DNA of 64,000 nt from an uncultured Caulobacter sp. (GTDB lineage Bacteria; Pseudomonadota; Alphaproteobacteria; Caulobacterales; Caulobacteraceae). The notes beneath the pieces were generated by a model. The model ran no database searches. It was given only the letters and a program-made list of their open reading frames with translations, and was not told the DNA's origin. Position numbers and translations under genes: made by a program. The stretch covers positions 124,001-188,000 of the forward strand of contig CAJYMH010000031.1 of assembly GCA_913776195.1 (NCBI GenBank), written 5' to 3'. This document shows positions 1 through 64,000 of this stretch, piece by piece. Each line of letters opens with the position of its first letter. The stretch's first letter is position 1.

Positions 1-657
1 GCGGGGTCTGTGACCTCTGCGGTGGCGGCCACGGTTCTGCGCAGCGCCAACGCCCTGGCCGCTAACGACATCGGCGCAAGCGGAAGTCTGGACACAGATC
101 TCGCCACGGTCGAAGCGATCATCGACGCCGCCGATGCGACCACCTCGGTGGCGACCCTGTCCTATCAGTTCTTCACCGGTAAGACGCCCACGGCCGGGGG
201 GCTGGACTATCTGGTGTCGCCGAACGGATCGAACGCCAACAACCTCAACTCCGCCTACTTCCAGTCCTTCAACCTGGAGAACCGCTACATCAACTTCGCG
301 GTGAACCTGGGGCGCGACGGCGAGGGCAAGGACAAGTTCGCCGCCGCCTACGGCAATCTCAGCCTCATCGACGCGACGAAGAAGGCCTACAAGGAGATCT
401 TCGGATCCACTCCCAACGACAAGAAGGCCGGCGACCTGATCGCCGGACGCGAGGCCTACTTCTACAGCTACGGCAAGACGGACTTGGGTGCGAAGGCGGC
501 CATGGTCGGCTGGCTGCTGGCCGAGGCGGAAAAGGGCGACATCGGCGTCTACGCCAAGTCCAACGCCGACTTTCTGGCCCACCTCATCGAGGGCGCGTCG
601 GCGTCGGTGGACCTGATCGGCGTCTACGGAAAGCCTGACTACGCCTTCGGAGGTTGA
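1..657 (+). CDS. RsaA-like S-layer N-terminal (anchoring) domain protein, 5' partial
   Basis: The frame is open to the left edge, so the start is probably outside the window; a GTG at 10 is possible but has no clear ribosome binding site. The segment around TYQFFTG/LDYL/NAY/ENR(Y)INF matches from memory the N-terminal part of the Caulobacter crescentus S-layer protein RsaA, which anchors the S-layer to lipopolysaccharide. In RsaA about 60 residues precede this motif; here about 55 are visible, so the protein is nearly complete. It stops after about 218 residues with no RTX calcium-binding repeats and no C-terminal type I secretion signal, so it is a stand-alone anchor-type domain. Role at the cell surface is inferred. 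It ends just before a strong hairpin. Confidence 0.72.
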   Translation, partial: AGSVTSAVAATVLRSANALAANDIGASGSLDTDLATVEAIIDAADATTSVATLSYQFFTGKTPTAGGLDYLVSPNGSNANNLNSAYFQSFNLENRYINFAVNLGRDGEGKDKFAAAYGNLSLIDATKKAYKEIFGSTPNDKKAGDLIAGREAYFYSYGKTDLGAKAAMVGWLLAEAEKGDIGVYAKSNADFLAHLIEGASASVDLIGVYGKPDYAFGG

Positions 658-664
658 TGCGAAA

Positions 665-696
665 AGGGCCGCCGTCGAGAGACGGCGACCCCTTCA
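665..696. terminator. Bidirectional hairpin between convergent genes
   Basis: Stem GCCGTC (671-676), loop GAGA, GACGGC (681-686), extended outward by AAGGG/CCCTT with one mismatch. It sits between the RsaA-like gene and the convergent thiolase gene. There is no long U-tract on either side. Confidence 0.55.
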
Positions 697-716
697 TAAG
701 CCAGTCTTCACCTGGA

Positions 717-1904
717 TCAGAAGATCTCGAACAGGCCCGCCGCACCCATCCCGCCGCCGATGCACATGGTGACGACGGCGGTTTTGGCCTTGCGGCGCTG
801 GCCTTCCATCAGCACATGGCCGACGCAACGGGCGCCGGTCATGCCGAAGGGGTGGCCGATGGCGATGGAGCCGCCGTTGACGTTGTATTTCTCCGGGTCG
901 ATGCCCAGGCGGTCGCGGCTGTAGAGGCACTGGGAGGCGAAGGCCTCGTTAAGCTCCCACAGATCGATGTCATCGACCTTGAGACCATGGCGCTCCAGCA
1001 GGCGCGGCACGGCGAACACCGGGCCGATGCCCATCTCGTCCGGCTCGCAACCAGCGACAGCGAAGCCCTTGAAGGCGCCCAGCGGCTTCAGGCCGCGACG
1101 CTCGGCCTCCTTGGCCTCCATGATCACCACGGCGGCGGCGCCGTCGGACAGCTGGCTGGCGTTGCCCGCAGTGACGAAGTTGCCCGGACCCTTCACCGGC
1201 TCTAGCGAAGCCAGGCCCTCCAGGGTGGTGTCGGGGCGATTGCACTCGTCGCGATCAACCACGTAGTCGACCAGGCTCTCTTCCTTGGTGGCCTTGTCGA
1301 TCTTCTTCATCTTCACCTGCATCGGGACGATCTCGTCCTTGAACAGGCCGGCGGCCTGGGCGGCGGCGATGCGCTGCTGTGAGCGCAAGGCGTATTCGTC
1401 CTGATACTCGCGGGCGACATTGTAGCGCTTGGCCACGATGTCGGCGGTGTCGATCATCGCCATCCACAGGGCCGGGTGGGTCTTGAGCAGCTTCTCTTCG
1501 GTGATGTGGAAGCGGTTCATGTGGCCGCCCATGTTCACCAGGGAGATGGACTCCACCCCGCCGCCCACGGCAACGTCGGCGCCGTCGTTCTTCACATAGT
1601 TGGCGGCGGTGGCGATGGCCTGCAGGCCGGAGGAGCAGAAGCGGTTGATCGTTTGGCCGGAGGTGGTCACCGGCAGGCCGGCCCACATGGCGGCGTTGCG
1701 GGCCACGTTCATGCCGGTGGCGCCTTCGGGGCCGCCGCAGCCCAGGACAACGTCCTCGACCTCGGCGCCTTCCAGTCCGGCGCGTTGCACGGCGTGCTGG
1801 ATGGCGTGGCCGGCCATGGCCGCGCCATGGGTGTTGTTGAAGCCGCCGCGGCCAGACTTGGCGAGACCGGTTCGGGCGTAGGAGACGATGACCGCTTCAC
1901 GCAT
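717..1904 (-). CDS. Acetyl-CoA acyltransferase (thiolase)
   Basis: A 395-residue thiolase, the usual family length. It catalyses thiolytic cleavage of 3-ketoacyl-CoA or the reverse condensation of acyl-CoAs. The acylated cysteine is visible at C90 in [10 protein letters not shown], and the catalytic His and second Cys at H351 in [10 protein letters not shown] and C381 in CIGGGMGAA. The start ATG follows a good AGAGGGAAACGCC site. FadA-type beta-oxidation thiolase and biosynthetic acetyl-CoA acetyltransferase cannot be separated with certainty. No partner hydratase/dehydrogenase lies next to it, so a stand-alone transcript is likely. A palindrome sits about 85-100 bp upstream. The scoAB CoA-transferase at 35 kb could feed the same acetoacetyl-CoA pool, but this is inference. 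Confidence 0.93.
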
Positions 1905-1986
1905 GGCGTTTCCCTCTTAAACGTTAGTTTGAATTGGGGCGACCCTAGGCCATGCGCGAGGCGAGCGCCAGTTCCCGTAAACGTCA

Positions 1987-2004
1987 ACCTAAGTGACCTT
2001 AGGT
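1987..2004. promoter_or_regulatory. Operator-like palindrome upstream of the thiolase gene
   Basis: Perfect 7-bp inverted repeat ACCTAAG-TGAC-CTTAGGT. On the minus strand it abuts TTGACG, a plausible -35 element for the thiolase gene. It also lies 5 bp after the stop of the 2009-2431 gene, so a transcription-end hairpin is the alternative. There is no U-tract, which favours an operator. Confidence 0.35.
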
Positions 2005-2008
2005 CGCG

Positions 2009-2431
2009 TCAGGCGCGCGACAGCATTGCGCCCAGGCCGGGGATGGAGGCGAGGGTCTCGTTCAGCAGATCGCGTCCGCCCGCGCGCTGGCGCACCCAGT
2101 CGCCCGCCACTGGCAGCATGGCTTTCAATCCATCCTGATCGACGCCGGCCCGGGACAGGCTCTGCATCATCGCCATGCCGTCGGACATGGCCGCGCCCGA
2201 GGCGCCGCCGGCCGCCTTCATCAGGCCGCCGAACAGACCGCTCTTGGTCGGTTGGGCGGCGCCCTGGGCCGCGAGGGCCTGGGCGCCAGGGGCGGCGGCG
2301 AACAGCTCGGCGACCTTGGCGGCGTCGCCGTGCTTGGCGATCAGGGACAGAGCGCCGGCCAGGGCCTTGCGAGCCTGGTCATGGGTGAGGGGCGTCATGG
2401 CCGAAATCTCGACGATCAGATCTTCGATCAT
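2009..2431 (-). CDS. Small conserved protein, unknown function
   Basis: The 140-residue protein starts at ATG 2431 behind CTGAGGAG; a longer frame exists but would overlap the next gene and lacks a ribosome binding site. It begins with an acidic, helical segment MIEDLIVEISAMTPL and has a Gly/Ala/Met-rich middle. No signal peptide is seen. The helical N-terminus and GAP-rich middle resemble DUF2780/DUF2267-type small proteins, but I do not recognise it with confidence. Its start lies 10 bp from the stop of the upstream TPM gene, so it is probably the last gene of the lemA-TPM operon. Confidence 0.75.
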   Translation of the reverse strand: MIEDLIVEISAMTPLTHDQARKALAGALSLIAKHGDAAKVAELFAAAPGAQALAAQGAAQPTKSGLFGGLMKAAGGASGAAMSDGMAMMQSLSRAGVDQDGLKAMLPVAGDWVRQRAGGRDLLNETLASIPGLGAMLSRA

Positions 2432-2441
2432 CGTGGTCTCC

Positions 2442-3146
2442 TCAGTCGCGTCCGGGTCTAGGAAGAACGACCAGGCCGTCGGGAAGTTCGTTCGGGTTCT
2501 CACCATTCGGCGGCACATGCTCCGCCAGGATCTGGCCGGAACGCTCGATGGCGGCGACGAAGCCGCCCGCCGCGTCGCCCGTCTTGAGGCCGGCGATCAG
2601 CAAGGCGACCACCTCGTCCCACACGGCGTTCGGGGCCTTGGCATAGATGCCCTCGTCGGCGACCACCTCTGCGCGGTGGTCTGCGAGCGAGGCGAACAGC
2701 AAGACGCCGGTGCGGTTCTCGGTCAGATGCAGGCCGTGGCTGAGGAACTGCTGCATGGCCGCCTGATGTACGCGGGCCGCTTTCAGTGGTCCCGGCGTCA
2801 AGGCGCGGCGCACGGGGCTGACCGAGATCACCAGGGCGGCGATGACCAACACCGCCGCCTGGATCGCGATATAGATGGCCAGGGCGGAAAAGATGGTGGC
2901 GTCTGTGGCGCTGTCGTGCGCGGCCGTCCAGCCGCCGAACAGGTCGGTCAGCATATGCGGCCTTAGCCCCGCGAACAGAGCCAGCGCAGGCAGGACCAGG
3001 GCTGAGGCCGCCGCCCAGACCAGCGGCGTCTCGCTATAGTCCGAAACCTCCGGCGCCAGGACACAGTAGATTTCGCCGGCGGTGGTTCGTTCGGCTGCGG
3101 CGACGGCCGCAGCGATGCGTTCATGATCTTGCTTGCTCAGGTCCAT
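2442..3146 (-). CDS. TPM-domain membrane protein (second TPM gene)
   Basis: A 234-residue protein that starts at ATG 3146, where the A is shared with the TGA of the upstream gene (TGATG), implying coupled translation. The N-terminal helix (SKQDHERIAAAVAAAERTT) and the TAGEIYCVLAP strand are typical of the TPM/DUF477 fold. Two or three hydrophobic segments follow (roughly residues 40-60 and 80-105), and the second half (FLSHGLHLTENRTGVLLF) completes the domain. TPM proteins occur beside LemA throughout bacteria and are envelope proteins of unclear biochemical role. An N-terminally longer frame is only the antisense of the Gly-rich tail of the neighbour and is not used. Confidence 0.88.
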   Translation of the reverse strand: MDLSKQDHERIAAAVAAAERTTAGEIYCVLAPEVSDYSETPLVWAAASALVLPALALFAGLRPHMLTDLFGGWTAAHDSATDATIFSALAIYIAIQAAVLVIAALVISVSPVRRALTPGPLKAARVHQAAMQQFLSHGLHLTENRTGVLLFASLADHRAEVVADEGIYAKAPNAVWDEVVALLIAGLKTGDAAGGFVAAIERSGQILAEHVPPNGENPNELPDGLVVLPRPGRD

Positions 3147-3937
3147 CACCAGCTCCCCGAAGATCCGCCGCCGCCAAAGGAGCCGCCGCTCCCTCCGCCC
3201 CAACCCCCGCCGCCGCCGGACCAACCCCCGCCGCCGCCGCGGCCGTTGCCGAGCGAACTCAGGATGATCCACGGCAGGGCTGAGGCCAGACCGGATCGCC
3301 GTCCGCGTCGTCCGGGCAGCAGTCTGCTGACGAAGAAGAAGATCAGGATGATGACGAAGATCGCCGTGCCCCAGCCTTCGCCGCCCGTTTCGCGGCTCTC
3401 GCTCGCCTGGGCGACCTTGGCCTTCGCCTCGGCCTCGGGCAGGGATAGCTGCTGCAGGATCGCGTCGGCCCCGGCGACCACCCCGCCCTCCATGTCGCCG
3501 TCGCGGAAGCGCGGCAGGACCTGGCTTTGCAGGATCACGCTGGACAGGGCGTCCGTCAGGACGGGTTCCAGGCCGTAGCCGACCTCGATACGCACCTTGC
3601 GGTCGTTGGGGGCGACGACGAGCAGGGCGCCGTCATCCTCCTTCTCACGCCCGATCTTCCAGTGGCGGCCGAGCTGATAGCCGTAGTCCTCGATCTCGTA
3701 CCCCTGCAGGCTTGGCAGGGTGACGACCACAAGCTGGCGGCCTGTGGTCTCCTCCAGCGTCGCCAGCTTGTCGGTGAGCGAAGCCTCCGTCTGCGGCGAC
3801 AGGATGTTCGCCTCATCGACGACGCGGCCGGTTAACTTGGGAAAGCTGGGGGCGGCGAAAGCGGGCAGGGCGATGAGGACGGCCAGCGCCAGGGCCAGCA
3901 ATCCTCCTGCCCGCGGGATACGGAGACCGAGGAACAT
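3146..3937 (-). CDS. YgcG-type TPM-domain protein with Gly-rich tail
   Basis: A 263-residue protein with a signal peptide (hydrophobic stretch LLALALAVLIALPAFA, residues about 13-28). A TPM domain follows (RVVDEANILSPQTEASL ... GRQLVVVTLPSL ... DGALLVVAPNDRKVRIEVGYGLEP), then a transmembrane helix (about 185-205). The cytoplasmic tail is extremely Gly-rich with Trp/Ser, as in YgcG homologues. It lies four bases downstream of lemA and overlaps the next TPM gene by one base. The lemA-TPM-TPM order is a recurring module. Function is probably envelope maintenance; the biochemical activity is not established. Confidence 0.92.
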   Translation of the reverse strand: MFLGLRIPRAGGLLALALAVLIALPAFAAPSFPKLTGRVVDEANILSPQTEASLTDKLATLEETTGRQLVVVTLPSLQGYEIEDYGYQLGRHWKIGREKEDDGALLVVAPNDRKVRIEVGYGLEPVLTDALSSVILQSQVLPRFRDGDMEGGVVAGADAILQQLSLPEAEAKAKVAQASESRETGGEGWGTAIFVIILIFFFVSRLLPGRRGRRSGLASALPWIILSSLGNGRGGGGGWSGGGGGWGGGSGGSFGGGGSSGSW

Positions 3938-3941
3938 CAGC

Positions 3942-4583
3942 CTACTTCGTCGGGGCCGGAGCCGCCGCCGGAGCAGCCGGGGCGTCGAAGCTCACCGACG
4001 GCGCCGACTGGGCGGCGGCGCTGGCCTGGAACGGCACGGCGGGCTTGGCCCAGCGATGCACGGTGCCGGCCCACAGGGCGCCCGGGAAGGTGCGGATCTC
4101 GGTGTTGTAGACGCGGACGCTCTCATTGTAGTCGCGGCGCGCGATGGTGATCCGGTTCTCCGTGCCTTCCAGCTGGCTCTGCAGGGCCAGGAAGTTCTGG
4201 TTGGACTTCAGGTCCGGATAGTTCTCGGTGATCATCATCAGGCGTCCGAGCACGCCCGACAGCTGGTCCTGGGCCTGAGCATAGCGCTCGAAGGCGGCGG
4301 GATCGGTTATGGTCGAGGCGTCGACCTTGACCTGGGTCGCACTGGCGCGGGCCTCGGTCACCGCCACGAGCACGTTCTGCTCCTGGGCGGCGTAGCCTTT
4401 GACTGTGGCGACGAGGTTAGGAATCAGGTCGGAGCGGCGCTGGTACTGATTCTGCACCTCGGCCCACGAGGCCTTCACCTGCTCGTCGCGAGTAGGAATG
4501 GTGTTCACGCCGCAGCCGGCCAGACCGATAGCAAGAGCCAGGGGTAGAGCAATCTTGGCGACGTTCTTCAGAAGACGGTTCAT
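3942..4583 (-). CDS. lemA: LemA family lipoprotein
   Basis: A 213-residue lipoprotein with a type II signal peptide and lipobox LAGC (Cys24). The body is the helical LemA fold: EVQNQYQRRSDLIPNLVATVKGYAAQE is the family signature near residues 42-68, and ITIARRDYNESVRVYN lies near 145-160. The C-terminus adds a Pro/Ala-rich tail. It is the first gene of a four-gene operon with two TPM proteins downstream. LemA proteins are envelope-anchored; their molecular task is not settled. Confidence 0.95.
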   Translation of the reverse strand: MNRLLKNVAKIALPLALAIGLAGCGVNTIPTRDEQVKASWAEVQNQYQRRSDLIPNLVATVKGYAAQEQNVLVAVTEARASATQVKVDASTITDPAAFERYAQAQDQLSGVLGRLMMITENYPDLKSNQNFLALQSQLEGTENRITIARRDYNESVRVYNTEIRTFPGALWAGTVHRWAKPAVPFQASAAAQSAPSVSFDAPAAPAAAPAPTK

Positions 4584-4904
4584 TCATCCCTCCAGACGGG
4601 CGAAGGCGCCCGGCAGTCACGCTAGATAAGGACAGGCCGAACGCCGTGTCAGGACCCGCGAGGTTAAACCTTGTCCATGTCGGGTCCGTGAGATTGGTCA
4701 AGGCGGCGGTCGGGCTCCAGGATAAATTTCGACGGGAGCAAAAATTTCGCTTTGCGCCTTCGGGCGACCCTGTTATCTAAACATCGCTTAGTTCGTGCTG
4801 AGCCGCTGATGGGGATCGGCGGCCATTCCCCCGGCGCGACGGGCCAGTGCTCGATCCTTACGCTTATCAAAATCAGATCACTCGAAACGCTCGGAGGGCT
4901 CCTC
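4584..4904. other. Divergent intergenic region
   Basis: This 321-bp gap lies between lemA (leftward) and the small secreted-protein gene (rightward), so it must hold two promoters. It is less GC-rich around 4715-4800 than its surroundings. I see no convincing -35/-10 pair, no stable hairpin and no further reading frame that looks coding. Confidence 0.5.
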
Positions 4905-5240
4905 ATGAAGCTCCAATCCCTCGCGGCCGCCGCCGCCCTGTCCCTGATGTTCGCCGCCCCGGCCTTCGCCGACGGCAAGATCACAGCCACCTTGGCCGCT
5001 CCCGTGGCCGCCAAGACCAAGGTCGTCGCCGCCGGCGCCGTGTTCGCCTGCGAAGGCTCCGAATGCGTCTCCGCCTCGGCTCCCAGCCGCGCCTTGACGG
5101 CCGCCGGCTGCAAGGCGCTGGCCAAGGAAGTCGGCCGTGTCGCCACCTATGGCGGCGACCGCAAGTCGCTTGAGGCCGCCGAACTGGATCGCTGCAACGT
5201 CGGCCAGGCCGCCGCCGCGACCCAGACGGCCGCCAACTGA
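4905..5240 (+). CDS. Small secreted cysteine-containing protein (CC_3452 type)
   Basis: A 111-residue protein with ATG at 4905 behind CGGAGGGCTCCTC. A clear signal peptide (residues 1-22, ending AAPAFA) is followed by a small domain with KITATLAAPVA, FACEGSECVSASAPSRALT and a third and fourth Cys (TAAGCKALAKEVG, LDRCN); the four cysteines probably form two disulfides in the periplasm. From memory this resembles a Caulobacterales-restricted family named after CC_3452, whose gene in Caulobacter also lies just upstream of the F1 ATPase genes. That identification is from recall, not a search. Function unknown. Confidence 0.8.
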   Translation: MKLQSLAAAAALSLMFAAPAFADGKITATLAAPVAAKTKVVAAGAVFACEGSECVSASAPSRALTAAGCKALAKEVGRVATYGGDRKSLEAAELDRCNVGQAAAATQTAAN

Positions 5241-5291
5241 GATTTTTCCCGGCCGCGTATTCTGGCCAGATCGTTCCTCGATCAATCCACT

Positions 5292-5319
5292 GGGGCGGCT
5301 TCGGCCGCCCCTTTCTTTA
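5292..5319 (+). terminator. Intrinsic terminator
   Basis: Perfect 8-bp stem GGGGCGGC-TTCG-GCCGCCCC (5292-5311) followed by TTTCTTT. It ends the 4905-5240 gene. Confidence 0.85.
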
Positions 5320-5333
5320 GATCCCGAGACGGA

Positions 5334-5361
5334 GGGGCGGCTGCGGTCGCCTCTTTTCTTT
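5334..5361 (+). terminator. Imperfect copy of the preceding terminator
   Basis: GGGGCGGCTGCGGTCGCCTC followed by TTTTCTTTT repeats the terminator 42 bp upstream with a few changes. The stem is weaker. It lies only about 15 bp before the next start codon, so it could act as a leader hairpin for that gene rather than a second terminator. Confidence 0.45.
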
Positions 5362-5376
5362 TGCGGCTATGCTTCT

Positions 5377-5643
5377 ATGTCCAAAACTATGACCTCGACC
5401 TCCAACATTGTTGCGGCCCTGCAGTCGGCCCTCGCCGCCGCCGCCGCGCAGGCGGGCGGAACCGAGCCGGTTTCGCTGACCATCGACTACGGCGAGGGCG
5501 CCCTTACGGAAGGTCTGGACGTCGAGGCTCAGGTGGAGCGAGCCACCCGCACTCTGGTCTTCGTGCAGGCCAAGGCGATTTCTCGGCGGGGGGCGACCGC
5601 GGCGACGGCCAGCGCGGTGTTCCGCGTTCCAGCCGTGACGTAG
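5377..5643 (+). CDS. Short hotdog-fold-like protein
   Basis: An 88-residue protein from ATG 5377 (a second in-frame ATG is at 5389). The segment from about residue 34 (SLTIDYGEGALTEGLDVEAQ...RTLVFVQAKAISRRG...ASAVFRV) has the strand pattern of the second half of PaaI-type hotdog thioesterases. The front half with the hotdog helix and the usual catalytic Asp/Asn is missing, so it may be a remnant or a structural relative. It is isolated between two terminator-like hairpins and the atp operon. Function unknown. Confidence 0.62.
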   Translation: MSKTMTSTSNIVAALQSALAAAAAQAGGTEPVSLTIDYGEGALTEGLDVEAQVERATRTLVFVQAKAISRRGATAATASAVFRVPAVT

Positions 5644-5840
5644 CCTTAGCGGCGAACGTGAGCGGAGCCCTCTGTTGCGAGGGCGAAATGCACATGCTAT
5701 CAGGCGCGCGGCTTCGGCCCGGCGGTTTTTAACGATCGCGGGGCCAGCGTGTTTTTCTCGAGCGCAATCAAGCCTTTAAAAACGCGGCGAACTTAACCTT
5801 TCGCCCGCGGAAGACAGACAAACCCACCGGGCGGATTTAC

Positions 5841-7938
<2,098 letters not shown>

Positions 7939-7949
7939 GCAGGAACACG

Positions 7950-8588
7950 ATGACCTCGGTCCAACCCAAGCCTCTCAGCGCCTGGACGGGCGCGTTCGGG
8001 GACGCCTACACGGAGCGCAATGCTCTGTCGGCGAACCTCGAGCGTGCGCGCCTCCATATGCTGGCGAAATGCTTGGCGCCGATCCAGGTCGAGCCGCTCG
8101 GCAAGATCTTGGAGGTGGGGACCAATCAGGGTCTCAACCTTCGCGCCTTGCCGCAGCTGACGGGCGCCGAGCTCTGGGGAATAGAGCCCAACGCCTCCGC
8201 CCGCGATGTCGTGGTCAACCAAGGCGTCCTGCCGGCCGAACGCATGATGGCGGGCTTCGGGCATGAAATCCCGATGGCCGACGGCGCGGTCGACCTCGCT
8301 TTCACCTCGGGCGTGCTGATCCATGTGGATCCAAGCCTGCTCGAGCAGACGATGCGCGAAATCCACCGCGTCTCGTCGAAATACATTCTGTGTATCGAAT
8401 ACTTCGCGTCAAAGCCGGAGACGGCCAGCTATCGCGGCGAAGAGGGCCTGCTGTTCAAGCGGGACTTCGGGGGCATGTACCTCGACCTCTTCCCCGATCT
8501 TCAGCTGGTGGACTACGGCTTCTTCTGGAAACGGGCGACAATGATAGACGACAGCACCTGGTGGCTGTTCAGAAAGGCGGGCGCGTAA
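7950..8588 (+). CDS. SAM-dependent methyltransferase of the pseudaminic-acid-associated type, inside the atp operon
   Basis: A 212-residue protein with ATG 11 bp after atpA behind AGGA, ending 3 bp before atpG. The SAM-binding motif is ILEVGTNQGLNLRAL (about residues 52-66), with an acidic loop at GIEPN. The pattern FTSGVLIHVDPSLL, KYILCIEYFA, YRGEEGLLFKRDFG matches from memory the family of pseudaminic acid biosynthesis-associated methylases (TIGR03587). Such enzymes normally sit in flagellin glycosylation or surface-sugar loci, not in atp operons. It uses codons absent or rare in its neighbours (two ATA, one AGA, one ACA), pointing to acquisition. Methyl acceptor unknown. Confidence 0.88.
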   Translation: MTSVQPKPLSAWTGAFGDAYTERNALSANLERARLHMLAKCLAPIQVEPLGKILEVGTNQGLNLRALPQLTGAELWGIEPNASARDVVVNQGVLPAERMMAGFGHEIPMADGAVDLAFTSGVLIHVDPSLLEQTMREIHRVSSKYILCIEYFASKPETASYRGEEGLLFKRDFGGMYLDLFPDLQLVDYGFFWKRATMIDDSTWWLFRKAGA

Positions 8589-8591
8589 GCC

Positions 8592-11064
<2,473 letters not shown>

Positions 11065-11066
11065 TC

Positions 11067-11327
11067 ATGGCCAAGCTGCACTTCTCCCTCGTCGCGCCCG
11101 AGCGCGAGCTGTTCTCGGGTGATGTCGACCAGGTCGACGCCCCGGGCACCGAGGGCGACTTCGGCGTCCTGGCCGGCCACGCGCCGTTCATGACGGCCCT
11201 CAAGGAGGGCCGCGTGACGGTGCGTGACGGCTCGGCCGTACGCGCGTTCGACATCCAGGGCGGCTTCGCCGACGTCACGCCGGAAGGCCTGACGATCCTG
11301 GCCGAACACGCTGTTGAGGCCGCCTGA
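11067..11327 (+). CDS. atpC: F-type ATP synthase subunit epsilon (short)
   Basis: An 86-residue epsilon subunit starting 2 bp after atpD. Only the N-terminal beta-sandwich is present (LHFSLVAPERELFSGDVDQV ... GHAPFMTALKEG ... FDIQGGFADVTPEGLTILAE). The C-terminal helical hairpin that inhibits ATP hydrolysis in longer epsilons (about 130-140 residues) is absent, as in several alphaproteobacteria, where other inhibitors serve that role. It is the last gene of the operon. Confidence 0.95.
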   Translation: MAKLHFSLVAPERELFSGDVDQVDAPGTEGDFGVLAGHAPFMTALKEGRVTVRDGSAVRAFDIQGGFADVTPEGLTILAEHAVEAA

Positions 11328-11432
11328 GGCGGTTCGCCGCCGCATTACTGTCGTAAACCGTCTCTAGAGGGGTTGCGATAGCGTTCTGCCCGGTGTGTCA
11401 TGCCGCGCCGTCAAGTTAAGGGGAATTGCCGT

Positions 11433-12098
11433 ATGCGCCTTGTGCTCGCCAGCCTGATCACCGCCGCCACGTTCGGTGTCGCCGTCGCCCAGGACGCGGC
11501 TACGCCGCCCCCGGCCGAAACCGCTCCGGCTCCGGCCGCGGCGCCGACCGATCCAGCGGCCCCGCCGGTCGCCCCGGCTCCGGAAGCAGCGCCCGCCGCT
11601 CCGGCCGAACCGGCTCCGGTGACCTATCCGGCTCCGACCGATCCGACTTCGATCGCCATTATCAACGCCCTGAACAGCATCTGCGTCCCGGGCGTAGCGG
11701 ACGGCGGCGACCAGGCCGCCCTGGCCAAGGCCGCTGGCTTCAAGAAGAAGCGCGACCAGTGGATTCAAGTCCAGACCAAGCCGTATCAGATCGTCGTCGA
11801 GCCGGCCGGTTCGAACAAGAACGTCTGCACCCTGACCATCAACCATCCGACGGGCCTGGCCCAGACGCTGGTGACCGATCTGCACGGCTGGGCCTCGACC
11901 CGCCAACCGATCCTGCAACTGTACCGCAATGACCAGATGACCGGGTCCGACTTCAAGCGAAATACGGTGTCGTGGGAACATGTGGGCGAAGGCAACGCGT
12001 CCACCGGCATGGTATTCGTGCAGCTGAAGAAGCTGGATGACACGCCGGTCCTGAAGAACGCTGACCAGTCCAACCTGCTCTACAGCGTCCGCAAGTAA
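11433..12098 (+). CDS. Secreted protein with Pro/Ala-rich linker, unknown function
   Basis: A 221-residue protein from ATG 11433 behind AAGGGGAATTGCCGT. A signal peptide (residues 1-19, ending GVAVAQ) leads into a linker of about 50 residues rich in Ala and Pro. A compact C-terminal domain follows with two cysteines (SICVPGV, KNVCTLTINHP), probably a periplasmic disulfide. The domain keeps strands such as YQIVVEPAGS and TGMVFVQLKKL and resembles NMCC_0638-type hypothetical proteins, though only loosely. It lies downstream of atpC with a gap of about 100 bp and is probably separately transcribed. Confidence 0.8.
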   Translation: MRLVLASLITAATFGVAVAQDAATPPPAETAPAPAAAPTDPAAPPVAPAPEAAPAAPAEPAPVTYPAPTDPTSIAIINALNSICVPGVADGGDQAALAKAAGFKKKRDQWIQVQTKPYQIVVEPAGSNKNVCTLTINHPTGLAQTLVTDLHGWASTRQPILQLYRNDQMTGSDFKRNTVSWEHVGEGNASTGMVFVQLKKLDDTPVLKNADQSNLLYSVRK

Positions 12099-12105
12099 GC
12101 TTTCA

Positions 12106-12138
12106 TCGGGCGTCGGATCTTTTTGGTTCGACGCCCGA
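12106..12138. terminator. Hairpin between convergent genes
   Basis: Perfect 10-bp stem TCGGGCGTCG / CGACGCCCGA with a 13-nt loop that contains TTTTT. It separates the 11433 gene from the convergent hydrolase gene. No U-tract follows the stem. Confidence 0.6.
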
Positions 12139-12145
12139 ATTGCGT

Positions 12146-12934
12146 CTAGGCCGCCGCCCGGGCGTCTTGCGCCAGCCAATGCAAGCAGGCGTCAGCCACC
12201 GCCTCCCAGCCCGGTTCGGCGGGCAGCCAGTGGCTCATCTCATCAAAGACCTGAAAGCCGCCGCCTACACGCACGGCGACCTGCCGCACGGTTGCGGGCG
12301 GATGGATGACGTCCCGGCCGCCGGCGATGGTTAGCGCCGGCGCGCCCACCGCGCCGACGCTGGTGGTCATCATCGGATCCAGCCACCAGTTCAGCGTCTC
12401 GAACAGCGCGCGACCGCTTTCAGCCGTCATCCGGTCGAAGGTCGGCCTCACGTCCTCGCGTGGCAGGCGGTCCAGGCTGTAGGTGCGCGCCAGATCGTAC
12501 TGCGGGCCGACGGCCTGCAGCCAATAAGGTCCCAGGCCATAGAGCCCGACGGCGCTGACAGCCTCCTCCATGGAGACGCCCATGACGCCCCAGGGCGCGG
12601 AAGGGGCGAGCAGGATCAGTCCGGCGGCGGCACGACGCCGCGCCAGGCGTGAAGCCGCCATTTGGGCGACGAGGCCGCCCATGGAGTGACCGATGAGAAT
12701 GGGAGCGTCCGATTGCGCGTCGCACAGCTCGACGACGGCGCGGGCGTAGTCGCCCATGGACAGGCCGGCAGGACCGCGTCCATCGCCATGGCCGGGAAGA
12801 TCAGGGGCCAGAACCGTGTAGCCGGCCGCCTCGAAGGGCTTGCGAAAATGGTCGAACACCCATCGACCGCAAAACGCCCCGTGGATCATCACCACGGGGC
12901 GCAGAGTCTGCGAGGCGTCAGATCGTGACGCCAA
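12146..12934 (-). CDS. Alpha/beta hydrolase
   Basis: A 262-residue cytoplasmic alpha/beta hydrolase, with first strand RPVVMIHGAFCG, oxyanion region and nucleophile elbow GHSMGG (Ser84). The acid is probably Asp208 (AGGRDVIHP) and the base His235 (EMSHWLP), so the triad is complete. It is in the carboxylesterase/haloperoxidase-like group; the substrate cannot be told. The start is taken as TTG 12934, five bases after the upstream stop; a GTG at about residue 14 is a weaker choice because it would begin inside the first strand. Probably co-transcribed with the histone-like gene. Confidence 0.88.
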   Translation of the reverse strand: MASRSDASQTLRPVVMIHGAFCGRWVFDHFRKPFEAAGYTVLAPDLPGHGDGRGPAGLSMGDYARAVVELCDAQSDAPILIGHSMGGLVAQMAASRLARRRAAAGLILLAPSAPWGVMGVSMEEAVSAVGLYGLGPYWLQAVGPQYDLARTYSLDRLPREDVRPTFDRMTAESGRALFETLNWWLDPMMTTSVGAVGAPALTIAGGRDVIHPPATVRQVAVRVGGGFQVFDEMSHWLPAEPGWEAVADACLHWLAQDARAAA

Positions 12935-12939
12935 ACGCC

Positions 12940-13551
12940 TTACTTCTTGGCCTTGGGCTTGGCCGCCGCCTTGGGAGCAGCCGGCTTCTTCGGGGCTGCA
13001 GCCTTGGCCGGCGCCTTGGCGGCGGCGGGTTTGGCGGCGGCCTTGGCCGGAGCTTTCTTCACGGCGGCGGGCTTGGCTGCGGCCTTTGGGGCAGCCTTGG
13101 CGGCAGGCTTCGCAGCGGGCTTGGCCTTCGGCGCGGCCTTGGCGGCCGGCTTAGCGGCGGCGGCTTTCACCGGAGCAGCCTTCTTGGCGACCGGCTTTGC
13201 GAGCGGCTTTGCGACCGGCTTGGCGGCCGCCTTAGCAGGCTTTGCGGCGACCTTGGCCGGAGCTTTCTTCACGGCGGCGGGCTTGGCCGCGGCCTTCGGA
13301 GCAGCCTTGGCCGCCGGCTTGGCTGCAGGCTTTTTGGCAGCCGGCTTTTTGGCGGCCGGCTTCGCCGCGGCCGGAGCCGCAGCCGGAGCCGGGGCAGCAG
13401 CGGGCTTGGGCGCCGGAGCCGGAGCCGGCGTGGGAGCCGCAGCGGCCGGAGCCGGCGCGGGGGTCGGCTTGGTAGCCGGAGCAGGAGCCGCCGGCTTGGC
13501 GGGTTGCGGGGCCGGCTTGATGCCCAGCCAGGTGAGAATTTTGTCGATCAC
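12940..13551 (-). CDS. Histone H1-like Ala/Lys/Pro-rich protein
   Basis: A 203-residue, highly basic protein with GTG start at 13551. A short ordered N-terminus (IDKILTWLGIK) is followed by about 45 residues rich in Pro/Ala and then about 140 residues of Lys-Pro-Ala-Ala and Lys-Ala-Pro units, like bacterial H1-type proteins that bind DNA through Lys/Ala/Pro tails. A nucleoid role is inferred. The gene holds two copies of a roughly 70-bp direct repeat, so its length is likely to vary between strains. The opposite strand has a long Ala/Gly/Leu frame, rejected as its mirror image. Confidence 0.85.
   Translation of the reverse strand: MIDKILTWLGIKPAPQPAKPAAPAPATKPTPAPAPAAAAPTPAPAPAPKPAAAPAPAAAPAAAKPAAKKPAAKKPAAKPAAKAAPKAAAKPAAVKKAPAKVAAKPAKAAAKPVAKPLAKPVAKKAAPVKAAAAKPAAKAAPKAKPAAKPAAKAAPKAAAKPAAVKKAPAKAAAKPAAAKAPAKAAAPKKPAAPKAAAKPKAKK
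13041..13110. repeat. Direct repeat in the H1-like gene, copy A
   Basis: About 70 bp that matches 13251-13320 at about 65 positions, offset exactly 210 bp (70 codons). It encodes an APKAAAKPAAVKKAPAK-type unit. Confidence 0.85.
13251..13320. repeat. Direct repeat in the H1-like gene, copy B
   Basis: Second copy of the repeat at 13041-13110, in the same reading frame. The first 37 bases are identical. Confidence 0.85.
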
Positions 13552-13703
13552 TTTATCGGTTCCCTGTCAGCGACGTACGGCCAAGTCGGCCCGTGGGTTG
13601 AAGTGCGGCCCTCGTGGTCGGCCGGTCTAGCGTCCGCTTGCGGTCGCATGTCGTGGATCATGGAACTGGCCCCCGCCAATACGCCCCAGAACGAAGCCCG
13701 TAA

Positions 13704-14186
13704 CTAGACCCCCGCGAAACGCCGGAAAGCGTCAGCCACTTGTCCGTACACGTCTCGCTTGAAGGGTATGATCAATTCGACTGCTTCGTCGAGTGCGCCC
13801 CACCGCCAAGCGTCAAATTCGATATCCGCGTGAGATGAAAGATTGATTTCCGACTCATCGCCGTCGAAGCGAAAGGCGAACCAGACCTGTTTTTGACCTT
13901 TCCAGCCCCGGGCTATCTGCTTGTTCAGCACTTCCGGCGGGAAATCATAGACGATCCAACCCTCGGTTCGCCCCAACAGCGTGGCGCTGACGACGCCCGT
14001 CTCCTCGGCCAGCTCGCGCTTCGCCGCTGCTTCCAGGTCTTCGCCGTCATCGACCCCGCCTTGGGGGAACTGCCAATTCCAGGGATCGGGCGTGTTGGCG
14101 CGGCGGCCCAGCCACACCTGGCCTTGGGCGTTAAACAGCACCACGCCGACATTGGGACGATAGGCGGAGAGATCGTCGTTCATCAT
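13704..14186 (-). CDS. rppH: RNA 5'-pyrophosphohydrolase
   Basis: A 160-residue Nudix hydrolase of the RppH/NudH/IalA group, which removes pyrophosphate from 5' triphosphate RNA and starts mRNA decay. The Nudix box is complete (GGVDDGEDLEAAAKRELAEE..., about residues 42-64), and the family features YRPNVGVVLFN, DPWNWQFPQGG and QKQVWFAFRF are present. Its ATG overlaps the TGA of the deacetylase gene by four bases (ATGA), so the two are coupled. In many Alphaproteobacteria this pair sits between atpC and ctpA. Confidence 0.96.
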   Translation of the reverse strand: MMNDDLSAYRPNVGVVLFNAQGQVWLGRRANTPDPWNWQFPQGGVDDGEDLEAAAKRELAEETGVVSATLLGRTEGWIVYDFPPEVLNKQIARGWKGQKQVWFAFRFDGDESEINLSSHADIEFDAWRWGALDEAVELIIPFKRDVYGQVADAFRRFAGV

Positions 14187-15343
14187 TTACCGGTCATGGC
14201 CGAGGCGGGCGCCAGCTGGAATCCGCGGGCCGACAACCCCTGAGCCCAGTTGGAGACCTGATTGATGGTGACCGGATAGGCGAACCCCGAGCCCATGGCC
14301 TGGCCCCGCTGGATCGCGCCGCCCTCGATAGCCTTGAGCTGGCGGTCGATGGCCTGCGCCGATAGCTGGTCGTCGATGATGCGGTCGGCCGACGCCCTCA
14401 GGCCCGCGCCGCGTCCGTTGGCCTGGCCGTCGTCGATGAAGGCGAGGCCGCGCTGCTTCAAAACGGCGCTGAGCGTGGTTACCGCCATGTCGGATTTCAA
14501 AAAGCGTGAACCCAGGTAGTTGGTCAGGCCGAAATAGCCGGTAGCGCGGCTCATCAGCCATTCCAGCTTGCGCACCGTCTCTTCCGGTCGCGCGCGCGAC
14601 ATCAGGGTGTAGGGCCCAGGATCATTTTGAGGATAGTCGTCGGGCTCCAGCGGCGTTTCCAGCAGAACCTCGTGGCCGTGACGACGGGCCAGGTCGATCC
14701 AACCTTGCAGGTCTTCGCCATAAGGGGCGAAGGACAGGGTGATCTCCGCTGGCAGCTGCTCGATGGCGGCCCTGGTGGTCTGTGCGTTGAGGCCGAGGCC
14801 GCCGATCACCAGCGCCACGCGTGGGCGTCCGTCGGGCGTGAAGGGACGCGCATAGGCCTCCGCCGGGGTGCGCCCGCCAGGCGCGACGACCGGCAACTTG
14901 CCGCCGCCTGGACCCGGCGCCCACAATCCTGCGATCGGCGCGGCGGGAAGCGGGCCATGCGCCGCCAGAGGTGGCGCGTCGCGGACTTCCGGCGCCTTCG
15001 CCGTTTCGATCGACGCCGCGCGAGGGGGCCCTTCGGACAAGGTGAGAGCGCCGGGAACGAGCGGCGCTTCTTCCTTCGGTTCCTGGGCCAGAGCCTCCAG
15101 CCATCCGGGAGGTGCGTCCTTGGTGGCGCCGATGCTCTGCAGGCGCACACGGACGGCTGGCCCCCCCGCCATGGGGTCGCCAAGCGCGAGCACCAGGACG
15201 CCCAAGGTCACGGCGAACAGCAACGCAGCTGCGGCCGCGCCGACATAGGGATTGGCGCGCAGACCCAAGAGAACGTCGCGCACGCCGACACCGCCCGCGC
15301 TGGAGGCGGTGGCGAACGCGAAGGCGGGCTTCTTTGAAAACAT
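14183..15343 (-). CDS. Divergent polysaccharide deacetylase family protein (YibQ type)
   Basis: A 386-residue protein from ATG 15343; an earlier in-frame start at 15382 exists but adds only a non-conserved stretch. A short cytoplasmic N-terminus and one transmembrane helix (about residues 33-57, ALLFAVTLGVLVLAL) lead to a Pro/Ala-rich linker and then the C-terminal domain (RVALVIGGLGLN, ITLSFAPYG, HEVLLETPLEPDDYP, GYFGLTNYLGSRF). The domain has a deacetylase-like beta/alpha barrel. Family members are periplasmic and sit with envC/ctpA and rppH. Activity unproven; a cell-wall role is inferred. Confidence 0.9.
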   Translation of the reverse strand: MFSKKPAFAFATASSAGGVGVRDVLLGLRANPYVGAAAAALLFAVTLGVLVLALGDPMAGGPAVRVRLQSIGATKDAPPGWLEALAQEPKEEAPLVPGALTLSEGPPRAASIETAKAPEVRDAPPLAAHGPLPAAPIAGLWAPGPGGGKLPVVAPGGRTPAEAYARPFTPDGRPRVALVIGGLGLNAQTTRAAIEQLPAEITLSFAPYGEDLQGWIDLARRHGHEVLLETPLEPDDYPQNDPGPYTLMSRARPEETVRKLEWLMSRATGYFGLTNYLGSRFLKSDMAVTTLSAVLKQRGLAFIDDGQANGRGAGLRASADRIIDDQLSAQAIDRQLKAIEGGAIQRGQAMGSGFAYPVTINQVSNWAQGLSARGFQLAPASAMTGK

Positions 15344-15498
15344 GACGGCGACGGGTTCCGATGCGCGCGTCAGGCTCGACAATTATGGTTAACGAAACCG
15401 TAAGCGTAGCCACAAGAGCGAGCCGTCTTGACCTGAGTCAGATGCGCGCAGGCCTTGAAAGGTGTAGAAGCCGCCTCCGTCCTCCATGGAGCCGCGCC

Positions 15499-16434
15499 TT
15501 GACCACCTCCGCCATCGAGCCCGTTTCGTTCAAGCGTTACGCCGACGACTTCGAAGGCTTCTCCCGTGATCTCGGAGCCTCGTTCCAGCGCTTCGGGTTC
15601 GCGGTGATCTGCGACCACGACCTGGACCAGCCGCGGATAGACGGCGCCATCGACGCAGCCAAGGGCTTCTTCGCCCTACCGGACGAGACCAAGAAAGCCT
15701 ACGTGGTCGGCAAGGGCGGACAGCGGGGGTACGTTCCCTTCGGCATTGAGACCGCCAAGGGCGCGACCCATCACGATCTGAAGGAATTCTGGCACATCGG
15801 CCGGGATCTGCCTGAAGACCATCGTTTTTCCGAGGTGATGCCGCCGAACGTGTGGCCGTCGGAGACGCCAGGCTTTCAGCGTGAGTTGAGCTGGCTCTAC
15901 GGCGCGCTGGACCACATGGGCGTGCGGGTCCTGCAGGCGATCGCCAACTATCTCAAACTCGATCGGCATACCTTCGACGAGCCCGTGCGCGAGGGCAACT
16001 CGATCCTGCGCCTGCTGCACTATCCGCCGGTGCCGGCGGATGCAGGCGGCGTGCGCGCCGGCGCGCACGAAGACATCAACGCCATCACCTTGCTGCTGGG
16101 CGCCGAGGAAGCCGGTCTTGAAGTGCTGGACCGCGATGGTCGCTGGCTGCCGATCAACCCGCCGCCTGGGGCGCTGGTCTGCAATATCGGCGACATGCTG
16201 AGCCGAGCGACGAATGACGTCCTGCCCTCGACCACGCACCGGGTGGTGAACCCGCCGCCGGAGCGTCGCGCCTTCTCGCGCTATTCGACGCCGTTCTTCC
16301 TGCATTTCGCGCCGGACTATCTGATCGAGACCCTGCCGGGCTGCGCCACGGCGGAGAATCCGAACCGCTATCCCGAGCCGATCACGGCCGACGATTTCCT
16401 CAAGCAGCGCCTGCGCGAGATCAAGCTGCTTTAG
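15499..16434 (+). CDS. 2-oxoglutarate/Fe(II) oxygenase, isopenicillin N synthase family
   Basis: A 311-residue oxygenase. The start is taken as TTG 15499 behind GGAG with a 7-base gap; the frame is open further upstream but that part is not family-like. The N-terminal domain (FSRDLGASFQRFGFAVICDH) and the jelly-roll core are typical of the isopenicillin N synthase/gibberellin oxidase family. Iron ligands are H190 and D192 (AHEDINAITLLLG) and H247 (THRVVN); RYSTPFFLH contains the 2-oxoglutarate-binding Arg. Such bacterial proteins act on various small molecules, including ethylene-forming or nucleotide-salvage substrates. The substrate here is unknown; no biosynthetic neighbours are seen. Confidence 0.92.
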   Translation: MTTSAIEPVSFKRYADDFEGFSRDLGASFQRFGFAVICDHDLDQPRIDGAIDAAKGFFALPDETKKAYVVGKGGQRGYVPFGIETAKGATHHDLKEFWHIGRDLPEDHRFSEVMPPNVWPSETPGFQRELSWLYGALDHMGVRVLQAIANYLKLDRHTFDEPVREGNSILRLLHYPPVPADAGGVRAGAHEDINAITLLLGAEEAGLEVLDRDGRWLPINPPPGALVCNIGDMLSRATNDVLPSTTHRVVNPPPERRAFSRYSTPFFLHFAPDYLIETLPGCATAENPNRYPEPITADDFLKQRLREIKLL

Positions 16435-16450
16435 TCGCCTCGAAGAAGGG

Positions 16451-16476
16451 CTGACGGGCCCAGGCGAGCCCGTCAG
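16451..16476. terminator. Hairpin between convergent genes
   Basis: Perfect 9-bp stem CTGACGGGC / GCCCGTCAG with an 8-nt loop, between the oxygenase and the M2 peptidase genes. No U-tract on either side. Confidence 0.55.
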
Positions 16477-16485
16477 CAATACGGC

Positions 16486-18294
16486 CTACCAGCCGCACTT
16501 CTCGTTCTTGTTCTGCTTGGTCAGCCACAGGTTCAGGGGCGCGAAGTAGTCGGCCACCGCGCTGGCGTCCGTCTGCTTTTCGCCGGTGAAGGCCGCCATG
16601 GCGTCGGGCCAGGGCTGCGAGGCCCCCAATTCCATCATGGCGTTGAATTTCGCCCCGACTTCCTTGTTCCCGTAGATCGAGCAGCGGTGCAGCGGCCCCT
16701 GCCACCCGGCCTGCTTGCAGGCGGCGCGGTGGAACTGGAACTGATAGACCCGCGCCAGGAAGTAGCGCGTGTACGAGGTGTTGCCCGGCACGTGGTACTT
16801 GGCGGCCGCGTCGAAGGCGTCCGCCGGACGCTCGCCGGGCGGAACGATGCCCTGGTACTGGGTGCGCAGCTTCCACCAACCGGCGTTATACTGATCCGGA
16901 GTGATCTGGCCTGCGAACACCTGCCAGCGCCACTTGTCGACGATCAGGCTGAACGGGAAGAAGGCGATCTTGTCGAGCGCGGTCTTAAGCAGGAACGGAA
17001 TGTCGCCTTCCTCGCCCGGTACGGTGTCTAGAAGACCGATCTGCTTGAGGTAGGTGGGCGTCGTCGCCGATAGAGCGGCGAAGTCGCCGATCGCCTCATG
17101 GAAGCCGTCATTGGCCGCGCCCCGGAACAGATAGGGCTGCTTGGAATAGGCGCGCTGGTAGTAGTTGTGCCCCAGCTCGTGGTGGATAGTGACGAAGTCC
17201 GTCCCGTTCACCTTGGTGCACATCTTGATGCGGATGTCCTCCTTGTCGTCCACGTCCCAGGCCGAGGCGTGGCAGACCACCTCGCGGTCTTGCGGGCGGA
17301 CGAACATGGAGCGCTTCCAGAAGGTCTCCGGCAGCGGCGCCAACCCGATCGAGGAATAGAAGCCCTCGCCCGCCTTCACCATCTTCACTGGGTCATAGCC
17401 CTTGGCGACCAAAAGATCGTCGAGGTTGTAGCCAGCAGCCGCACTGGCGGTCTTGGGCGCGGCGATGTCGTAGATGTTGCCCCATTCCTGGGCCCACATA
17501 TTGCCCAGCAGGTCGGCGCGGATCGGGCCGGTGCGCGGCTGCACCGCGTCGCCATACTTCTCGTTCAGACGGGCCCGGACGTAGCAGTGCAGGTTCCGAT
17601 AGAACGGCTCAAGCTGCTTCCAGACGCGGTCGGTCTCGGCGGCGAAGGCCTCCGGATCCATATCGTAACCCGCGCGCCAGAGCGTGCCGGTGTCCTTGTA
17701 GCCTAGGCCCCGAGAGCCCTCGTTAGCCAGCTCGACCATCTTGACGTAGTCTTCGCGCATCACCGTCGCGGTGGAATGCCAGCCTTCCCAGGCGGCCTTC
17801 AGGTCCGCCGGGTCACGGCTTTCGGCCAGCACATCCTCGGCGTCGTTGAGGGTGATGGTCTTGCCCTTGTAGGTGAACTTTCCGGTGGAGAAGGTGCTGT
17901 CCAGCCGCGAGGCGATGGTCGCCAACGCCTCGGCCCCGCCCGGGCGTTGCGGGGCCGGCAGGTTGAGATTGCGCTTGAGGATGTCCAACTTGCGGCGGGT
18001 CACCGGATCGGCCGGACTCTTGTCGTACTTGGCGGCTTCCATGGCCAGGCGCGTGGCCAGCTCGGTGATCTCGGCGCCGGCCTTGGCCTCCAGCCACTGG
18101 GTGTCCTCGGTGATGTAGGTGGCGCGCACCCAGGCCGAACGGGCCGCGTACTCGCTCAGCTTGGCGAGGTCGGCTTCGGCCTTGTCGGTGAAAGCCTTCG
18201 CTTCGGCGGCGGTAGGTGCGGCCTGGGCCAGGGCGGGCAGCGGCGCGGCGGCCAAGGCGGCGATCGCGCAGGCGGCGAGAAGGTGGAGTTTCAT
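16486..18294 (-). CDS. M2-family peptidase (ACE-like dipeptidyl carboxypeptidase)
   Basis: A 602-residue exported zinc peptidase related to angiotensin-converting enzyme. The signal peptide ends ALAQA (about residue 24). The zinc motif is HELGH at residues 372-376 within TIHHELGHNYYQRAY, and the third ligand Glu is about 25 residues on in GFHEAIGDF. The C-terminal part carries PGNTSYTRYFLARVYQFQFH, typical of M2 enzymes. It should remove C-terminal dipeptides from peptides in the periplasm. Bacterial M2 enzymes are known (for example in Xanthomonas) but scattered. It is flanked by mtgA about 100 bp upstream. Confidence 0.95.
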   Translation of the reverse strand: MKLHLLAACAIAALAAAPLPALAQAAPTAAEAKAFTDKAEADLAKLSEYAARSAWVRATYITEDTQWLEAKAGAEITELATRLAMEAAKYDKSPADPVTRRKLDILKRNLNLPAPQRPGGAEALATIASRLDSTFSTGKFTYKGKTITLNDAEDVLAESRDPADLKAAWEGWHSTATVMREDYVKMVELANEGSRGLGYKDTGTLWRAGYDMDPEAFAAETDRVWKQLEPFYRNLHCYVRARLNEKYGDAVQPRTGPIRADLLGNMWAQEWGNIYDIAAPKTASAAAGYNLDDLLVAKGYDPVKMVKAGEGFYSSIGLAPLPETFWKRSMFVRPQDREVVCHASAWDVDDKEDIRIKMCTKVNGTDFVTIHHELGHNYYQRAYSKQPYLFRGAANDGFHEAIGDFAALSATTPTYLKQIGLLDTVPGEEGDIPFLLKTALDKIAFFPFSLIVDKWRWQVFAGQITPDQYNAGWWKLRTQYQGIVPPGERPADAFDAAAKYHVPGNTSYTRYFLARVYQFQFHRAACKQAGWQGPLHRCSIYGNKEVGAKFNAMMELGASQPWPDAMAAFTGEKQTDASAVADYFAPLNLWLTKQNKNEKCGW

Positions 18295-18395
18295 GGAGCG
18301 GCCTCTCTCGGAGCTGCGGCCTCTGGCGAGCCGCTGAAAGGTGCATGGGAAAGCCCTTACGCGCCTCCGTCAAGGCGCAGCCGCAACCTCGGAGC

Positions 18396-19139
18396 TCAGA
18401 TCACGCAGGCGGCCAGGCCGTCGCGGCGGACCGTGCCGGCGGCGGCGGTGATCTTGCGCGAGCGGCGCTTCACATAGGGGCCGGGCTTGGCGGCCTTCCA
18501 CTTCAGCGGGCTCGGCAGGATGGCGGCCATGCGGGCGGCCTGAGCGTTGGACAGATCGGCGGCGCTGACCCGGAAGTAGCGCTGGGCGGCGGCTTCGGCG
18601 CCATAGATGCCAGGGCCCATTTCGATGGAATTCAGATAGACCTCCATGATCCGCTTCTTGCCCCAGATCGTTTCGATCAGGACGGTGAAGTACGCCTCCA
18701 GCCCCTTGCGAACATAGGAGCGCTGCGGCCACAGGAAGACGTTCTTGGCGGTCTGCTGGCTGATGGTCGATCCGCCCCGGATGCGGCTGGGGCGGCGCTC
18801 GTTGTTTTTCATCGCCTTCTGCATGGCGCTGAAGTCGAAGCCGTTATGCTGGCAGAACTTGGCGTCCTCGGCGGCGATCACGGCGCGCGGCAGGGCGGGG
18901 GACATGTCGTCCAGTGCGATCCACTTGCGGTCCAGGCCTTTGCCCTCGAACATCCGCTGGATCATCAGAAAGGTCACCGGCGGCGGCACGAAACGATAGA
19001 CGATCACCGTCATCACAGGGCCGACCACGCCCACCAGCAGCAGCAGCATGAAGGCCATGCCGATGATGCGGCCAAGGCGGCTCTTGGCTTTCGGGGCCTT
19101 CTTCGACTTGCGGGCAGCCGGCTTCTTCGATTTCGCCAT
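18396..19139 (-). CDS. mtgA: Monofunctional peptidoglycan glycosyltransferase
   Basis: A 247-residue GT51 enzyme that polymerises lipid II into glycan strands at the outer face of the inner membrane. A Lys-rich cytoplasmic N-terminus (about 20 residues) and one transmembrane helix (about 27-48) precede the catalytic domain. The GT51 motifs [12 protein letters not shown] (catalytic Glu), [21 protein letters not shown] and [10 protein letters not shown] are all present. No transpeptidase domain follows, which makes it MtgA rather than a bifunctional PBP. Confidence 0.96.
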
Positions 19140-19223
19140 CGGTGTGGATACGCCCCTTGCCTTGACGCGGCGGAGCGATGCTAGCCGTGTGGTTCTGATT
19201 TGTCCTTAACGGGAACGCGACCC

Positions 19224-19892
19224 ATGACCGTGACCGACGCCGTCCAGCAGCGCATCTCCGTCCGCGCCTTCATCGACCGTCCGGTTTCCGGGCAAGTGGT
19301 TCGCGACATCCTCCAAGCGGCGGCCAAAACGCCCTCTGGCGGCAACTTGCAGCCTTGGCGGGTCCATGCTCTGGCCGGCGAGCCGTTGAATCAGTTCAAG
19401 GCGATCATCGCCGGCAAGCTGGGCGCCCCCGACGGGGCCGAGTACGACGTCTATCCGCCCAACCTGTGGGAGCCGTTCCGCACACGGCGCTTTCAATGCG
19501 GCGAAGACCTCTACGGCACGCTCGGCATTCCCCGTGAAGACAAGATCGGCCGCATGCGGCAGTTCGGCGGCAACGCCGGCTTCTTCGGCGCGCCCGTGGG
19601 TCTTTTCTTCTCCCTGGACCGCAAGCTGGGCCCGCCGCAATGGGCGGATCTGGGCATGTTCATGCAGACGGTGATGCTGCTGGCGCAGGAGCGCGGGCTG
19701 GGAACATGCGCTCAGGAGTTCTGGTCGATCTACGCCAGAACAGTCGCCGATTTCCTGAGCCTGCCGGAGGATCACATGCTGTTCGCCGGCATGGCCCTGG
19801 GCTGGCCGGACGAGGCCCATCCGGTGAACAGCCTGCGCACGCGTCGCGATCCGTTCGAGACCTGGGCTGAGCTTCGCGGCTTCGCGGATTGA
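19224..19892 (+). CDS. Nitroreductase family protein
   Basis: A 222-residue flavoprotein from ATG 19224; a TTG at 19200 would add eight residues. The FMN-binding pattern RISVRAFIDRPV near the N-terminus, then TPSGGNLQPWR (residues about 35-45), GNAGFFGAPVGLFF and the C-terminal GMALGWPDEAHPVN, are typical of the NAD(P)H-dependent nitroreductase/dihydropteridine reductase fold. The physiological substrate is not predictable. Reads divergently from mtgA. Confidence 0.93.
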   Translation: MTVTDAVQQRISVRAFIDRPVSGQVVRDILQAAAKTPSGGNLQPWRVHALAGEPLNQFKAIIAGKLGAPDGAEYDVYPPNLWEPFRTRRFQCGEDLYGTLGIPREDKIGRMRQFGGNAGFFGAPVGLFFSLDRKLGPPQWADLGMFMQTVMLLAQERGLGTCAQEFWSIYARTVADFLSLPEDHMLFAGMALGWPDEAHPVNSLRTRRDPFETWAELRGFAD

Positions 19893-19896
19893 GCGC

Positions 19897-19929
19897 TACC
19901 GTAGGACTACGAGTGGTAGTTCTACCGTA
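19897..19929. repeat. Imperfect inverted repeat between nitroreductase and small membrane gene
   Basis: TACCGTAGGACTAC-GAGTG-GTAGTTCTACCGTA, 12 of 14 positions symmetric. It could be a transcript hairpin after the nitroreductase gene or a dyad operator for the next gene. There is no U-tract. Confidence 0.5.
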
Positions 19930-19964
19930 TTTAGTCGTGGCCGGGCGCGGCGCTAACTGCCGCC

Positions 19965-20195
19965 ATGACCGACCCCCTCATGCGTCCCGCCCGAATGTTC
20001 TTCAAAGCCGCGCTCATCGTGGGCCTGATAGCCGCTACAGTGGGCATCCTGGGTCTCGCCATGCTCGGCGGCGACCTGATGAGCGACATGACCGGTTTCG
20101 CCTTCGCCGGCATCGGCGTCCTGATGGTGATCAGCGCCCTCAACGCCCTCTACCAGCTGTTCTGGTGGGGCCGCGCCGACGGCGAGGACTACTAG
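19965..20195 (+). CDS. Small two-helix membrane protein
   Basis: A 76-residue protein with two hydrophobic helices (about residues 12-35 and 44-65, AALIVGLIAATVGILGLAML and GIGVLMVISALNALYQLF) and a short acidic tail (ADGEDY). No recognised family. ATG at 19965 has no strong ribosome binding site, so an alternative start at 19980 or 19995 is possible. The stop is 11 bp from the stop of the convergent WD40 gene. Confidence 0.68.
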   Translation: MTDPLMRPARMFFKAALIVGLIAATVGILGLAMLGGDLMSDMTGFAFAGIGVLMVISALNALYQLFWWGRADGEDY

Positions 20196-20206
20196 AGCCA
20201 GGGTTT

Positions 20207-21202
20207 CTAGAGCTCGGGCACATTCAGAACGCCGGCCGCGCCGGTTTCATCACCGAACGCCACACGGGCGCCGTCGGACGACATCGACAAGGCGCTGATC
20301 GGCGCACCCTTCTCGGCTTTCAAGGTCTCCAGGCGGCCTGACTTCAGGTTCGCGGCCCATACGCGGCCGTCGCTCATGCCCGCCGCCGTCACCTGACCCT
20401 CCAGACGCGCCGCGACCCGCGTCGACAGGCTGTCGCGATGGAAGCCGATCTCGGCGGCTTCCTTGCCCATCGGGCCATTGTTCCCGGCGAACGGCCAGAT
20501 CACAGCTCCATTGGCGCCGGCCGTGGCCAGGACCTTGCCGCCATCGAAGAAGGCCAGGCTGCGCGGCTTGGCCGGATAGCCGCCCATGCGCATGTCCTTG
20601 CCGTCCGCCAGTCGCCAGCCGTGGAGCTGATTCTCCTGCATGGCCGAGATCAGGAATTTGCCGTCCGGGCTCCAGGCGATGGCGATGTGGCTGCCGGCCC
20701 ATTTCAGGATCTGCGGCTTCTGGTTCTCGATCCGGGCCCACCACAGATGCGCCCCGCCATAAGACGCGGTGGCGATGCGCCGGCCCTTCGGATCGAAGGC
20801 GATGTCCGACACCGCCTTCTCGTGGGTGTAGGTGCGGCCGAAGCTCGCGTCGGCGGCGTCGAGCACATGCAGCGCCTTGCCGGCGCTGAAGGCGATCAGT
20901 CCGCTGGCCGGGCTGGCGGCGACGGCTTCGATCCACCGCCCCTTCACCTCGGCCAAGCGCGTGACCGCCACTTCACCGCCTTCGATGCGGGACCAGACGA
21001 CCGCGCCGTCATCGCCGCCGGTCACGACCCCGAGGCCGGAGGGGTGGACGCAGGCCGACAGCACCGCGCCGTCATGCGCTTCCACGGTGACGAAGCCATC
21101 CTCGGTCTGCAGGCGGACGGTGCCGTCGCCCAGGGCGAAGGCGGCTCGGCCGTGAGAATCAAAGAGAGCGGCGGTGACGAAGGCGTCGAAGTCGAAGATC
21201 AT
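20207..21202 (-). CDS. WD40 repeat protein
   Basis: A 331-residue beta-propeller protein without signal peptide. Repeats are visible as units ending in VW/LW or HGW (DGAVVWSRI, GGAHLWWARI, ENQLHGWRL, NGAVIWPFA, DGRVWAANL), each with SPDGK- or GDD-type turns, giving about seven blades. WD40 proteins are protein-interaction platforms. This one is close to short alphaproteobacterial WD40 proteins of unknown function. No neighbours suggest a partner. Confidence 0.9.
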   Translation of the reverse strand: MIFDFDAFVTAALFDSHGRAAFALGDGTVRLQTEDGFVTVEAHDGAVLSACVHPSGLGVVTGGDDGAVVWSRIEGGEVAVTRLAEVKGRWIEAVAASPASGLIAFSAGKALHVLDAADASFGRTYTHEKAVSDIAFDPKGRRIATASYGGAHLWWARIENQKPQILKWAGSHIAIAWSPDGKFLISAMQENQLHGWRLADGKDMRMGGYPAKPRSLAFFDGGKVLATAGANGAVIWPFAGNNGPMGKEAAEIGFHRDSLSTRVAARLEGQVTAAGMSDGRVWAANLKSGRLETLKAEKGAPISALSMSSDGARVAFGDETGAAGVLNVPEL

Positions 21203-21425
21203 GACCCGCGATTAGCCCGCTGGCCGCCTTCGCGCTAGGCGCGAAGGGCGAAATCGGCGTACCGGCGTGCGGCGAAACACCATCATTTCTGCACGCGAAA
21301 CGGGAGTCTTGCGAGAGTCTGCGTTTCGGCTCCAACTTGCACTTTACTTCCAAAAATATCCGCGCCAGAAGTCATTCCCGACGATAAGGCTGCGCATAGG
21401 CGCGGTGATTGGGAGATTTTTGTCG

Positions 21426-21872
21426 ATGGCTGCAAAGCTTTCCGGCGGTGGCGGTGGTAAGTACGATCTCGGTCAGAACAACGAGATCAACGTCACGCCT
21501 TTCGTGGACATTCTGCTCGTTCTGCTGATCATCTTCATGGTCGCCGTGCCGATGGCCACCGTGGCCATCAAGGTCGATCTGCCGCCGGCGACCCCGCCGT
21601 CGCCGGAAGACAAGCCGAAAGAGCCGATCTTCATTTCGATCCAGAAGTCCGGCGCCCTGTTCCTCGCCGAACAGCAAACCAGCCTGGAAGGCCTGCCCTC
21701 CGATCTGGCCGGCAAGATCGCTGCTCAATCGCCGGGCGCCGTTCCGCAGGAAGAGCGCATCATGATCCGCGCTGACGCCGACGTCCTGTACCAGGACTTC
21801 ATGGCGGTCCTGAACGAACTGCAAGGCAACGGCTACTACAAGGTCGGCCTGATCAACGAAGACATCTCGTAA
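21426..21872 (+). CDS. exbD: ExbD/TolR-family biopolymer transport protein
   Basis: A 148-residue protein from ATG 21426. Short Gly-rich cytoplasmic N-terminus, one transmembrane helix (VDILLVLLIIFMVAVPM) with the essential Asp in FVDILLVL, and a periplasmic domain (QEERIMIRADADVLYQDFMAVLNEL). It couples proton motive force to TonB-dependent transport or cell envelope function with ExbB. No exbB or tonB is next to it, so it works in trans or with a second ExbD. It fits a window with two TonB-dependent receptors. Confidence 0.92.
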   Translation: MAAKLSGGGGGKYDLGQNNEINVTPFVDILLVLLIIFMVAVPMATVAIKVDLPPATPPSPEDKPKEPIFISIQKSGALFLAEQQTSLEGLPSDLAGKIAAQSPGAVPQEERIMIRADADVLYQDFMAVLNELQGNGYYKVGLINEDIS

Positions 21873-21893
21873 GCCTCACGGTTTCGAGCACGG

Positions 21894-21927
21894 AAAAGGC
21901 CGGATGCGCGAGCATCCGGCCTTTTTC
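21894..21927 (+). terminator. Intrinsic terminator after exbD
   Basis: Perfect 14-bp stem AAAAGGCCGGATGC / GCATCCGGCCTTTT with GCGA loop, followed by T residues. The A/T ends make it usable in both directions, serving the convergent COG0523 gene as well. Confidence 0.9.
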
Positions 21928-21979
21928 TTCGCCTGTTCGGCGGTAGAGAACGGCGCGGCCGAAACCGCGCCGTCGTCCT

Positions 21980-23038
21980 CTAGGCGGCGCAGGCTTCGAA
22001 GCCCGTCCGCAGGGCGGCTTCGTCCAGGTTGCGGCCGATGAACACCATGCGGCTATAGCGACGCTCACCCTCGCGCCACTCACGCTGCAGGTCGCCCTCC
22101 AGGATCATGTGCACGGCCTGGAAGACCAGGCGTTTCTCCTCGCCCAGAACGTCGAGGATGCCCTTGGCGCGCAGGATATCCGGCCCTTGTGCGGCCAACA
22201 GGTTGTTGAGCCAAGTGGTGACCTTGGTCCCATCCACGGGCGTGTCCAAGGTCAGTGAGACCCCACGGATGCCGGCTTCGGCCACATGGTCATGGGGGTG
22301 ATGGTCGTGACCATGATCATGATGGTGATGGTCATGATCGTGGTCGTGGCCGCAGTGCTCGTCGTGAACATGGCCGTGCTCGCCGTGGGCCGGGTTCAGG
22401 AACTGCGGCTCGATCTCGGTGATGCGGTCCAGGTCGAACGAGCCGCGGCCCAGGATCGCGTCGAGGGGCACGTTGGAGCGCTGGGCGTGATGAATGGGCG
22501 CCAGGGGATTGATCCGGCGGACCTGAGCCTCGACGGTGCGCAACTCATCGGCCGAAACCAGATCGGTCTTGTTCAGCACGATCTGATCGGCGAAGGCGAT
22601 CTGCTCGACCGCTTCTTTGCTGTCGGCCAGGCGTTGCAGGATGTGCTTGGCGTCGACCACGGTGGTGACGCTGTCCAGCTTGGTGCGAGCCTTGACTTCG
22701 TCGTCGACGAAGAAAGTCTGGGCCACCGGGCCGGGATCGGCCAGGCCGGTGGTCTCCACCACGATCGCGTCGAACTTGCCCTTTCGTTTCATCAGGCCGG
22801 ACAGGACGCGGATCAGGTCGCCGCGCACCGTGCAGCAGACGCAGCCGTTGTTCATTTCGAACACTTCCTCGTCGGTATCGACGACGAGATCGTTGTCGAT
22901 GCCGACTTCGCCGAACTCGTTGACGATCACGGCGTACTTCTTGCCATGATCCTCGGTGAGAATGCGGTTCAGCAGGGTGGTCTTGCCGGCGCCGAGGTAG
23001 CCGGTCAGGACGGTGACGGGAGTCTGTTCGATGCTCAT
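21980..23038 (-). CDS. COG0523-family GTPase (CobW/ZigA-like metallochaperone)
   Basis: A 352-residue G3E GTPase. Walker [10 protein letters not shown] is at residues 13-21, the metal-binding CxCC is C66-x-C68-C69 in NNGCVCCT, the G-domain motif is ETTGLADP and NKTD is near residue 160. Between the GTPase and the C-terminal CobW domain lies a His/Asp run of about 35 residues with more than a dozen His (about 217-252), a zinc- or nickel-binding stretch typical of zinc-responsive COG0523 proteins. It delivers or inserts metal under GTP control. It is the second gene of an operon with the membrane protein at 23079. Confidence 0.93.
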
Positions 23039-23078
23039 GGCGCCTATCTAGTGCGCCGGGGGCGGTTGCGAAACCGCC

Positions 23079-23705
23079 TTAGACCTCGAGCATCGCCACG
23101 ATGACCGCCATGCCAAGCAGGGTGACGCCCATAATGGTGGTCTCATGCCGCTGCAGAGCGTCGAGTTTCAGCCGCTGGACGCCTGCCAAGCTTAGGCTGG
23201 TGAACAGCAGCATGCCCAGGGCGGTGGCGACCATCAGCACGCCGGTGAGCGCGGCGAAACCGCCCCAACCGTAGGGCGTGCTGGCCAGGAAAATCGGCAG
23301 GAAGGCCTCGCACGGCGACAGGGCCAGCAGCGTGACCAAGCCCAGCACCGCCGCGCGATCCGAGCGATAGGAGCGCGGCAGGCCGTGCAGGTGCGCATGC
23401 TTGCGCCCGCGCCACAGATAATAGAGCCCCAGTCCCGCCATGCCGCCAGCGACCAGCAGTCCGAAGATGCCGCCCAGGCGTTCTTCCAGCGCCAGGCCGG
23501 CGGTGACCAGGATCGCGCCCAGCAGGGTGGTGACCGCCACATGGCCGACCGCCGCCAGCATGGCGACGCTCAGGGTGCGCGGCGCGGACCAGCCTTGTCC
23601 CCGCCCCACCAGCACGAACGGCAACCAATGCGTGGGCAGGGCCGCGTGCAGGAAGGCCACGGCGAAGCCGGTCGCGGCGATGGAGGCGAAGAGGGGCGAG
23701 GTCAC
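23079..23705 (-). CDS. Polytopic membrane protein, possible metal transporter
   Basis: A 208-residue protein with GTG start behind AGAGGG and about six transmembrane helices. Histidines lie in the first helix motif FLHAALPTHWLPFVL and in helix four region SVAMLAAVGHVAVTT, and a cytoplasmic loop has KHAHLHGLP, consistent with metal binding as in NicO/HupE/UreH-type transporters. The pattern LLALSPCEAFLPIF in helix five recalls the TauE/DsbD-like permease fold. It lies 40 bp upstream of the COG0523 gene. Substrate is inferred to be zinc, nickel or cobalt. Confidence 0.72.
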   Translation of the reverse strand: MTSPLFASIAATGFAVAFLHAALPTHWLPFVLVGRGQGWSAPRTLSVAMLAAVGHVAVTTLLGAILVTAGLALEERLGGIFGLLVAGGMAGLGLYYLWRGRKHAHLHGLPRSYRSDRAAVLGLVTLLALSPCEAFLPIFLASTPYGWGGFAALTGVLMVATALGMLLFTSLSLAGVQRLKLDALQRHETTIMGVTLLGMAVIVAMLEV

Positions 23706-23723
23706 GAGCCCTCTGTACAGGAT

Positions 23724-23736
23724 GCTACACTATAAC
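23724..23736 (-). promoter_or_regulatory. Zur-box-like imperfect palindrome
   Basis: On the minus strand, GTTATA-G-TGTAGC. It lies about 20-30 bp before the GTG of the membrane protein gene. The pattern GTTAT-N3-RTARC is shared with the palindrome at 48537-48551 upstream of the zinc-type TonB receptor. The identity as a Zur (zinc uptake regulator) site is inferred. Confidence 0.4.
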
Positions 23737-23812
23737 CGCCAGAGCATGCTGGCGAAGAAGGCGAAGCACTCTATATGAGGCCGGTCGCGACGGGTTTTCG
23801 CCCGCCGCCGCG

Positions 23813-23840
23813 TTGACTCCCCGGTCTTGCGCTGTATAAG
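23813..23840 (+). promoter_or_regulatory. Promoter of rplU-rpmA
   Basis: TTGACT (23813-23818), 16-bp spacer, TATAAG (23835-23840), a good match to a housekeeping promoter. It is about 90 bp before rplU and inside a run of TTGAC / CTGTATAAG sequence that fits the Caulobacter pattern TTGAC-N-GCTANA. Confidence 0.6.
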
Positions 23841-23927
23841 AGCGCTCCCTCGCCCGCAGGCTGGCCCCGCGGGCGCAATCCATTTTGAGAACAAGTCTTC
23901 GGACTTCATAAGCTTAAGGCGCGACCG

Positions 23928-24500
23928 ATGTACGCGGTGATCAAAACCGGCGGTAAGCAGTACCGGGTTCAGGCGGGCGATCTGCTCGTGGTTGAGAAGC
24001 TCGAAGGCGAGCCGGGCGCGGAAATCGCGTTCGACCAGGTCCTGATGCTGGGCGACGGCGACGCCGTCACCGTGGGCGCTCCGCTGGTGGACGGCGCCGC
24101 TGTGAACGCGACCCTGATCGAAACCCGCAAGGGCGAGAAGGTGAAGATCTTCAAGAAGATCCGTCGCCAGGGCTATCGCCGCACCCGCGGTCACCGTCAG
24201 ACCGAAACCGTTCTGCGCGTTACCTCGGTGGCCAACGGCTCGAAGTCGGACAAGTGGGACGGCACGGTCGATCTGACCAGCAAGCGCGTTCTGGACGCCC
24301 GCGCCCGCGGTCTCGGCGACGCCGCCGTGACCTCCGCTCCGGTCGAAGCCAAGGAAGCCGCCCCGGCTCCAAAGGCCAAGGCCGCCGCGCCGAAGAAAGC
24401 CGCTGCTCCGAAGGCCGCCAAGGCCGAGGGTGAAGCCGCCCCCGCCAAGAAGGCTGCGCCGAAGAAGGCCGCCGCCAAGAAGGACGCCGACGAGGCCTAA
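23928..24500 (+). CDS. rplU: 50S ribosomal protein L21 with long Ala/Lys-rich tail
   Basis: A 190-residue L21. The core (MYAVIKTGGKQYRVQAGDLL, KVKIFKKIRRQGYRRTRGHRQ) is canonical, about 100-105 residues. The remaining about 85 residues are a low-complexity tail of Ala, Lys and Pro ([18 protein letters not shown] type) ending KKDADEA. Its composition resembles the atpD N-terminus and the H1-like protein at 13 kb. rpmA follows 31 bp later. Confidence 0.97.
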   Translation: MYAVIKTGGKQYRVQAGDLLVVEKLEGEPGAEIAFDQVLMLGDGDAVTVGAPLVDGAAVNATLIETRKGEKVKIFKKIRRQGYRRTRGHRQTETVLRVTSVANGSKSDKWDGTVDLTSKRVLDARARGLGDAAVTSAPVEAKEAAPAPKAKAAAPKKAAAPKAAKAEGEAAPAKKAAPKKAAAKKDADEA

Positions 24501-24531
24501 AGGCCCCGTCGCATAGGATCAGGAGAGCACA

Positions 24532-24807
24532 ATGGCTCACAAAAAATCTGGCGGCTCCTCGCGCAACGGTCGCGATTCGGCTGGCCGTCGTCTCGGTGTG
24601 AAGAAGTTCGGCGGCGAAGCCGTCCTCGCGGGCAACATCGTCGTGCGTCAGCGCGGCACGAAGTTCTGGCCGGGCGTCAATGTCGGTATGGGCAAGGACC
24701 ATACCCTCTTCGCGCTCGTGAACGGCGCCGTGCGCTTTGTAACCAAGCGCGACAACCGCACCTACGTGACGATCGATCCGGTCGCACAGGCTCAGGCCGC
24801 AGAGTAA
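24532..24807 (+). CDS. rpmA: 50S ribosomal protein L27
   Basis: A 91-residue L27 at the peptidyl transferase centre. Canonical [20 protein letters not shown] start, [22 protein letters not shown] and [10 protein letters not shown] motifs. A ribosome binding site AGGAG precedes ATG 24532. The mature N-terminus is complete with no cleaved Firmicute-type extension. Confidence 0.98.
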
Positions 24808-24865
24808 GCGCGGTCCAGACCTTCCCCGGATCGCGCACCTGAGTGGCGATCCGGACAGACGATCC

Positions 24866-24907
24866 AAGCGGGGAGTCCGGGAACGCCGGGCTCCCCGCTT
24901 TCTTTTT
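24866..24907 (+). terminator. Intrinsic terminator after rpmA
   Basis: Outer stem AAGCGGGGAG (24866-24875) / CTCCCCGCTT (24891-24900) with an inner CCGG/CCGG, followed by TCTTTTT. Confidence 0.85.
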
Positions 24908-24963
24908 GGCCGCAGCCTGGACGGGGGTCCGGGACGGTGGCGGGATCGACCAGGGAGGTCGCC

Positions 24964-25494
24964 ATGAACGTGATAGGCCAAACCCCCATCATCGAAACGC
25001 GCAGGCTGGTCCTGCGCGAGCCGCTATCGACGGATGCGCAGCGCGTCTCCGCTCTGATCGACTACGATATCGCCAAGATGACCACCCGCATGCCGTGGCC
25101 CTATGCGCAGCAGGACGCTGACGCGTTCGTGGTGCAGGTCCAGATGCAGGATCGCCGCCGCGACAACACCTTTGTCATCACCCTTGAGGACGAAGGCGTG
25201 ATCGGTGTGCTGGGGTTCTTCCTCACGCCTGAAGGACGCACCGAGGTCGGCTACTGGATCGGCGGCGCCTATTGGGGGCGGGGTCTGGCCAGCGAGGCGT
25301 TGATGGGCGCGCTTGGCTGGGCGGCGCGCGACTGGCGCAAGCGTCTGGTCGTGGCCGGGCACTTCGCAGACAATCCGGCGTCCGGCCGCGTCCTGTGCAA
25401 GGCGGGTTTCCTCTATACAGGGATCGTGGATGCAAAGCCGTCACGGGCCAGGGGCCAGTCGGCGGACACGCGGATGATGGTCTGGTTGGCCTGA
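24964..25494 (+). CDS. GNAT-family N-acetyltransferase (RimJ/RimL type)
   Basis: A 176-residue acetyltransferase with ATG 24964 behind GGGAGG. RIIL-type start IIETRRLVLREPLSTDA, then the acetyl-CoA region EVGYWIGGAYWGRGLASEAL and VVAGHFADNPASGRVLCKAGF. The arrangement is typical of RimJ/RimL-like enzymes that modify ribosomal proteins, antibiotics or amines. A GNAT gene at this place between rpmA and obg is common in Alphaproteobacteria, so the position is ancestral. Substrate unknown. Confidence 0.92.
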   Translation: MNVIGQTPIIETRRLVLREPLSTDAQRVSALIDYDIAKMTTRMPWPYAQQDADAFVVQVQMQDRRRDNTFVITLEDEGVIGVLGFFLTPEGRTEVGYWIGGAYWGRGLASEALMGALGWAARDWRKRLVVAGHFADNPASGRVLCKAGFLYTGIVDAKPSRARGQSADTRMMVWLA

Positions 25495-25509
25495 AGGCCG
25501 CGCCGGGGG

Positions 25510-26469
25510 TCAGGCCGCTTGCGCGCCGGGTCCCTTGGGGCCGGCCCGGAAGCGGGACTCGGCGGTGACGATGCGCTCGCAAAGCTTGTCCAGCTCGGAC
25601 AGCAGCGAATAGGAGGCGTAGATGGGGATTTCCATCATCGCCGCCTGCGCGCGGGGCATCAGCTCGGTGTACTTTTTCCAGGCGATATGCGCATCGCGCG
25701 CGGCTTCGGCGCGATGGCCCAGAGGCGTCCAGAGGTTCAGGTCTATCAGCTCGTCCCGGCATTCCTTCATCATCGGCAGTGCGATGAACAGGAACAGGAA
25801 GGTCGGGGTGGCGGCGCGGCTGTAGGGCGGCAGCACCTGCATGTGCCACACGCGGAACGCCTCCAGGAAGCTGTCCTTCTTGTTCTCTTCCGGCGGCAGC
25901 CAGTGCGCGTTGCGGTCGATCAGCTCATCGGCCGAACCGGCGCGCTTGACCAGATCGTCGGCGGTCCGGCCATCCTTCAGGGTCTTGGATAGGGCCGCGA
26001 CCGGAATATTCAGGCGCTTGGCGACTTCCGAATAGCCGACCGTGCGGCCGCCCATGGAGGTCCATTGGCCCATGGTGGGCGTGCCGCCCATCTTAGCCGT
26101 CTTGAGGGCCTGGGCCTGCATGAGCAGCTTGTTCTGTTCAGTGGCTTTCGCGGCCAGCTGTTTGTCGAACTCTTCCTCGTGCTTCTTCTGCTGGGCGCTG
26201 TTCATCCAGCGGGCCTTACCCGGCCCGTACGTGCGCTCGTAGCGGTTCAGCAGGACGAGATTGAAGCCTTCGCCAGGGCAAGGACCGATGTCATTCAGAA
26301 AGGCTCGGAAGTCGCGCCAGTTGCCGGTGATGCCCGTGCCTCGGGTCATCATGATGTTGCGATGGATGTTGCTCTCGCGCTCATACTTCTTGGCGAGCGT
26401 CGGCAGAGTCAGGTTCTTGAGGTCCTGCAAGACTTCAGCTTTGGGCGGTGGACCGGACAAACCTTGCAA
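25510..26469 (-). CDS. Protein with phage HNH/AP2-like DNA-binding modules, unknown function
   Basis: A 319-residue protein without signal peptide. Residues about 40-100 (RGTGITGNWRDFRAFLNDIG, P, RYERTYGPGKARWMNSAQQ) follow the pattern of phage HNH and AP2 homing-endonuclease-type proteins (GRGI..W..F..F..DMG..P..sLdR.d..Y.P.NcrWat..eQ). Residues about 140-170 (GYSEVAKRLNIPVAALSKTL, DGRTADDL) match the helix-turn-helix unit that often follows in those proteins (tlaeWAk.lGi...tl..Rl..GW). No HNH catalytic His pair is seen. The rest is helical, with a long basic stretch (about 100-130). It is transcribed divergently from obg. A DNA-binding role is inferred; the function is unknown. Confidence 0.72.
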   Translation of the reverse strand: MQGLSGPPPKAEVLQDLKNLTLPTLAKKYERESNIHRNIMMTRGTGITGNWRDFRAFLNDIGPCPGEGFNLVLLNRYERTYGPGKARWMNSAQQKKHEEEFDKQLAAKATEQNKLLMQAQALKTAKMGGTPTMGQWTSMGGRTVGYSEVAKRLNIPVAALSKTLKDGRTADDLVKRAGSADELIDRNAHWLPPEENKKDSFLEAFRVWHMQVLPPYSRAATPTFLFLFIALPMMKECRDELIDLNLWTPLGHRAEAARDAHIAWKKYTELMPRAQAAMMEIPIYASYSLLSELDKLCERIVTAESRFRAGPKGPGAQAA

Positions 26470-26499
26470 CTCCCTAGTAATGCAACCTATGGTCGTTAA

Positions 26500-27693
<1,194 letters not shown>

Positions 27694-27694
27694 G

Positions 27695-28822
27695 ATGACA
27701 TTGGCCGCCGCCCGTCGGATCGTCGTCAAGGTCGGCTCGGCCTTGCTCGTGGATTCGGAAACCGGCGCGGCCAACCGGGCGTGGCTGGAGGCGTTCTGCG
27801 CCGATGCCGCGCGCCTGCGCGCTCAGGGCCGCCAGATCGTGGTGGTGTCTTCCGGCGCGGTGGCGCTGGGCCGCCGGCGCATGGGACTGCCCAAACGCGC
27901 CCTGACCCTGCCCGAGAAGCAGGCCGCCGCCGCCGCTGGCCAGAGCCTGCTGATGCGAGCCTGGGAAGAGGCGTTCGAGCCGCACGGCGCCGCCTGCGCG
28001 CAGGTGCTCCTGACCCGTGACGACACCGAGGTGCGCCGGCGATGGCTGAACGCCCGCGCCACGGTGGAGACTCTGCTGGCCCTCAACGTCGTGCCGGTGG
28101 TCAATGAGAACGACACCGTGGTGACCGAGGAAATCCGCTACGGCGATAATGACCGCCTGGCCGCGCGCGTGGCGCAGATGACCGGCGCCGACGCCCTGAT
28201 CCTGCTGTCGGACATCGACGGCCTCTACACCGCCGACCCGCGTCGTGATCCGGCGGCGGAGCATATTGCGCTGGTGGAGCGCCTGACGCCGCAGATCGAG
28301 GCCATGGCCGGCGGCGCCAACGCTGGGGCCGGTGTGGGCACCGGCGGCATGGCGACCAAGCTCGCCGCCGCCCGGATCGCCGCCGCCGCTGGCTGCGCCA
28401 CCATCGTCACCCTGGGCACGCGGCCTTCGCCGCTGCTGGCCATCGAAAGCGGCGAGCGCTCAACAATCTTCGCCGCCTCGACGACGCCGGCCGCCGCCTA
28501 CAAGGCCTGGATCGCCGGCTCCCTCGCGCCGCAGGGCGCGCTGGTGGTGGATGACGGCGCGGCGACCGCGTTGCGCGGCGGCAAGAGCCTGCTTGCCGCC
28601 GGGGTTAGGGCGGCCGAGGGGCGTTTCGGCAAGGGCGATGCTGTTGTGGTGCGCGACGAGGCGGGCCGCGAACTGGCGCGCGGCCTGGTCCGCTATGACG
28701 CCGCCGACGCCGCGCGCATCGCCGGCTTGAGGTCGGACGCCATCGAGGCGGCTCTGGGTTTCACCGAAGGACCGGTGATCCATGCCGACGACCTGGCTCT
28801 GGCGGCGCGAGAGACGGCCTGA
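27695..28822 (+). CDS. proB: Glutamate 5-kinase
   Basis: A 375-residue enzyme for the first step of proline synthesis (ATP plus glutamate to glutamyl phosphate). Amino acid kinase domain [14 protein letters not shown] and [20 protein letters not shown] site [12 protein letters not shown] and GTGGMATKL, followed by a PUA domain (about residues 280-370) as in long-form ProB. ATG 27695 lies one base after obg; a longer frame runs back into obg and is not used. Confidence 0.97.
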
Positions 28823-28897
28823 GCGCTGGCGACCTGAATGCTGGCGGTAATCAGCACAAAGGGCTAAGGCTCACTTTGAGCATAAGTGGCGAGGCCC

Positions 28898-30169
28898 ATG
28901 GACGACGCGGGTTCATCCCTGCAGGCGACAATGGTGCGGATCGGGCGTGAAGCCCGGGACGGCGCCCGCGCCTTGCGTCTGTCCACCTCGGAGGTCCGCA
29001 CAGCCGCCATCGCCGGCATGGCTGCGGCCATCCGCAGGCAGGCTGACGCGATCCTGGCCGCCAACTTCGCCGACCAGGCGGACGCCCGCGCCAACGGGCT
29101 GAGCGAGGCCCTTATCGACCGCATGGCTCTGGACGCCGGCCGGATCGCCGCCCTGGCCGACGCCGTGGACGCCATCGCGGCGATTCCCGATCCGGTGGGC
29201 GCGGAAATCGCTCGCTGGGACAGGCCCAACGGTCTGGATATCGCCAGGGTGCGCACCCCCATCGGGGTGATCGCCATGATCTATGAGAGTCGCCCCAATG
29301 TGACGGCCGACGCGGCGGCCTTGTGCGTGCGGTCCGGCAACGCCTCGATCCTGCGGGGCGGGTCGGAATGCCTGCGCAGCAACCTGGCCATCCATGCCGC
29401 TGTGGTCGAGGGGCTGGTGCGGGCGGGGCTGCCAGCGTCCTGCGTCCAGGCCGTGCCGACGACCGATCGCGCGGCGGTGGGTCTAATCCTGGGCGGGCTG
29501 GACGGCGCCGTCGATCTTATCATCCCACGCGGCGGCAAGAGCCTGGTGGCCAGGGTGCAGGCGGAGGCCCGGGCTCCGGTGCTCGGGCACCTGGAGGGCC
29601 TGAACCACGTCTTCGTCCATGCCGACGCCGATCTGGAGAAGGCCAAGGCGGTTGTGGTCAACGCCAAGATGCGGCGTGTGTCGGTCTGCGGCTCGGCCGA
29701 GACCTTGCTGATTGACCGGGCCGACGCCGACCGCCTGCTGCCGCCCATCGCCGCCGCCCTCGTCGCGGCCGGCTGTGAGGTGCGCGGGGACGAGGCGGCG
29801 CGGGCCATCGCGCCCATGGCCGCCGCGAGCGCCGAGGACTGGTCCACCGAATATCTGGCGCCGATCATCGCCGTGGCCCTGGTCGATGGCGTCGGGGGAG
29901 CCGCCGCCCATATCGCCGCTCATGGCTCCGGCCACACCGACGCGATCCTCACAGAGGACGCCGCCGCCGCCGACGCCTTCGTCGCCTCGGTGGATTCGGC
30001 CATAGTGCTGATCAACGCCTCCACCCAGTTCGCCGACGGCGGGGAGTTCGGCTTCGGAGCAGAAATCGGCATCGCTACTGACAAGCTTCACGCCCGCGGT
30101 CCGGTTGGGGCCGAGCAATTGACGACATTCAAGTATGTGGTTCGCGGGACCGGCCAGACTCGTCCCTGA
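28898..30169 (+). CDS. proA: Gamma-glutamyl phosphate reductase
   Basis: A 423-residue NADPH-dependent reductase, second step of proline synthesis. ALDH-like fold with family motifs [35 protein letters not shown] and catalytic Cys in [17 protein letters not shown]. The start is ATG 28898 (GGCGAGGCCC before it); a GTG at 28886 is nearly as good and adds four residues. It follows proB after about 75 bp, and nadD begins before its stop. Confidence 0.96.
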
Positions 30170-30806
30170 GGCTGGCAGGCCGGCGGCGTCGCGGCTGGGC
30201 TTCACGCTCCAGCCGGGCATGCGCGTCGGTCTGTTCGGCGGCTCGTTCAATCCCACCCACGAGGGCCACGCCCACGTGGCCGAGACGGCGCTGTCCCGTC
30301 TCCAATTGGATCGGGTGATCTGGCTGGTGTCGCCGCAGAACCCACTGAAGTCCTCCAGCGAGACCGAAAGCCTCTCCAAGCGCATGGCCAATGCGCGCCG
30401 CTGGGCGCGTGGGCCGGCCATGATCGTAAGCGACGTGGAGACCCGGCTGGGCGTGCAGTATACGCTGGACACCATCCGCCTGCTGAAGGCGCGGCATCCC
30501 GGCGTGCATTTCGTCTGGATCATGGGGGCCGACAGCCTGGCGACCTTCCATCGTTGGCGCGGCTGGACGCAGATTATGCGCGAGGTTCCGGTGGCCGTGG
30601 TCTCCCGCCCCTGGGCGGCGCTGAAGGCCCGCACCTCGCCCACCGCTCGCCGCTTCGCGCACGCACGTCGGCCGGCTTCCCAAGCGCACCTGCTGCCCGG
30701 CGCGAACCCGCCGTCCTGGGTCTATCTGACCGGGCCGCTGAATTTCGCCTCATCCACCGCCCTGCGTGATCGCGCCCGCCAGGAGGCGTCCAAGGCGCCT
30801 GGCTGA
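30135..30806 (+). CDS. nadD: Nicotinate-nucleotide adenylyltransferase
   Basis: NadD, the enzyme that joins nicotinic acid mononucleotide and ATP in NAD synthesis. The nucleotidyltransferase signature [16 protein letters not shown] and the second motif SSTALRD are present. Start uncertain: ATG 30135 overlaps proA by 35 bp and gives 223 residues; ATG 30219 gives 195 and starts with the first strand. Orthologues carry a short FTLxPGM-like lead before the strand, which favours the earlier start, but neither has a good ribosome binding site. Confidence 0.94.
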
Positions 30807-30835
30807 GTCAAACCGCTCACGGATTGGGGATTTCT

Positions 30836-31300
30836 GTGATAAGGTCGGACGCTTGCGTGATCACCCATAGGAGCATTCCGCTGAATCGCGAGTCCGCGCA
30901 CAGCGCGCCGGAAGGCCAGGCGACCGCCGCCGAGCCTTCTTCTGACGGCCAGGGCCCGACTAAGCCCCTGGAGCAACTGATCCTCGCCCGTCTCGATGAC
31001 GACAAGGCTCAGGACGTCGTTTTCATCGATCTCAAGGACAAGAGCAGCGTCGCCGACAGCCTGATCGTGGCTTCGGGTCGTTCGCATCGCCACGTCGGCG
31101 CTTTGGCCGACCACCTGCTGCGCGCTCTCAAGGAAGAGGGTTTCGGCCGAGCGCGGGTCGAAGGCCTGCCGCATTGCGACTGGGTGCTGATCGACGCGGG
31201 GGACGTGATCGTCCACCTTTTCCGCCCTGAAGTGCGCGCCTTCTACAACATCGAGAAGATCTGGTCGGTCGAGCCGCCGGTCCGCACCGTCGCCAACTGA
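30836..31300 (+). CDS. rsfS: Ribosome silencing factor RsfS
   Basis: RsfS (Iojap/YbeB family), which binds L14 and blocks subunit joining. The domain starts at PLEQLILARLDDDKAQDVVF and contains SVADSLIVASGRSHRHVGALAD and DWVLIDAGDVIVHLF. The N-terminus is unclear. GTG 30836 or GTG 30857 are the usual-codon choices, but the best ribosome binding site is AGGAG at 30869-30873, seven bases before a CTG at 30881, which would give a 139-residue protein. See finding. Gene order obg-proB-proA-nadD-rsfS-rlmH is conserved. Confidence 0.92.
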   Translation: MIRSDACVITHRSIPLNRESAHSAPEGQATAAEPSSDGQGPTKPLEQLILARLDDDKAQDVVFIDLKDKSSVADSLIVASGRSHRHVGALADHLLRALKEEGFGRARVEGLPHCDWVLIDAGDVIVHLFRPEVRAFYNIEKIWSVEPPVRTVAN

Positions 31301-31342
31301 TCCCGCGGCCCGCCGTCAAGGCGGGCCGACGCTCACTCTCCC

Positions 31343-31807
31343 ATGCGCATCACCCTGCTAACCGTTGGCCGTCTGGGCCGGATGGTCGAGGCGCAAATGG
31401 CGCTCGATTACTGCCAGCGCGCCACGGCGTCCGGTCGCGCGCTCGGCCTTGGGCCAGTTGAGATCGTCGAGGTTGAATCCCGCAAGCCGGGCAAGGCCGC
31501 CGAGGCCGAGGTGCTGCGTCCTCACTTGGAGGGCGCGCATGTGATCTGCTGCGACGAGCATGGAGCGGCGCGTCCTTCTCGAGCCTTCGCGGGGGAGATC
31601 GGTAAGCTGCGCGACGACGGGGTGCGCAAGCTGGTCCTGGTGATCGGCGGGGCCGACGGGCTTGATCCGTCCCTGCTGGCGGCCGCCAATGGCAAGCTCG
31701 CCTTCGGGCCTCAAACCTGGCCCCATGCGCTTGCCCGGGCGATGCTCGCCGAACAGATTTATCGCGCGGTGACCATTCTGGCCGGCTCGCCCTATCATCG
31801 CGACTGA
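31343..31807 (+). CDS. rlmH: 23S rRNA pseudouridine-1915 N3-methyltransferase
   Basis: A 154-residue SPOUT-class enzyme that methylates pseudouridine 1915 in helix 69 of 23S rRNA. N-terminal MRITLLTVGRL, SAM-binding knot LVLVIGGADGLDPSLLA and the conserved AEQIYRAVTILAGSPYHR C-terminus are present. It follows rsfS after about 40 bp. Confidence 0.97.
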   Translation: MRITLLTVGRLGRMVEAQMALDYCQRATASGRALGLGPVEIVEVESRKPGKAAEAEVLRPHLEGAHVICCDEHGAARPSRAFAGEIGKLRDDGVRKLVLVIGGADGLDPSLLAAANGKLAFGPQTWPHALARAMLAEQIYRAVTILAGSPYHRD

Positions 31808-31826
31808 GGCCAAGTTACCAAGCGCC

Positions 31827-32816
31827 ATGGCCCGCCGCTTCGTGACCGTCGCCGTCGTCCTCGCCGCGCTCGCGGTGGCGGGCGCCGTGGCGGCTTTTCA
31901 GCTCGACCAGCGCGCCGCCAACAACGCCGCCGCCCTCCAGGCTCGCCGCGACGTGGCCGCCCTGCGCAATGAGCTGGACCGACTTCAAGCCGAGCAGGTC
32001 AAGGATCTGGTGGGCGTGGAGGCCAAGCGCGCCGCCCTGCAATCCCTGAATGTCCGTGAAGCCGCATTGACGGTCGAGCTCGGCAAGAACCGCGCGAGCC
32101 TCGCCAAGCTGCTGTCCATGCTGCAGCTCTATCGCCTCAACCCGCCGCCCGCCCTGATGGTCAGCCCGCAAGACGCCCGTAAGGCTGTCCGTGCGGCTAT
32201 TCTGGTCCGCGCCATGACGCCGGAACTCAAGGCGCGGGCCGACGAGGTCGCCAGCCGCGGCCGTGTGATCGCGGCCCTTCGCCGCGAGGCGGCGGCCTCC
32301 GCCGAGGATCTGTTCACCACCGAAAGCGCCTTGGCCGATCGCCGGGGTCTGATCGAGAAGCGCCTCACCGAGGCGGCGGACCTGGAACGGCAGGCGGCCC
32401 TTGCCGGGCTGACCCCCCAGGCGCGCGCGGCCGGCCCGCTGTCCCTGATCCGACCGGTTGAGGGTGCGATTATCCGCCGCTTCGGGGAAAGCCTGCCGAG
32501 CGGGGGACATTCACGGGGTCTGAGCCTGACCGCCGCCGCTGGAGAGACGGTCAAAAGCCCCGCCCGGGGTATCGTGGAATATGCAGGTCCGCTCGAGGGT
32601 TGGGGCCTTGTCTTGATTCTCCGCTCAGAGGGCGCCTACCATCTGGTTCTCGCGGGGCTCGGGGGGGTCTCCGTCGTCCCCGGACAATCCGTCGCGGCCG
32701 GCGCCCCTGTTGGGCGAACGACCGATGGTGGAAACTCGGAGGTGGAGCTCTATTTTGAGGTCCGCGAAGGCGAGACGCCGGTTGATCCGGCCAAACGCCT
32801 GAAGCCGACGGCCTGA
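31827..32816 (+). CDS. EnvC-like murein hydrolase activator (degenerate LytM)
   Basis: A 329-residue protein with an N-terminal membrane-spanning or signal segment (residues about 5-22), a long coiled coil (about 25-150, AALRNELDRLQAEQVKDL and following) and a C-terminal M23/LytM domain. The zinc site is degraded: the usual H-x-G-[VI]-D-[IL] reads HSRGLSL (Asp replaced), and the usual HxH is LYFEVR. Like EnvC it is therefore likely an activator of amidases during cell division rather than an endopeptidase. It sits 19 bp after rlmH and before ctpA, as in other Alphaproteobacteria. Confidence 0.9.
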   Translation: MARRFVTVAVVLAALAVAGAVAAFQLDQRAANNAAALQARRDVAALRNELDRLQAEQVKDLVGVEAKRAALQSLNVREAALTVELGKNRASLAKLLSMLQLYRLNPPPALMVSPQDARKAVRAAILVRAMTPELKARADEVASRGRVIAALRREAAASAEDLFTTESALADRRGLIEKRLTEAADLERQAALAGLTPQARAAGPLSLIRPVEGAIIRRFGESLPSGGHSRGLSLTAAAGETVKSPARGIVEYAGPLEGWGLVLILRSEGAYHLVLAGLGGVSVVPGQSVAAGAPVGRTTDGGNSEVELYFEVREGETPVDPAKRLKPTA

Positions 32817-32897
32817 AGAGGCCGTTCGCCACCGGGGCAAGGGGCGGTTTTTTGATCGCGGCGGATGTTTCCGCCGCAAGGGAGCCAGACGGCTGAT

Positions 32898-34280
32898 ATG
32901 CGCAAGTACCTGGTGATCGGTGTTTCCTCCTTCGTCCTCGGCGCCGGGGCGATGGCCTATCTGAGCCCGATGGCTCAGGCGGCTCTGCAGCCCAAGGCCA
33001 AGACCTATCGGATGCTGGAGCTGTTCGGCGACGTGGTGGACACGGTCGAGCGCCAGTATGTGGCTCCGGTGGACGACACCAAGCTGATCGAGTCCGCTCT
33101 GGACGGCATGCTGTCCTCGCTCGATCCGCACTCGGGCTATCTGAGCCCCGACGGCTTCGAGGACATGCAGGACAACACCCGCGGCGAATACGGCGGCGTC
33201 GGCTTGGAAGTCACCAGCGAGGAAGGCGTGGTGAAGGTCATCTCGCCGATGGACGGCACACCGGCCGAACGCGCCGGCGTCCAGCCGGGTGACTTTATCA
33301 CCGGCGTCAACGGCGCGAGTGTGCTGGGCCTGTCGACCAATGACGTGGTCAAGCAGCTGCGCGGCGAGCCGGGGTCCTCGGTGGGTCTGACCCTGGCGCG
33401 TGAGAAGAGCGACCCGGTCGAAGTGAAACTGGTGCGCGAGGTGATCAAGCCGCGCACTGTCACCGCCCGCATGGAGGGCGATTATGGCTACGTCCGTCTC
33501 GGCTCCTTCAACGAGAAGGCCACGGACGAGGTCGAAGCCGCGGTGAAGGACTTGAAGGCCAAGAATCCGGCGTTGAAGGGCCTTGTCTTCGACATGCGCA
33601 ACAACCCTGGCGGTCTGGTCGATCAGGCGGTCGGCGTAGCGGACCTGTTCCTGGAGGGCGGCGAGGTCGTCAGTCAGCGTGGCCGCGATCCCCGCGACAT
33701 CGAGCGCTACAACGCCCGCCCCGGCGACATCGCCGCGGGCCTGCCCATCGTGGTCCTGATCAACCAGGGCTCGGCATCAGCTTCCGAAATCGTCGCTGGC
33801 GCCCTGAAAGACCGCAAGCGCGCCGAGATCGTCGGCTTGACGAGCTTCGGCAAGGGGTCGGTCCAGACGGTGATCCCGCTGCGCGGCGGCCAGGACGGCG
33901 CCCTGAAGCTGACCACGGCGCGCTACTACACGCCGTCCGGACGCTCCATCCAGCAGACAGGCATCGATCCTGATCTGGAAGTCGCTCAAACCCGTGAGCA
34001 GGCCCAGTCCATCGCCAATCAAGCTTGGTTCAGCGAGGCCAGCTTCAAGAACGCTCTCAACGCCGAGGAGGGCAAGACCCGTCGCGGCGTGCACGAACCG
34101 GCCGAAGCGCCGCCGCCGTCCTTCGACGACAAGAAGGGCGACTTCCAGCTAAGCCGCGCGCTCGAGGTGCTGAAGCATGGCTCCGTCGCCGCTACGCCGA
34201 AGCTGCCGAAGCCGGCGGCTAAGGTGGCCGATCTGGTGGCCAAGAGCCTAAAGTCCGAGCCCAAGCCGGCCACCAAATAG
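32898..34280 (+). CDS. ctpA: S41-family C-terminal processing peptidase
   Basis: A 460-residue periplasmic serine protease. Signal anchor (residues 4-30, LVIGVSSFVLGAGAMAYL), an N-terminal helical part, then a PDZ domain (GVGLEVTSEEGVVKVISPMD... about 95-185). The protease core carries catalytic Ser294 (GSASASE) and Lys319 (FGKGSVQ), 25 residues apart as in the family. The last roughly 75 residues are Ala/Lys/Pro-rich. It trims or degrades periplasmic and membrane proteins and partners with cell-wall hydrolases. Start ATG 32898; an upstream ATG at 32865 has no signal-like extension. Confidence 0.96.
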   Translation: MRKYLVIGVSSFVLGAGAMAYLSPMAQAALQPKAKTYRMLELFGDVVDTVERQYVAPVDDTKLIESALDGMLSSLDPHSGYLSPDGFEDMQDNTRGEYGGVGLEVTSEEGVVKVISPMDGTPAERAGVQPGDFITGVNGASVLGLSTNDVVKQLRGEPGSSVGLTLAREKSDPVEVKLVREVIKPRTVTARMEGDYGYVRLGSFNEKATDEVEAAVKDLKAKNPALKGLVFDMRNNPGGLVDQAVGVADLFLEGGEVVSQRGRDPRDIERYNARPGDIAAGLPIVVLINQGSASASEIVAGALKDRKRAEIVGLTSFGKGSVQTVIPLRGGQDGALKLTTARYYTPSGRSIQQTGIDPDLEVAQTREQAQSIANQAWFSEASFKNALNAEEGKTRRGVHEPAEAPPPSFDDKKGDFQLSRALEVLKHGSVAATPKLPKPAAKVADLVAKSLKSEPKPATK

Positions 34281-34303
34281 GCCCTGGCTCTGGATCATGG
34301 ATC

Positions 34304-34338
34304 AACGCCTCTCCGGAATGTCCGGGGAGGCGTTTTTC
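34304..34338 (+). terminator. Intrinsic terminator after ctpA
   Basis: Stem AACGCCTCTCCGGA (34304-34317) / TCCGGGGAGGCGTT (34321-34334), one wobble, loop ATG, followed by TTT. It ends the obg-to-ctpA transcription unit about 30 bp before the LOG gene. Confidence 0.88.
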
Positions 34339-34367
34339 GTCGGCGCGCCGCCGGTTAAGGTGCGGTC

Positions 34368-35168
34368 ATGGATCAAGACGCCGACACCCTCGCCGCCGCC
34401 AACGCCGCTCAGCTGGCATCCCCCTCCTACCGTCTCGCCGCTCTGGACCAGAGCTTCATGCTCGGGGAGTCGATGCGCGGCGTGCGCTTTCTGCTTGAGT
34501 TCGCCAAGGCCGACGAGGCGCTTCGCAACTGGGGTGTCCGCTCCACTATCGTGGTCTTCGGCGCGGCCCGGGTGCGCGAGACGGACGAGGGGCGTCGAGG
34601 CGGCTGGTACGCCCAAGCCCGCGCCTTCGGGCGCATCGCCTCGGAGCGCGGCGGCGCGATCATCGAGAACAAGCCCGTCCGCGACAATGTCATCGCCACG
34701 GGCGGCGGTCCCGGCATCATGGAGGCCGCGAACCGGGGCGCCTCCGACGCCGGCGCGCCCTCTATCGGCTTCAACATCACGCTGCCGCATGAGCAGGCGC
34801 CGAACCCCTACAGCACGCCGGAGCTGACGTTCCGCTTCCATTACTTCGCCATGCGCAAGATGCATCTTGCCATGCGGGCCAATGCGCTGGTGGTGTTCCC
34901 CGGCGGCTTCGGCACGTTGGACGAACTGTTCGAAATTCTCACCCTGCGCCAGGTCGACAAGGCCCCGCGCATCCCCATCGTCCTGTTCGACGAGGGGTAC
35001 TGGCGGTCGATCATCAACTTCGACGCCCTGATCGAGCACGGCATGATCAGCCGCCAGGATATGGACCTGTTCCGGTTCGCCGAGACGGCGGAGGGCGTCT
35101 GGGAGGCGCTGCTGGCTTGCGGCCTGGAGCCTGGCGAGGTGGCTGAATCGCCGCCGGCCGCGTCCTGA
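34368..35168 (+). CDS. LOG-family nucleotide 5'-monophosphate phosphoribohydrolase-like protein
   Basis: A 266-residue protein with Rossmann-like LOG fold. Signature GGGPGIMEAANRGA and PGGFGTLDELFEILTLRQ carry the PGGxGTxxE active-site motif used to hydrolyse nucleoside monophosphates to base and ribose 5-phosphate. It is the longer, PpnN-like type rather than the short cytokinin-activating type. Start ATG 34368. It stands alone after the ctpA terminator. Confidence 0.92.
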   Translation: MDQDADTLAAANAAQLASPSYRLAALDQSFMLGESMRGVRFLLEFAKADEALRNWGVRSTIVVFGAARVRETDEGRRGGWYAQARAFGRIASERGGAIIENKPVRDNVIATGGGPGIMEAANRGASDAGAPSIGFNITLPHEQAPNPYSTPELTFRFHYFAMRKMHLAMRANALVVFPGGFGTLDELFEILTLRQVDKAPRIPIVLFDEGYWRSIINFDALIEHGMISRQDMDLFRFAETAEGVWEALLACGLEPGEVAESPPAAS

Positions 35169-35305
35169 AATCGTCACGCCGACGCGATGGAAAGCCGTCC
35201 CGAGATGATGTTAGCTTCTGGCTTGCCAGATAAATTCATCAAGGGTTGAATTTATCGCCATTCCGGGCGAGATCGACGCCAAGCAGGCGCCCATGGGAGG
35301 GATCA

Positions 35306-36016
35306 ATGGCCGACAAGGTCAAGCCGAACGCCGTCGAGGCCCTAAGCGGGCTGCTGTTCGACGGCATGACGATCATGGCGGGAGGCTTCGGCCTCTGCGG
35401 CATTCCTGAAAACCTGATCGCGGCCATCCGCGAGACCGGGGTCAAGGACCTGACGGTCATCTCCAACAACTGCGGGGTGGACGGCTTCGGCCTCGGCATC
35501 CTGCTGGAGAACCGGCAGATCAAGAAGATGATCAGCTCCTATGTGGGCGAGAACAAGCTGTTCGAGCAGCTGTATCTCTCCGGCGAACTGGAGCTTGAGT
35601 TCAACCCGCAAGGCACCCTGGCCGAACGCATCCGCGCCGGCGGCGCGGGCATCCCGGCCTTCTTCACCAAGACCGGAGTCGGCACCCTGGTGGCCGAGGG
35701 CAAGGAAGTGCGCGAGTTCGACGGAGAGCTCTATGTGATGGAGCGCGGCCTCACCGCCGACCTGTCGATCGTCAAGGCCTGGAAGGGTGACCGCGAGGGC
35801 AACCTCGTCTATCGAAAGACCGCCCGGAACTTCAATCCGATGATGGCCACCGCCGGCAAGGTCACGGTGGTCGAGGTCGAGGAGTTGGTCGATATCGGCG
35901 CGCTCGACAAAGACAACATTCACACCCCCGGCATCTACGTCGATCACATCCTCAAGGGCGCTGTCTTCGAGAAGCGCATAGAGCGAGTCACCACCCGCCA
36001 GAAGGAGACCGTCTGA
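35306..36016 (+). CDS. scoA: Succinyl-CoA:3-ketoacid CoA-transferase subunit A
   Basis: A 236-residue alpha subunit. Glycine-rich [16 protein letters not shown] near residue 30, [29 protein letters not shown] and the conserved [22 protein letters not shown] (quoted in part). It transfers CoA from succinyl-CoA to acetoacetate. ATG 35306 lies behind a strong GGGAGG; a longer frame from 35246 is not conserved. Its stop overlaps the scoB start by one base. Confidence 0.96.
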
Positions 36017-36657
36017 TGGCCTGGACGCGTGACGAGATGGCTGCCCGCGCGGCCAAGGAGCTGCAGGACGGCTTCTATGTGAACCTGGGCATCGGCATTC
36101 CGACCCTGGTGGCCAACTACATCCCGGCCGGCATGCATGTGACGCTGCAGAGCGAGAACGGCATGCTGGGCATGGGTCCTTTCCCCTATGAGGGCGAGGC
36201 GGACGCCGATCTGATCAACGCCGGCAAGCAGACGATCACCGAACTGGACAGCTCGTCCTATTTCAGCTCGGCGGACAGCTTCGCGATGATCCGCGGCGGC
36301 CACATCGACCTGTCGATCCTGGGCGCCATGCAGGTGGCGCAGAACGGGGACCTCGCCAACTGGATGGTCCCGGGCAAGATGGTCAAAGGCATGGGCGGCG
36401 CCATGGACCTGGTCGCCGGCGTTCGCCGCGTGGTCGTGGTCATGGAGCACTCGGAGAAATCCGGCGCCGCCAAGCTGGTCAAGGCCTGCACCCTGCCGCT
36501 GACCGGCGCCAAGGTGGTGGACATGGTCGTCACCGACCTGGGCGTCTTCCAGGTGGGCCGCGGTGCGGGGGTGACCCTCACCGAGCTGGCGCCGGGCGTG
36601 AGCGTCGAAGAGATCACGGCCAAGACCGACGCTGCTTTCACGGTCGCTCTGGGTTAA
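36016..36657 (+). CDS. scoB: Succinyl-CoA:3-ketoacid CoA-transferase subunit B
   Basis: A 213-residue beta subunit. The catalytic Glu is in [12 protein letters not shown] (about residue 51), and [14 protein letters not shown] and DVVTDLGVF-like VTDLGVFQV are present. Coupled to scoA by TGATG. Together the two open acetoacetate use (or synthesis), with the thiolase at 0.7-1.9 kb as a possible next enzyme. Confidence 0.96.
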
Positions 36658-36751
36658 TCAGCGCTACAATCGACGGGGCCGGACGATCGCTGCTTGCGCA
36701 GCGCGCCCGGCTTCGGCTTGTCTGGCCCCAGTAATTGAAAAGGGGCCAGGC

Positions 36752-38614
36752 ATGGCGGCTGAAACTTCCGGTCTGGCTCTCGGGCAAGCCGTAGCGTTGT
36801 TGACGGCGGGCGTCGTCGCGGTCCCTGTGTTCCGCCGTCTCGGACTCGGCTCGGTGCTGGGCTACCTGGCGGCTGGTTTGCTGATCGGCCCCTTCGGCCT
36901 GCGCCTGTTCTCGGATCCGGAGTCGATCCTTCACGTGGCCGAGCTCGGCGTGGTGATGTTCCTCTTCATCATCGGCCTGGAGATGCGCCCGGCCAAGCTG
37001 TGGAATCTGCGCAAGGAAATCTTCGGCCTGGGCGCGGCTCAGGTCCTGGTCTGCGGCGGCCTGCTGTCCGGCGTAGGCATCGCAGCCGGGCTGCCGCCCG
37101 CAATGGCGGTGATCGGCGCCATGGGTTTCGTCCTGTCTTCCACCGCCGTGATCATGACCATGCTGAGCGAGCGAGGCGAGGCGGGCACGCCGGCCGGCCA
37201 ACGGGCTGTGTCCATCCTGCTGCTTGAGGACATAGCCATCGTACCGCTGCTGGCGCTAGTGGCGGTGCTGGCCGCCCTGAACGGCGGCGTTGACGCCAAT
37301 GCACGGCCTGGTTGGCAGGCAGGACTGATCGGCCTGGCGGCGGTGGCCGGGGTGATCGCGGTGGGCCGCTGGCTGCTCAATCCGATGTTCCGCCTCCTGG
37401 CCGCCTCGGGCGCGCGAGAAGTGATGACCGCCGCCGCTCTTCTGGTCGTGCTTGGCGCGGCGCTGGTGATGCAGGTGGGCGGATTGTCCATGGCCATGGG
37501 CGCCTTCCTCGCCGGCGTGCTGCTGTCGGAGTCCAGTTTCCGCCACCAACTGGAGGCGGATATCGAGCCGTTCCGGGGCATCCTGCTGGGCCTGTTCTTC
37601 CTCAGCGTGGGGATGTCGCTGAACTTGTCGGTGGTGGCGTCGCAGTGGGTGCTCATCCTGACCGGCGCCGTGGTGTTCATGGTGGTGAAGGCGGCGGGCA
37701 TTTATGGCGTCGCGCGCCTGTTCAAGGCGTCGCCGCGAGAGTCGGCGGAACGCGCGGCCCTGTTCGCCCAGGGCGGCGAGTTCGCCTTTGTCCTTTACGC
37801 CGCGGCTCTGGCCGCCGGCGTGCTGGACGCGGGCACCAGCGCCTCCATGAGCGCGATCGTCATCCTGTCCATGGCCCTGACGCCGCTGGTCACCATCGCG
37901 GTCACCCGATTCCTGCCGGCCGAGCAGCCGTCCATGGATGGGATCGAGACGGCCGACGACCTGGAGGGTCGGGTGCTGATCATCGGTTTTGGCCGTTTCG
38001 CCCAGGTGGTCAGCCAGCCGCTGCTGGCGCGTGGCGTGGATATCTCGATCATCGAGGTGGACGTGGAGATGATCCAGGCCGCCTCGAAATTCGGCTTCAA
38101 GGTCTACTACGGCGACGGCACGCGCCTCGACGTGCTGCACGCCAGCGGCGCCGGCCGGGCCGAGGCTATCCTCGTCTGCGTCGACAAGCCGGAGGTGGCG
38201 GACCAGATCGTCAAGCTCGCCAGGGCGGAGTTTCCCTTGGCCAAGCTCTATGTCCGCGCCTTCGATCGCGGCCATGTGTTGCGTCTGATCGAGCAGCAGG
38301 TGGACTACCAGATCCGCGAGACGTTCGAGTCGGCCATGGCCTTCGGCCGCGCTCTGTTGATCGACCTCGGGATTCCCGAGGACGTCGCCGAAGAGACTAT
38401 GAAGGACGTGCGCGTGCGCGACGAGATGCGCCTGGAGATGCAGATCGTCGGCGGGCTTACAGCCGGTCGCTCGCTCATGCGCGGGAATATGGCCACGCCC
38501 GAGCCTGCGCCCCTGGTGCCGCCAAAGCATGGCGGTCGCGGGCTCAATCCGGAGGCCGCCGAGGCCATCGCGAAGGCGCAGGCAGAGGAGAAGCGCGAGG
38601 AGGCCGAGGCCTGA
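36752..38614 (+). CDS. CPA2-family cation:proton antiporter with RCK domain (KefB/KefC type)
   Basis: A 620-residue protein with about 12 transmembrane helices (residues 5-390), beginning GLALGQAVALLTAGVVAVPVF, with the CPA2 motifs VMFLFIIGLEMRP and FAQGGEFAFVL. A cytoplasmic TrkA-N/RCK Rossmann domain follows (about 410-525; VLIIGFGRFAQVV, VYYGDGTRLDVL). It exchanges potassium or another monovalent cation for protons, gated by nucleotide or thiol ligand. The C-terminal about 60 residues are charged. No KefF-like ancillary gene is adjacent. Confidence 0.94.
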   Translation: MAAETSGLALGQAVALLTAGVVAVPVFRRLGLGSVLGYLAAGLLIGPFGLRLFSDPESILHVAELGVVMFLFIIGLEMRPAKLWNLRKEIFGLGAAQVLVCGGLLSGVGIAAGLPPAMAVIGAMGFVLSSTAVIMTMLSERGEAGTPAGQRAVSILLLEDIAIVPLLALVAVLAALNGGVDANARPGWQAGLIGLAAVAGVIAVGRWLLNPMFRLLAASGAREVMTAAALLVVLGAALVMQVGGLSMAMGAFLAGVLLSESSFRHQLEADIEPFRGILLGLFFLSVGMSLNLSVVASQWVLILTGAVVFMVVKAAGIYGVARLFKASPRESAERAALFAQGGEFAFVLYAAALAAGVLDAGTSASMSAIVILSMALTPLVTIAVTRFLPAEQPSMDGIETADDLEGRVLIIGFGRFAQVVSQPLLARGVDISIIEVDVEMIQAASKFGFKVYYGDGTRLDVLHASGAGRAEAILVCVDKPEVADQIVKLARAEFPLAKLYVRAFDRGHVLRLIEQQVDYQIRETFESAMAFGRALLIDLGIPEDVAEETMKDVRVRDEMRLEMQIVGGLTAGRSLMRGNMATPEPAPLVPPKHGGRGLNPEAAEAIAKAQAEEKREEAEA

Positions 38615-38659
38615 GGCGCCGCCCTTGCGCGGCGAGGCTGAAGGGCCATCTCTTCAGGC

Positions 38660-39256
38660 ATGAAGCTGTCGTTCCTCGCCCCTCTATGTGCGCCCCTGCT
38701 GTTCGTGATAGCCGCCGCCCTCCCGGCCGCTGCTGCTCCTGTGAAGACAGAAACCGCGATCTTCGCCGGCGGATGCTTTTGGTGCATGGAGCACGACATG
38801 AAGATGCCGGGCGTGCTCAAGGTGGAGTCCGGCTACACCGGCGGTCATCTTAAGAACCCGCGCTACGAGGATGTGCTGACCGAAAAGACCGGCCATTACG
38901 AAGCGGTCCGCGTCACCTTCGATCCAGCCAAGCTGCCCTATCGCTTTCTGCTGGACCGGTACTGGAAGGTGGTTGATCCCACCGATGACGGCGGGCAGTT
39001 CTGCGACCGCGGGCCGTCCTATCGCCCGGCGGTTTTCGTCACGCCGGCGCAGCGCGCAACGGCCGAGGCGTCTCGCGCAGAGGCGGCCAAGCGCCTGAAG
39101 CGCGGGACCATGAAGACGCCTGTGCTGGACGTTGCGCCCTTCTATCTAGCTGAGGCCTATCACCGCGACTACGCCAAGAACAACAAGGTGCGATACGAGC
39201 TCTATCGCGCCGGTTGCGGGCGTGATGCGCGGCTTACGGCAGTCTGGGGACGCTAG
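38660..39256 (+). CDS. msrA: Peptide-methionine (S)-S-oxide reductase, exported
   Basis: A 198-residue MsrA. Catalytic Cys39 is in FAGGCFWCMEHDM, and GYTGGHLKNPRYEDVLTEKTGH (quoted in part) and CDRGPSYRPAVFV are family motifs. A signal peptide (residues 1-25, LLFVIAAALPAAAA) places it in the periplasm, where MsrA repairs oxidised methionine in envelope proteins. Cytoplasmic MsrAs lack this leader. The stop touches that of the convergent glycosyltransferase. Confidence 0.95.
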   Translation: MKLSFLAPLCAPLLFVIAAALPAAAAPVKTETAIFAGGCFWCMEHDMKMPGVLKVESGYTGGHLKNPRYEDVLTEKTGHYEAVRVTFDPAKLPYRFLLDRYWKVVDPTDDGGQFCDRGPSYRPAVFVTPAQRATAEASRAEAAKRLKRGTMKTPVLDVAPFYLAEAYHRDYAKNNKVRYELYRAGCGRDARLTAVWGR

Positions 39257-39257
39257 C

Positions 39258-40817
39258 TCACCGGAACGTCTTGGGCTCCGGCGGTTGGCCGGTGACCGGA
39301 TCGCGCGGAACGGGGGCGAAGCCCTCGCCGATGAACATGTCGATCTTGCGGGTTCGCTTGGCGTCCAGTCGGACGCGGGCGATCTCCCTGCCCGAAACCT
39401 GCTGGAAATCAGCGCCCATCTTGGCGCGGTAGACGCTGTCCAGGCTGGCGGCGAGGACGCGACGGCTGTCCGTTGCCGTCAGCGGGGCCTCGGTCTCGGC
39501 CTGGTTGCGAGCGCGGATTTCATGGACCCACATGCGCAGGGGCGGGGCGCCGGCTTGGCCGAAATAGTCGCGGCCATAATAGGCGGCGGCGTTGAACAGG
39601 AAGCGGTCGTCCACGGCCACGGCCGACAGAGTCGCGTCGCCGCCCTCCTGCATGGCGCGTTGGACTACTGCGTCGACCGACTGTTCCCAACCTCGGGCGC
39701 GCTTGAAGCTGTTTGACACGCCCATGGCGTCCGCCGTGCGGGGGTTGATCGTCCAGGTCAGGAAGAGGCCGGCCACCACGGCCTGGAAGGCCAGGCCCGC
39801 CATCAGCCAATTCCGGGCGTTCCAGCGCAGCATCCACGCGCCGACGAGCAGGCAGCCGCCCAGATAGCCAGCCGCCGCCCAGTTGGCGTTGGCGCGGGAG
39901 ATGAAGCCCTGGATGGACACGACCAGCAACGGCGGCAGGCAGAAGCACAGCAGCAGAACGTCGGCCCCCGTTAGCCGGCGGCGGACCAGCAGCAGGACTG
40001 TTCCACCCAAAAGGACGGCGAAGGGCAGTGGCCCGAAGACGCCGAACTGTGAGAGCAGGAAGTCGGCCAGTTCCGCTGGGTCGAAGAGGTGCGAGGACCC
40101 GAGATTGGCGTTGGCCGCGGTGTGCTCGACCGTGGCGAAGCTGTGGGCGGCGTTCCAGGCGATGTTCGGGGCGATGACCGCCAGCAGCGCGGCGACGAAG
40201 ACCGCGATCGTGGCTGGGGTCCAGCTTCGCCGGGCTTCCTTTGAGATGGCGGCGTGAAGGATCAGTCCGCCCAGCGCGTATGCCGCCGCGTACTTGCTGA
40301 GCATGGCCAAGCCGATCGCCATACCCATGCCGACCGCCAACCCGATCCGCCGCCCTCGTGCGGCCGGAAGCTCAACATAGGCCCACAGCATCAGCGCCAG
40401 GAAGAAAAGCAGGGGCGCATCGGTGCTGATGACGCCAGAGGACAGCGCCACCCCCGGCATGAGTACGTACAAACCCGTGGCCGCGAGGCCGCTTCTCGCA
40501 TCAAAAAGGCGGCGACCGATAAAGAACAGGCAAAGCGCCGTGCCGGCATGCATCAGAGGGGCTGCGATCCGCACCCAAGGCTCAGTGTCGCCGCCGATGG
40601 AGGTCGTCCCCCAGATCAGCCAAGCGATCATCGGCGGTTTGGAGAAGTAGCCAAAGCTTAGGCCCCGCGACCAAAGCCAGTACTGGGCCTCGTCCGGATA
40701 GAGTTCGAGGGGGGACGAAAACAGGGCGAATAGCCGCAGCGCCAGCGCCGCCAGCACGATGGCGAAGGCCGCGCGAAGGGCGCGATCGTCGGTGAAAGGC
40801 TTGGCGGCCAAGGTCAT
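39258..40817 (-). CDS. Glycosyltransferase family 39-like membrane protein (ArnT/PMT_2)
   Basis: A 519-residue protein with about 11 transmembrane helices. Start ATG 40817 behind AGGGGAA. The first periplasmic loop has LYPDEAQYWLWSRG with the essential Asp-Glu of ArnT-like enzymes, and SKPPMIAWLIWGTTSIGG follows. A soluble C-terminal part of about 140 residues lies in the periplasm. These enzymes use polyprenyl-phosphate sugars to decorate lipid A, proteins or glycans; the acceptor is unknown. The same frame remains open far to the right (to 43046) because it is antisense to the TonB receptor; that extension is not part of the gene. Confidence 0.92.
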   Translation of the reverse strand: MTLAAKPFTDDRALRAAFAIVLAALALRLFALFSSPLELYPDEAQYWLWSRGLSFGYFSKPPMIAWLIWGTTSIGGDTEPWVRIAAPLMHAGTALCLFFIGRRLFDARSGLAATGLYVLMPGVALSSGVISTDAPLLFFLALMLWAYVELPAARGRRIGLAVGMGMAIGLAMLSKYAAAYALGGLILHAAISKEARRSWTPATIAVFVAALLAVIAPNIAWNAAHSFATVEHTAANANLGSSHLFDPAELADFLLSQFGVFGPLPFAVLLGGTVLLLVRRRLTGADVLLLCFCLPPLLVVSIQGFISRANANWAAAGYLGGCLLVGAWMLRWNARNWLMAGLAFQAVVAGLFLTWTINPRTADAMGVSNSFKRARGWEQSVDAVVQRAMQEGGDATLSAVAVDDRFLFNAAAYYGRDYFGQAGAPPLRMWVHEIRARNQAETEAPLTATDSRRVLAASLDSVYRAKMGADFQQVSGREIARVRLDAKRTRKIDMFIGEGFAPVPRDPVTGQPPEPKTFR

Positions 40818-40895
40818 TTCCCCTGCTTGTCCCGTTGCAAGGGATTTGTCCAATTTCGAGGCGCGGCGCCTATGACACAGACCTGTGGGCGGATT

Positions 40896-40921
40896 GTGAC
40901 AAGCCGTGGCGAAACTGTCAC
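40896..40921. promoter_or_regulatory. Inverted repeat upstream of the Oar-like receptor
   Basis: GTGACA (40896-40901) and TGTCAC (40916-40921), 14 bp apart, about 90 bp before the receptor start. A GCTAAAT at 40940-40946 could be a -10 element. The role is not known. Confidence 0.35.
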
Positions 40922-41009
40922 CAAAGGTTCGTAAACCAACGCTAAATGGGGCGGAAGATTGACGGATGGTCGGCGCAGACTCTCCGCATCTCGAAACGAG
41001 GGGATATCC

Positions 41010-44000
41010 ATGCTTTCCATGAAGAGGCTCGCCTGTGGCGCGGCCCTCGGCGTGCTCGCCGCCGCCGCTTCGGCCTCGGCCGTCTACGCCCAAGAAACGA
41101 CCGGCGCCGTGCGCGGCCAGATCACCGACGCCACGGGCGCGGGTGTCGCTGGCGCCACCGTCGTCATCACCTACGGCCCGACCGGCCAGGCCATCACCAC
41201 GATGACCAACGACAACGGCTTCTACACGGTGCGCGGCCTGCGCGTCGGCGGGCCGTACGGCATCAAGGCGACCTCGCCGTCGGGCGAGACCATCGAACGA
41301 AACCTGGGCAGCGTCTCCCTGGGCGATCCGACCGACGCGTCGCTGAGCTTCGAGGGTGGCTCGGACCTTTCGGAAGTCGTCATCACCGCCGCGGCCGCCT
41401 CGCCGTCGCAGGGCGTGGGCAGCAACTTCACCGCCTCCGACATCGCCAGCCTGCCGTCGCTGAACCGCGACCTGAAGGACGTGGTGCGTCTGGACCCCTT
41501 CGCGACCCTGGACGCCACCAACCAGGACGCGCTGTCCTTCGCCGGCACCAACACTCGCTTCAACCAGATCACCGTCGACGGCATCCGTCAGAACGATGAC
41601 TTCGGTCTGAACAACAACGGCTATCCGACCCAGCGTTCGCCGATCTCGACCGAAGCCATCGCCGGCATGCAGGTCTCGATCGCGCCCTACTCCACCGTGA
41701 ACAACGGCTTCCTGGGCGGCTCGATCAACGCCGTGACCAAGTCGGGCTCCAACGAGTTCCACGGCGCCCTTTACGGCGAAATCCTCGACGACAGCCTTCG
41801 TGGCGACAAGTATCGCTTCTACGATACGCGCACGAGCAGCCCGACCCGCGGCAGCCGCGTCACCCAGGACGTCTCGACGACGTTCCAGGAAAAGGTCTGG
41901 GGCGCCAACCTGGGCGGTCCGATCCTGAAGGATCACCTCTACTTCTTCGTCTCTTATGAAAAGTATGAAGGCGAGTACAATCTGGACGAAGGTCCGACCG
42001 GCTCGGGCCGCAGCTCGACCATTCCGCGGATCACCGAAGCCGCGCTGAACACCTTCCAGGCCGCCACTAAGGCTCGCTACAACATCGATCCGGGCAACTG
42101 GGTCAGCTCGGTTCCGCCGATCGAAGACGAAAAGTGGCTGGGCAAGCTGGACTGGGACATCAACGAAGATCACCGTCTGACCTTCACCTACCAGAACACG
42201 CAATCGGCCTCGTTCAACGGTTCGGTCAGCGACCTGTTCGCCAGCGGCAGCAGCGCCAGCTCGGCCCGTATCGGCCTGTCGACGTACCAGTACGTCAAGG
42301 ACGAGAAGCTGGAGAACTACACCGTCCAGCTGAACTCGCGCTGGAGCGACAACCTCTCGACCGAACTGCGCCTGGGCAAGAAGGAAACGACCACCAACCG
42401 TCGCACCTTCGGTCCGGAAGGCGTGGGTGAGATCACGGTCAACGTCGCTGACCTGCCGGGCGTGCAGGCGGGTTCGGGCACACCGGCCATCCGCTTCGGC
42501 ACCGAGCTGAACAGCCAGCCGAACTTCCTTAACACCAAGACCGACACGGCCGAGCTTCGCGTTCGCTACCATATGGGCGATCACGACTTCCTGCTTGGCG
42601 GCCGCATCGAGCGTCAGGACATCCTGAACATCTTCGGCCGCAACTACCTGCCGACCTACAGCTTCGCGTCCTACGCCGACTTCCTGGCCGGCCGCGCCGC
42701 CACCGTTCAACTGACCGCCGCGGTCGAGCCGAACGGCGGCACCGTGCCGGCTCAGGCCGGCACCGCCGAGCGCAACGCCGCTGCTGGCGAGTTCTACCTG
42801 AACTCGATCTACGCCGAAGACACCTACCAGATCACCGACAACCTCAGCCTGCTGGCTGGCGTTCGTTATGACTGGTACGTCCAGGACGACAGCGCTGACC
42901 TGAACAGAAACTTCGTGTCGCGCAACGGCTTCGCCAACAACGCGACGCTCGACGGCAAGAACATCCTGCTGCCGCGCGTCTTCGCCAAGTGGACGCCGAC
43001 CAGCGACATCGACGTGGGCGTGGGCTTCGGCCGCTTCTCGTCGCAAGGCCTGGGCGTGTGGCTGCTAAACCCGATCGGCAACAGCGGCGTGGTGCAGACC
43101 AACGTCGTCTGCCCGGCGGGCCCGTACACGATCAGCAGCCTCAGCGCGGTTCCGGCCGGTTGTACGGCGACCCCGGGCAACGGCAACACCAACGCCCTGT
43201 CGCCGTCGTTCCGTATTCCGTCGGCCTGGAAGACCACCCTGACCGCCGGCTACAACTTCGATGTTGACCGCTTCGGCCTGGGCAGCGACTGGCGCATCCA
43301 GGTGGACCTGCTGCACCAGAAGAACATGGACAGCGTGTTCTGGTTCGACCTGCGCGCCGAACCGAGCGCCGCGGGCGTCGCCCCCGACGGGCGTCCGGTC
43401 TACCAGCGCACCACGAACGGCACGATCGGCGCCAACGTGTTCGACATGATGCTTGGCAACAAGCGTGATGGCGGCGGTTCGGACTCGGCGGCTGTCTCGC
43501 TGCGCAAGCGCTGGAACGAAGGCTGGCTCGAAGGCCTGTCGGCGACGGCCTCTTACACCTACACGGAGGCCAAGGATCGCAATCCGATGACCAGCTCGAT
43601 CGCTGACTCGAGCTACACGCGGTTTGCGACCTACGACGCCCAGAACCCGGCCCTGGCGACCTCGGACTACGAGATCCGCCACAAGGGCCTGCTGCACCTC
43701 GGCTATCGTCGCGCCTTCTTCGGCGACAACATGACGATGATCGACGTGGTGACGCAGTACCGCTCGGGCCTGCCGTTCAGCTACACCTTCGCTTCGGCCG
43801 CGACCAACCGTCCGGAAACCGAGTTCGGCAACTACGTGTCGACCTACTCGGGCCGTCAGGCGCAGTCGAACCAACTGCTGTACGTTCCGGCGACGGACTC
43901 CTCGGGCAACGTCACCGCGACGAGCGACCCGAAGATCACCTACGCCGCCGGCTTCGACGTGGCGAACTTCAACTCGTTCCTGAAGAACACCGGCCTCATC

Positions 44001-44399
44001 AAGTACGCCGGCCGGATCGCCCCGCGCAACGGCTTCCGTCAGCCGAGCGTCTTCACGACGGACATCAACATCCAGCAGGAAATCCCGGCTTTCTTCCCGA
44101 CCGGCGCCAAGCTCCTGGGCTTCGTGACGATCGAGAACTTCGGCAACCTGCTGAACAGCAAGTGGGGCGCCCTCGAGCAGTACGACTTCTATCGCGGCGT
44201 GCCGGTGGTGAACCCCACCTGCGCCGGCGCTGGCGGCAGCTGCGCGGGTCAGGCCCGTTACACCTACAGCGATCTGCAGACGGCGGTCGGGGCCAACCCG
44301 GCGGCCGGCGTCGCCAACCGCGACCAGCCGATCCGTCCGTTCGGCTTCACCAACGCCTCGGTTTGGCAGGTGAAGGTCGGCCTGAAGTATCAGTTCTAA
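41010..44399 (+). CDS. TonB-dependent receptor with carboxypeptidase-regulatory-like N-domain (Oar-like)
   Basis: A 1129-residue outer-membrane protein. The signal peptide ends SAVYAQ (about residue 28). An N-terminal carboxypeptidase-regulatory-like Ig domain (GAVRGQITDATGAGVAGATV ... FYTVRGLRVG) is followed by a TonB box-like stretch (SEVVITAAA), plug (about 135-265) and a long 22-strand barrel ending in an aromatic KVGLKYQF, correct for barrel assembly. The order matches the Oar/OmpA-related TonB receptors common in Caulobacter. Substrate unknown. It is highly GC3-biased, suggesting strong expression. ATG 41010 is behind GAGGGG. Confidence 0.95.
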   Translation: MLSMKRLACGAALGVLAAAASASAVYAQETTGAVRGQITDATGAGVAGATVVITYGPTGQAITTMTNDNGFYTVRGLRVGGPYGIKATSPSGETIERNLGSVSLGDPTDASLSFEGGSDLSEVVITAAAASPSQGVGSNFTASDIASLPSLNRDLKDVVRLDPFATLDATNQDALSFAGTNTRFNQITVDGIRQNDDFGLNNNGYPTQRSPISTEAIAGMQVSIAPYSTVNNGFLGGSINAVTKSGSNEFHGALYGEILDDSLRGDKYRFYDTRTSSPTRGSRVTQDVSTTFQEKVWGANLGGPILKDHLYFFVSYEKYEGEYNLDEGPTGSGRSSTIPRITEAALNTFQAATKARYNIDPGNWVSSVPPIEDEKWLGKLDWDINEDHRLTFTYQNTQSASFNGSVSDLFASGSSASSARIGLSTYQYVKDEKLENYTVQLNSRWSDNLSTELRLGKKETTTNRRTFGPEGVGEITVNVADLPGVQAGSGTPAIRFGTELNSQPNFLNTKTDTAELRVRYHMGDHDFLLGGRIERQDILNIFGRNYLPTYSFASYADFLAGRAATVQLTAAVEPNGGTVPAQAGTAERNAAAGEFYLNSIYAEDTYQITDNLSLLAGVRYDWYVQDDSADLNRNFVSRNGFANNATLDGKNILLPRVFAKWTPTSDIDVGVGFGRFSSQGLGVWLLNPIGNSGVVQTNVVCPAGPYTISSLSAVPAGCTATPGNGNTNALSPSFRIPSAWKTTLTAGYNFDVDRFGLGSDWRIQVDLLHQKNMDSVFWFDLRAEPSAAGVAPDGRPVYQRTTNGTIGANVFDMMLGNKRDGGGSDSAAVSLRKRWNEGWLEGLSATASYTYTEAKDRNPMTSSIADSSYTRFATYDAQNPALATSDYEIRHKGLLHLGYRRAFFGDNMTMIDVVTQYRSGLPFSYTFASAATNRPETEFGNYVSTYSGRQAQSNQLLYVPATDSSGNVTATSDPKITYAAGFDVANFNSFLKNTGLIKYAGRIAPRNGFRQPSVFTTDINIQQEIPAFFPTGAKLLGFVTIENFGNLLNSKWGALEQYDFYRGVPVVNPTCAGAGGSCAGQARYTYSDLQTAVGANPAAGVANRDQPIRPFGFTNASVWQVKVGLKYQF

Positions 44400-44421
44400 G
44401 GTTTTCGAACCCTCGAGCGGG

Positions 44422-44449
44422 AAAGGGCGGCGCTTGCGCCGCCCTTTTT
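44422..44449 (+). terminator. Intrinsic terminator after the Oar-like receptor
   Basis: Stem AAAGGGCGGCGC (44422-44433) / GCGCCGCCCTTT (44436-44447), then TTC. The tip opens to give a usable loop. Confidence 0.87.
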
Positions 44450-44500
44450 CTTTGTGCACGTCATTGACGTAACCTCCCTCATCCCCCACCTGCGCGCACC

Positions 44501-45499
44501 ATGATGACCCTGAATATCCCCGCCGAATGGGCCCCGCACCGGGCCATGTGGCTCGGTTTCCCCAGCCACGCCGACCTTTGGGAAGAGGACCTTGAGCCCG
44601 CCCAGGAAGAGGTCGCGGCCCTGGCCCGCGCCCTGGCCGGTCCGGGCGGCGAACGCGTGCGTCTGATGGTCTGCGGCGACGCCGCCGAGTCGACCGCCCG
44701 CGCGTTGCTGGGCGATGTGCCGGGCGTGGAGATCGTGCGCGGCCTGTTCGGCGACATATGGCTGCGCGACACCGGTCCGATTTTCCGTTCCGACGGCGTG
44801 GCCGCCGGTTTCGGCTTCAACGGCTGGGGCGGAAAGTATTCTCTCGAGCACGACGGCGACGTGGGCGCGCAGATCGCCGCAGCCGCTGGCGCGCCCCTAA
44901 AGATCAACGACTTCATTCTCGAAGGCGGCTCGGTGGACCACGACGGCTACGGCACGGTCCTGACCACGCGCCAGTGCCTGCTGAACCCCAACCGCAATCC
45001 GGGCTGGACCCAGGAGGCCGCCGAGGCCGCCCTGGCCGAGTCCATGGGCGCGCGCAAGGTGCTGTGGCTGGGCGACGGCCTGGTCAACGACCATACCGAC
45101 GGCCACATCGACAACCTCGCCCGCTTCGTGGGGCCGGGCGTTGTGGCCTGTCCTGTGGCGGTGGGCGCGGACGACCCCAACGCCGAGATCTACAACGAGA
45201 CGGCCCGTATGCTGGCCGCGATGACGGACGCGAGGAACAGCCCGCTTCAGGTCATGCGCATCCCGTCTCCGGGGCGGATCACCGACGAAGACGGCGAGGT
45301 GATCCCCGCCTCCCACATGAACTTCCTGATCGCCAACAAGGCGGTGATCGTCCCGACCTATGGCGAGGCGGGCGCGGCGCTCGCCGTCGAGGCGCTGGAG
45401 ACCCTGTTTCCGGAGCGCCAAGTCATCGGCCTGCCGTCGAACGCCATTCTGACGGGCGGCGGTTCGTTCCATTGCATCAGCCAGCAGGAGCCCGCCTAG
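44501..45499 (+). CDS. aguA: Agmatine deiminase
   Basis: A 332-residue enzyme of the PAD-porph/agmatine deiminase family that converts agmatine to N-carbamoylputrescine. Conserved GDIWLRDTGPIF, FILEGGSVDHDGYGT and DHTDGHIDN motifs, with the catalytic Cys325 in GGGSFHCISQQEP. It precedes aguB by two bases, so both steps of the agmatine route to putrescine are in one operon. MM start: ATG 44501; ATG 44504 is equally possible. Confidence 0.96.
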   Translation: MMTLNIPAEWAPHRAMWLGFPSHADLWEEDLEPAQEEVAALARALAGPGGERVRLMVCGDAAESTARALLGDVPGVEIVRGLFGDIWLRDTGPIFRSDGVAAGFGFNGWGGKYSLEHDGDVGAQIAAAAGAPLKINDFILEGGSVDHDGYGTVLTTRQCLLNPNRNPGWTQEAAEAALAESMGARKVLWLGDGLVNDHTDGHIDNLARFVGPGVVACPVAVGADDPNAEIYNETARMLAAMTDARNSPLQVMRIPSPGRITDEDGEVIPASHMNFLIANKAVIVPTYGEAGAALAVEALETLFPERQVIGLPSNAILTGGGSFHCISQQEPA

Positions 45500-45501
45500 A
45501 C

Positions 45502-46377
45502 ATGGCCCGCACGATCACCCTGGCCGCGATCCAGACCAGCTACGGCATGGACCTGGACGCCAATATCGAAAAGACCAAGACCTTCATCCGTGAGGCCGCG
45601 GCCAAGGGCGCGCAGGTGATCCTGCCGTCGGAGCTGTTCCAAGGGCCGTACTTTTGCGTCGCACAGGAGGAGCACTGGTTCACCCAGGCCTATCCCTGGC
45701 GCACGCATCCCTGCGTTGTCGCCTTGCAGCCGCTGGCCGCCGAGCTGGGTGTGGTGATCCCCGTCTCGATCTTCGAGCGTGAGGGGCCGCACTACTTCAA
45801 CAGCCTGGTGATGATTGACGCCGACGGCTCGCTGATGGGCGTCTATCGCAAGAGCCATATCCCTGATGGCCCGGGCTATATGGAGAAGTACTACTTCCGC
45901 CCCGGCGACACCGGCTTCAAGGTCTGGGATACGCGTTTCGGCCGGATCGGCGTCGGCATCTGCTGGGACCAGTGGTACCCGGAGTGCGCACGCTCCATGG
46001 CGCTGATGGGCGCGGAGGTCCTGCTCTATCCCACCGCCATCGGCAGCGAACCGCATGACGACACGCTCGACACCGCCTTGCCTTGGCGGCGGGCCATGCA
46101 GGGGCACGCGGTCTCCAACGTGATTCCGGTGGTCGGCGCCAACCGCACCGGCTTCGAGCCATGGGAGGGCTATCCCAACGGCGGCCAACGCTTCTACGGT
46201 TCGTCCTTCATCGCCAACCATCGCGGCGACCTAGTCGCCGAATTCGGCCGGGACGACGAAGGTGTTCTGACGGCGGAGTTCGACCTGGACTTCCTGACCA
46301 CGCACCGCGCGGCCTGGGGCTTCTTCCGTGATCGCCGCACCGACCTTTACGGACACCTGCACCAGCCGCGTCCGTGA
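45502..46377 (+). CDS. aguB: N-carbamoylputrescine amidase
   Basis: A 291-residue nitrilase-superfamily amidase that turns N-carbamoylputrescine into putrescine, CO2 and ammonia. The Glu-Lys-Cys triad is E44 (LPSELF), K118 (YRKSHIP) and C154 (GICWDQWYPE). The PTAIGSEP stretch and AANRTG-like VGANRTG are typical of the family. It starts two bases after aguA, and its stop overlaps the next gene. Confidence 0.96.
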   Translation: MARTITLAAIQTSYGMDLDANIEKTKTFIREAAAKGAQVILPSELFQGPYFCVAQEEHWFTQAYPWRTHPCVVALQPLAAELGVVIPVSIFEREGPHYFNSLVMIDADGSLMGVYRKSHIPDGPGYMEKYYFRPGDTGFKVWDTRFGRIGVGICWDQWYPECARSMALMGAEVLLYPTAIGSEPHDDTLDTALPWRRAMQGHAVSNVIPVVGANRTGFEPWEGYPNGGQRFYGSSFIANHRGDLVAEFGRDDEGVLTAEFDLDFLTTHRAAWGFFRDRRTDLYGHLHQPRP

Positions 46378-46904
46378 TCGAGAGCAAGCGTCTCATCCTC
46401 CGCGCTTGGCGGGATGCGGACCGTGAGCCCTTCGCGGCCATGTGCGCCGATCCCGAGGTGATGCGCCATTTTCCGGCGCCCCTGACCCGCGCCGAAAGCG
46501 ATGCGGTGGTCGAGCGCATGCTCGCGCACCAGGCCGAACACGGCTTTTGCTTCTTCGCTCTGGAGCGGAAGTCGGACGGCGGGTTCCTCGGTTTCACGGG
46601 CATGATGACCCTGAAGCCGGAAAATCCGCTGCAGCCCGGCGTGGAGATCGGCTGGCGTCTGGCTCGCGAAGCCTGGGGCGCCGGCTACGCGTCGGAGGCG
46701 GCCTCGGCCGCGATCGTCCACGGCTTCGACAGCCTCGGCCTGAAGCGGATCGTGTCATTCACCGCCACGCAGAACGCGCGCTCCCAGGCGGTGATGCAGC
46801 GTATCGGCATGACCCGCCGCGCCGACCTGGACTTCGACCACCCCGCCGTGCCGGAGGGCCACAGGTTGCGCCCGCACGTGGTCTACGCCATAGAGCGCCG
46901 CTGA
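46374..46904 (+). CDS. GNAT-family N-acetyltransferase, coupled to aguAB
   Basis: A 176-residue RimJ/RimL-type acetyltransferase. The GTG start at 46374 overlaps the aguB stop by four bases (GTGA). N-terminal IESKRLILRAWRDADREPF, acetyl-CoA region EIGWRLAREAWGAGYASEAA and ATQNARSQAVMQRIG. Its coupling to the agmatine genes suggests a role close to polyamine handling, such as acetylating an amine, but a general family label is all the sequence supports. Confidence 0.92.
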   Translation: MIESKRLILRAWRDADREPFAAMCADPEVMRHFPAPLTRAESDAVVERMLAHQAEHGFCFFALERKSDGGFLGFTGMMTLKPENPLQPGVEIGWRLAREAWGAGYASEAASAAIVHGFDSLGLKRIVSFTATQNARSQAVMQRIGMTRRADLDFDHPAVPEGHRLRPHVVYAIERR

Positions 46905-47018
46905 CCGGTTGCGGCGACGCGCCACATTGGTCGATCCGCTCATCTCCGTCACATCGTCCCGCAGCCGGGGCGGGCCACATCCCAACTTGTCGTACTTGCG
47001 ACAAAGAACAGGCGATCC

Positions 47019-47702
47019 ATGGAAATGGCGAGCGAGGCGCGTGCGACGCGCCGCTGGATGATCCCGACCGCCATCGCGGCTACCGTGCTGCTGAGCGGCG
47101 CCGCCGCCGCGACCGTGCAGACCCACGGGTTCAAGCCGCTTCGCAATGCCTTCGCAGCCGTCACCGCCTCGCAGGACGTCGAGGTCGAGCCGCGCTACGC
47201 CATCCGCTGGGTCGGGGCCGATCTTGACGGCGACGGCGCCGCGGACGTGGCCAATCCCACCGGACAGGCGCCTCGCGTGCATGACGTGTTCGGCGACGGC
47301 GCGTTCGGCGCCTCGCGCGACGGCGGCTCCCGCGACCATGAGGGCGTCGATTATCTGGGCCGTGCGGGCCAGGCGGTGAAGGCTCCGGTCTCGGGCTATG
47401 TGACCAAGATCGGCTACGCCTATCCCGGCGCGCAGGACCTACAGTTCGTCGAGATAACCAATCCGGCCATCGGCTATGCGGCGCGGGTCTTCTACATCGA
47501 GCCGGGCGTGGAGCTTGGCCAGGCGGTGCGCATCGGCCAGACCGTCGGCGTGCTCAAGAGCCTGCAGAAGCGGTATCCCGGGATCAGCGACCACGTGCAC
47601 CTGGAGATGATCAAGTCGGGCGAGCGTGTGGACGCCACCCGTTTGATCACGGCCCGCCGCGTGCGTCTGCCCGACGAGCCGATCCTGGCGAGCGCCGAGT
47701 AG
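47019..47702 (+). CDS. M23-family LytM-domain protein
   Basis: A 227-residue protein with one N-terminal hydrophobic segment (about residues 15-33, IPTAIAATVLLSGAAAATV) and a periplasmic LytM domain. Zinc ligands look intact: DHEGVDYLG gives the H-x-x-x-D motif (about residues 107-111), and HVHLEM the second H-x-H. It could therefore be an active peptidoglycan endopeptidase, in contrast to the EnvC-like protein at 32 kb. A short stretch DLDGDGAADV resembles a calcium-binding EF loop and lies before the LytM domain. ATG 47019. Confidence 0.88.
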   Translation: MEMASEARATRRWMIPTAIAATVLLSGAAAATVQTHGFKPLRNAFAAVTASQDVEVEPRYAIRWVGADLDGDGAADVANPTGQAPRVHDVFGDGAFGASRDGGSRDHEGVDYLGRAGQAVKAPVSGYVTKIGYAYPGAQDLQFVEITNPAIGYAARVFYIEPGVELGQAVRIGQTVGVLKSLQKRYPGISDHVHLEMIKSGERVDATRLITARRVRLPDEPILASAE

Positions 47703-48458
47703 TCACCGACGCATGGCGGCCAGTTCGCCGCGCGCGTTCTCCAGATCAGCCTTGAACTGCGCATCGCCATGCAGGCGGGCGACGAGGGCGGCGCCCAGCA
47801 TGCGGCCGGCCTCAACGTCCGTAGGAAAATGCACGCCGCAGACCACGCGACTGTCGCCGATCTCACGCCCACGCTTGAGAATCTCGCTCTGCCGGTCCGG
47901 CGCCAGTTCGGCCAGCACGAGCGCCCAGGACCAGCCGATCAGGGCGTGACCGGAGGGATAGGAGCCGTTCTTCTCGATCCAGCTTTCGCGGGGTGCGCAG
48001 ATCGGTCGCCTGTCGCCTACGGGCGGGCGGGGGCGCTGGTACTGCGCCTTGGCATGCTCATAGAGAGGGCCGGCGTCGCCGACGATGCGCAACATGAGGT
48101 TGGCCAGCGTGGGGGTGGTCTGCGGACCGATGGGGGCGCCGATGACCTGGGAAAAGCCTATCCAGGCTTGAACCCCGGACAGGTCGGCGTCTGCAATGGC
48201 CTGATCCCAGCGCGGCGTATCCACCAGCCTGCGGCCTTCCAGGTAGGCGGCGCGGTCAGCGCGTCCCGCCGGCGTGCCGGGCGCTGGCGGCGCCGGCAGG
48301 ATGACCAGCCCGTCGGGCGCGGTCCCCGCCGCCAGATATCCAGCCGGCGCCTTGGTCCAGGTGGAGCTGTCCCCTGTCGTCCGCCAGGTCGGCTCCGCCG
48401 GCGTGGCGCAGGCGGCGAGGCTGAGCGAGGTGAAAACGAGGGCGGCTGCGATCTTCAT
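47703..48458 (-). CDS. Class A acid phosphatase (PAP2 type), lipoprotein
   Basis: A 251-residue phosphatase. Start ATG 48458; upstream in-frame sequence has no signal. Lipobox LAAC at about residues 15-18 tethers it to a membrane. PAP2 motifs in order: KAQYQRPRP, GSYPSGHA, SRVVCGVHFPTDVEAGR, the layout of PhoC/PhoN-type non-specific acid phosphatases. It releases phosphate in the periplasm. Its stop touches that of the LytM gene, and it reads divergently from the ZnuD-like receptor. Confidence 0.93.
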   Translation of the reverse strand: MKIAAALVFTSLSLAACATPAEPTWRTTGDSSTWTKAPAGYLAAGTAPDGLVILPAPPAPGTPAGRADRAAYLEGRRLVDTPRWDQAIADADLSGVQAWIGFSQVIGAPIGPQTTPTLANLMLRIVGDAGPLYEHAKAQYQRPRPPVGDRRPICAPRESWIEKNGSYPSGHALIGWSWALVLAELAPDRQSEILKRGREIGDSRVVCGVHFPTDVEAGRMLGAALVARLHGDAQFKADLENARGELAAMRR

Positions 48459-48536
48459 GTGGTGCTTCCGTAGGCAGGCCGGCGTTGAAGCGATCTGCGA
48501 CGGTCGCGTCAAGCAAAGCCGCTTGACGATCGGATA

Positions 48537-48551
48537 TGTTATTTCATAACA
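48537..48551. promoter_or_regulatory. Zur-box-like palindrome upstream of the ZnuD-like receptor
   Basis: TGTTAT-TTC-ATAACA, perfect half-sites, about 35 bp before the receptor ATG. A second, nested repeat ATATGTT/AACATAT (48534-48559) overlaps it. The region is strikingly AT-rich for this genome. Binding by Zur is inferred from the zinc-type receptor downstream and the similar site at 23724. Confidence 0.6.
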
Positions 48552-48585
48552 GAACATATTGATCGTTCAGTCGGGTAACTGCCTC

Positions 48586-50625
48586 ATGTCCGTCCGCGTG
48601 CTTTTCGGCGCCGTCAGTCTCGCCGCGCTTTCCGCCGCCGCCCCAGCCTTTGCGGAGGAAGCGCCGCCGCACGACGTGTCGGAGGTGGTGATCACCGCCG
48701 CTCCCTATGCCGTACAAGCCGAAAACATGACCGCCAGCGTGGCGGTGGTGACCCGCCGCGACCTCGACCTGGCGCCCCAGGGCGGTCTAGGCGACGTTCT
48801 GGCTGGCATGCCGGGCCTGCGCTCCACCGCCTTCGGCGCCGGCGCCAGCCGCCCGGTGGTGCGCGGCCTTTCCGGTCCTCGCGTCCTGGTCCTGAACAAT
48901 GGCGTCGGCATGATCGACGCCAGCGCCCTGTCGCCCGACCACCAGGTGGCGTCGGATCCCGGCGAGGCCGAGCGGATCGAGGTCCTGCGCGGGCCGTCCG
49001 CGCTGGCCTACGGCGGCTCGGCTATCGGCGGCGTGGTCAATGTTATCGACGAACGTATCCCTACCCATGCGCCGGCCAAGCCCGAAGGTCGTGTGAACGT
49101 CTCCGGCGCGACGGTGGACGACAGCTACTCCGCGTCGGCGGCGGTGCGCGCGGCGGCCGGTCCGCTGGTCTTCTCGCTCGATGGCCTGAAGCGCGAGAGC
49201 AAGGACTATGAGATCCCCGTGCCGGCGGAGTCCGTGCGCCAGATCCTGTCCGAAGGCGAATTCCCGGAAGGCCGCAAGAGCGGAAAGCTGGAGAACAGCG
49301 CCGTCGATCTCGAAGCCTACGGCGCCGGGGTCTCCTATGTCGGCTCCAAGGGCTACCTCGGCCTGGCCGTGAAGCACACGGACACCAAGTACGGCGTGCC
49401 GGGCCACTCCCATGAGCATGGCCACGAGGAAGAGGATCACGACCATGACCAGGAGCACGAGGAAGAAGCGCCCGTCACCATCGGCCTGAAGCAGACCCGC
49501 GTGGACCTGCGCGGCGAATACGATGGCGACATGGGCCCCTTCGCCAAGCTGCGCTTCTCGGGTGGCTGGGCCGACTACAAGCACACCGAGTTCGAAGGTG
49601 ACGAAGTCGGCACCCGCTTCATGTCCGACGGTCTGGAAGGCCGCCTGGAGTTGGTCCAGGCCGAGCGTAGCGGCTGGAAGGGCGCGGTTGGCTTGCAGGC
49701 CCTGCGCAGGGACTTCGACGCTCAGGGGGACGAAGCCTATGTGCCGAAGGTCCGCATCACCGAATTGGGCGCCTTCACCCAGCAGCGGGTGGACAAGGAC
49801 GGCTGGGGCTATGAAGGCGGCCTGCGCGTCGACAACCGCAAGCTCGACAGCCTGGTGGGCGAGCGCGACTTCACTAACGTCTCCGGTTCGGTGGGCGCAT
49901 TCCTGACCCCGACCGAGAACTGGTTCTTCGGCCTGGCCCTGTCGCGCAACGCCCGGGCCCCCACCGAGGCGGAGCTGTTCGCCCAGGGGCCGCACATCGC
50001 CACCCGCGGCTTCGAGATCGGCGATCCGGACCTGGATTCGGAGATCGCCTACTCCCTGGAGGCAACCATCCACTACGGCAATGACCGCCTGAAGGCCGAC
50101 CTGCACCTGTTCGCGGCCAAGTATGATGGCTTCATCGACGCCCGTCCCACCGGCGAGGAGGAAGACGGCCTGTCGGTTTTCGCCTACCAGCAGACCGACG
50201 CCGATTTCCACGGCTTCGAGGCCGAGGTCTCTTACAAGCTGTGGGAGCACGACCGGAAGAGTTTCACCCTGGAAGGCGGCGCGGACTATGTGCGCGGCGA
50301 CACAGACCTCGGCGCCCCCGCCCGCATCCCGCCCTATTCGGTGTCCGTGCGCGGGATTGCCGACAGCCCGCACTGGGGCGGTCGCCTGGAGGTCCGTCAG
50401 GTGGGCAAACAGACGCGCGTGGCGGAGTTCGAGCTGCCGACCGACAGCTATACGGTCCTGAACGCCCGGGTCTCCTACAAGCCCTACGGCGACCCGCGAC
50501 TGGAGCTCTACGTGGATGGCCGCAACCTGACCGACGCCGAGGTTCGGGAACACACGTCGTTCCTGAAGGACATCGCGCCGTCGCCTGGGCGGTCGGTTCG
50601 GGGCGGGGTGGCCTGGCGCTTCTAG
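48586..50625 (+). CDS. TonB-dependent receptor with His-rich loop (ZnuD-like zinc receptor)
   Basis: A 679-residue outer-membrane receptor from ATG 48586. Signal peptide ends PAFAEE (about residue 23), then a TonB box-like SEVVITAAP, plug (about 50-165; GLGDVLAGMPGLRST, RVLVLNNGVGMID, IEVLRGPSALAYGG) and barrel ending in GGVAWRF. A loop at about residues 272-295 is His/Glu/Asp-rich (GHSHEHGHEEEDHDHD...), as in ZnuD-type zinc receptors. The substrate is probably zinc. A Zur-like palindrome sits upstream. An alternative TTG at 48559 would overlap the operator. Confidence 0.92.
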   Translation: MSVRVLFGAVSLAALSAAAPAFAEEAPPHDVSEVVITAAPYAVQAENMTASVAVVTRRDLDLAPQGGLGDVLAGMPGLRSTAFGAGASRPVVRGLSGPRVLVLNNGVGMIDASALSPDHQVASDPGEAERIEVLRGPSALAYGGSAIGGVVNVIDERIPTHAPAKPEGRVNVSGATVDDSYSASAAVRAAAGPLVFSLDGLKRESKDYEIPVPAESVRQILSEGEFPEGRKSGKLENSAVDLEAYGAGVSYVGSKGYLGLAVKHTDTKYGVPGHSHEHGHEEEDHDHDQEHEEEAPVTIGLKQTRVDLRGEYDGDMGPFAKLRFSGGWADYKHTEFEGDEVGTRFMSDGLEGRLELVQAERSGWKGAVGLQALRRDFDAQGDEAYVPKVRITELGAFTQQRVDKDGWGYEGGLRVDNRKLDSLVGERDFTNVSGSVGAFLTPTENWFFGLALSRNARAPTEAELFAQGPHIATRGFEIGDPDLDSEIAYSLEATIHYGNDRLKADLHLFAAKYDGFIDARPTGEEEDGLSVFAYQQTDADFHGFEAEVSYKLWEHDRKSFTLEGGADYVRGDTDLGAPARIPPYSVSVRGIADSPHWGGRLEVRQVGKQTRVAEFELPTDSYTVLNARVSYKPYGDPRLELYVDGRNLTDAEVREHTSFLKDIAPSPGRSVRGGVAWRF

Positions 50626-50651
50626 ATCGGCGTTAGCCCGTCGCATTGCCC

Positions 50652-50683
50652 GGGAGCGGCCTATCGGCTAAGAAGCCGCTCCC
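50652..50683 (+). terminator. Hairpin after the ZnuD-like receptor
   Basis: Perfect 9-bp stem GGGAGCGGC / GCCGCTCCC with a 14-nt loop. No U-tract follows, so termination is uncertain. Confidence 0.45.
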
Positions 50684-50752
50684 ATCAGGCGTCGCGGGTC
50701 TAGTGAACCGCTGATGCTAGAAGCCAACCTTTCTCCTGCATCCGAGTTCTTC

Positions 50753-51535
50753 ATGACCGATCAGAGCCCGATCACCGGCAGCGTGCTGTTCTACACCCAG
50801 CCCGAGCCGCTCAACGCCCAAACCCACGGCAAGCTTGGCATGAACGCCAACGACAAGCCGTACGCCTTCGCCCGCGAAGGCCACATCGTTCCGGCGGTGG
50901 TGACCGAGTTCGCTCCGGCGGCCCTGTCTTTCCCGATCATCTTCATCGGCGAAAAGAAGCTGCCGGTGGCCGTGATGGGCATCAACGCCGGTGAAAACCT
51001 GTTTGTGAAGGACGACGGCGGCTACCTGACCGGCGCCTACATCCCGGGCTTCCTGCGCCGCTATCCGTTCGTCCTGGCCAATGACGACACCGAAAAGCGC
51101 ATGGTCGTCTGCATCGACCGTCCGTCGAAGCTGATCCAAGAGAACGCCGAGACCCCGTTCTTCGACGCCAACGGCCAGCCGACCGAATTCACCCAGAACG
51201 CCATCAAGTTCTGCGACGACTTCGAGCTGGAGCGCATGCGCACCGAGAGCTTCGTCCAGCTGCTGACCGACCTCGACCTGTTCGAGACCAAGCAGGCTCA
51301 CTACACCCCGTTCAATACCGACGGCACCCGCGGCGAGCCGCAGGTCATCGCCGAGTACTTCGCGGTGTCGGAAGACAAGCTGAAGGCTCTGCCGACCGAA
51401 AAGCTGGTCGAGCTGCGCGATAACGGCGCCCTGGGCCAGATCTACGCCCACCTGACCTCGCTGCTGGGTTGGGAGCGCCTGATCGCCATGCAGATCGAGA
51501 AGCGTCTCGGCGAAGGCGGCCAGACCGTCCAGTAA
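50753..51535 (+). CDS. SapC family protein
   Basis: A 260-residue protein without signal peptide. Motifs FPIIFIGEKKLPVAVMGINAGENLFV (quoted in part), YIPGFLRRYPFVLA and KFCDDFELERMRT are those of the SapC family, named after the Campylobacter S-layer locus but widespread in proteobacteria. It is cytoplasmic; its link to S-layer export is not shown. Start ATG 50753; ATG 50714 would add 13 residues that look unstructured. Its presence in a genome with an RsaA-type domain is suggestive only. Confidence 0.9.
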   Translation: MTDQSPITGSVLFYTQPEPLNAQTHGKLGMNANDKPYAFAREGHIVPAVVTEFAPAALSFPIIFIGEKKLPVAVMGINAGENLFVKDDGGYLTGAYIPGFLRRYPFVLANDDTEKRMVVCIDRPSKLIQENAETPFFDANGQPTEFTQNAIKFCDDFELERMRTESFVQLLTDLDLFETKQAHYTPFNTDGTRGEPQVIAEYFAVSEDKLKALPTEKLVELRDNGALGQIYAHLTSLLGWERLIAMQIEKRLGEGGQTVQ

Positions 51536-51563
51536 GCGGACCGGTACGGAACGATCCGAACAG

Positions 51564-51597
51564 CCCTCTCCCGCTCGCGCGGGGGAGGGTTTTTTCT
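51564..51597 (+). terminator. Intrinsic terminator after sapC
   Basis: Stem CCCTCTCCCGC / GCGGGGGAGGG with one wobble, followed by TTTTTT and CTTT. Confidence 0.9.
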
Positions 51598-51676
51598 TTG
51601 TCGGCGAGCCGACCAAGCGTCGCCATTGGCCTCAATGACGCCGCAACCCGCCGGTCAAAGTTGCTCATCAGCGCTT

Positions 51677-51895
51677 ATGATTTCGGAGTTCGGCGTGTCG
51701 TCCAGGCCGTTTGTCGTGCATCCCCATGAGGGAGGCTGGGCCGTGGCTTCGGTGGACGGCGTGCTGTTGGTCGCCGCCACCGAGGACGAAGCGCTTCACC
51801 TCGCCGCCGAAGCGGCCAGCATACTGGCGCGGTCCTGGCGGGATGTCCCACGGCGCTCCGCCGAACGCCGAAGCTTCGCGGCGTGGGAAGACTAG
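51677..51895 (+). CDS. Small protein of unknown function
   Basis: A 72-residue protein from ATG 51677. It has a strand-rich start (RPFVVHPHEGGWAVASVDGVLLVAAT) and a helix (DEALHLAAEAASILARSW), suggesting a small alpha/beta domain such as those in DUF2188-like proteins, though I do not recognise it. The stop lies four bases inside the convergent MaoC-like gene. Confidence 0.6.
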   Translation: MISEFGVSSRPFVVHPHEGGWAVASVDGVLLVAATEDEALHLAAEAASILARSWRDVPRRSAERRSFAAWED

Positions 51896-52344
51896 CGGGC
51901 GAAAACGCTGCGGGTCAGGCAGGAGAAGACCAGTCGTCCCGCTTCATCCAGCAGATCATGTTGGGCGATGACGATGCCCTTGCTTTCGCCGACCGCATCC
52001 TTGCCCATCACCGTCATGCGACCGCGAAGCAGCTCGCCCGCGGGCGGGTTGCGGGCCCAGCGCAAAGCGTCAATGCCCAGACGCTTGGTCTGCGGCCAGT
52101 CGGCGGACGCGGTGTCGTCCAGCTTGGACCACAAGGCGAACAAAAAGGCGTCCGGCGCGCCCCGTTCGGCGTCCCATCCAGGAGAAAAGGCGGCGATAAA
52201 GGCGCTCAGGGCGTCAGGGTTCACGGCCGCCGCGCCGAGGGACACGACTTGGCCGATTTCGATTTCGTCGAAGGATGCGGGCATGATTCGGATCATCACC
52301 CGCACCGCGCGCTTGTCGATAGGGCGTATTTCACCGGACGCCAT
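51892..52344 (-). CDS. MaoC-like (hotdog) domain protein
   Basis: A 150-residue single-hotdog protein. It has strands of a MaoC/enoyl-CoA hydratase 2-like fold (SFDEIEIGQVVSLGAAAVNP, ALRWARNPPAGELLRGRMTV, GIVIAQHDLLDEAGRLVFS), but the usual catalytic Asp-His dyad of MaoC dehydratases is not clear. A role in acyl-CoA metabolism or as an acyl-binding protein is possible. It faces the ScsB gene divergently with a 21-bp gap. Confidence 0.75.
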   Translation of the reverse strand: MASGEIRPIDKRAVRVMIRIMPASFDEIEIGQVVSLGAAAVNPDALSAFIAAFSPGWDAERGAPDAFLFALWSKLDDTASADWPQTKRLGIDALRWARNPPAGELLRGRMTVMGKDAVGESKGIVIAQHDLLDEAGRLVFSCLTRSVFAR

Positions 52345-52365
52345 GCCGTTCTATAGCTTGCAGTC

Positions 52366-54507
52366 ATGATCGCTCGCCTTTCCCGACGACTGCTGGGGGG
52401 ACTGACCGTCGCCCTGGGCCTGGCCTCGGCCGCGCCCGCCCTCGCCGCTCCGGTGAACACCGGCCATATCCAGGCTGACCTGATCGCCCAGGACAGCTGG
52501 GCCGTGCCCGGCTCCACGGTCTATGTGGCCGTCACCCAGAAGATCGAGAAGGGCTGGCATACCTACTGGCGCAACAGTGGCGACAGCGGGGAAGCGACCA
52601 GCATCGACTGGACATTGCCGACCGGATGGACCGCCGGCGACATCGTCTGGGCCACGCCGCATCGTCAGCCCACCGGGCCGCTGATGAACTACGGCTATTC
52701 CGACGCGGTGGTGCTGCCGGTCCCGATCCAGGTGCCGGCCACCGCCAAGCCCGGCGAGACCGTGAGCCTGAAGGCCGACGTCACCTTCTTGGTCTGCGCC
52801 GACATATGCATTCCCGAGAACGCCAAGCTCGACCTGGCCGTCGAGGTGCGTGACGAAGCGCCGGAGCCCAATTGGCGCACCGGCCGCATCGTCGCCGACG
52901 CCCTCGCCGCCGCGCCGAAACCGGCGGGGCTGCAGGCCGTCTTCCAGGCGTCCGAGACAGGGCTGAAGTTGGCCGTCACCGGCGGCCCCCTGAAGGGCGG
53001 GCAATTCCCCGACGCCTATTTCTTCCCCTTTGACGGCACGCTGATCGATCACCCCGGAAAGCAGGCGGTGGAGGCGGGGGCTGACGGCCTGACCCTGACC
53101 ATCCCGGCGGGGATCGCCCTGAAGTCGGGGCAGGTTCCTGAGCTCGTTGAGGGCGTGCTGACCATCGGTGACCAAGCCTTCGAAGTCTCGGCCCAGCCGG
53201 GCCAGCCGCCGGTCGGGGCCGCCGGTCTGGGCGTTCCGGCCGCGCGCCCCCCCTCGGGCGACGGCGGCGGCGTGCCGTTGGCGATCCTGTTCGCCTTTTT
53301 CGGGGGCCTGATCCTCAATCTGATGCCTTGCGTCTTCCCGGTGCTGTCCATGAAGGCCGCCTCGCTGGCGGGTCATGCGCACGATGCGCGTGAGGCGCGG
53401 ACCCAAGGCCTGGCGTTTCTGGTGGGCGTGCTGGTCACCTTCCTGGCGCTTGCCGGAGCCTTGATCGCGGCCCGCGCCGCCGGCCAGGCGGTGGGCTGGG
53501 GCTTCCAGCTGCAGTCTCCGGCGGTGGTCGGCGTGCTGTGCCTGATCATGCTGCTAACGGCGCTCAACCTGTCTGGTGTGTTCGAAGTCGGAACTTCCGT
53601 CCAGGGCGCGGGGCAGGGGCTGGCGTCAAAGGGCGGGCTGGCCGGATCCTTCTTCACCGGCGTTCTGGCGGTGATCGTCGCCGCGCCCTGCACTGCTCCG
53701 TTCATGGCCCCGGCCATCGGTGTCGCGCTGACGCAACCGGCGCTTGGTTCACTGGCTATCTTTCTATTTCTGGGCCTTGGCCTCGCCGCGCCGTATGTGG
53801 CGATCTCGTTTTCGCCCGCACTGCTGCGCCGCTTTCCCAAGCCCGGCCCCTGGATGGATGTGCTGAAGAAGGTCCTGGCCTTCCCGATGTACGGCGCGGC
53901 GGCCTGGCTGGTCTGGGTGTTCTCGCTCCAGGCGGGATCGACCGGTCTCGCCGCGCTTCTGGCCTGCGGTCTCGTGGTCGCCTTCGTCGCTTGGCTGTTC
54001 GGCCTGTCCCAGCGCCAGACAGGCCCGCGCACGCGTTGGCTGGCGGCGGGCGCGGCTGTCCTCACCGCCATCGGCGTCGTCGCCGTCATGATACCTCTGG
54101 CCAAGGGCGGCGCGGCGCCGGCGGCCGGCTCGACCACGCAGGTCGCTTCGGCCGAGCTGCCTTCCGAGCCCTGGTCCCCCGAACGCGTCGCGGCGTTGCG
54201 AACCGAAGGGCGTCCGGTGTTCGTCAACTTCACCGCCGCCTGGTGCGTCACCTGCCAGGTGAACGACAAGGTCGCCCTGTCGACCCAGCCGGTGGTCGAC
54301 ACCTTCAAGGCCGCCAACGCCGTCTACATGGTCGCCGATTGGACCAATCGTGACGCGAGGATCGCTCAGGCCCTGGCCGATCACGGCCGCGCGGGCGTTC
54401 CGCTCTATCTTGTGTATGGCGCAAAAGGCGGAGACGCCGTCATACTGCCGCAGCTTTTGACCCCGGGCGCAGTGACCGAGGCCGTGGAGGCCGCCGCGCT
54501 GCGCTGA
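52366..54507 (+). CDS. scsB: ScsB-type membrane thiol reductase (DsbD family)
   Basis: A 713-residue electron transporter. Signal peptide (1-27), an N-terminal periplasmic domain with Cys144 and Cys148 (LVCADICIPE), eight transmembrane helices with the redox Cys322 (NLMPCVFP) and Cys442 (AAPCTAPF), and a C-terminal thioredoxin-like domain with Cys627-x-x-Cys630 (AAWCVTCQ). The large N-terminal domain marks ScsB rather than DsbD. In Caulobacter, ScsB moves electrons from cytoplasmic thioredoxin to periplasmic partners, including a peroxiredoxin, which matches the gene that follows. Confidence 0.93.
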   Translation: MIARLSRRLLGGLTVALGLASAAPALAAPVNTGHIQADLIAQDSWAVPGSTVYVAVTQKIEKGWHTYWRNSGDSGEATSIDWTLPTGWTAGDIVWATPHRQPTGPLMNYGYSDAVVLPVPIQVPATAKPGETVSLKADVTFLVCADICIPENAKLDLAVEVRDEAPEPNWRTGRIVADALAAAPKPAGLQAVFQASETGLKLAVTGGPLKGGQFPDAYFFPFDGTLIDHPGKQAVEAGADGLTLTIPAGIALKSGQVPELVEGVLTIGDQAFEVSAQPGQPPVGAAGLGVPAARPPSGDGGGVPLAILFAFFGGLILNLMPCVFPVLSMKAASLAGHAHDAREARTQGLAFLVGVLVTFLALAGALIAARAAGQAVGWGFQLQSPAVVGVLCLIMLLTALNLSGVFEVGTSVQGAGQGLASKGGLAGSFFTGVLAVIVAAPCTAPFMAPAIGVALTQPALGSLAIFLFLGLGLAAPYVAISFSPALLRRFPKPGPWMDVLKKVLAFPMYGAAAWLVWVFSLQAGSTGLAALLACGLVVAFVAWLFGLSQRQTGPRTRWLAAGAAVLTAIGVVAVMIPLAKGGAAPAAGSTTQVASAELPSEPWSPERVAALRTEGRPVFVNFTAAWCVTCQVNDKVALSTQPVVDTFKAANAVYMVADWTNRDARIAQALADHGRAGVPLYLVYGAKGGDAVILPQLLTPGAVTEAVEAAALR

Positions 54508-54531
54508 TCGATCTTTCGATTGGAGACTCCC

Positions 54532-55134
<603 letters not shown>

Positions 55135-55220
55135 GCGCCGCTGGAGACCTTTGCGGCATTGGTCTTCATGACGCCGCCGCCTCCCTCTGCTAATCGCGGG
55201 TGGTCAGTAGAGGGAGAGCG

Positions 55221-56843
55221 ATGATGAGCAAGCTGGACGCCGCCTGGAGCCGTCTCGAGGCCGCCGCCAAGGACGCGGCCGCCAGGCGCATTGTCGATCT
55301 GTTCCACGCCGAGCCTGATCGCCTGTCGAAGCTGAGGGTGTCGGCAGCAGGTCTTTCGCTCGATCTTTCCAAGCAAAGCTGGACCGCAGACGGTTTCGAG
55401 GCGGCGCTCGATCTGGCCCGCGCGGCGGATGTGGAAGGCGCGCGCGCCGCCATGTTCGCGGGCGAGGCGATCAATACCTCTGAGGATCGCGCTGTCCTGC
55501 ACGTCGCCCTGCGCGCGCCCGAAGACGCCGCCTACAAGGCCAAGGGCGAGGCGGTGATGGCCGACGTCGAGGACGTCCGCGCCCGCATGAAGTCCTTCGC
55601 CGAGCAGGTCCGTTCCGGGGTGGTGAAAGGCTCCACGGGCAAGCCGTTCAAGGCCATCGTGCACATCGGTATCGGCGGATCCGACCTTGGCCCGCGCCTG
55701 CTGTGGGACGCGTTGCGCCCCGTGAAGCCGCAGATCGACGTGCGCTTCGTGGCCAATGTGGACGGCGCCGAGTTCGAGCTGGTCACCGCCGACATGGATC
55801 CGGCCGAGACGCTCGTCGTAGTGGTGTCCAAGACCTTCACCACCCAGGAGACCATGGCCAACGCTCAGGCCGCCCGCGACTGGCTGAGCGCCGCCCTGGG
55901 CCAGGAGGGCGCAAAGGCGCACCTAGCCGCCGTCTCCACCGCCCTCGACAAGACCTCGGCGTTCGGGGTGCCGGATGAGCGGGTGTTCGGGTTTTGGGAC
56001 TGGGTGGGCGGCCGCTATTCGCTCTGGTCGTCGGTCAGCCTGTCGGTGGCCATCGCTGCTGGCTGGGAGACGTTCGAGCGCTTCCACGCGGGTGGCGCGG
56101 CTATGGACGCGCACTTCCGCGACGCCCCGCTGGACAAAAACGCGCCGGTCCTGCTGGCCCTGGCCCAGGTGTTCAACCGCAACGGCCTCGGCCGCCCGGC
56201 CCGCTCGGTGGTGGCCTATGCCTATCGCTTGAGCCGTCTGTCGGCCTTCCTCCAGCAGTTGGAGATGGAATCCAACGGCAAGCGGATCGGAAAGGACGGC
56301 AAGCCCGTCGCGCATGGAACCTCAGCCATCGTTTTCGGCGGCGAGGGGACCAACGTCCAGCACGCCTACTTCCAGGCCATGCACCAAGGAACCGACGTAA
56401 CCCCCATGGAGCTGATCGGCGTGGCGGCGACGGATGAAGGCCCTGCGGGCATGCACGCCAAGCTGTTGTCCAACCTGCTGGCCCAGGCCGAGGCCTTCAT
56501 GGTGGGCCGATCCGAGGACGATGTCCGCAAGGAGCTAGCCGACAAGGGCGTGGACGCCGCGACCATCGACATCATGGCCCCGCAGCGGACCTTCCCCGGA
56601 AATCGCCCCTCGACCCTTATCCTGCTGGACCGTCTAACGCCGGAGACCTTCGGCGCCCTGATCGCCCTCTATGAGCACAAGACCTTCGTCGAGGGCGTGA
56701 TCTGGGGAATCAACAGCTTCGACCAGTGGGGCGTGGAGCTGGGCAAGGTGATGGCGGGGCGTATCCTGCCGGAGCTGGAAGGCGGCCCCCCGGCGGCGCA
56801 CGATCCGTCCACCACGGCCCTGATCGCCAAGCTGAAGGCGTGA
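55221..56843 (+). CDS. pgi: Glucose-6-phosphate isomerase
   Basis: A 540-residue enzyme interconverting glucose 6-phosphate and fructose 6-phosphate. Signature motifs HIGIGGSDLGPRLLWDAL, VSKTFTTQETMANA and, near the C-terminus, GVIWGINSFDQWGVELGK with the catalytic Lys/His region. Start ATG 55221 behind GAGGGAGAG; ATG 55224 is next to it and a GTG at 55200 would be without a binding site. Slightly shorter than the usual 550. Confidence 0.96.
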   Translation: MMSKLDAAWSRLEAAAKDAAARRIVDLFHAEPDRLSKLRVSAAGLSLDLSKQSWTADGFEAALDLARAADVEGARAAMFAGEAINTSEDRAVLHVALRAPEDAAYKAKGEAVMADVEDVRARMKSFAEQVRSGVVKGSTGKPFKAIVHIGIGGSDLGPRLLWDALRPVKPQIDVRFVANVDGAEFELVTADMDPAETLVVVVSKTFTTQETMANAQAARDWLSAALGQEGAKAHLAAVSTALDKTSAFGVPDERVFGFWDWVGGRYSLWSSVSLSVAIAAGWETFERFHAGGAAMDAHFRDAPLDKNAPVLLALAQVFNRNGLGRPARSVVAYAYRLSRLSAFLQQLEMESNGKRIGKDGKPVAHGTSAIVFGGEGTNVQHAYFQAMHQGTDVTPMELIGVAATDEGPAGMHAKLLSNLLAQAEAFMVGRSEDDVRKELADKGVDAATIDIMAPQRTFPGNRPSTLILLDRLTPETFGALIALYEHKTFVEGVIWGINSFDQWGVELGKVMAGRILPELEGGPPAAHDPSTTALIAKLKA

Positions 56844-56857
56844 ATCGCGGCGGGGTA

Positions 56858-56886
56858 TGGTCAGTTAATCCCTTCTCGGCTATAGC
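56858..56886 (+). promoter_or_regulatory. Candidate promoter of the his leader and hisS operon
   Basis: TGGTCA (56858-56863), 17-bp spacer, then TATAGC (56881-56886). GCTATAGC at 56879-56886 fits the Caulobacter housekeeping -10 pattern GCTANAWC with one change; the -35 is weak. Transcription would begin about 56893-56894, essentially at the GTG of the leader peptide. Confidence 0.45.
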
Positions 56887-56893
56887 CCCGCCC

Positions 56894-56971
56894 GTGACCT
56901 GCACCGCGCACCACCATCACGGCCATCACCACCCGACCTCATGGGGGACGGGCCAGGGTCGCGCGGCATAA
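56894..56971 (+). CDS. Histidine-rich leader peptide of hisS-hisZ-hisG
   Basis: A 25-codon frame, GTG start at 56894 and TAA at 56969-56971, reading MTCTAHHHHGHHHPTSWG and then TGQGRAA. Four His codons, a Gly and three more His lie at residues 6-13. It is directly upstream of hisS, hisZ and hisG and ends 87 bp before the hisS start. The His run would make ribosomes stall when charged His-tRNA is low, as in the enterobacterial his leader. No ribosome binding site precedes the GTG, but the apparent promoter would put it at the 5' end of the RNA. Several possible hairpins follow. Seen: codons, position. Inferred: attenuation. Confidence 0.75.
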   Translation: MTCTAHHHHGHHHPTSWGTGQGRAA

Positions 56972-57058
56972 AGCCCAGCACGTCCCGGCCAAAGCCCCCG
57001 CCAAGGCGGAGGCTTGCAGCAAGCGCTCCGTCGTCCTTCCGAACCGACGAAAAGCGCC
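56945..57058 (+). promoter_or_regulatory. Candidate attenuator hairpins between his leader peptide and hisS
   Basis: Three possible stems. P1: GGGACG (56945-56950) with CGTCCC (56981-56986), whose left arm overlaps the leader codons after the His run. P2: AAGCCCCCGCC (56992-57002) with GGCGGAGGCTT (57005-57015), one mismatch, 2-nt gap. P3: GCGCT and CGTCG (57023-57033) with CGACG and AGCGC (57045-57057), which folds over the region just before ATG 57059. No U-tract follows P2, so control may act on translation of hisS through P3 rather than on transcription. Not folded by program. Confidence 0.5.
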
Positions 57059-58528
57059 ATGACCGAAGAAACCTTCCGCCCCGAAGCCCGCGCCCCCCGA
57101 GGGTTCGCCGACAAGCGCGCGCCGCAGCTGCGCTCTGAGCGCGCGATCCTGGAGGCGGTCTCCAAGGTCTACGAGAGCTATGGCTTCGAGGCGTTGGACA
57201 CCGGGGCCTTCGAGTATGCCGATGCCCTGGGAAAGTTCCTGCCAGACAGCGACCGCCCGAACGAAGGCGTTTTCGCCCTGCAGGACGATGATGAGCAGTG
57301 GATGGCCCTGCGCTACGACCTCACAGCGCCCCTGGCCAGGTTCTCGGCGCAGAACTGGGAGACCCTGCCCAAGCCGTTCCGCCGCTATGCCTTCGGCACG
57401 GTATGGCGCAACGAAAAGCCCGGTCCCGGCCGCTTCCGCGAATTCATCCAGTGCGACGCGGACACGGTGGGCTCGGCGCGCCCCGAGGCGGACGCCGAGA
57501 TCATCGCCATGGCCGTGGCCGGCCTGGAAGCCGCCGGCCTGCCGCGTGGCCAGGCGGTGATCAAGATCAACAACCGCAAGCTCCTCAACGGCCTGCTGAC
57601 GGCTGCGGGCGTCGAGAGCGCCGGTCAGAAGCTGGGTGTGCTGCGGGCCGTGGACAAGCTGGACCGCCTGGGCGCGGACGGCGTGAAGCTGCTGCTGGGC
57701 GAGGGCCGCAAGGACGAGAGCGGCGCCTTCACCAAGGGCGCGGGCCTGGGGGCCAAGGCGATCGACTCGGTGCTGGCCTTCGTGGCCGCCGGGGCGGCCT
57801 CGCGCTCTGCGACCCTGGACGCCCTGTCGGCGGTGATCGGCGGTTCGGCCGAGGGCGACGAGGGGCTGGCCGAGCTCGCCGCCATCGACGCGGCGCTGAA
57901 GGGTCTGGGCGTGGCCGATGATCAGGCGCTGTTCGATCCGTCTATCGTGCGCGGGCTGGAGTACTACACCGGCGCGGTGTTCGAGGCCGAGCTTCTGCTG
58001 AGCACCACGGACGAGAAGGGGGAGGCCGTGCGCTTCGGCTCCATCGGCGGCGGCGGCCGTTATGACGACCTGATCGCCCGCTTCACGGGCCAGCCCGTGC
58101 CGGCCACCGGCTTCTCCTTCGGGGTGTCGCGCTTGGCGGCGGCGCTCAAGGCGGCCGGGCGGGACGCGGGCCAGGCGGCGCGCGGTCCGGTGGTGATCAT
58201 CGCCTTCGATCAGGCGCACATGCCGGAATATTTCGCGGTGGCGGGCGAACTGCGCGCCGCCGGCGTCCCGGCTGAGGTCTATCTCGGCGCATCGGGCATG
58301 AAGGCGCAGATGAAGTACGCCGACCGCCGTATGTCGCCCGCCGCGATCATGCTGGGCGGCGACGAGATCGCCGCCGGCACAGTGACGATCAAGGATTTGG
58401 ACCTCGGTCGCGAGCTCGCTTCGGGTGTGTCCGACAACGCCGAGTGGAAGGCCACCCGGCCGGGCCAGCAGACCATCGCGCGGGGCGAGCTGGTCGCCGC
58501 CGTGAAGCGGATCACGGAGGGCGGCTGA
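57059..58528 (+). CDS. hisS: Histidyl-tRNA synthetase
   Basis: A 489-residue class II synthetase that charges tRNA-His. Motif 2-like region RYAFGTVWRNEKPGPGRFREF, histidine-specific motifs IVRGLEYYTGAVFEAE and FGSIGGGGRYDDLI, and a C-terminal anticodon-binding domain (about 390-489). Only ATG 57059 fits the family start; upstream codons are leader. It is the first gene of hisS-hisZ-hisG, with the TGA of hisS overlapping the hisZ ATG. An unusual operon link of tRNA charging and histidine synthesis. Confidence 0.97.
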   Translation: MTEETFRPEARAPRGFADKRAPQLRSERAILEAVSKVYESYGFEALDTGAFEYADALGKFLPDSDRPNEGVFALQDDDEQWMALRYDLTAPLARFSAQNWETLPKPFRRYAFGTVWRNEKPGPGRFREFIQCDADTVGSARPEADAEIIAMAVAGLEAAGLPRGQAVIKINNRKLLNGLLTAAGVESAGQKLGVLRAVDKLDRLGADGVKLLLGEGRKDESGAFTKGAGLGAKAIDSVLAFVAAGAASRSATLDALSAVIGGSAEGDEGLAELAAIDAALKGLGVADDQALFDPSIVRGLEYYTGAVFEAELLLSTTDEKGEAVRFGSIGGGGRYDDLIARFTGQPVPATGFSFGVSRLAAALKAAGRDAGQAARGPVVIIAFDQAHMPEYFAVAGELRAAGVPAEVYLGASGMKAQMKYADRRMSPAAIMLGGDEIAAGTVTIKDLDLGRELASGVSDNAEWKATRPGQQTIARGELVAAVKRITEGG

Positions 58529-59658
58529 TGCGCCTCGAACGGGCTATTCCCGCCGCGGCGCTGGAGGCGATCCGCGCACCATTCCTGAGCGCTGGCGCCC
58601 AGATCGCCGATTCACCGGTGCTGCAGCCGTTGAGCCTGTTGCTCGACCTGTCGGGCGAATCCATGCGGGCGCGCCTGTTCGTGGTCCAAGGCGACGGGGG
58701 TGAGGAACTGGCGCTGCGGCCGGACTTCACCATCGGGGTGGCCCGCAGCCACATCGAGGCGGGAACCGCCATCGGCCGCTACTTCTACGAGGGCAAGGCC
58801 TTTCGCGTCGCGCCGGCCGGCTCCGGCCGCGCCGAGGAATTCCTGCAGATCGGCTTTGAGGCCTTCGGTCCCCCGGAAGGAGCGCGCGCCGACGCCGAGG
58901 TGGCCGCCCTAGCTTGGAAGGCCGCTGTCGCTGGTGGCCGGGGTGATCTGATCCTGCAGCTTGGCGACGTGTCTTTGTTCAGCGCGTTCGTGGACAGCCT
59001 GGATCTGGCCGCGCCGCTGGCCGCGCGCCTGAAGCGCGCCTTCAGTAATCCGCGCCTGCTCAAGGCCGAATTGGAGGGCGAGCCCATTGCGGTCGAGCCG
59101 ACCAGCTCGGGCAAGCTGGCCAATCTGTTGGCGGGTCTGCCGGAGGCCGAGGCGGAGGAGGTCCTGCGGGAGCTCTGGGCCATGACTGGGGTCGAGCCGG
59201 TGGGCGGGCGGCGGCCGGGCGATATCGTTCATCGCCTGATCGCCCGCGCCCAGGCGCAGGACGCCGGCCGCCTGTCCGCCGACGAGATCGCCGCGGTGCG
59301 CGGCTATCTTGCGGTCAGCGATGCGCCGCGCGCCGCCCTGGCGGCGGTTAAGGGGCTGGCGGGCAGCAAAGGCGGCGTCCTTGAGGCGGCTCTAGAGAAT
59401 TGGGATGCGCGTCTGTCGGCCCTGGCGGCGCTTGGCGCGGACGAAGGCCGAATGATCCTGTCGACCGGGTTCGGCCGAGCGTTCGGCTATTATGACGGCA
59501 TGCTGTTCGAGGTGCGCAGCGCCGCCTTGGGCGACGCGCGGCCCGTGGCGGCCGGCGGTCGCTATGACGGCTTGATGCCACGCCTGGGCGGCCAAGCCGC
59601 GGGCGCCGTGGGCTGCATGGTGCGGCCGGCGCGGGCCTATGCGGGAGGGATGGAATGA
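58528..59658 (+). CDS. hisZ: ATP phosphoribosyltransferase regulatory subunit
   Basis: A 376-residue HisRS paralogue that lacks charging activity and forms a complex with HisG. It keeps the class II core (LSLLLDLSGESMRARLFVVQ, LALRPDFTIGVARSHIEAG, GRYFYEGKAFRV, GFGRAFGYYDGMLFEV, AGGRYDGLM). ATG 58528 shares its A with the hisS stop. It is the sensor for histidine feedback in HisG complexes. A longer frame starts inside hisS and is not used. Confidence 0.95.
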   Translation: MRLERAIPAAALEAIRAPFLSAGAQIADSPVLQPLSLLLDLSGESMRARLFVVQGDGGEELALRPDFTIGVARSHIEAGTAIGRYFYEGKAFRVAPAGSGRAEEFLQIGFEAFGPPEGARADAEVAALAWKAAVAGGRGDLILQLGDVSLFSAFVDSLDLAAPLAARLKRAFSNPRLLKAELEGEPIAVEPTSSGKLANLLAGLPEAEAEEVLRELWAMTGVEPVGGRRPGDIVHRLIARAQAQDAGRLSADEIAAVRGYLAVSDAPRAALAAVKGLAGSKGGVLEAALENWDARLSALAALGADEGRMILSTGFGRAFGYYDGMLFEVRSAALGDARPVAAGGRYDGLMPRLGGQAAGAVGCMVRPARAYAGGME

Positions 59659-60629
59659 GCGAGCCCCTGATTTTCGCCATACCTTCCAAGGGACGGCTGA
59701 AGGAGCAGGTCGAGGCTTGGCTTGCTGATTGCGGCTTCAAGCTTGAGACCAGCGGCGGCGCACGCGGGTACAGCGCCGAGCTGTCCGGTCTGCCGGGCGT
59801 GTCGGTGCGCCTGCTGTCGGCCGGCGATATCGCGGCGGCCCTGACCGCTGGCGAGGTTCACCTGGGCATCACCGGCGAGGATTTGCTGCGAGAGCAGGGC
59901 GAAGACCTGGACACGCGCGTGTCTCTGCTGCGCGCCCTGGGCTTTGGGCGCGCCGATCTGGTGGTCGCGGCGCCCAAGAGTTGGCTGGACGTGGACACCA
60001 TGGCCGACCTGGACGAGGTGGGGCACATCCACCTCGCTCGCACGGGCCGCCGGCTTCGAGTGGCGACCAAGTATCTGGCCCAGACCCGAAGTTTCTTCGC
60101 CCGTCGCGGCGTGGCCGACTACCGCATCGTTGAATCCAGCAGCGCCACTGAGGGTGCGCCGGCCGCTGGCGCGGCCGAACTGGTCGTGGATATCACCACC
60201 ACGGGCGCGACGTTGGTCGCCAACGGGCTGAAGGTGTTGTCCGACGGCGTGATCCTGAGGAGCCAAGCGCAGTTGGCCGCCAGCCTTGGCGCATCCTGGA
60301 CCCCTGCAAATCTCGCCTCGGCCCGTCGGTTGCTGATCGCCGTGGAATCGCGTGCGCGGGCCATGGCGCTGGCCACCCTCGTCTGGCCGGCCGAACAGGA
60401 CGTCGCCGCGCGACAAGCCACTGAGAGCTTCACGGCTCAAGGCGCGGCTCGCCGCGCCAATGGCCTGCTGATCGACAAGCGCGATTTGCTGGATGTCTGT
60501 GCTGCTCTAGGCGGGGCGAAGGTGGAGCCTGTGACTGTCGCGCGGCCTGACTATGTCTTCGAGGCCGATTCCGCCGCGATTGCCGATTTGGCCGCACGGC
60601 TCAGTTTAAAAATTGACGCTATAGTATAA
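59655..60629 (+). CDS. hisG: ATP phosphoribosyltransferase catalytic subunit, with extended C-terminus
   Basis: Catalyses the first step of histidine synthesis (ATP plus PRPP). ATG overlaps the hisZ stop (ATGA). Catalytic fold motifs AIPSKGRLKEQVEAWL, VHLGITGEDLL, DLVVAAPKSWLDVD and the PRPP loop AAELVVDITTTGATLVANGL. At 324 residues it is about 100 longer than typical HisZ-dependent short HisG (about 200-230) and a little longer than long HisG (about 300). The C-terminal about 100 residues do not clearly look like the ACT-like domain of long forms. See finding. Confidence 0.95.
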   Translation: MSEPLIFAIPSKGRLKEQVEAWLADCGFKLETSGGARGYSAELSGLPGVSVRLLSAGDIAAALTAGEVHLGITGEDLLREQGEDLDTRVSLLRALGFGRADLVVAAPKSWLDVDTMADLDEVGHIHLARTGRRLRVATKYLAQTRSFFARRGVADYRIVESSSATEGAPAAGAAELVVDITTTGATLVANGLKVLSDGVILRSQAQLAASLGASWTPANLASARRLLIAVESRARAMALATLVWPAEQDVAARQATESFTAQGAARRANGLLIDKRDLLDVCAALGGAKVEPVTVARPDYVFEADSAAIADLAARLSLKIDAIV

Positions 60630-60728
60630 AATTAGCCCGCCGGGTTAAGACTTATCGGCGCTAATGTACGGTTTTTCTTTCAACGCCTTGCAAAAACCCG
60701 CTTTGCGACGTTGACAGCCTTCTTAATT
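60630..60728 (+). other. AT-rich intergenic stretch after hisG
   Basis: About 100 bp, AT-richer than elsewhere. It contains GGCGCTAATGTACGG (a possible -10, GCTAAT, at 60659-60664) and TTGACA at 60710-60715, so promoters for the structured RNA that follows could lie here. No reading frame of interest. Confidence 0.4.
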
Positions 60729-60876
60729 TGCCGTTCTTTGTCCCTACCGGGAGACGAGAGCCGCCACAGAACGGCCCAGCTCCTAGGCGTTTCGGGGAGG
60801 AAACGCCCTCTAAGATCGAGTGATCGAGCAATAGCTGAACCCGTCGCGATATCCCCCGCGACGGGTTCAGTGTTTT
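60729..60876 (+). ncRNA. Candidate structured small RNA with intrinsic terminator
   Basis: A chain of stems on the plus strand: outer stem GCCGTTCT (60729-60736) / AGAACGGC (60767-60774) around a TCCC-TACC-GGGA hairpin; a second hairpin GGCGTTT / AAACGCC with an exposed CGGGGAGG loop (60785-60806); a small GATC-GAGT-GATC hairpin (60813-60824); and a terminator stem CTGAACCCGTCGCG / CGCGACGGGTTCAG with TGTTTTT. No coding frame of note. The exact 5' end is unclear: if TTGACA at 60710 is the -35, transcription would start near 60745 and remove the left arm of the first stem. It is not 6S, SRP, tmRNA or RNase P RNA by motif. Confidence 0.5.
60834..60876 (+). terminator. Strong intrinsic terminator
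   Basis: Perfect 14-bp stem CTGAACCCGTCGCG (60834-60847) / CGCGACGGGTTCAG (60856-60869), 8-nt loop, then TGTTTTT. It terminates the candidate RNA (and any read-through from hisG). Confidence 0.92.
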
Positions 60877-60916
60877 TGGGCTTGAGCGTCAAAACCATAA
60901 AACGCGCGTTCCAATG

Positions 60917-60947
60917 CAAAACGCCCGCCCCGGAGACCGGGACGGGC
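60917..60947 (-). terminator. Intrinsic terminator of the M13 peptidase gene
   Basis: On the minus strand, stem CGCCCGTCCCGG / CCGGGGCGGGCG with loop TCT and one mismatch, followed by TTTT. Confidence 0.88.
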
Positions 60948-60973
60948 GCTGAAGCTTGTATGAAACGAAGCCT

Positions 60974-63094
60974 CTACCAGAGGCGGACGCGGTTCTCCGG
61001 AGCGATGTAGAGCGCGTCGCCCGGTTTCACGCCAAACGCCTCATACCAGCCGTCGATGTTCCGGATCGTGCCGTTGACTCGGTAGTAGGCTGGCGAGTGC
61101 GGATCGGTGACGACCTGCTGGCGCAGGGCCTCGTCACGGATTTTCTGGCGCCAGACCTGGGCCCAGCCAAGGAAGACGCGCTGGTCGCCCGTCAGACCGT
61201 CGAGCACCGGAGCCGGCTTGCCGTTCAGGGAGCGGTGATAGGCTTCCAGGCCCAGGGTGAGGCCGGCCAGGTCGCCGATGTTCTCGCCCATGGTCAGCCC
61301 GCCTTGCACCTTCGCGCCTGGCAGGGGCTCGAAGGCGGAGTACTGGGCGCCGAGCTTGTCGGCCTGGGTTTTGAACTTGGCGGCGTCCTCGGCGGTCCAC
61401 CAGTCCTTCAGCACGCCGTCGCCGTCATAGCTGCGGCCCTGGTCGTCGAAGCCGTGGCCGATCTCGTGGCCGATCACGCCGCCGATGCCGCCGTAGTTGA
61501 TGGCGTCGTCGGCCTGCGGATCGAAGAACGGCGCCTGCAGGATGGCGGCCGGGAACACGATCTCGTTGAGGGGAGGGTTGTAGTAGGCGTTCACGGTCTG
61601 AGGCGTCATGCCCCATTCCTTGCGATCCACCGGGCCGCCCAGGCGATCCACGTCGCGCTTCCATTCGAAGGCGCTGGAGCGGACGACGTTGCCGTAAAGG
61701 TCGTCCTTCTTGACCTCTAGACCCGAATAGTCGCGCCACTCGTCAGGGTAGCCGATCTTGACGGTGAACTTGGACAGCTTCTCCAGGGCCTTGGCCTTGG
61801 TGTCCGCGCCCATCCACGGCAGGGCTTCGATGCGATCATGCAGGGCGCCGCGGATGTCGGCGACCAGCTTCAGCATCTTTGCCTTGGATTCCGGCGGGAA
61901 GTACTCGGCCACATAGGCGCGGCCCACGGCCTCGCCCATCATGCCGTTGACGTTGGCCACGGCGCGCTTCCAACGGGGACGCTGTTCGGGCTGGCCGCTC
62001 AAGGTCTTGCCGCGGAAATCGAACTGCGTGTCGACGAAAGCCTTGGACAGGTAGGGCGCGGCGTCGTCCGCCAGGTGGAAGGCCTGCCAGGCCTTCAGGG
62101 TGTCCAGCGACGCCTCGTTGTAGATCGCTACGAACTTCGGGAAGGCGGTGTCTGTGGTCAGGACCACGCTTTGCACCCCGCCCAGGCCGGCCGGCGTCAG
62201 CAGGGCGCCCCAGTCGAAGCCGGGGGCGTAGGCGTCGAGTTCAGCGCGGGTCTTCAGGGCGTAGGTCTTGTTGGCGTCGCGCTTCTCGATGCGGGTCCAG
62301 GAAACCTGGGCCAGCTTCGTCTCGAACTCGACCACGGCTTTGGCATGCTCGGCGGGCTTGTCCCAGCCCGCCAGGGTCAGCATCTTTTCCACATAGGCGA
62401 GGTAGGCGGTCTTCTTCTCGGCGAACTTGGCCTCGAGGTAGTAGTCGCGGTCCGGCAGGCCCAGGCCGCCGGTCAGCAGATAGACTGCGTACCTGGACGG
62501 ATTCTTCTCATCGGCGCTGATGTAGCTGGGAAAAATGGATACGAAGCCCGACGAATGGGTCTTGCCCATCAGGCCGGCGAACTCGGCTTTGGTCTTTACG
62601 GCGCGGATCTGGGCCAGCTCCGGCGCCAGCGGCTTGGCTCCCAGCTGCTCAGCCAGGGCCTCGTTCATGAAGGCGTTGTAGGCGTCGCCGATCTTGCCGG
62701 CTTCCTTGTCCTGGAGCTTGCCGCTGGCGGCGTTTTGGATGATCGCCTGTGAGCGGGCCTCCGACAGCAGCGACAGCTTGTCGAAATTGCCGAAACGAGT
62801 GCGGTCGGCGGGGATCTCGGTGTTCTTTTCCCAAGTCCCGTTGGCGAACTTGAAGAAGTCATCGCCCGGCTTGGCGGTCAGGTCGCGGCCCGACAGGTCG
62901 TAACCCCAGGTTCCGTAGCGCGGGGATTCCAGCGAGGTCGCCGCGCCTCCCGAGGCGGCGCCCTGAGCGAGCATGTCCAGCGACTGCATGTGGCAGACCG
63001 CATCAAGGCAGTTGTCGTGTTCGTGGGCCGAGGCGCTCGCGGCGCTCATCAGAAGGGCGCCTGCTGCCGCAGCGCCCAGCCATGCCGTCTTCAT
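60974..63094 (-). CDS. M13-family metallopeptidase (neprilysin/PepO type)
   Basis: A 706-residue exported zinc peptidase. ATG 63094 behind AACAGGA; an upstream frame to 63145 lacks signal quality. Signal peptide ends SASA (about residue 23), followed by a Cys/His segment (HEHDNCLDAVCHM), then the peptidase. Zinc motif HEIGH at residues 543-547 in VIGHEIGHGFDDQ and the third ligand in TMGENIGDLAG (about 600). The C-terminal R-V-W signature (ENRVRLW) is canonical. It degrades small peptides in the periplasm. The N-terminal HEHDNC stretch is unusual. Confidence 0.95.
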   Translation of the reverse strand: MKTAWLGAAAAGALLMSAASASAHEHDNCLDAVCHMQSLDMLAQGAASGGAATSLESPRYGTWGYDLSGRDLTAKPGDDFFKFANGTWEKNTEIPADRTRFGNFDKLSLLSEARSQAIIQNAASGKLQDKEAGKIGDAYNAFMNEALAEQLGAKPLAPELAQIRAVKTKAEFAGLMGKTHSSGFVSIFPSYISADEKNPSRYAVYLLTGGLGLPDRDYYLEAKFAEKKTAYLAYVEKMLTLAGWDKPAEHAKAVVEFETKLAQVSWTRIEKRDANKTYALKTRAELDAYAPGFDWGALLTPAGLGGVQSVVLTTDTAFPKFVAIYNEASLDTLKAWQAFHLADDAAPYLSKAFVDTQFDFRGKTLSGQPEQRPRWKRAVANVNGMMGEAVGRAYVAEYFPPESKAKMLKLVADIRGALHDRIEALPWMGADTKAKALEKLSKFTVKIGYPDEWRDYSGLEVKKDDLYGNVVRSSAFEWKRDVDRLGGPVDRKEWGMTPQTVNAYYNPPLNEIVFPAAILQAPFFDPQADDAINYGGIGGVIGHEIGHGFDDQGRSYDGDGVLKDWWTAEDAAKFKTQADKLGAQYSAFEPLPGAKVQGGLTMGENIGDLAGLTLGLEAYHRSLNGKPAPVLDGLTGDQRVFLGWAQVWRQKIRDEALRQQVVTDPHSPAYYRVNGTIRNIDGWYEAFGVKPGDALYIAPENRVRLW

Positions 63095-63126
63095 TCCTGT
63101 TGTCCCATTGATTGTTAGTGGATTTG

Positions 63127-63153
63127 GACGGGCGGCAGTTTGCATCGCCCGTC
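63127..63153. terminator. Hairpin between PCuAC and M13 genes
   Basis: Stem GACGGGCG (63127-63134) / CGCCCGTC (63146-63153) with an 11-nt loop. It lies after the PCuAC gene on the minus strand. No U-tract. Confidence 0.45.
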
Positions 63154-63208
63154 TGCGGGGATCGATTACAAATCGTTCATGTTCAGCGACGCCTCGTCGC
63201 GGCGGCGG

Positions 63209-63667
63209 CTAGTGGTGATGCCCGCCAGTCGCCATGGCGCGCACTGGGAAGGCGATGGTCTGGGCCGGCGCCTTGGCGAACTTGAGCGTCAGGGTGACGG
63301 ACGTTCCTTCCGCAAAGGCGGCGGTCGGCTTGATGACCATGATGTGCAGGCCGCCCGGCTTGAACTCGGTCGCCGCGCCGGCTTTCAGCGCCAGCCCTTC
63401 CTTCAGTTCCCGCATGCGCATGATGCCACCATCAACGCTCATGGTATGGATTTCGGCATGGTCGGCGGCCTTGGCCTCCACCGCGACGAGACGGTCTTCG
63501 GACGCAGCTTTGAGCGTCATGTAGCAGCCGCCGGCCGGCGCCGCGGCCGGAGCCGCGCGGCACCAGGCGTTGGTGACGGCCACGGGGGGCGGGGCGGCGT
63601 CGGCGGCCTTGCCGCAGCCGGCTGATAGGAGCCCGATGGCGGCGGCGGCGAAGAGCTTGGCGTTCAT
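63209..63667 (-). CDS. PCuAC-family copper chaperone
   Basis: A 152-residue exported protein from ATG 63667; an upstream frame is not conserved. Likely lipoprotein (SAGCG after the hydrophobic leader, Cys about 18). PCuAC fold with copper motif H-(M)-x10-M-x21-H-x-M as EIHTM ... IMRMRE ... GLHIMVI. Short His-rich C-terminus (GGHHH). It delivers Cu(I) to cytochrome oxidase assembly. Overlaps the upstream PepSY gene by four bases, suggesting coupled expression of a copper or metal-linked pair. Confidence 0.93.
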   Translation of the reverse strand: MNAKLFAAAAIGLLSAGCGKAADAAPPPVAVTNAWCRAAPAAAPAGGCYMTLKAASEDRLVAVEAKAADHAEIHTMSVDGGIMRMRELKEGLALKAGAATEFKPGGLHIMVIKPTAAFAEGTSVTLTLKFAKAPAQTIAFPVRAMATGGHHH

Positions 63668-64000
63668 TGAAATCCTGCCTTGCGGGCGGCGATGAGCCGC
63701 CCAGTCAGTTGATCGAGAATAAGTGCGATGAGAAGGGAAGCGCCGACAAGGGGGTAGAAGATCGCAAAGGGCGCGACCACTGCGGCGAGACCGAAATAGG
63801 CGCGCTTGTCGGTTGGCGCGGGCGGAACGCCGAGGCCGCCCCTGGGGCGGCGCTTCCACCACATGACTATGGCCGAACCGGCCATCAGCCAGATCGCCAG
63901 GCAAGCCGCAGCCATCAGCCACTGGTTCAGGCGGCCGAACTGTTGGCCCTGATGCACCGAGATGCCCCATTCGATGACCTTGGCGGCCGAGCCGAACTGG
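63664..64000 (-). CDS. PepSY-associated transmembrane protein, 5' partial
   Basis: The gene runs off the right edge, so the N-terminus is missing; 111 C-terminal residues are visible. Features: AKVIEWGISVHQGQQFG, typical of PepSY_TM proteins, then three hydrophobic helices (LMAAACLAIWLMAGSAIVMWW, YFGLAAVVAPFAIFYPLVG, SLLIALILDQL). It is membrane-embedded and related to iron- or copper-regulated PepSY proteins often found with PCuAC genes or TonB receptors. The ATGA overlap couples it to the chaperone gene. Confidence 0.85.
   Translation of the reverse strand, partial: QFGSAAKVIEWGISVHQGQQFGRLNQWLMAAACLAIWLMAGSAIVMWWKRRPRGGLGVPPAPTDKRAYFGLAAVVAPFAIFYPLVGASLLIALILDQLTGRLIAARKAGFQ

Follow-up and report, generated by a model that had tools for sequence, protein, structure and literature searches.

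Does the histidine-rich reading frame just upstream of hisS in this Caulobacter sense the charging of tRNA-His, and, if so, does it act on transcription or on translation? The window, by which we mean the whole 64-kb stretch of DNA analysed here, carries three adjoining genes, each matching its protein family model above the cut-off; the hisZ start codon and the hisS stop codon have one base in common and the hisG start overlaps the end of hisZ.

57059–58528, plus strand: hisS, histidine–tRNA ligase (TIGR00442, 382.2 bits)
58528–59658, plus strand: hisZ (NF008949, 552.7 bits)
59655–60629, plus strand: hisG (TIGR00070, 163.5 bits)

An initial annotation had proposed a His-rich leader peptide here, encoded by a 25-codon frame with a GTG start and seven His codons among residues 6–13, and had placed its end 87 nt before hisS; both claims proved correct.

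56894–56971, plus strand: leader peptide frame, GTG start, 25 codons, putatively leaderless
56909–56932, plus strand: His-codon run, residues 6–13 (HHHHGHHH), the proposed stalling site

The frame translates as VTCTAHHHHGHHHPTSWGTGQGRAA and stops at TAA (56969–56971), 87 nt before the hisS ATG at 57059. In a six-frame scan of the window, its His run was the only eight-codon stretch with seven His codons, and a short leader frame with such a run is one of the marks of a classical his attenuator. On the evidence set out below, we judge it probable that this region forms a six-segment, ribosome-operated attenuator of hisS-hisZ-hisG that acts on translation initiation.

HisS was found in 148 genomes of the family, of which upstream regions were read in 130 and 18 were left out; two of the 130 regions (G121 and G008) were shorter than 400 nt. 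Comparable leaders precede hisS in 54 of these 130 genomes, and in 22 of 23 within the genus. Among the best 80 named loci from a longer list, three of which had <100 nt of upstream sequence, 39 carry such a leader, all in Caulobacter and Phenylobacterium, as against none of 20 Brevundimonas and none of five Asticcacaulis records. The outcome that the initial annotation had named as refuting, a lack of conservation of the His run or the stems in related genomes, was not observed: Caulobacter and Phenylobacterium keep both, and three helices covary, whereas the Brevundimonas records have neither. Six genomes of the Brevundimonas group (g3, an assignment that we infer from matching contigs) encode a distant HisG only (five) or none (one). 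Where enough sequence was available, hisZ adjoins hisS at 38 of 38 leader-bearing named loci versus 10 of 41 leader-less ones (Fisher p = 1.3e-13, ignoring relatedness).

Pooling the genome set with the named records, which partly represent the same genomes, gave 93 leaders (86 distinct), of which 85 had a usable start codon and entered the swap test described below and 83 were long enough for the relay test. All 77 distinct leader frames span 23–26 codons (73 ATG and four GTG starts) and their His columns show synonymous CAC/CAT variation, as in column 13 (CAT in 62, CAC in 15). The near relative Caulobacter segnis FS (L131, HisS 98% identical) differs from the window, in ungapped comparison, at 45 of the 56 bases of 56794–56849 and at five positions in 56850–57061; both differences inside the leader frame are synonymous. 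Comparison across genomes shows that the leader frame is coding.

The conserved block begins upstream of the frame: 56850–56925 is identical in L131, next to the flanking 56794–56849, which lacks conservation.

56858–56886, plus strand: putative housekeeping promoter (TGGTCA at 56858–56863, 17-bp spacer, TATAGC at 56881–56886)

The -10-like element has an extended form, GCTATAGC, starting at 56879. GCTANAWC is the Caulobacter consensus. Of 81 distinct upstream regions, 67 have a (G/C)CTANR element that begins 14–18 nt ahead of the leader start; after shuffling, the number averaged 2.5 and never exceeded 7. This position of the -10-like element suggests that the mRNA is leaderless, with a 5′ end that coincides with the leader start codon or lies a few bases from it. 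The region delimited by the initial annotation, from 56858, takes in these promoter-like elements without naming them.

Downstream of the His run, the following segments and helices were delineated.

56933–56942, plus strand: segment A, from the P-T codons, which may pair with B1 when ribosome-free
56943–56999, plus strand: helix B1:C (56943–56947 GGGGG with 56995–56999 CCCCC), the proposed ON hairpin in the fold of RNA ending at C, enclosing hairpin B2:preC (about 56951–56989) around the leader stop codon
56992–57015, plus strand: hairpin C:D (AAGCC.CCGC / GCGG.GGCTT), terminator-like, no U-tract
57007–57030, plus strand: hairpin D:E (CGGAG.GCTTG / CAAGC g CTCCG), the relay helix, which excludes C:D and E:F
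57023–57057, plus strand: hairpin E:F (GCGCT/CGTCG, 57023–57033, with CGACG/AGCGC, 57045–57057), covering the bases just 5′ of the hisS AUG

B2:preC with B1:C and C:D are comparable to the first two stems described earlier, and the third, placed at the hisS start, is E:F. The alternative helix D:E was absent from that description. E:F ends one base before the AUG in the window, where no clear Shine-Dalgarno sequence was seen; in part of Phenylobacterium, the AUG beside F opens a second short frame rather than hisS.

Native pairings were compared with swapped partners for 36 segment pairs in the 85 leaders (1,000 permutations). By far the strongest pairs, in this test uncorrected for relatedness, were D:E (z −12.6), C:D (z −9.1) and E:F (z −7.4), for each of which none of 1,000 swaps was as good as the native pairing. 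Swaps matched B2:preC in 0 of 1,000 and B1:C in 7 of 1,000, the B1 sub-segment having been split off post hoc, after pairing of C with the whole B segment had come out worse in native than in swapped form (z +2.9) and been rejected. The control pairs C:E, D:F and A:C found no support in the same 85 leaders; segment A is conserved in sequence, with no covariation in A:B1 (z −1.0), a weak candidate. One D:E pair is UA in 15 and CG in 10 of 27. On a MAFFT alignment (A1), D:E exceeded every shuffle on three of five measures and not on the other two (‘pairs with a change on both sides’, 465/500; ‘further pair types’, 500/500); C:D was not clearly above shuffles (35/500), a result that an extra C, variable within segment C, probably explains. 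No difference from L131 falls in the arms of C:D, D:E or E:F. These three helices, which have arms in common and so are mutually exclusive as in the classical his attenuator, are demonstrated at the level of comparison among leaders.

The same element is known to Rfam in another guise.

56853–57011, minus strand: sub-threshold match to Rfam RF01528, ‘CC3513 sRNA’ (33.3 bits, gathering cut-off 40, E 0.0011)

RF01528 scores over its cut-off in 46 of 75 genomes of the genus, in the Caulobacter vibrioides control genome and in four (L133, L134, L136 and L140) of seven named loci scanned; in 21 of 21 genomes, it is the hisS leader element, recorded as an sRNA on the opposite strand. The original report of CC3513 is said to be that of Landt in 2008; our literature search on CC3513 found no relevant publication. 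Rfam's choice of strand and the many genus genomes over cut-off speak for the idea that what is conserved is an antisense sRNA, possibly pairing with the hisS leader. We think this very unlikely: the conserved frame and the promoter-like element both lie on the sense strand, and D:E holds 56 G.U cells in the sense orientation against five A.C cells, which would be G.U in an antisense RNA.

Does the leader act, then, on transcription? The peak T count in any 8 nt within 12 nt after C:D is at most three in 73 of 85 leaders, four in eight, five in three and six in one, so that the hairpin plus U-tract of a classical attenuator is lacking in nearly all of the 85 leaders, as the initial annotation had noted for this locus. 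U-tracts do occur at three further leader-like elements in the family. C:D might nevertheless halt RNA polymerase, with Rho's help or by itself despite the missing U-tract, B1:C or D:E preventing this: C:D is GC-rich, conserved and placed like a classical terminator, 12 of the 85 leaders have 4–6 T in 8 after it, and U-tracts follow other leader-like elements in the family. Such transcription attenuation appears unlikely to us, given that the great majority of leaders have no U-tract after C:D and that E:F, which extends past C:D up to the start codon and is not needed for termination there, covaries strongly. Translational control of hisS, as first suggested by the initial annotation, is favoured because the U-tract is missing, because E:F lies over the hisS start region—the alternative helix over the start region of the target that marks a translational attenuator—and because other leader-like elements of the family do have U-tracts.

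The proximity of the leader frame's end to hisS would also fit reinitiation or ribosome delivery, and action in trans is reported for both products of the S. meliloti trpL attenuator, its RNA (rnTrpL) and its peptide (peTrpL) (PMC7298713), as the hisS leader RNA or peptide conceivably might act. Since either reading leaves the covariation of D:E and E:F unexplained, we give them little credence.

The folding proposed with the initial annotation, in which ribosome-covered segments are masked, gave a divided outcome for the attenuator that we favour. Whole-leader equilibrium folds of 61 leaders revealed no switch: mean start accessibility was 0.377 with the ribosome stalled at the last His codon versus 0.357 at the stop, and 0.38 versus 0.40 in the window. 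For the model to hold, folding would have to be kinetic and co-transcriptional. A contrast did emerge in RNA ending at C, where C was paired upstream at 59–69% with a ribosome on the His run and at 8% with one at the stop (mean of 85). This contrast is small in the window (0.42 stalled at the last His codon, 0.30 at the stop); sequestration of C without any ribosome was 0.55, and shuffled upstream sequence sequestered C almost as well as native sequence (0.56 versus 0.59; native higher in 52/85). These folds point weakly to B1:C pairing as the trigger that would link stalling to the switch.

The near-equality of shuffles, together with the tendency of GC-rich DNA to fold strongly by chance, could be read as a sign that the His-rich frame is fortuitous or unrelated (metal-binding, for example) and that the stems reflect GC composition. 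That explanation seems to us extremely improbable and, on comparative grounds, is already contradicted by conservation: the frame keeps its position in 54 of 130 genomes, its variation is synonymous and the swap test supports the stems.

Removing C from the folds had a marked effect downstream: the expected number of pairs fell from 8.8 to 3.5 in E:F and rose from 0.7 to 9.4 in D:E. Start-region accessibility rose by >0.05 in 70 of 83 leaders versus 107 of 415 dinucleotide shuffles, fell by >0.05 in five of 83 and went from 0.40 to 0.69 in the window. The folding models thus predict a relay from C to F.

In the attenuator as we envisage it, the first base of the mRNA would be that of the leader start codon or lie a few bases from it. 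Under a shortage of charged tRNA-His, the ribosome would stall on the His run and leave B1 exposed to pair with C; with C sequestered, D would pair with E, and F, beside the hisS start, would stay open, allowing hisS to be translated. With ample His-tRNA, the ribosome would reach the leader stop and cover B, so that C:D and E:F would form and close the hisS start. Translation of hisZ and hisG would follow that of hisS by coupling through the stop/start overlaps. We infer a response in which, by way of the leader, the enzyme is probably produced once charged His-tRNA becomes scarce.

How does this arrangement compare with known systems? The enterobacterial his operon attenuator (Rfam His_leader) works by transcription attenuation, and erm-type leaders are translational attenuators. 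With the former, the hisS leader shares a His-codon frame, mutually exclusive hairpins and, as we read it, a signal from His-tRNA charging; it differs in nearly always lacking a U-tract, in being probably leaderless, in preceding hisS-hisZ-hisG and in the reach of D:E and E:F to the hisS start. Between 56000 and 58000 of the window, where Rfam gave three matches in total, neither His_leader nor the T-box models matched up to E 5. A search of titles and abstracts, with most subscription journals outside its scope, found no published His leader upstream of hisS in Caulobacter. Attenuators, the translational type included, are covered by a general statement in PMC9413887, and translational T-boxes precede ileS (PMC1262725). 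As in these T-boxes and erm-type leaders, a hairpin lies over the start region of the target gene; in contrast to them, the hisS leader has a frame signalling an amino acid and two relay steps across six segments. Bacillus His-codon leaders precede hisZ or a hisS paralogue (hisS*), but came to light when premature transcription terminators were searched for; in the accessible portion of that source, Firmicutes leaders are seen as bearing no similarity to those of Proteobacteria, and the word Caulobacter does not occur (PMC2965389). Within Caulobacter itself, leader coding sequences for other amino acids precede trpS and ilvBN, the latter under transcription attenuation, in a main text that, in the part available, leaves hisS unmentioned (PMC4117421). 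The S. meliloti trpL attenuator RNA is likewise alphaproteobacterial and starts at the leader-frame ATG, but has Trp codons and ends in a transcription terminator (PMC7298713).

Beyond leader-bearing hisS loci, the D-E motif was sought in 76 leader-less upstream regions and was present in G130 only, where AT-rich DNA replaces the 5′ half of the leader; a pattern search of that genome for the missing half gave no match. Among 19 genomes of the class with this HisS type, one (G352, of the same order) has a clear His leader upstream and another (G298) a weak frame with four His codons. Searching 190 genomes of the class with a his-leader model (R1) gave, besides the window, matches of at most 31.3 bits in six genomes; the one inspected, in G352, proved to be asd. 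Within the order there were 13 weak R1 matches, and the ten regions read comprise five asd leaders, three other leader-like frames with U-tracts and two without an evident leader. The asd leaders, with Thr/Ile codons, resemble the hisS leader, and folding predicts a similar relay at 12 of them, F having been located by a Shine-Dalgarno-like word in L310, L311, L321 and L323, where the asd start is probably placed too early. Other asd-like genes (45–51% identical) were screened for Thr/Ile leaders with a strict threshold only. The hisS leader design thus seems also to be used upstream of asd.

Taken further, Caulobacterales may possess a distinct attenuator class, a proposal that we hold to be evenly poised: a leaderless frame and a six-segment relay, with a terminator-like hairpin as its middle link and translation initiation as its output, would serve at least hisS-hisZ-hisG (His) and asd (Thr/Ile), other operons of the family keeping U-tract terminators and the his example in Rfam standing on the wrong strand. 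If our reading is true, the Rfam small-RNA family CC3513 would gain another meaning, leaderless mRNAs could bear ribosome-sensing leaders, and an attenuator would reach translation through two RNA segments added beyond a terminator-like hairpin. For Caulobacter, a genus much studied in the laboratory, the histidine switch would link the charging of tRNA, through hisS, with the step that opens histidine synthesis, through hisZ-hisG.

Between the glucose-6-phosphate isomerase gene and hisS lies a GTG-started frame of 25 codons, found as the initial annotation had described it, with seven histidines in eight codons and its end 87 nt 5′ of hisS. No second stretch of seven histidines per eight codons occurs in any frame of the whole 64 kb; a His/Asp repeat-like run at about 22280–22350 on the minus strand comes second in histidine richness. 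The stop and start codons of the successive genes hisS, hisZ and hisG overlap in the window.

ends 56843: glucose-6-phosphate isomerase gene, upstream of leader and hisS
56894–56971, plus strand: leader frame, VTCTAHHHHGHHHPTSWGTGQGRAA
57059–58528, plus strand: hisS
60747–60880, plus strand: CrfA (RF01527), a known Caulobacter sRNA, 87.5 bits, 3′ of hisG

Judged from the sequences compared, the leader is conserved as a coding frame. HisS was found in 148 family genomes and the upstream region was read in 130, of which 54 carry a frame with at least four histidines in eight codons upstream of hisS. By genus group (g1 being the window's genus), it is present in g1 (22/23), g7 (22/22), g4 (2/2), g16 (3/3), g22 (2/13) and the single genomes of g6, g14 and g19, and absent from the regions read in g2, g3, g5, g9–g13, g15, g17, g18, g20 and g21. 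The initial annotation had proposed comparing Caulobacter, Phenylobacterium and Brevundimonas; among the best 80 named loci of the matches listed, 39 have the leader, including every Caulobacter and Phenylobacterium record along with some MAGs, and it was found in none of 20 Brevundimonas records (one without upstream sequence) and none of five Asticcacaulis records. The peptide, commonly MTRTPHHHGHHHHPTSPRGIGRVRSL, spans 23–26 codons in all 77 distinct frames, which use both CAC (276) and CAT (183) within single columns (column 7: CAT in 54/77, CAC in 20/77), and the window differs from its near relative Caulobacter segnis FS by two changes in the frame, both synonymous.

hisZ follows hisS in 38 of 38 named loci that have the leader and sufficient sequence, against 10 of 41 leader-less ones. 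A search for the window HisG in 20 leader-less genomes gave a close match (64–72% identical) in six, a distant one (30–36%) in 12 and none in two; HisG was distant or missing in all 12 leader-less genomes sampled from g3 and g15. From these counts and searches, the leader is restricted in these data to loci with hisZ after hisS, yet is not found at all such loci.

Of 81 distinct upstream regions, 67 have a (G/C)CTANR element beginning 14–18 nt 5′ of the leader start; shuffling yields 2.5 on average and 7 at most. If the usual distance from −10 to start site holds, this −10-like element would put +1 no more than a few bases from the leader start codon. Shine-Dalgarno-like words precede the leader in 14/81, and the leader mRNA is probably leaderless. 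One study gives 375 mapped leaderless mRNAs for C. crescentus, where 75.4% of coding sequences lack a Shine-Dalgarno site at their start (PMC4117421). In S. meliloti the trpL attenuator RNA has its 5′ end at its own ATG (PMC7298713), as the His leader probably does.

Alignment of 86 distinct leaders defined, 3′ of the His run, the conserved segments A, B1, B2 (to the stop), preC, C, D, E and F (to the hisS start). Pairing energy within species was compared with that of partners swapped between species for all 36 pairs of nine segments (85 leaders, 1000 permutations). The helices D:E (z −12.6), C:D (z −9.1) and E:F (z −7.4) led, each with 0/1000 permutations as good, followed by B2:preC (z −3.7, 0/1000), B1:C (z −2.6, 7/1000) and then B1:D, His:D and B1:E (z −2.1 to −2.3), the last four of which would fail correction for 36 tests; with B left undivided in a first version, native B:C pairing scored below the swapped combinations. 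In 27 leaders aligned by tool, one D:E pair reads UA in 15 sequences and CG in 10; D:E outdid every one of the 500 shuffles by three measures out of five and failed to do so by the other two, and C:D was not clearly above shuffles. Because C:D, D:E and E:F have arms in common, either C:D with E:F or D:E can form, and B1:C would accompany the D:E state.

As a prediction, the relay from C to the hisS start codon is well supported. Folding of 83 testable leaders gave means of 8.8 E:F and 0.7 D:E pairs with C free, and of 3.5 and 9.4 with C removed, mimicking capture by B1. On removal, the hisS start region became more accessible by over 0.05 in 70/83 leaders (84%; in the window, accessibility went from 0.40 to 0.69) and less accessible by over 0.05 in 5/83, compared with a rise in 107/415 dinucleotide shuffles (26%); for about 12 Phenylobacterium-type leaders the start codon used was that of a second short frame, not that of hisS. 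At Phenylobacterium-type loci such as L140, L141, L148, L154, G088, G098 and G132, the AUG beside helix F starts this frame of about 18–23 codons, often containing RLAAR, with its stop just 5′ of hisS; elsewhere in the group the corresponding AUG shares the hisS reading frame.

The link from ribosome to relay appears weaker than the relay itself. In RNA ending at C, C was paired upstream at 59–69% when the ribosome occupied the His run versus 8% when it was at the stop (mean of 85 leaders; in the window, 0.42 versus 0.30), shuffled upstream sequence paired C at 56% versus 59% for native, and with no ribosome C was still 55% paired. Folding with and without the ribosome-covered segment had been suggested as a check, and whole-leader equilibrium folds of 61 leaders yielded no switch. 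Attenuators are usually regarded as kinetic switches, and this switch, if real, would be kinetic.

As first suggested, the missing U-tract favours translational control of hisS: any 8 of the 12 nt after C:D contain at most three T in 73/85 leaders and four to six in 12/85. Three leader-like frames of the same family, recovered among weak covariance-model matches, carry U-tracts, which makes their lack at hisS leaders meaningful.

L313, about 200–380 from stretch start: Thr-rich frame 5′ of an aspartate-kinase-like gene (NCBIfam, below curated cut-off)
L314, about 200–380 from stretch start: frame with FWYFGY 5′ of a DAHP synthase gene (NCBIfam)
L315, about 200–380 from stretch start: frame 5′ of an N-acetyltransferase-like gene, then ilvC (both NCBIfam, below curated cut-offs)

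The Rfam model RF01528 ('CC3513', a Caulobacter sRNA) matches the strand opposite to the leader, at 33.3 bits in the window (below cut-off) and above cut-off in 46 of 75 genus genomes, the Caulobacter vibrioides control and four of seven named loci scanned; its orientation is opposite to hisS in all 21 genomes with both strands known. Evidence in favour of the sense strand comes from the D:E wobble cells (G.U 56 versus A.C 5), the leader frame and the promoter-like element. Either the strand assigned to RF01528 is incorrect, or an antisense RNA exists in its own right.

A covariance model built from the his leader (R1) was run against 200 genomes from the order. All 24 matches of at least 88 bits lie directly upstream of the HisS position; 13 scored at most 38.1 bits, and regions were read for 10. 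Five of these hold a distinct type of leader, with MQFAATKTITRKTTHLGGAAGVRAI, MLKTQIIITTKTTRLCGTLRVRAI or a close variant, in two families, preceding an aspartate-semialdehyde dehydrogenase gene (NF011456, 469.9 bits, above cut-off), and seven more were found via that protein.

L308–L312 and L318–L324: Thr/Ile leaders before asd, two families, similar C:D / D:E / E:F relay predicted

When these 12 were folded with C removed, D:E gained at least three pairs in 12, E:F lost at least two in 11 and accessibility rose by more than 0.05 in 10. Swapped partners were as good in 1/5000 permutations for D:E, with less clear results for C:D (112/5000) and E:F (359/5000), and no 8-nt stretch after C:D held more than three T in 9/12, with a maximum of four or five in 3/12. 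The predicted E:F covers a Shine-Dalgarno-like word, F itself having been placed by a script using that word. By this modelling, the asd leaders may be a second example of the relay. The sole asd-like gene of the window's own genome is 47% identical.

A His leader of another form, MNTxxHHHHHH(A/S/V), lies about 209–231 nt 5′ of the hisS match in nine genomes of family f2 from the same order, and L254 has an HHHHQQ variant at 270 nt; in all, 10 of 12 f2 genomes read have a His leader (L225, L248, L250, L251, L253, L254, L258, L261, L265, L282). The ATGAACAC at the start of this leader and a downstream GTGTTCAT are complementary, and both sides are changed jointly in L254 (ATGAAAAC / GTTTTCAT). 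L254, the sole f2 genome read with an HHHHQQ leader, has a tRNA-Gln (TTG) gene between leader and hisS (159–232, minus strand). No f2-type His leader was found in 29 genomes read from three further families.

His leaders and translational attenuators are each of an already known kind. In some attenuators a structure covering the ribosome-binding site stands in for the terminator (PMC9413887), and Actinobacteria are reported to have leaders preceding tRNA-synthetase genes as well as T-boxes that act on translation (PMC1262725). Our literature search found no description of an alphaproteobacterial His leader upstream of hisS, of a six-segment relay or of a leaderless His leader. In G130, a genome of the window's genus, the leader promoter and His run are replaced by AT-rich DNA and segments C to F are retained; its hisS upstream region is a natural test of the model in which a ribosome-operated attenuator would act on hisS translation initiation.
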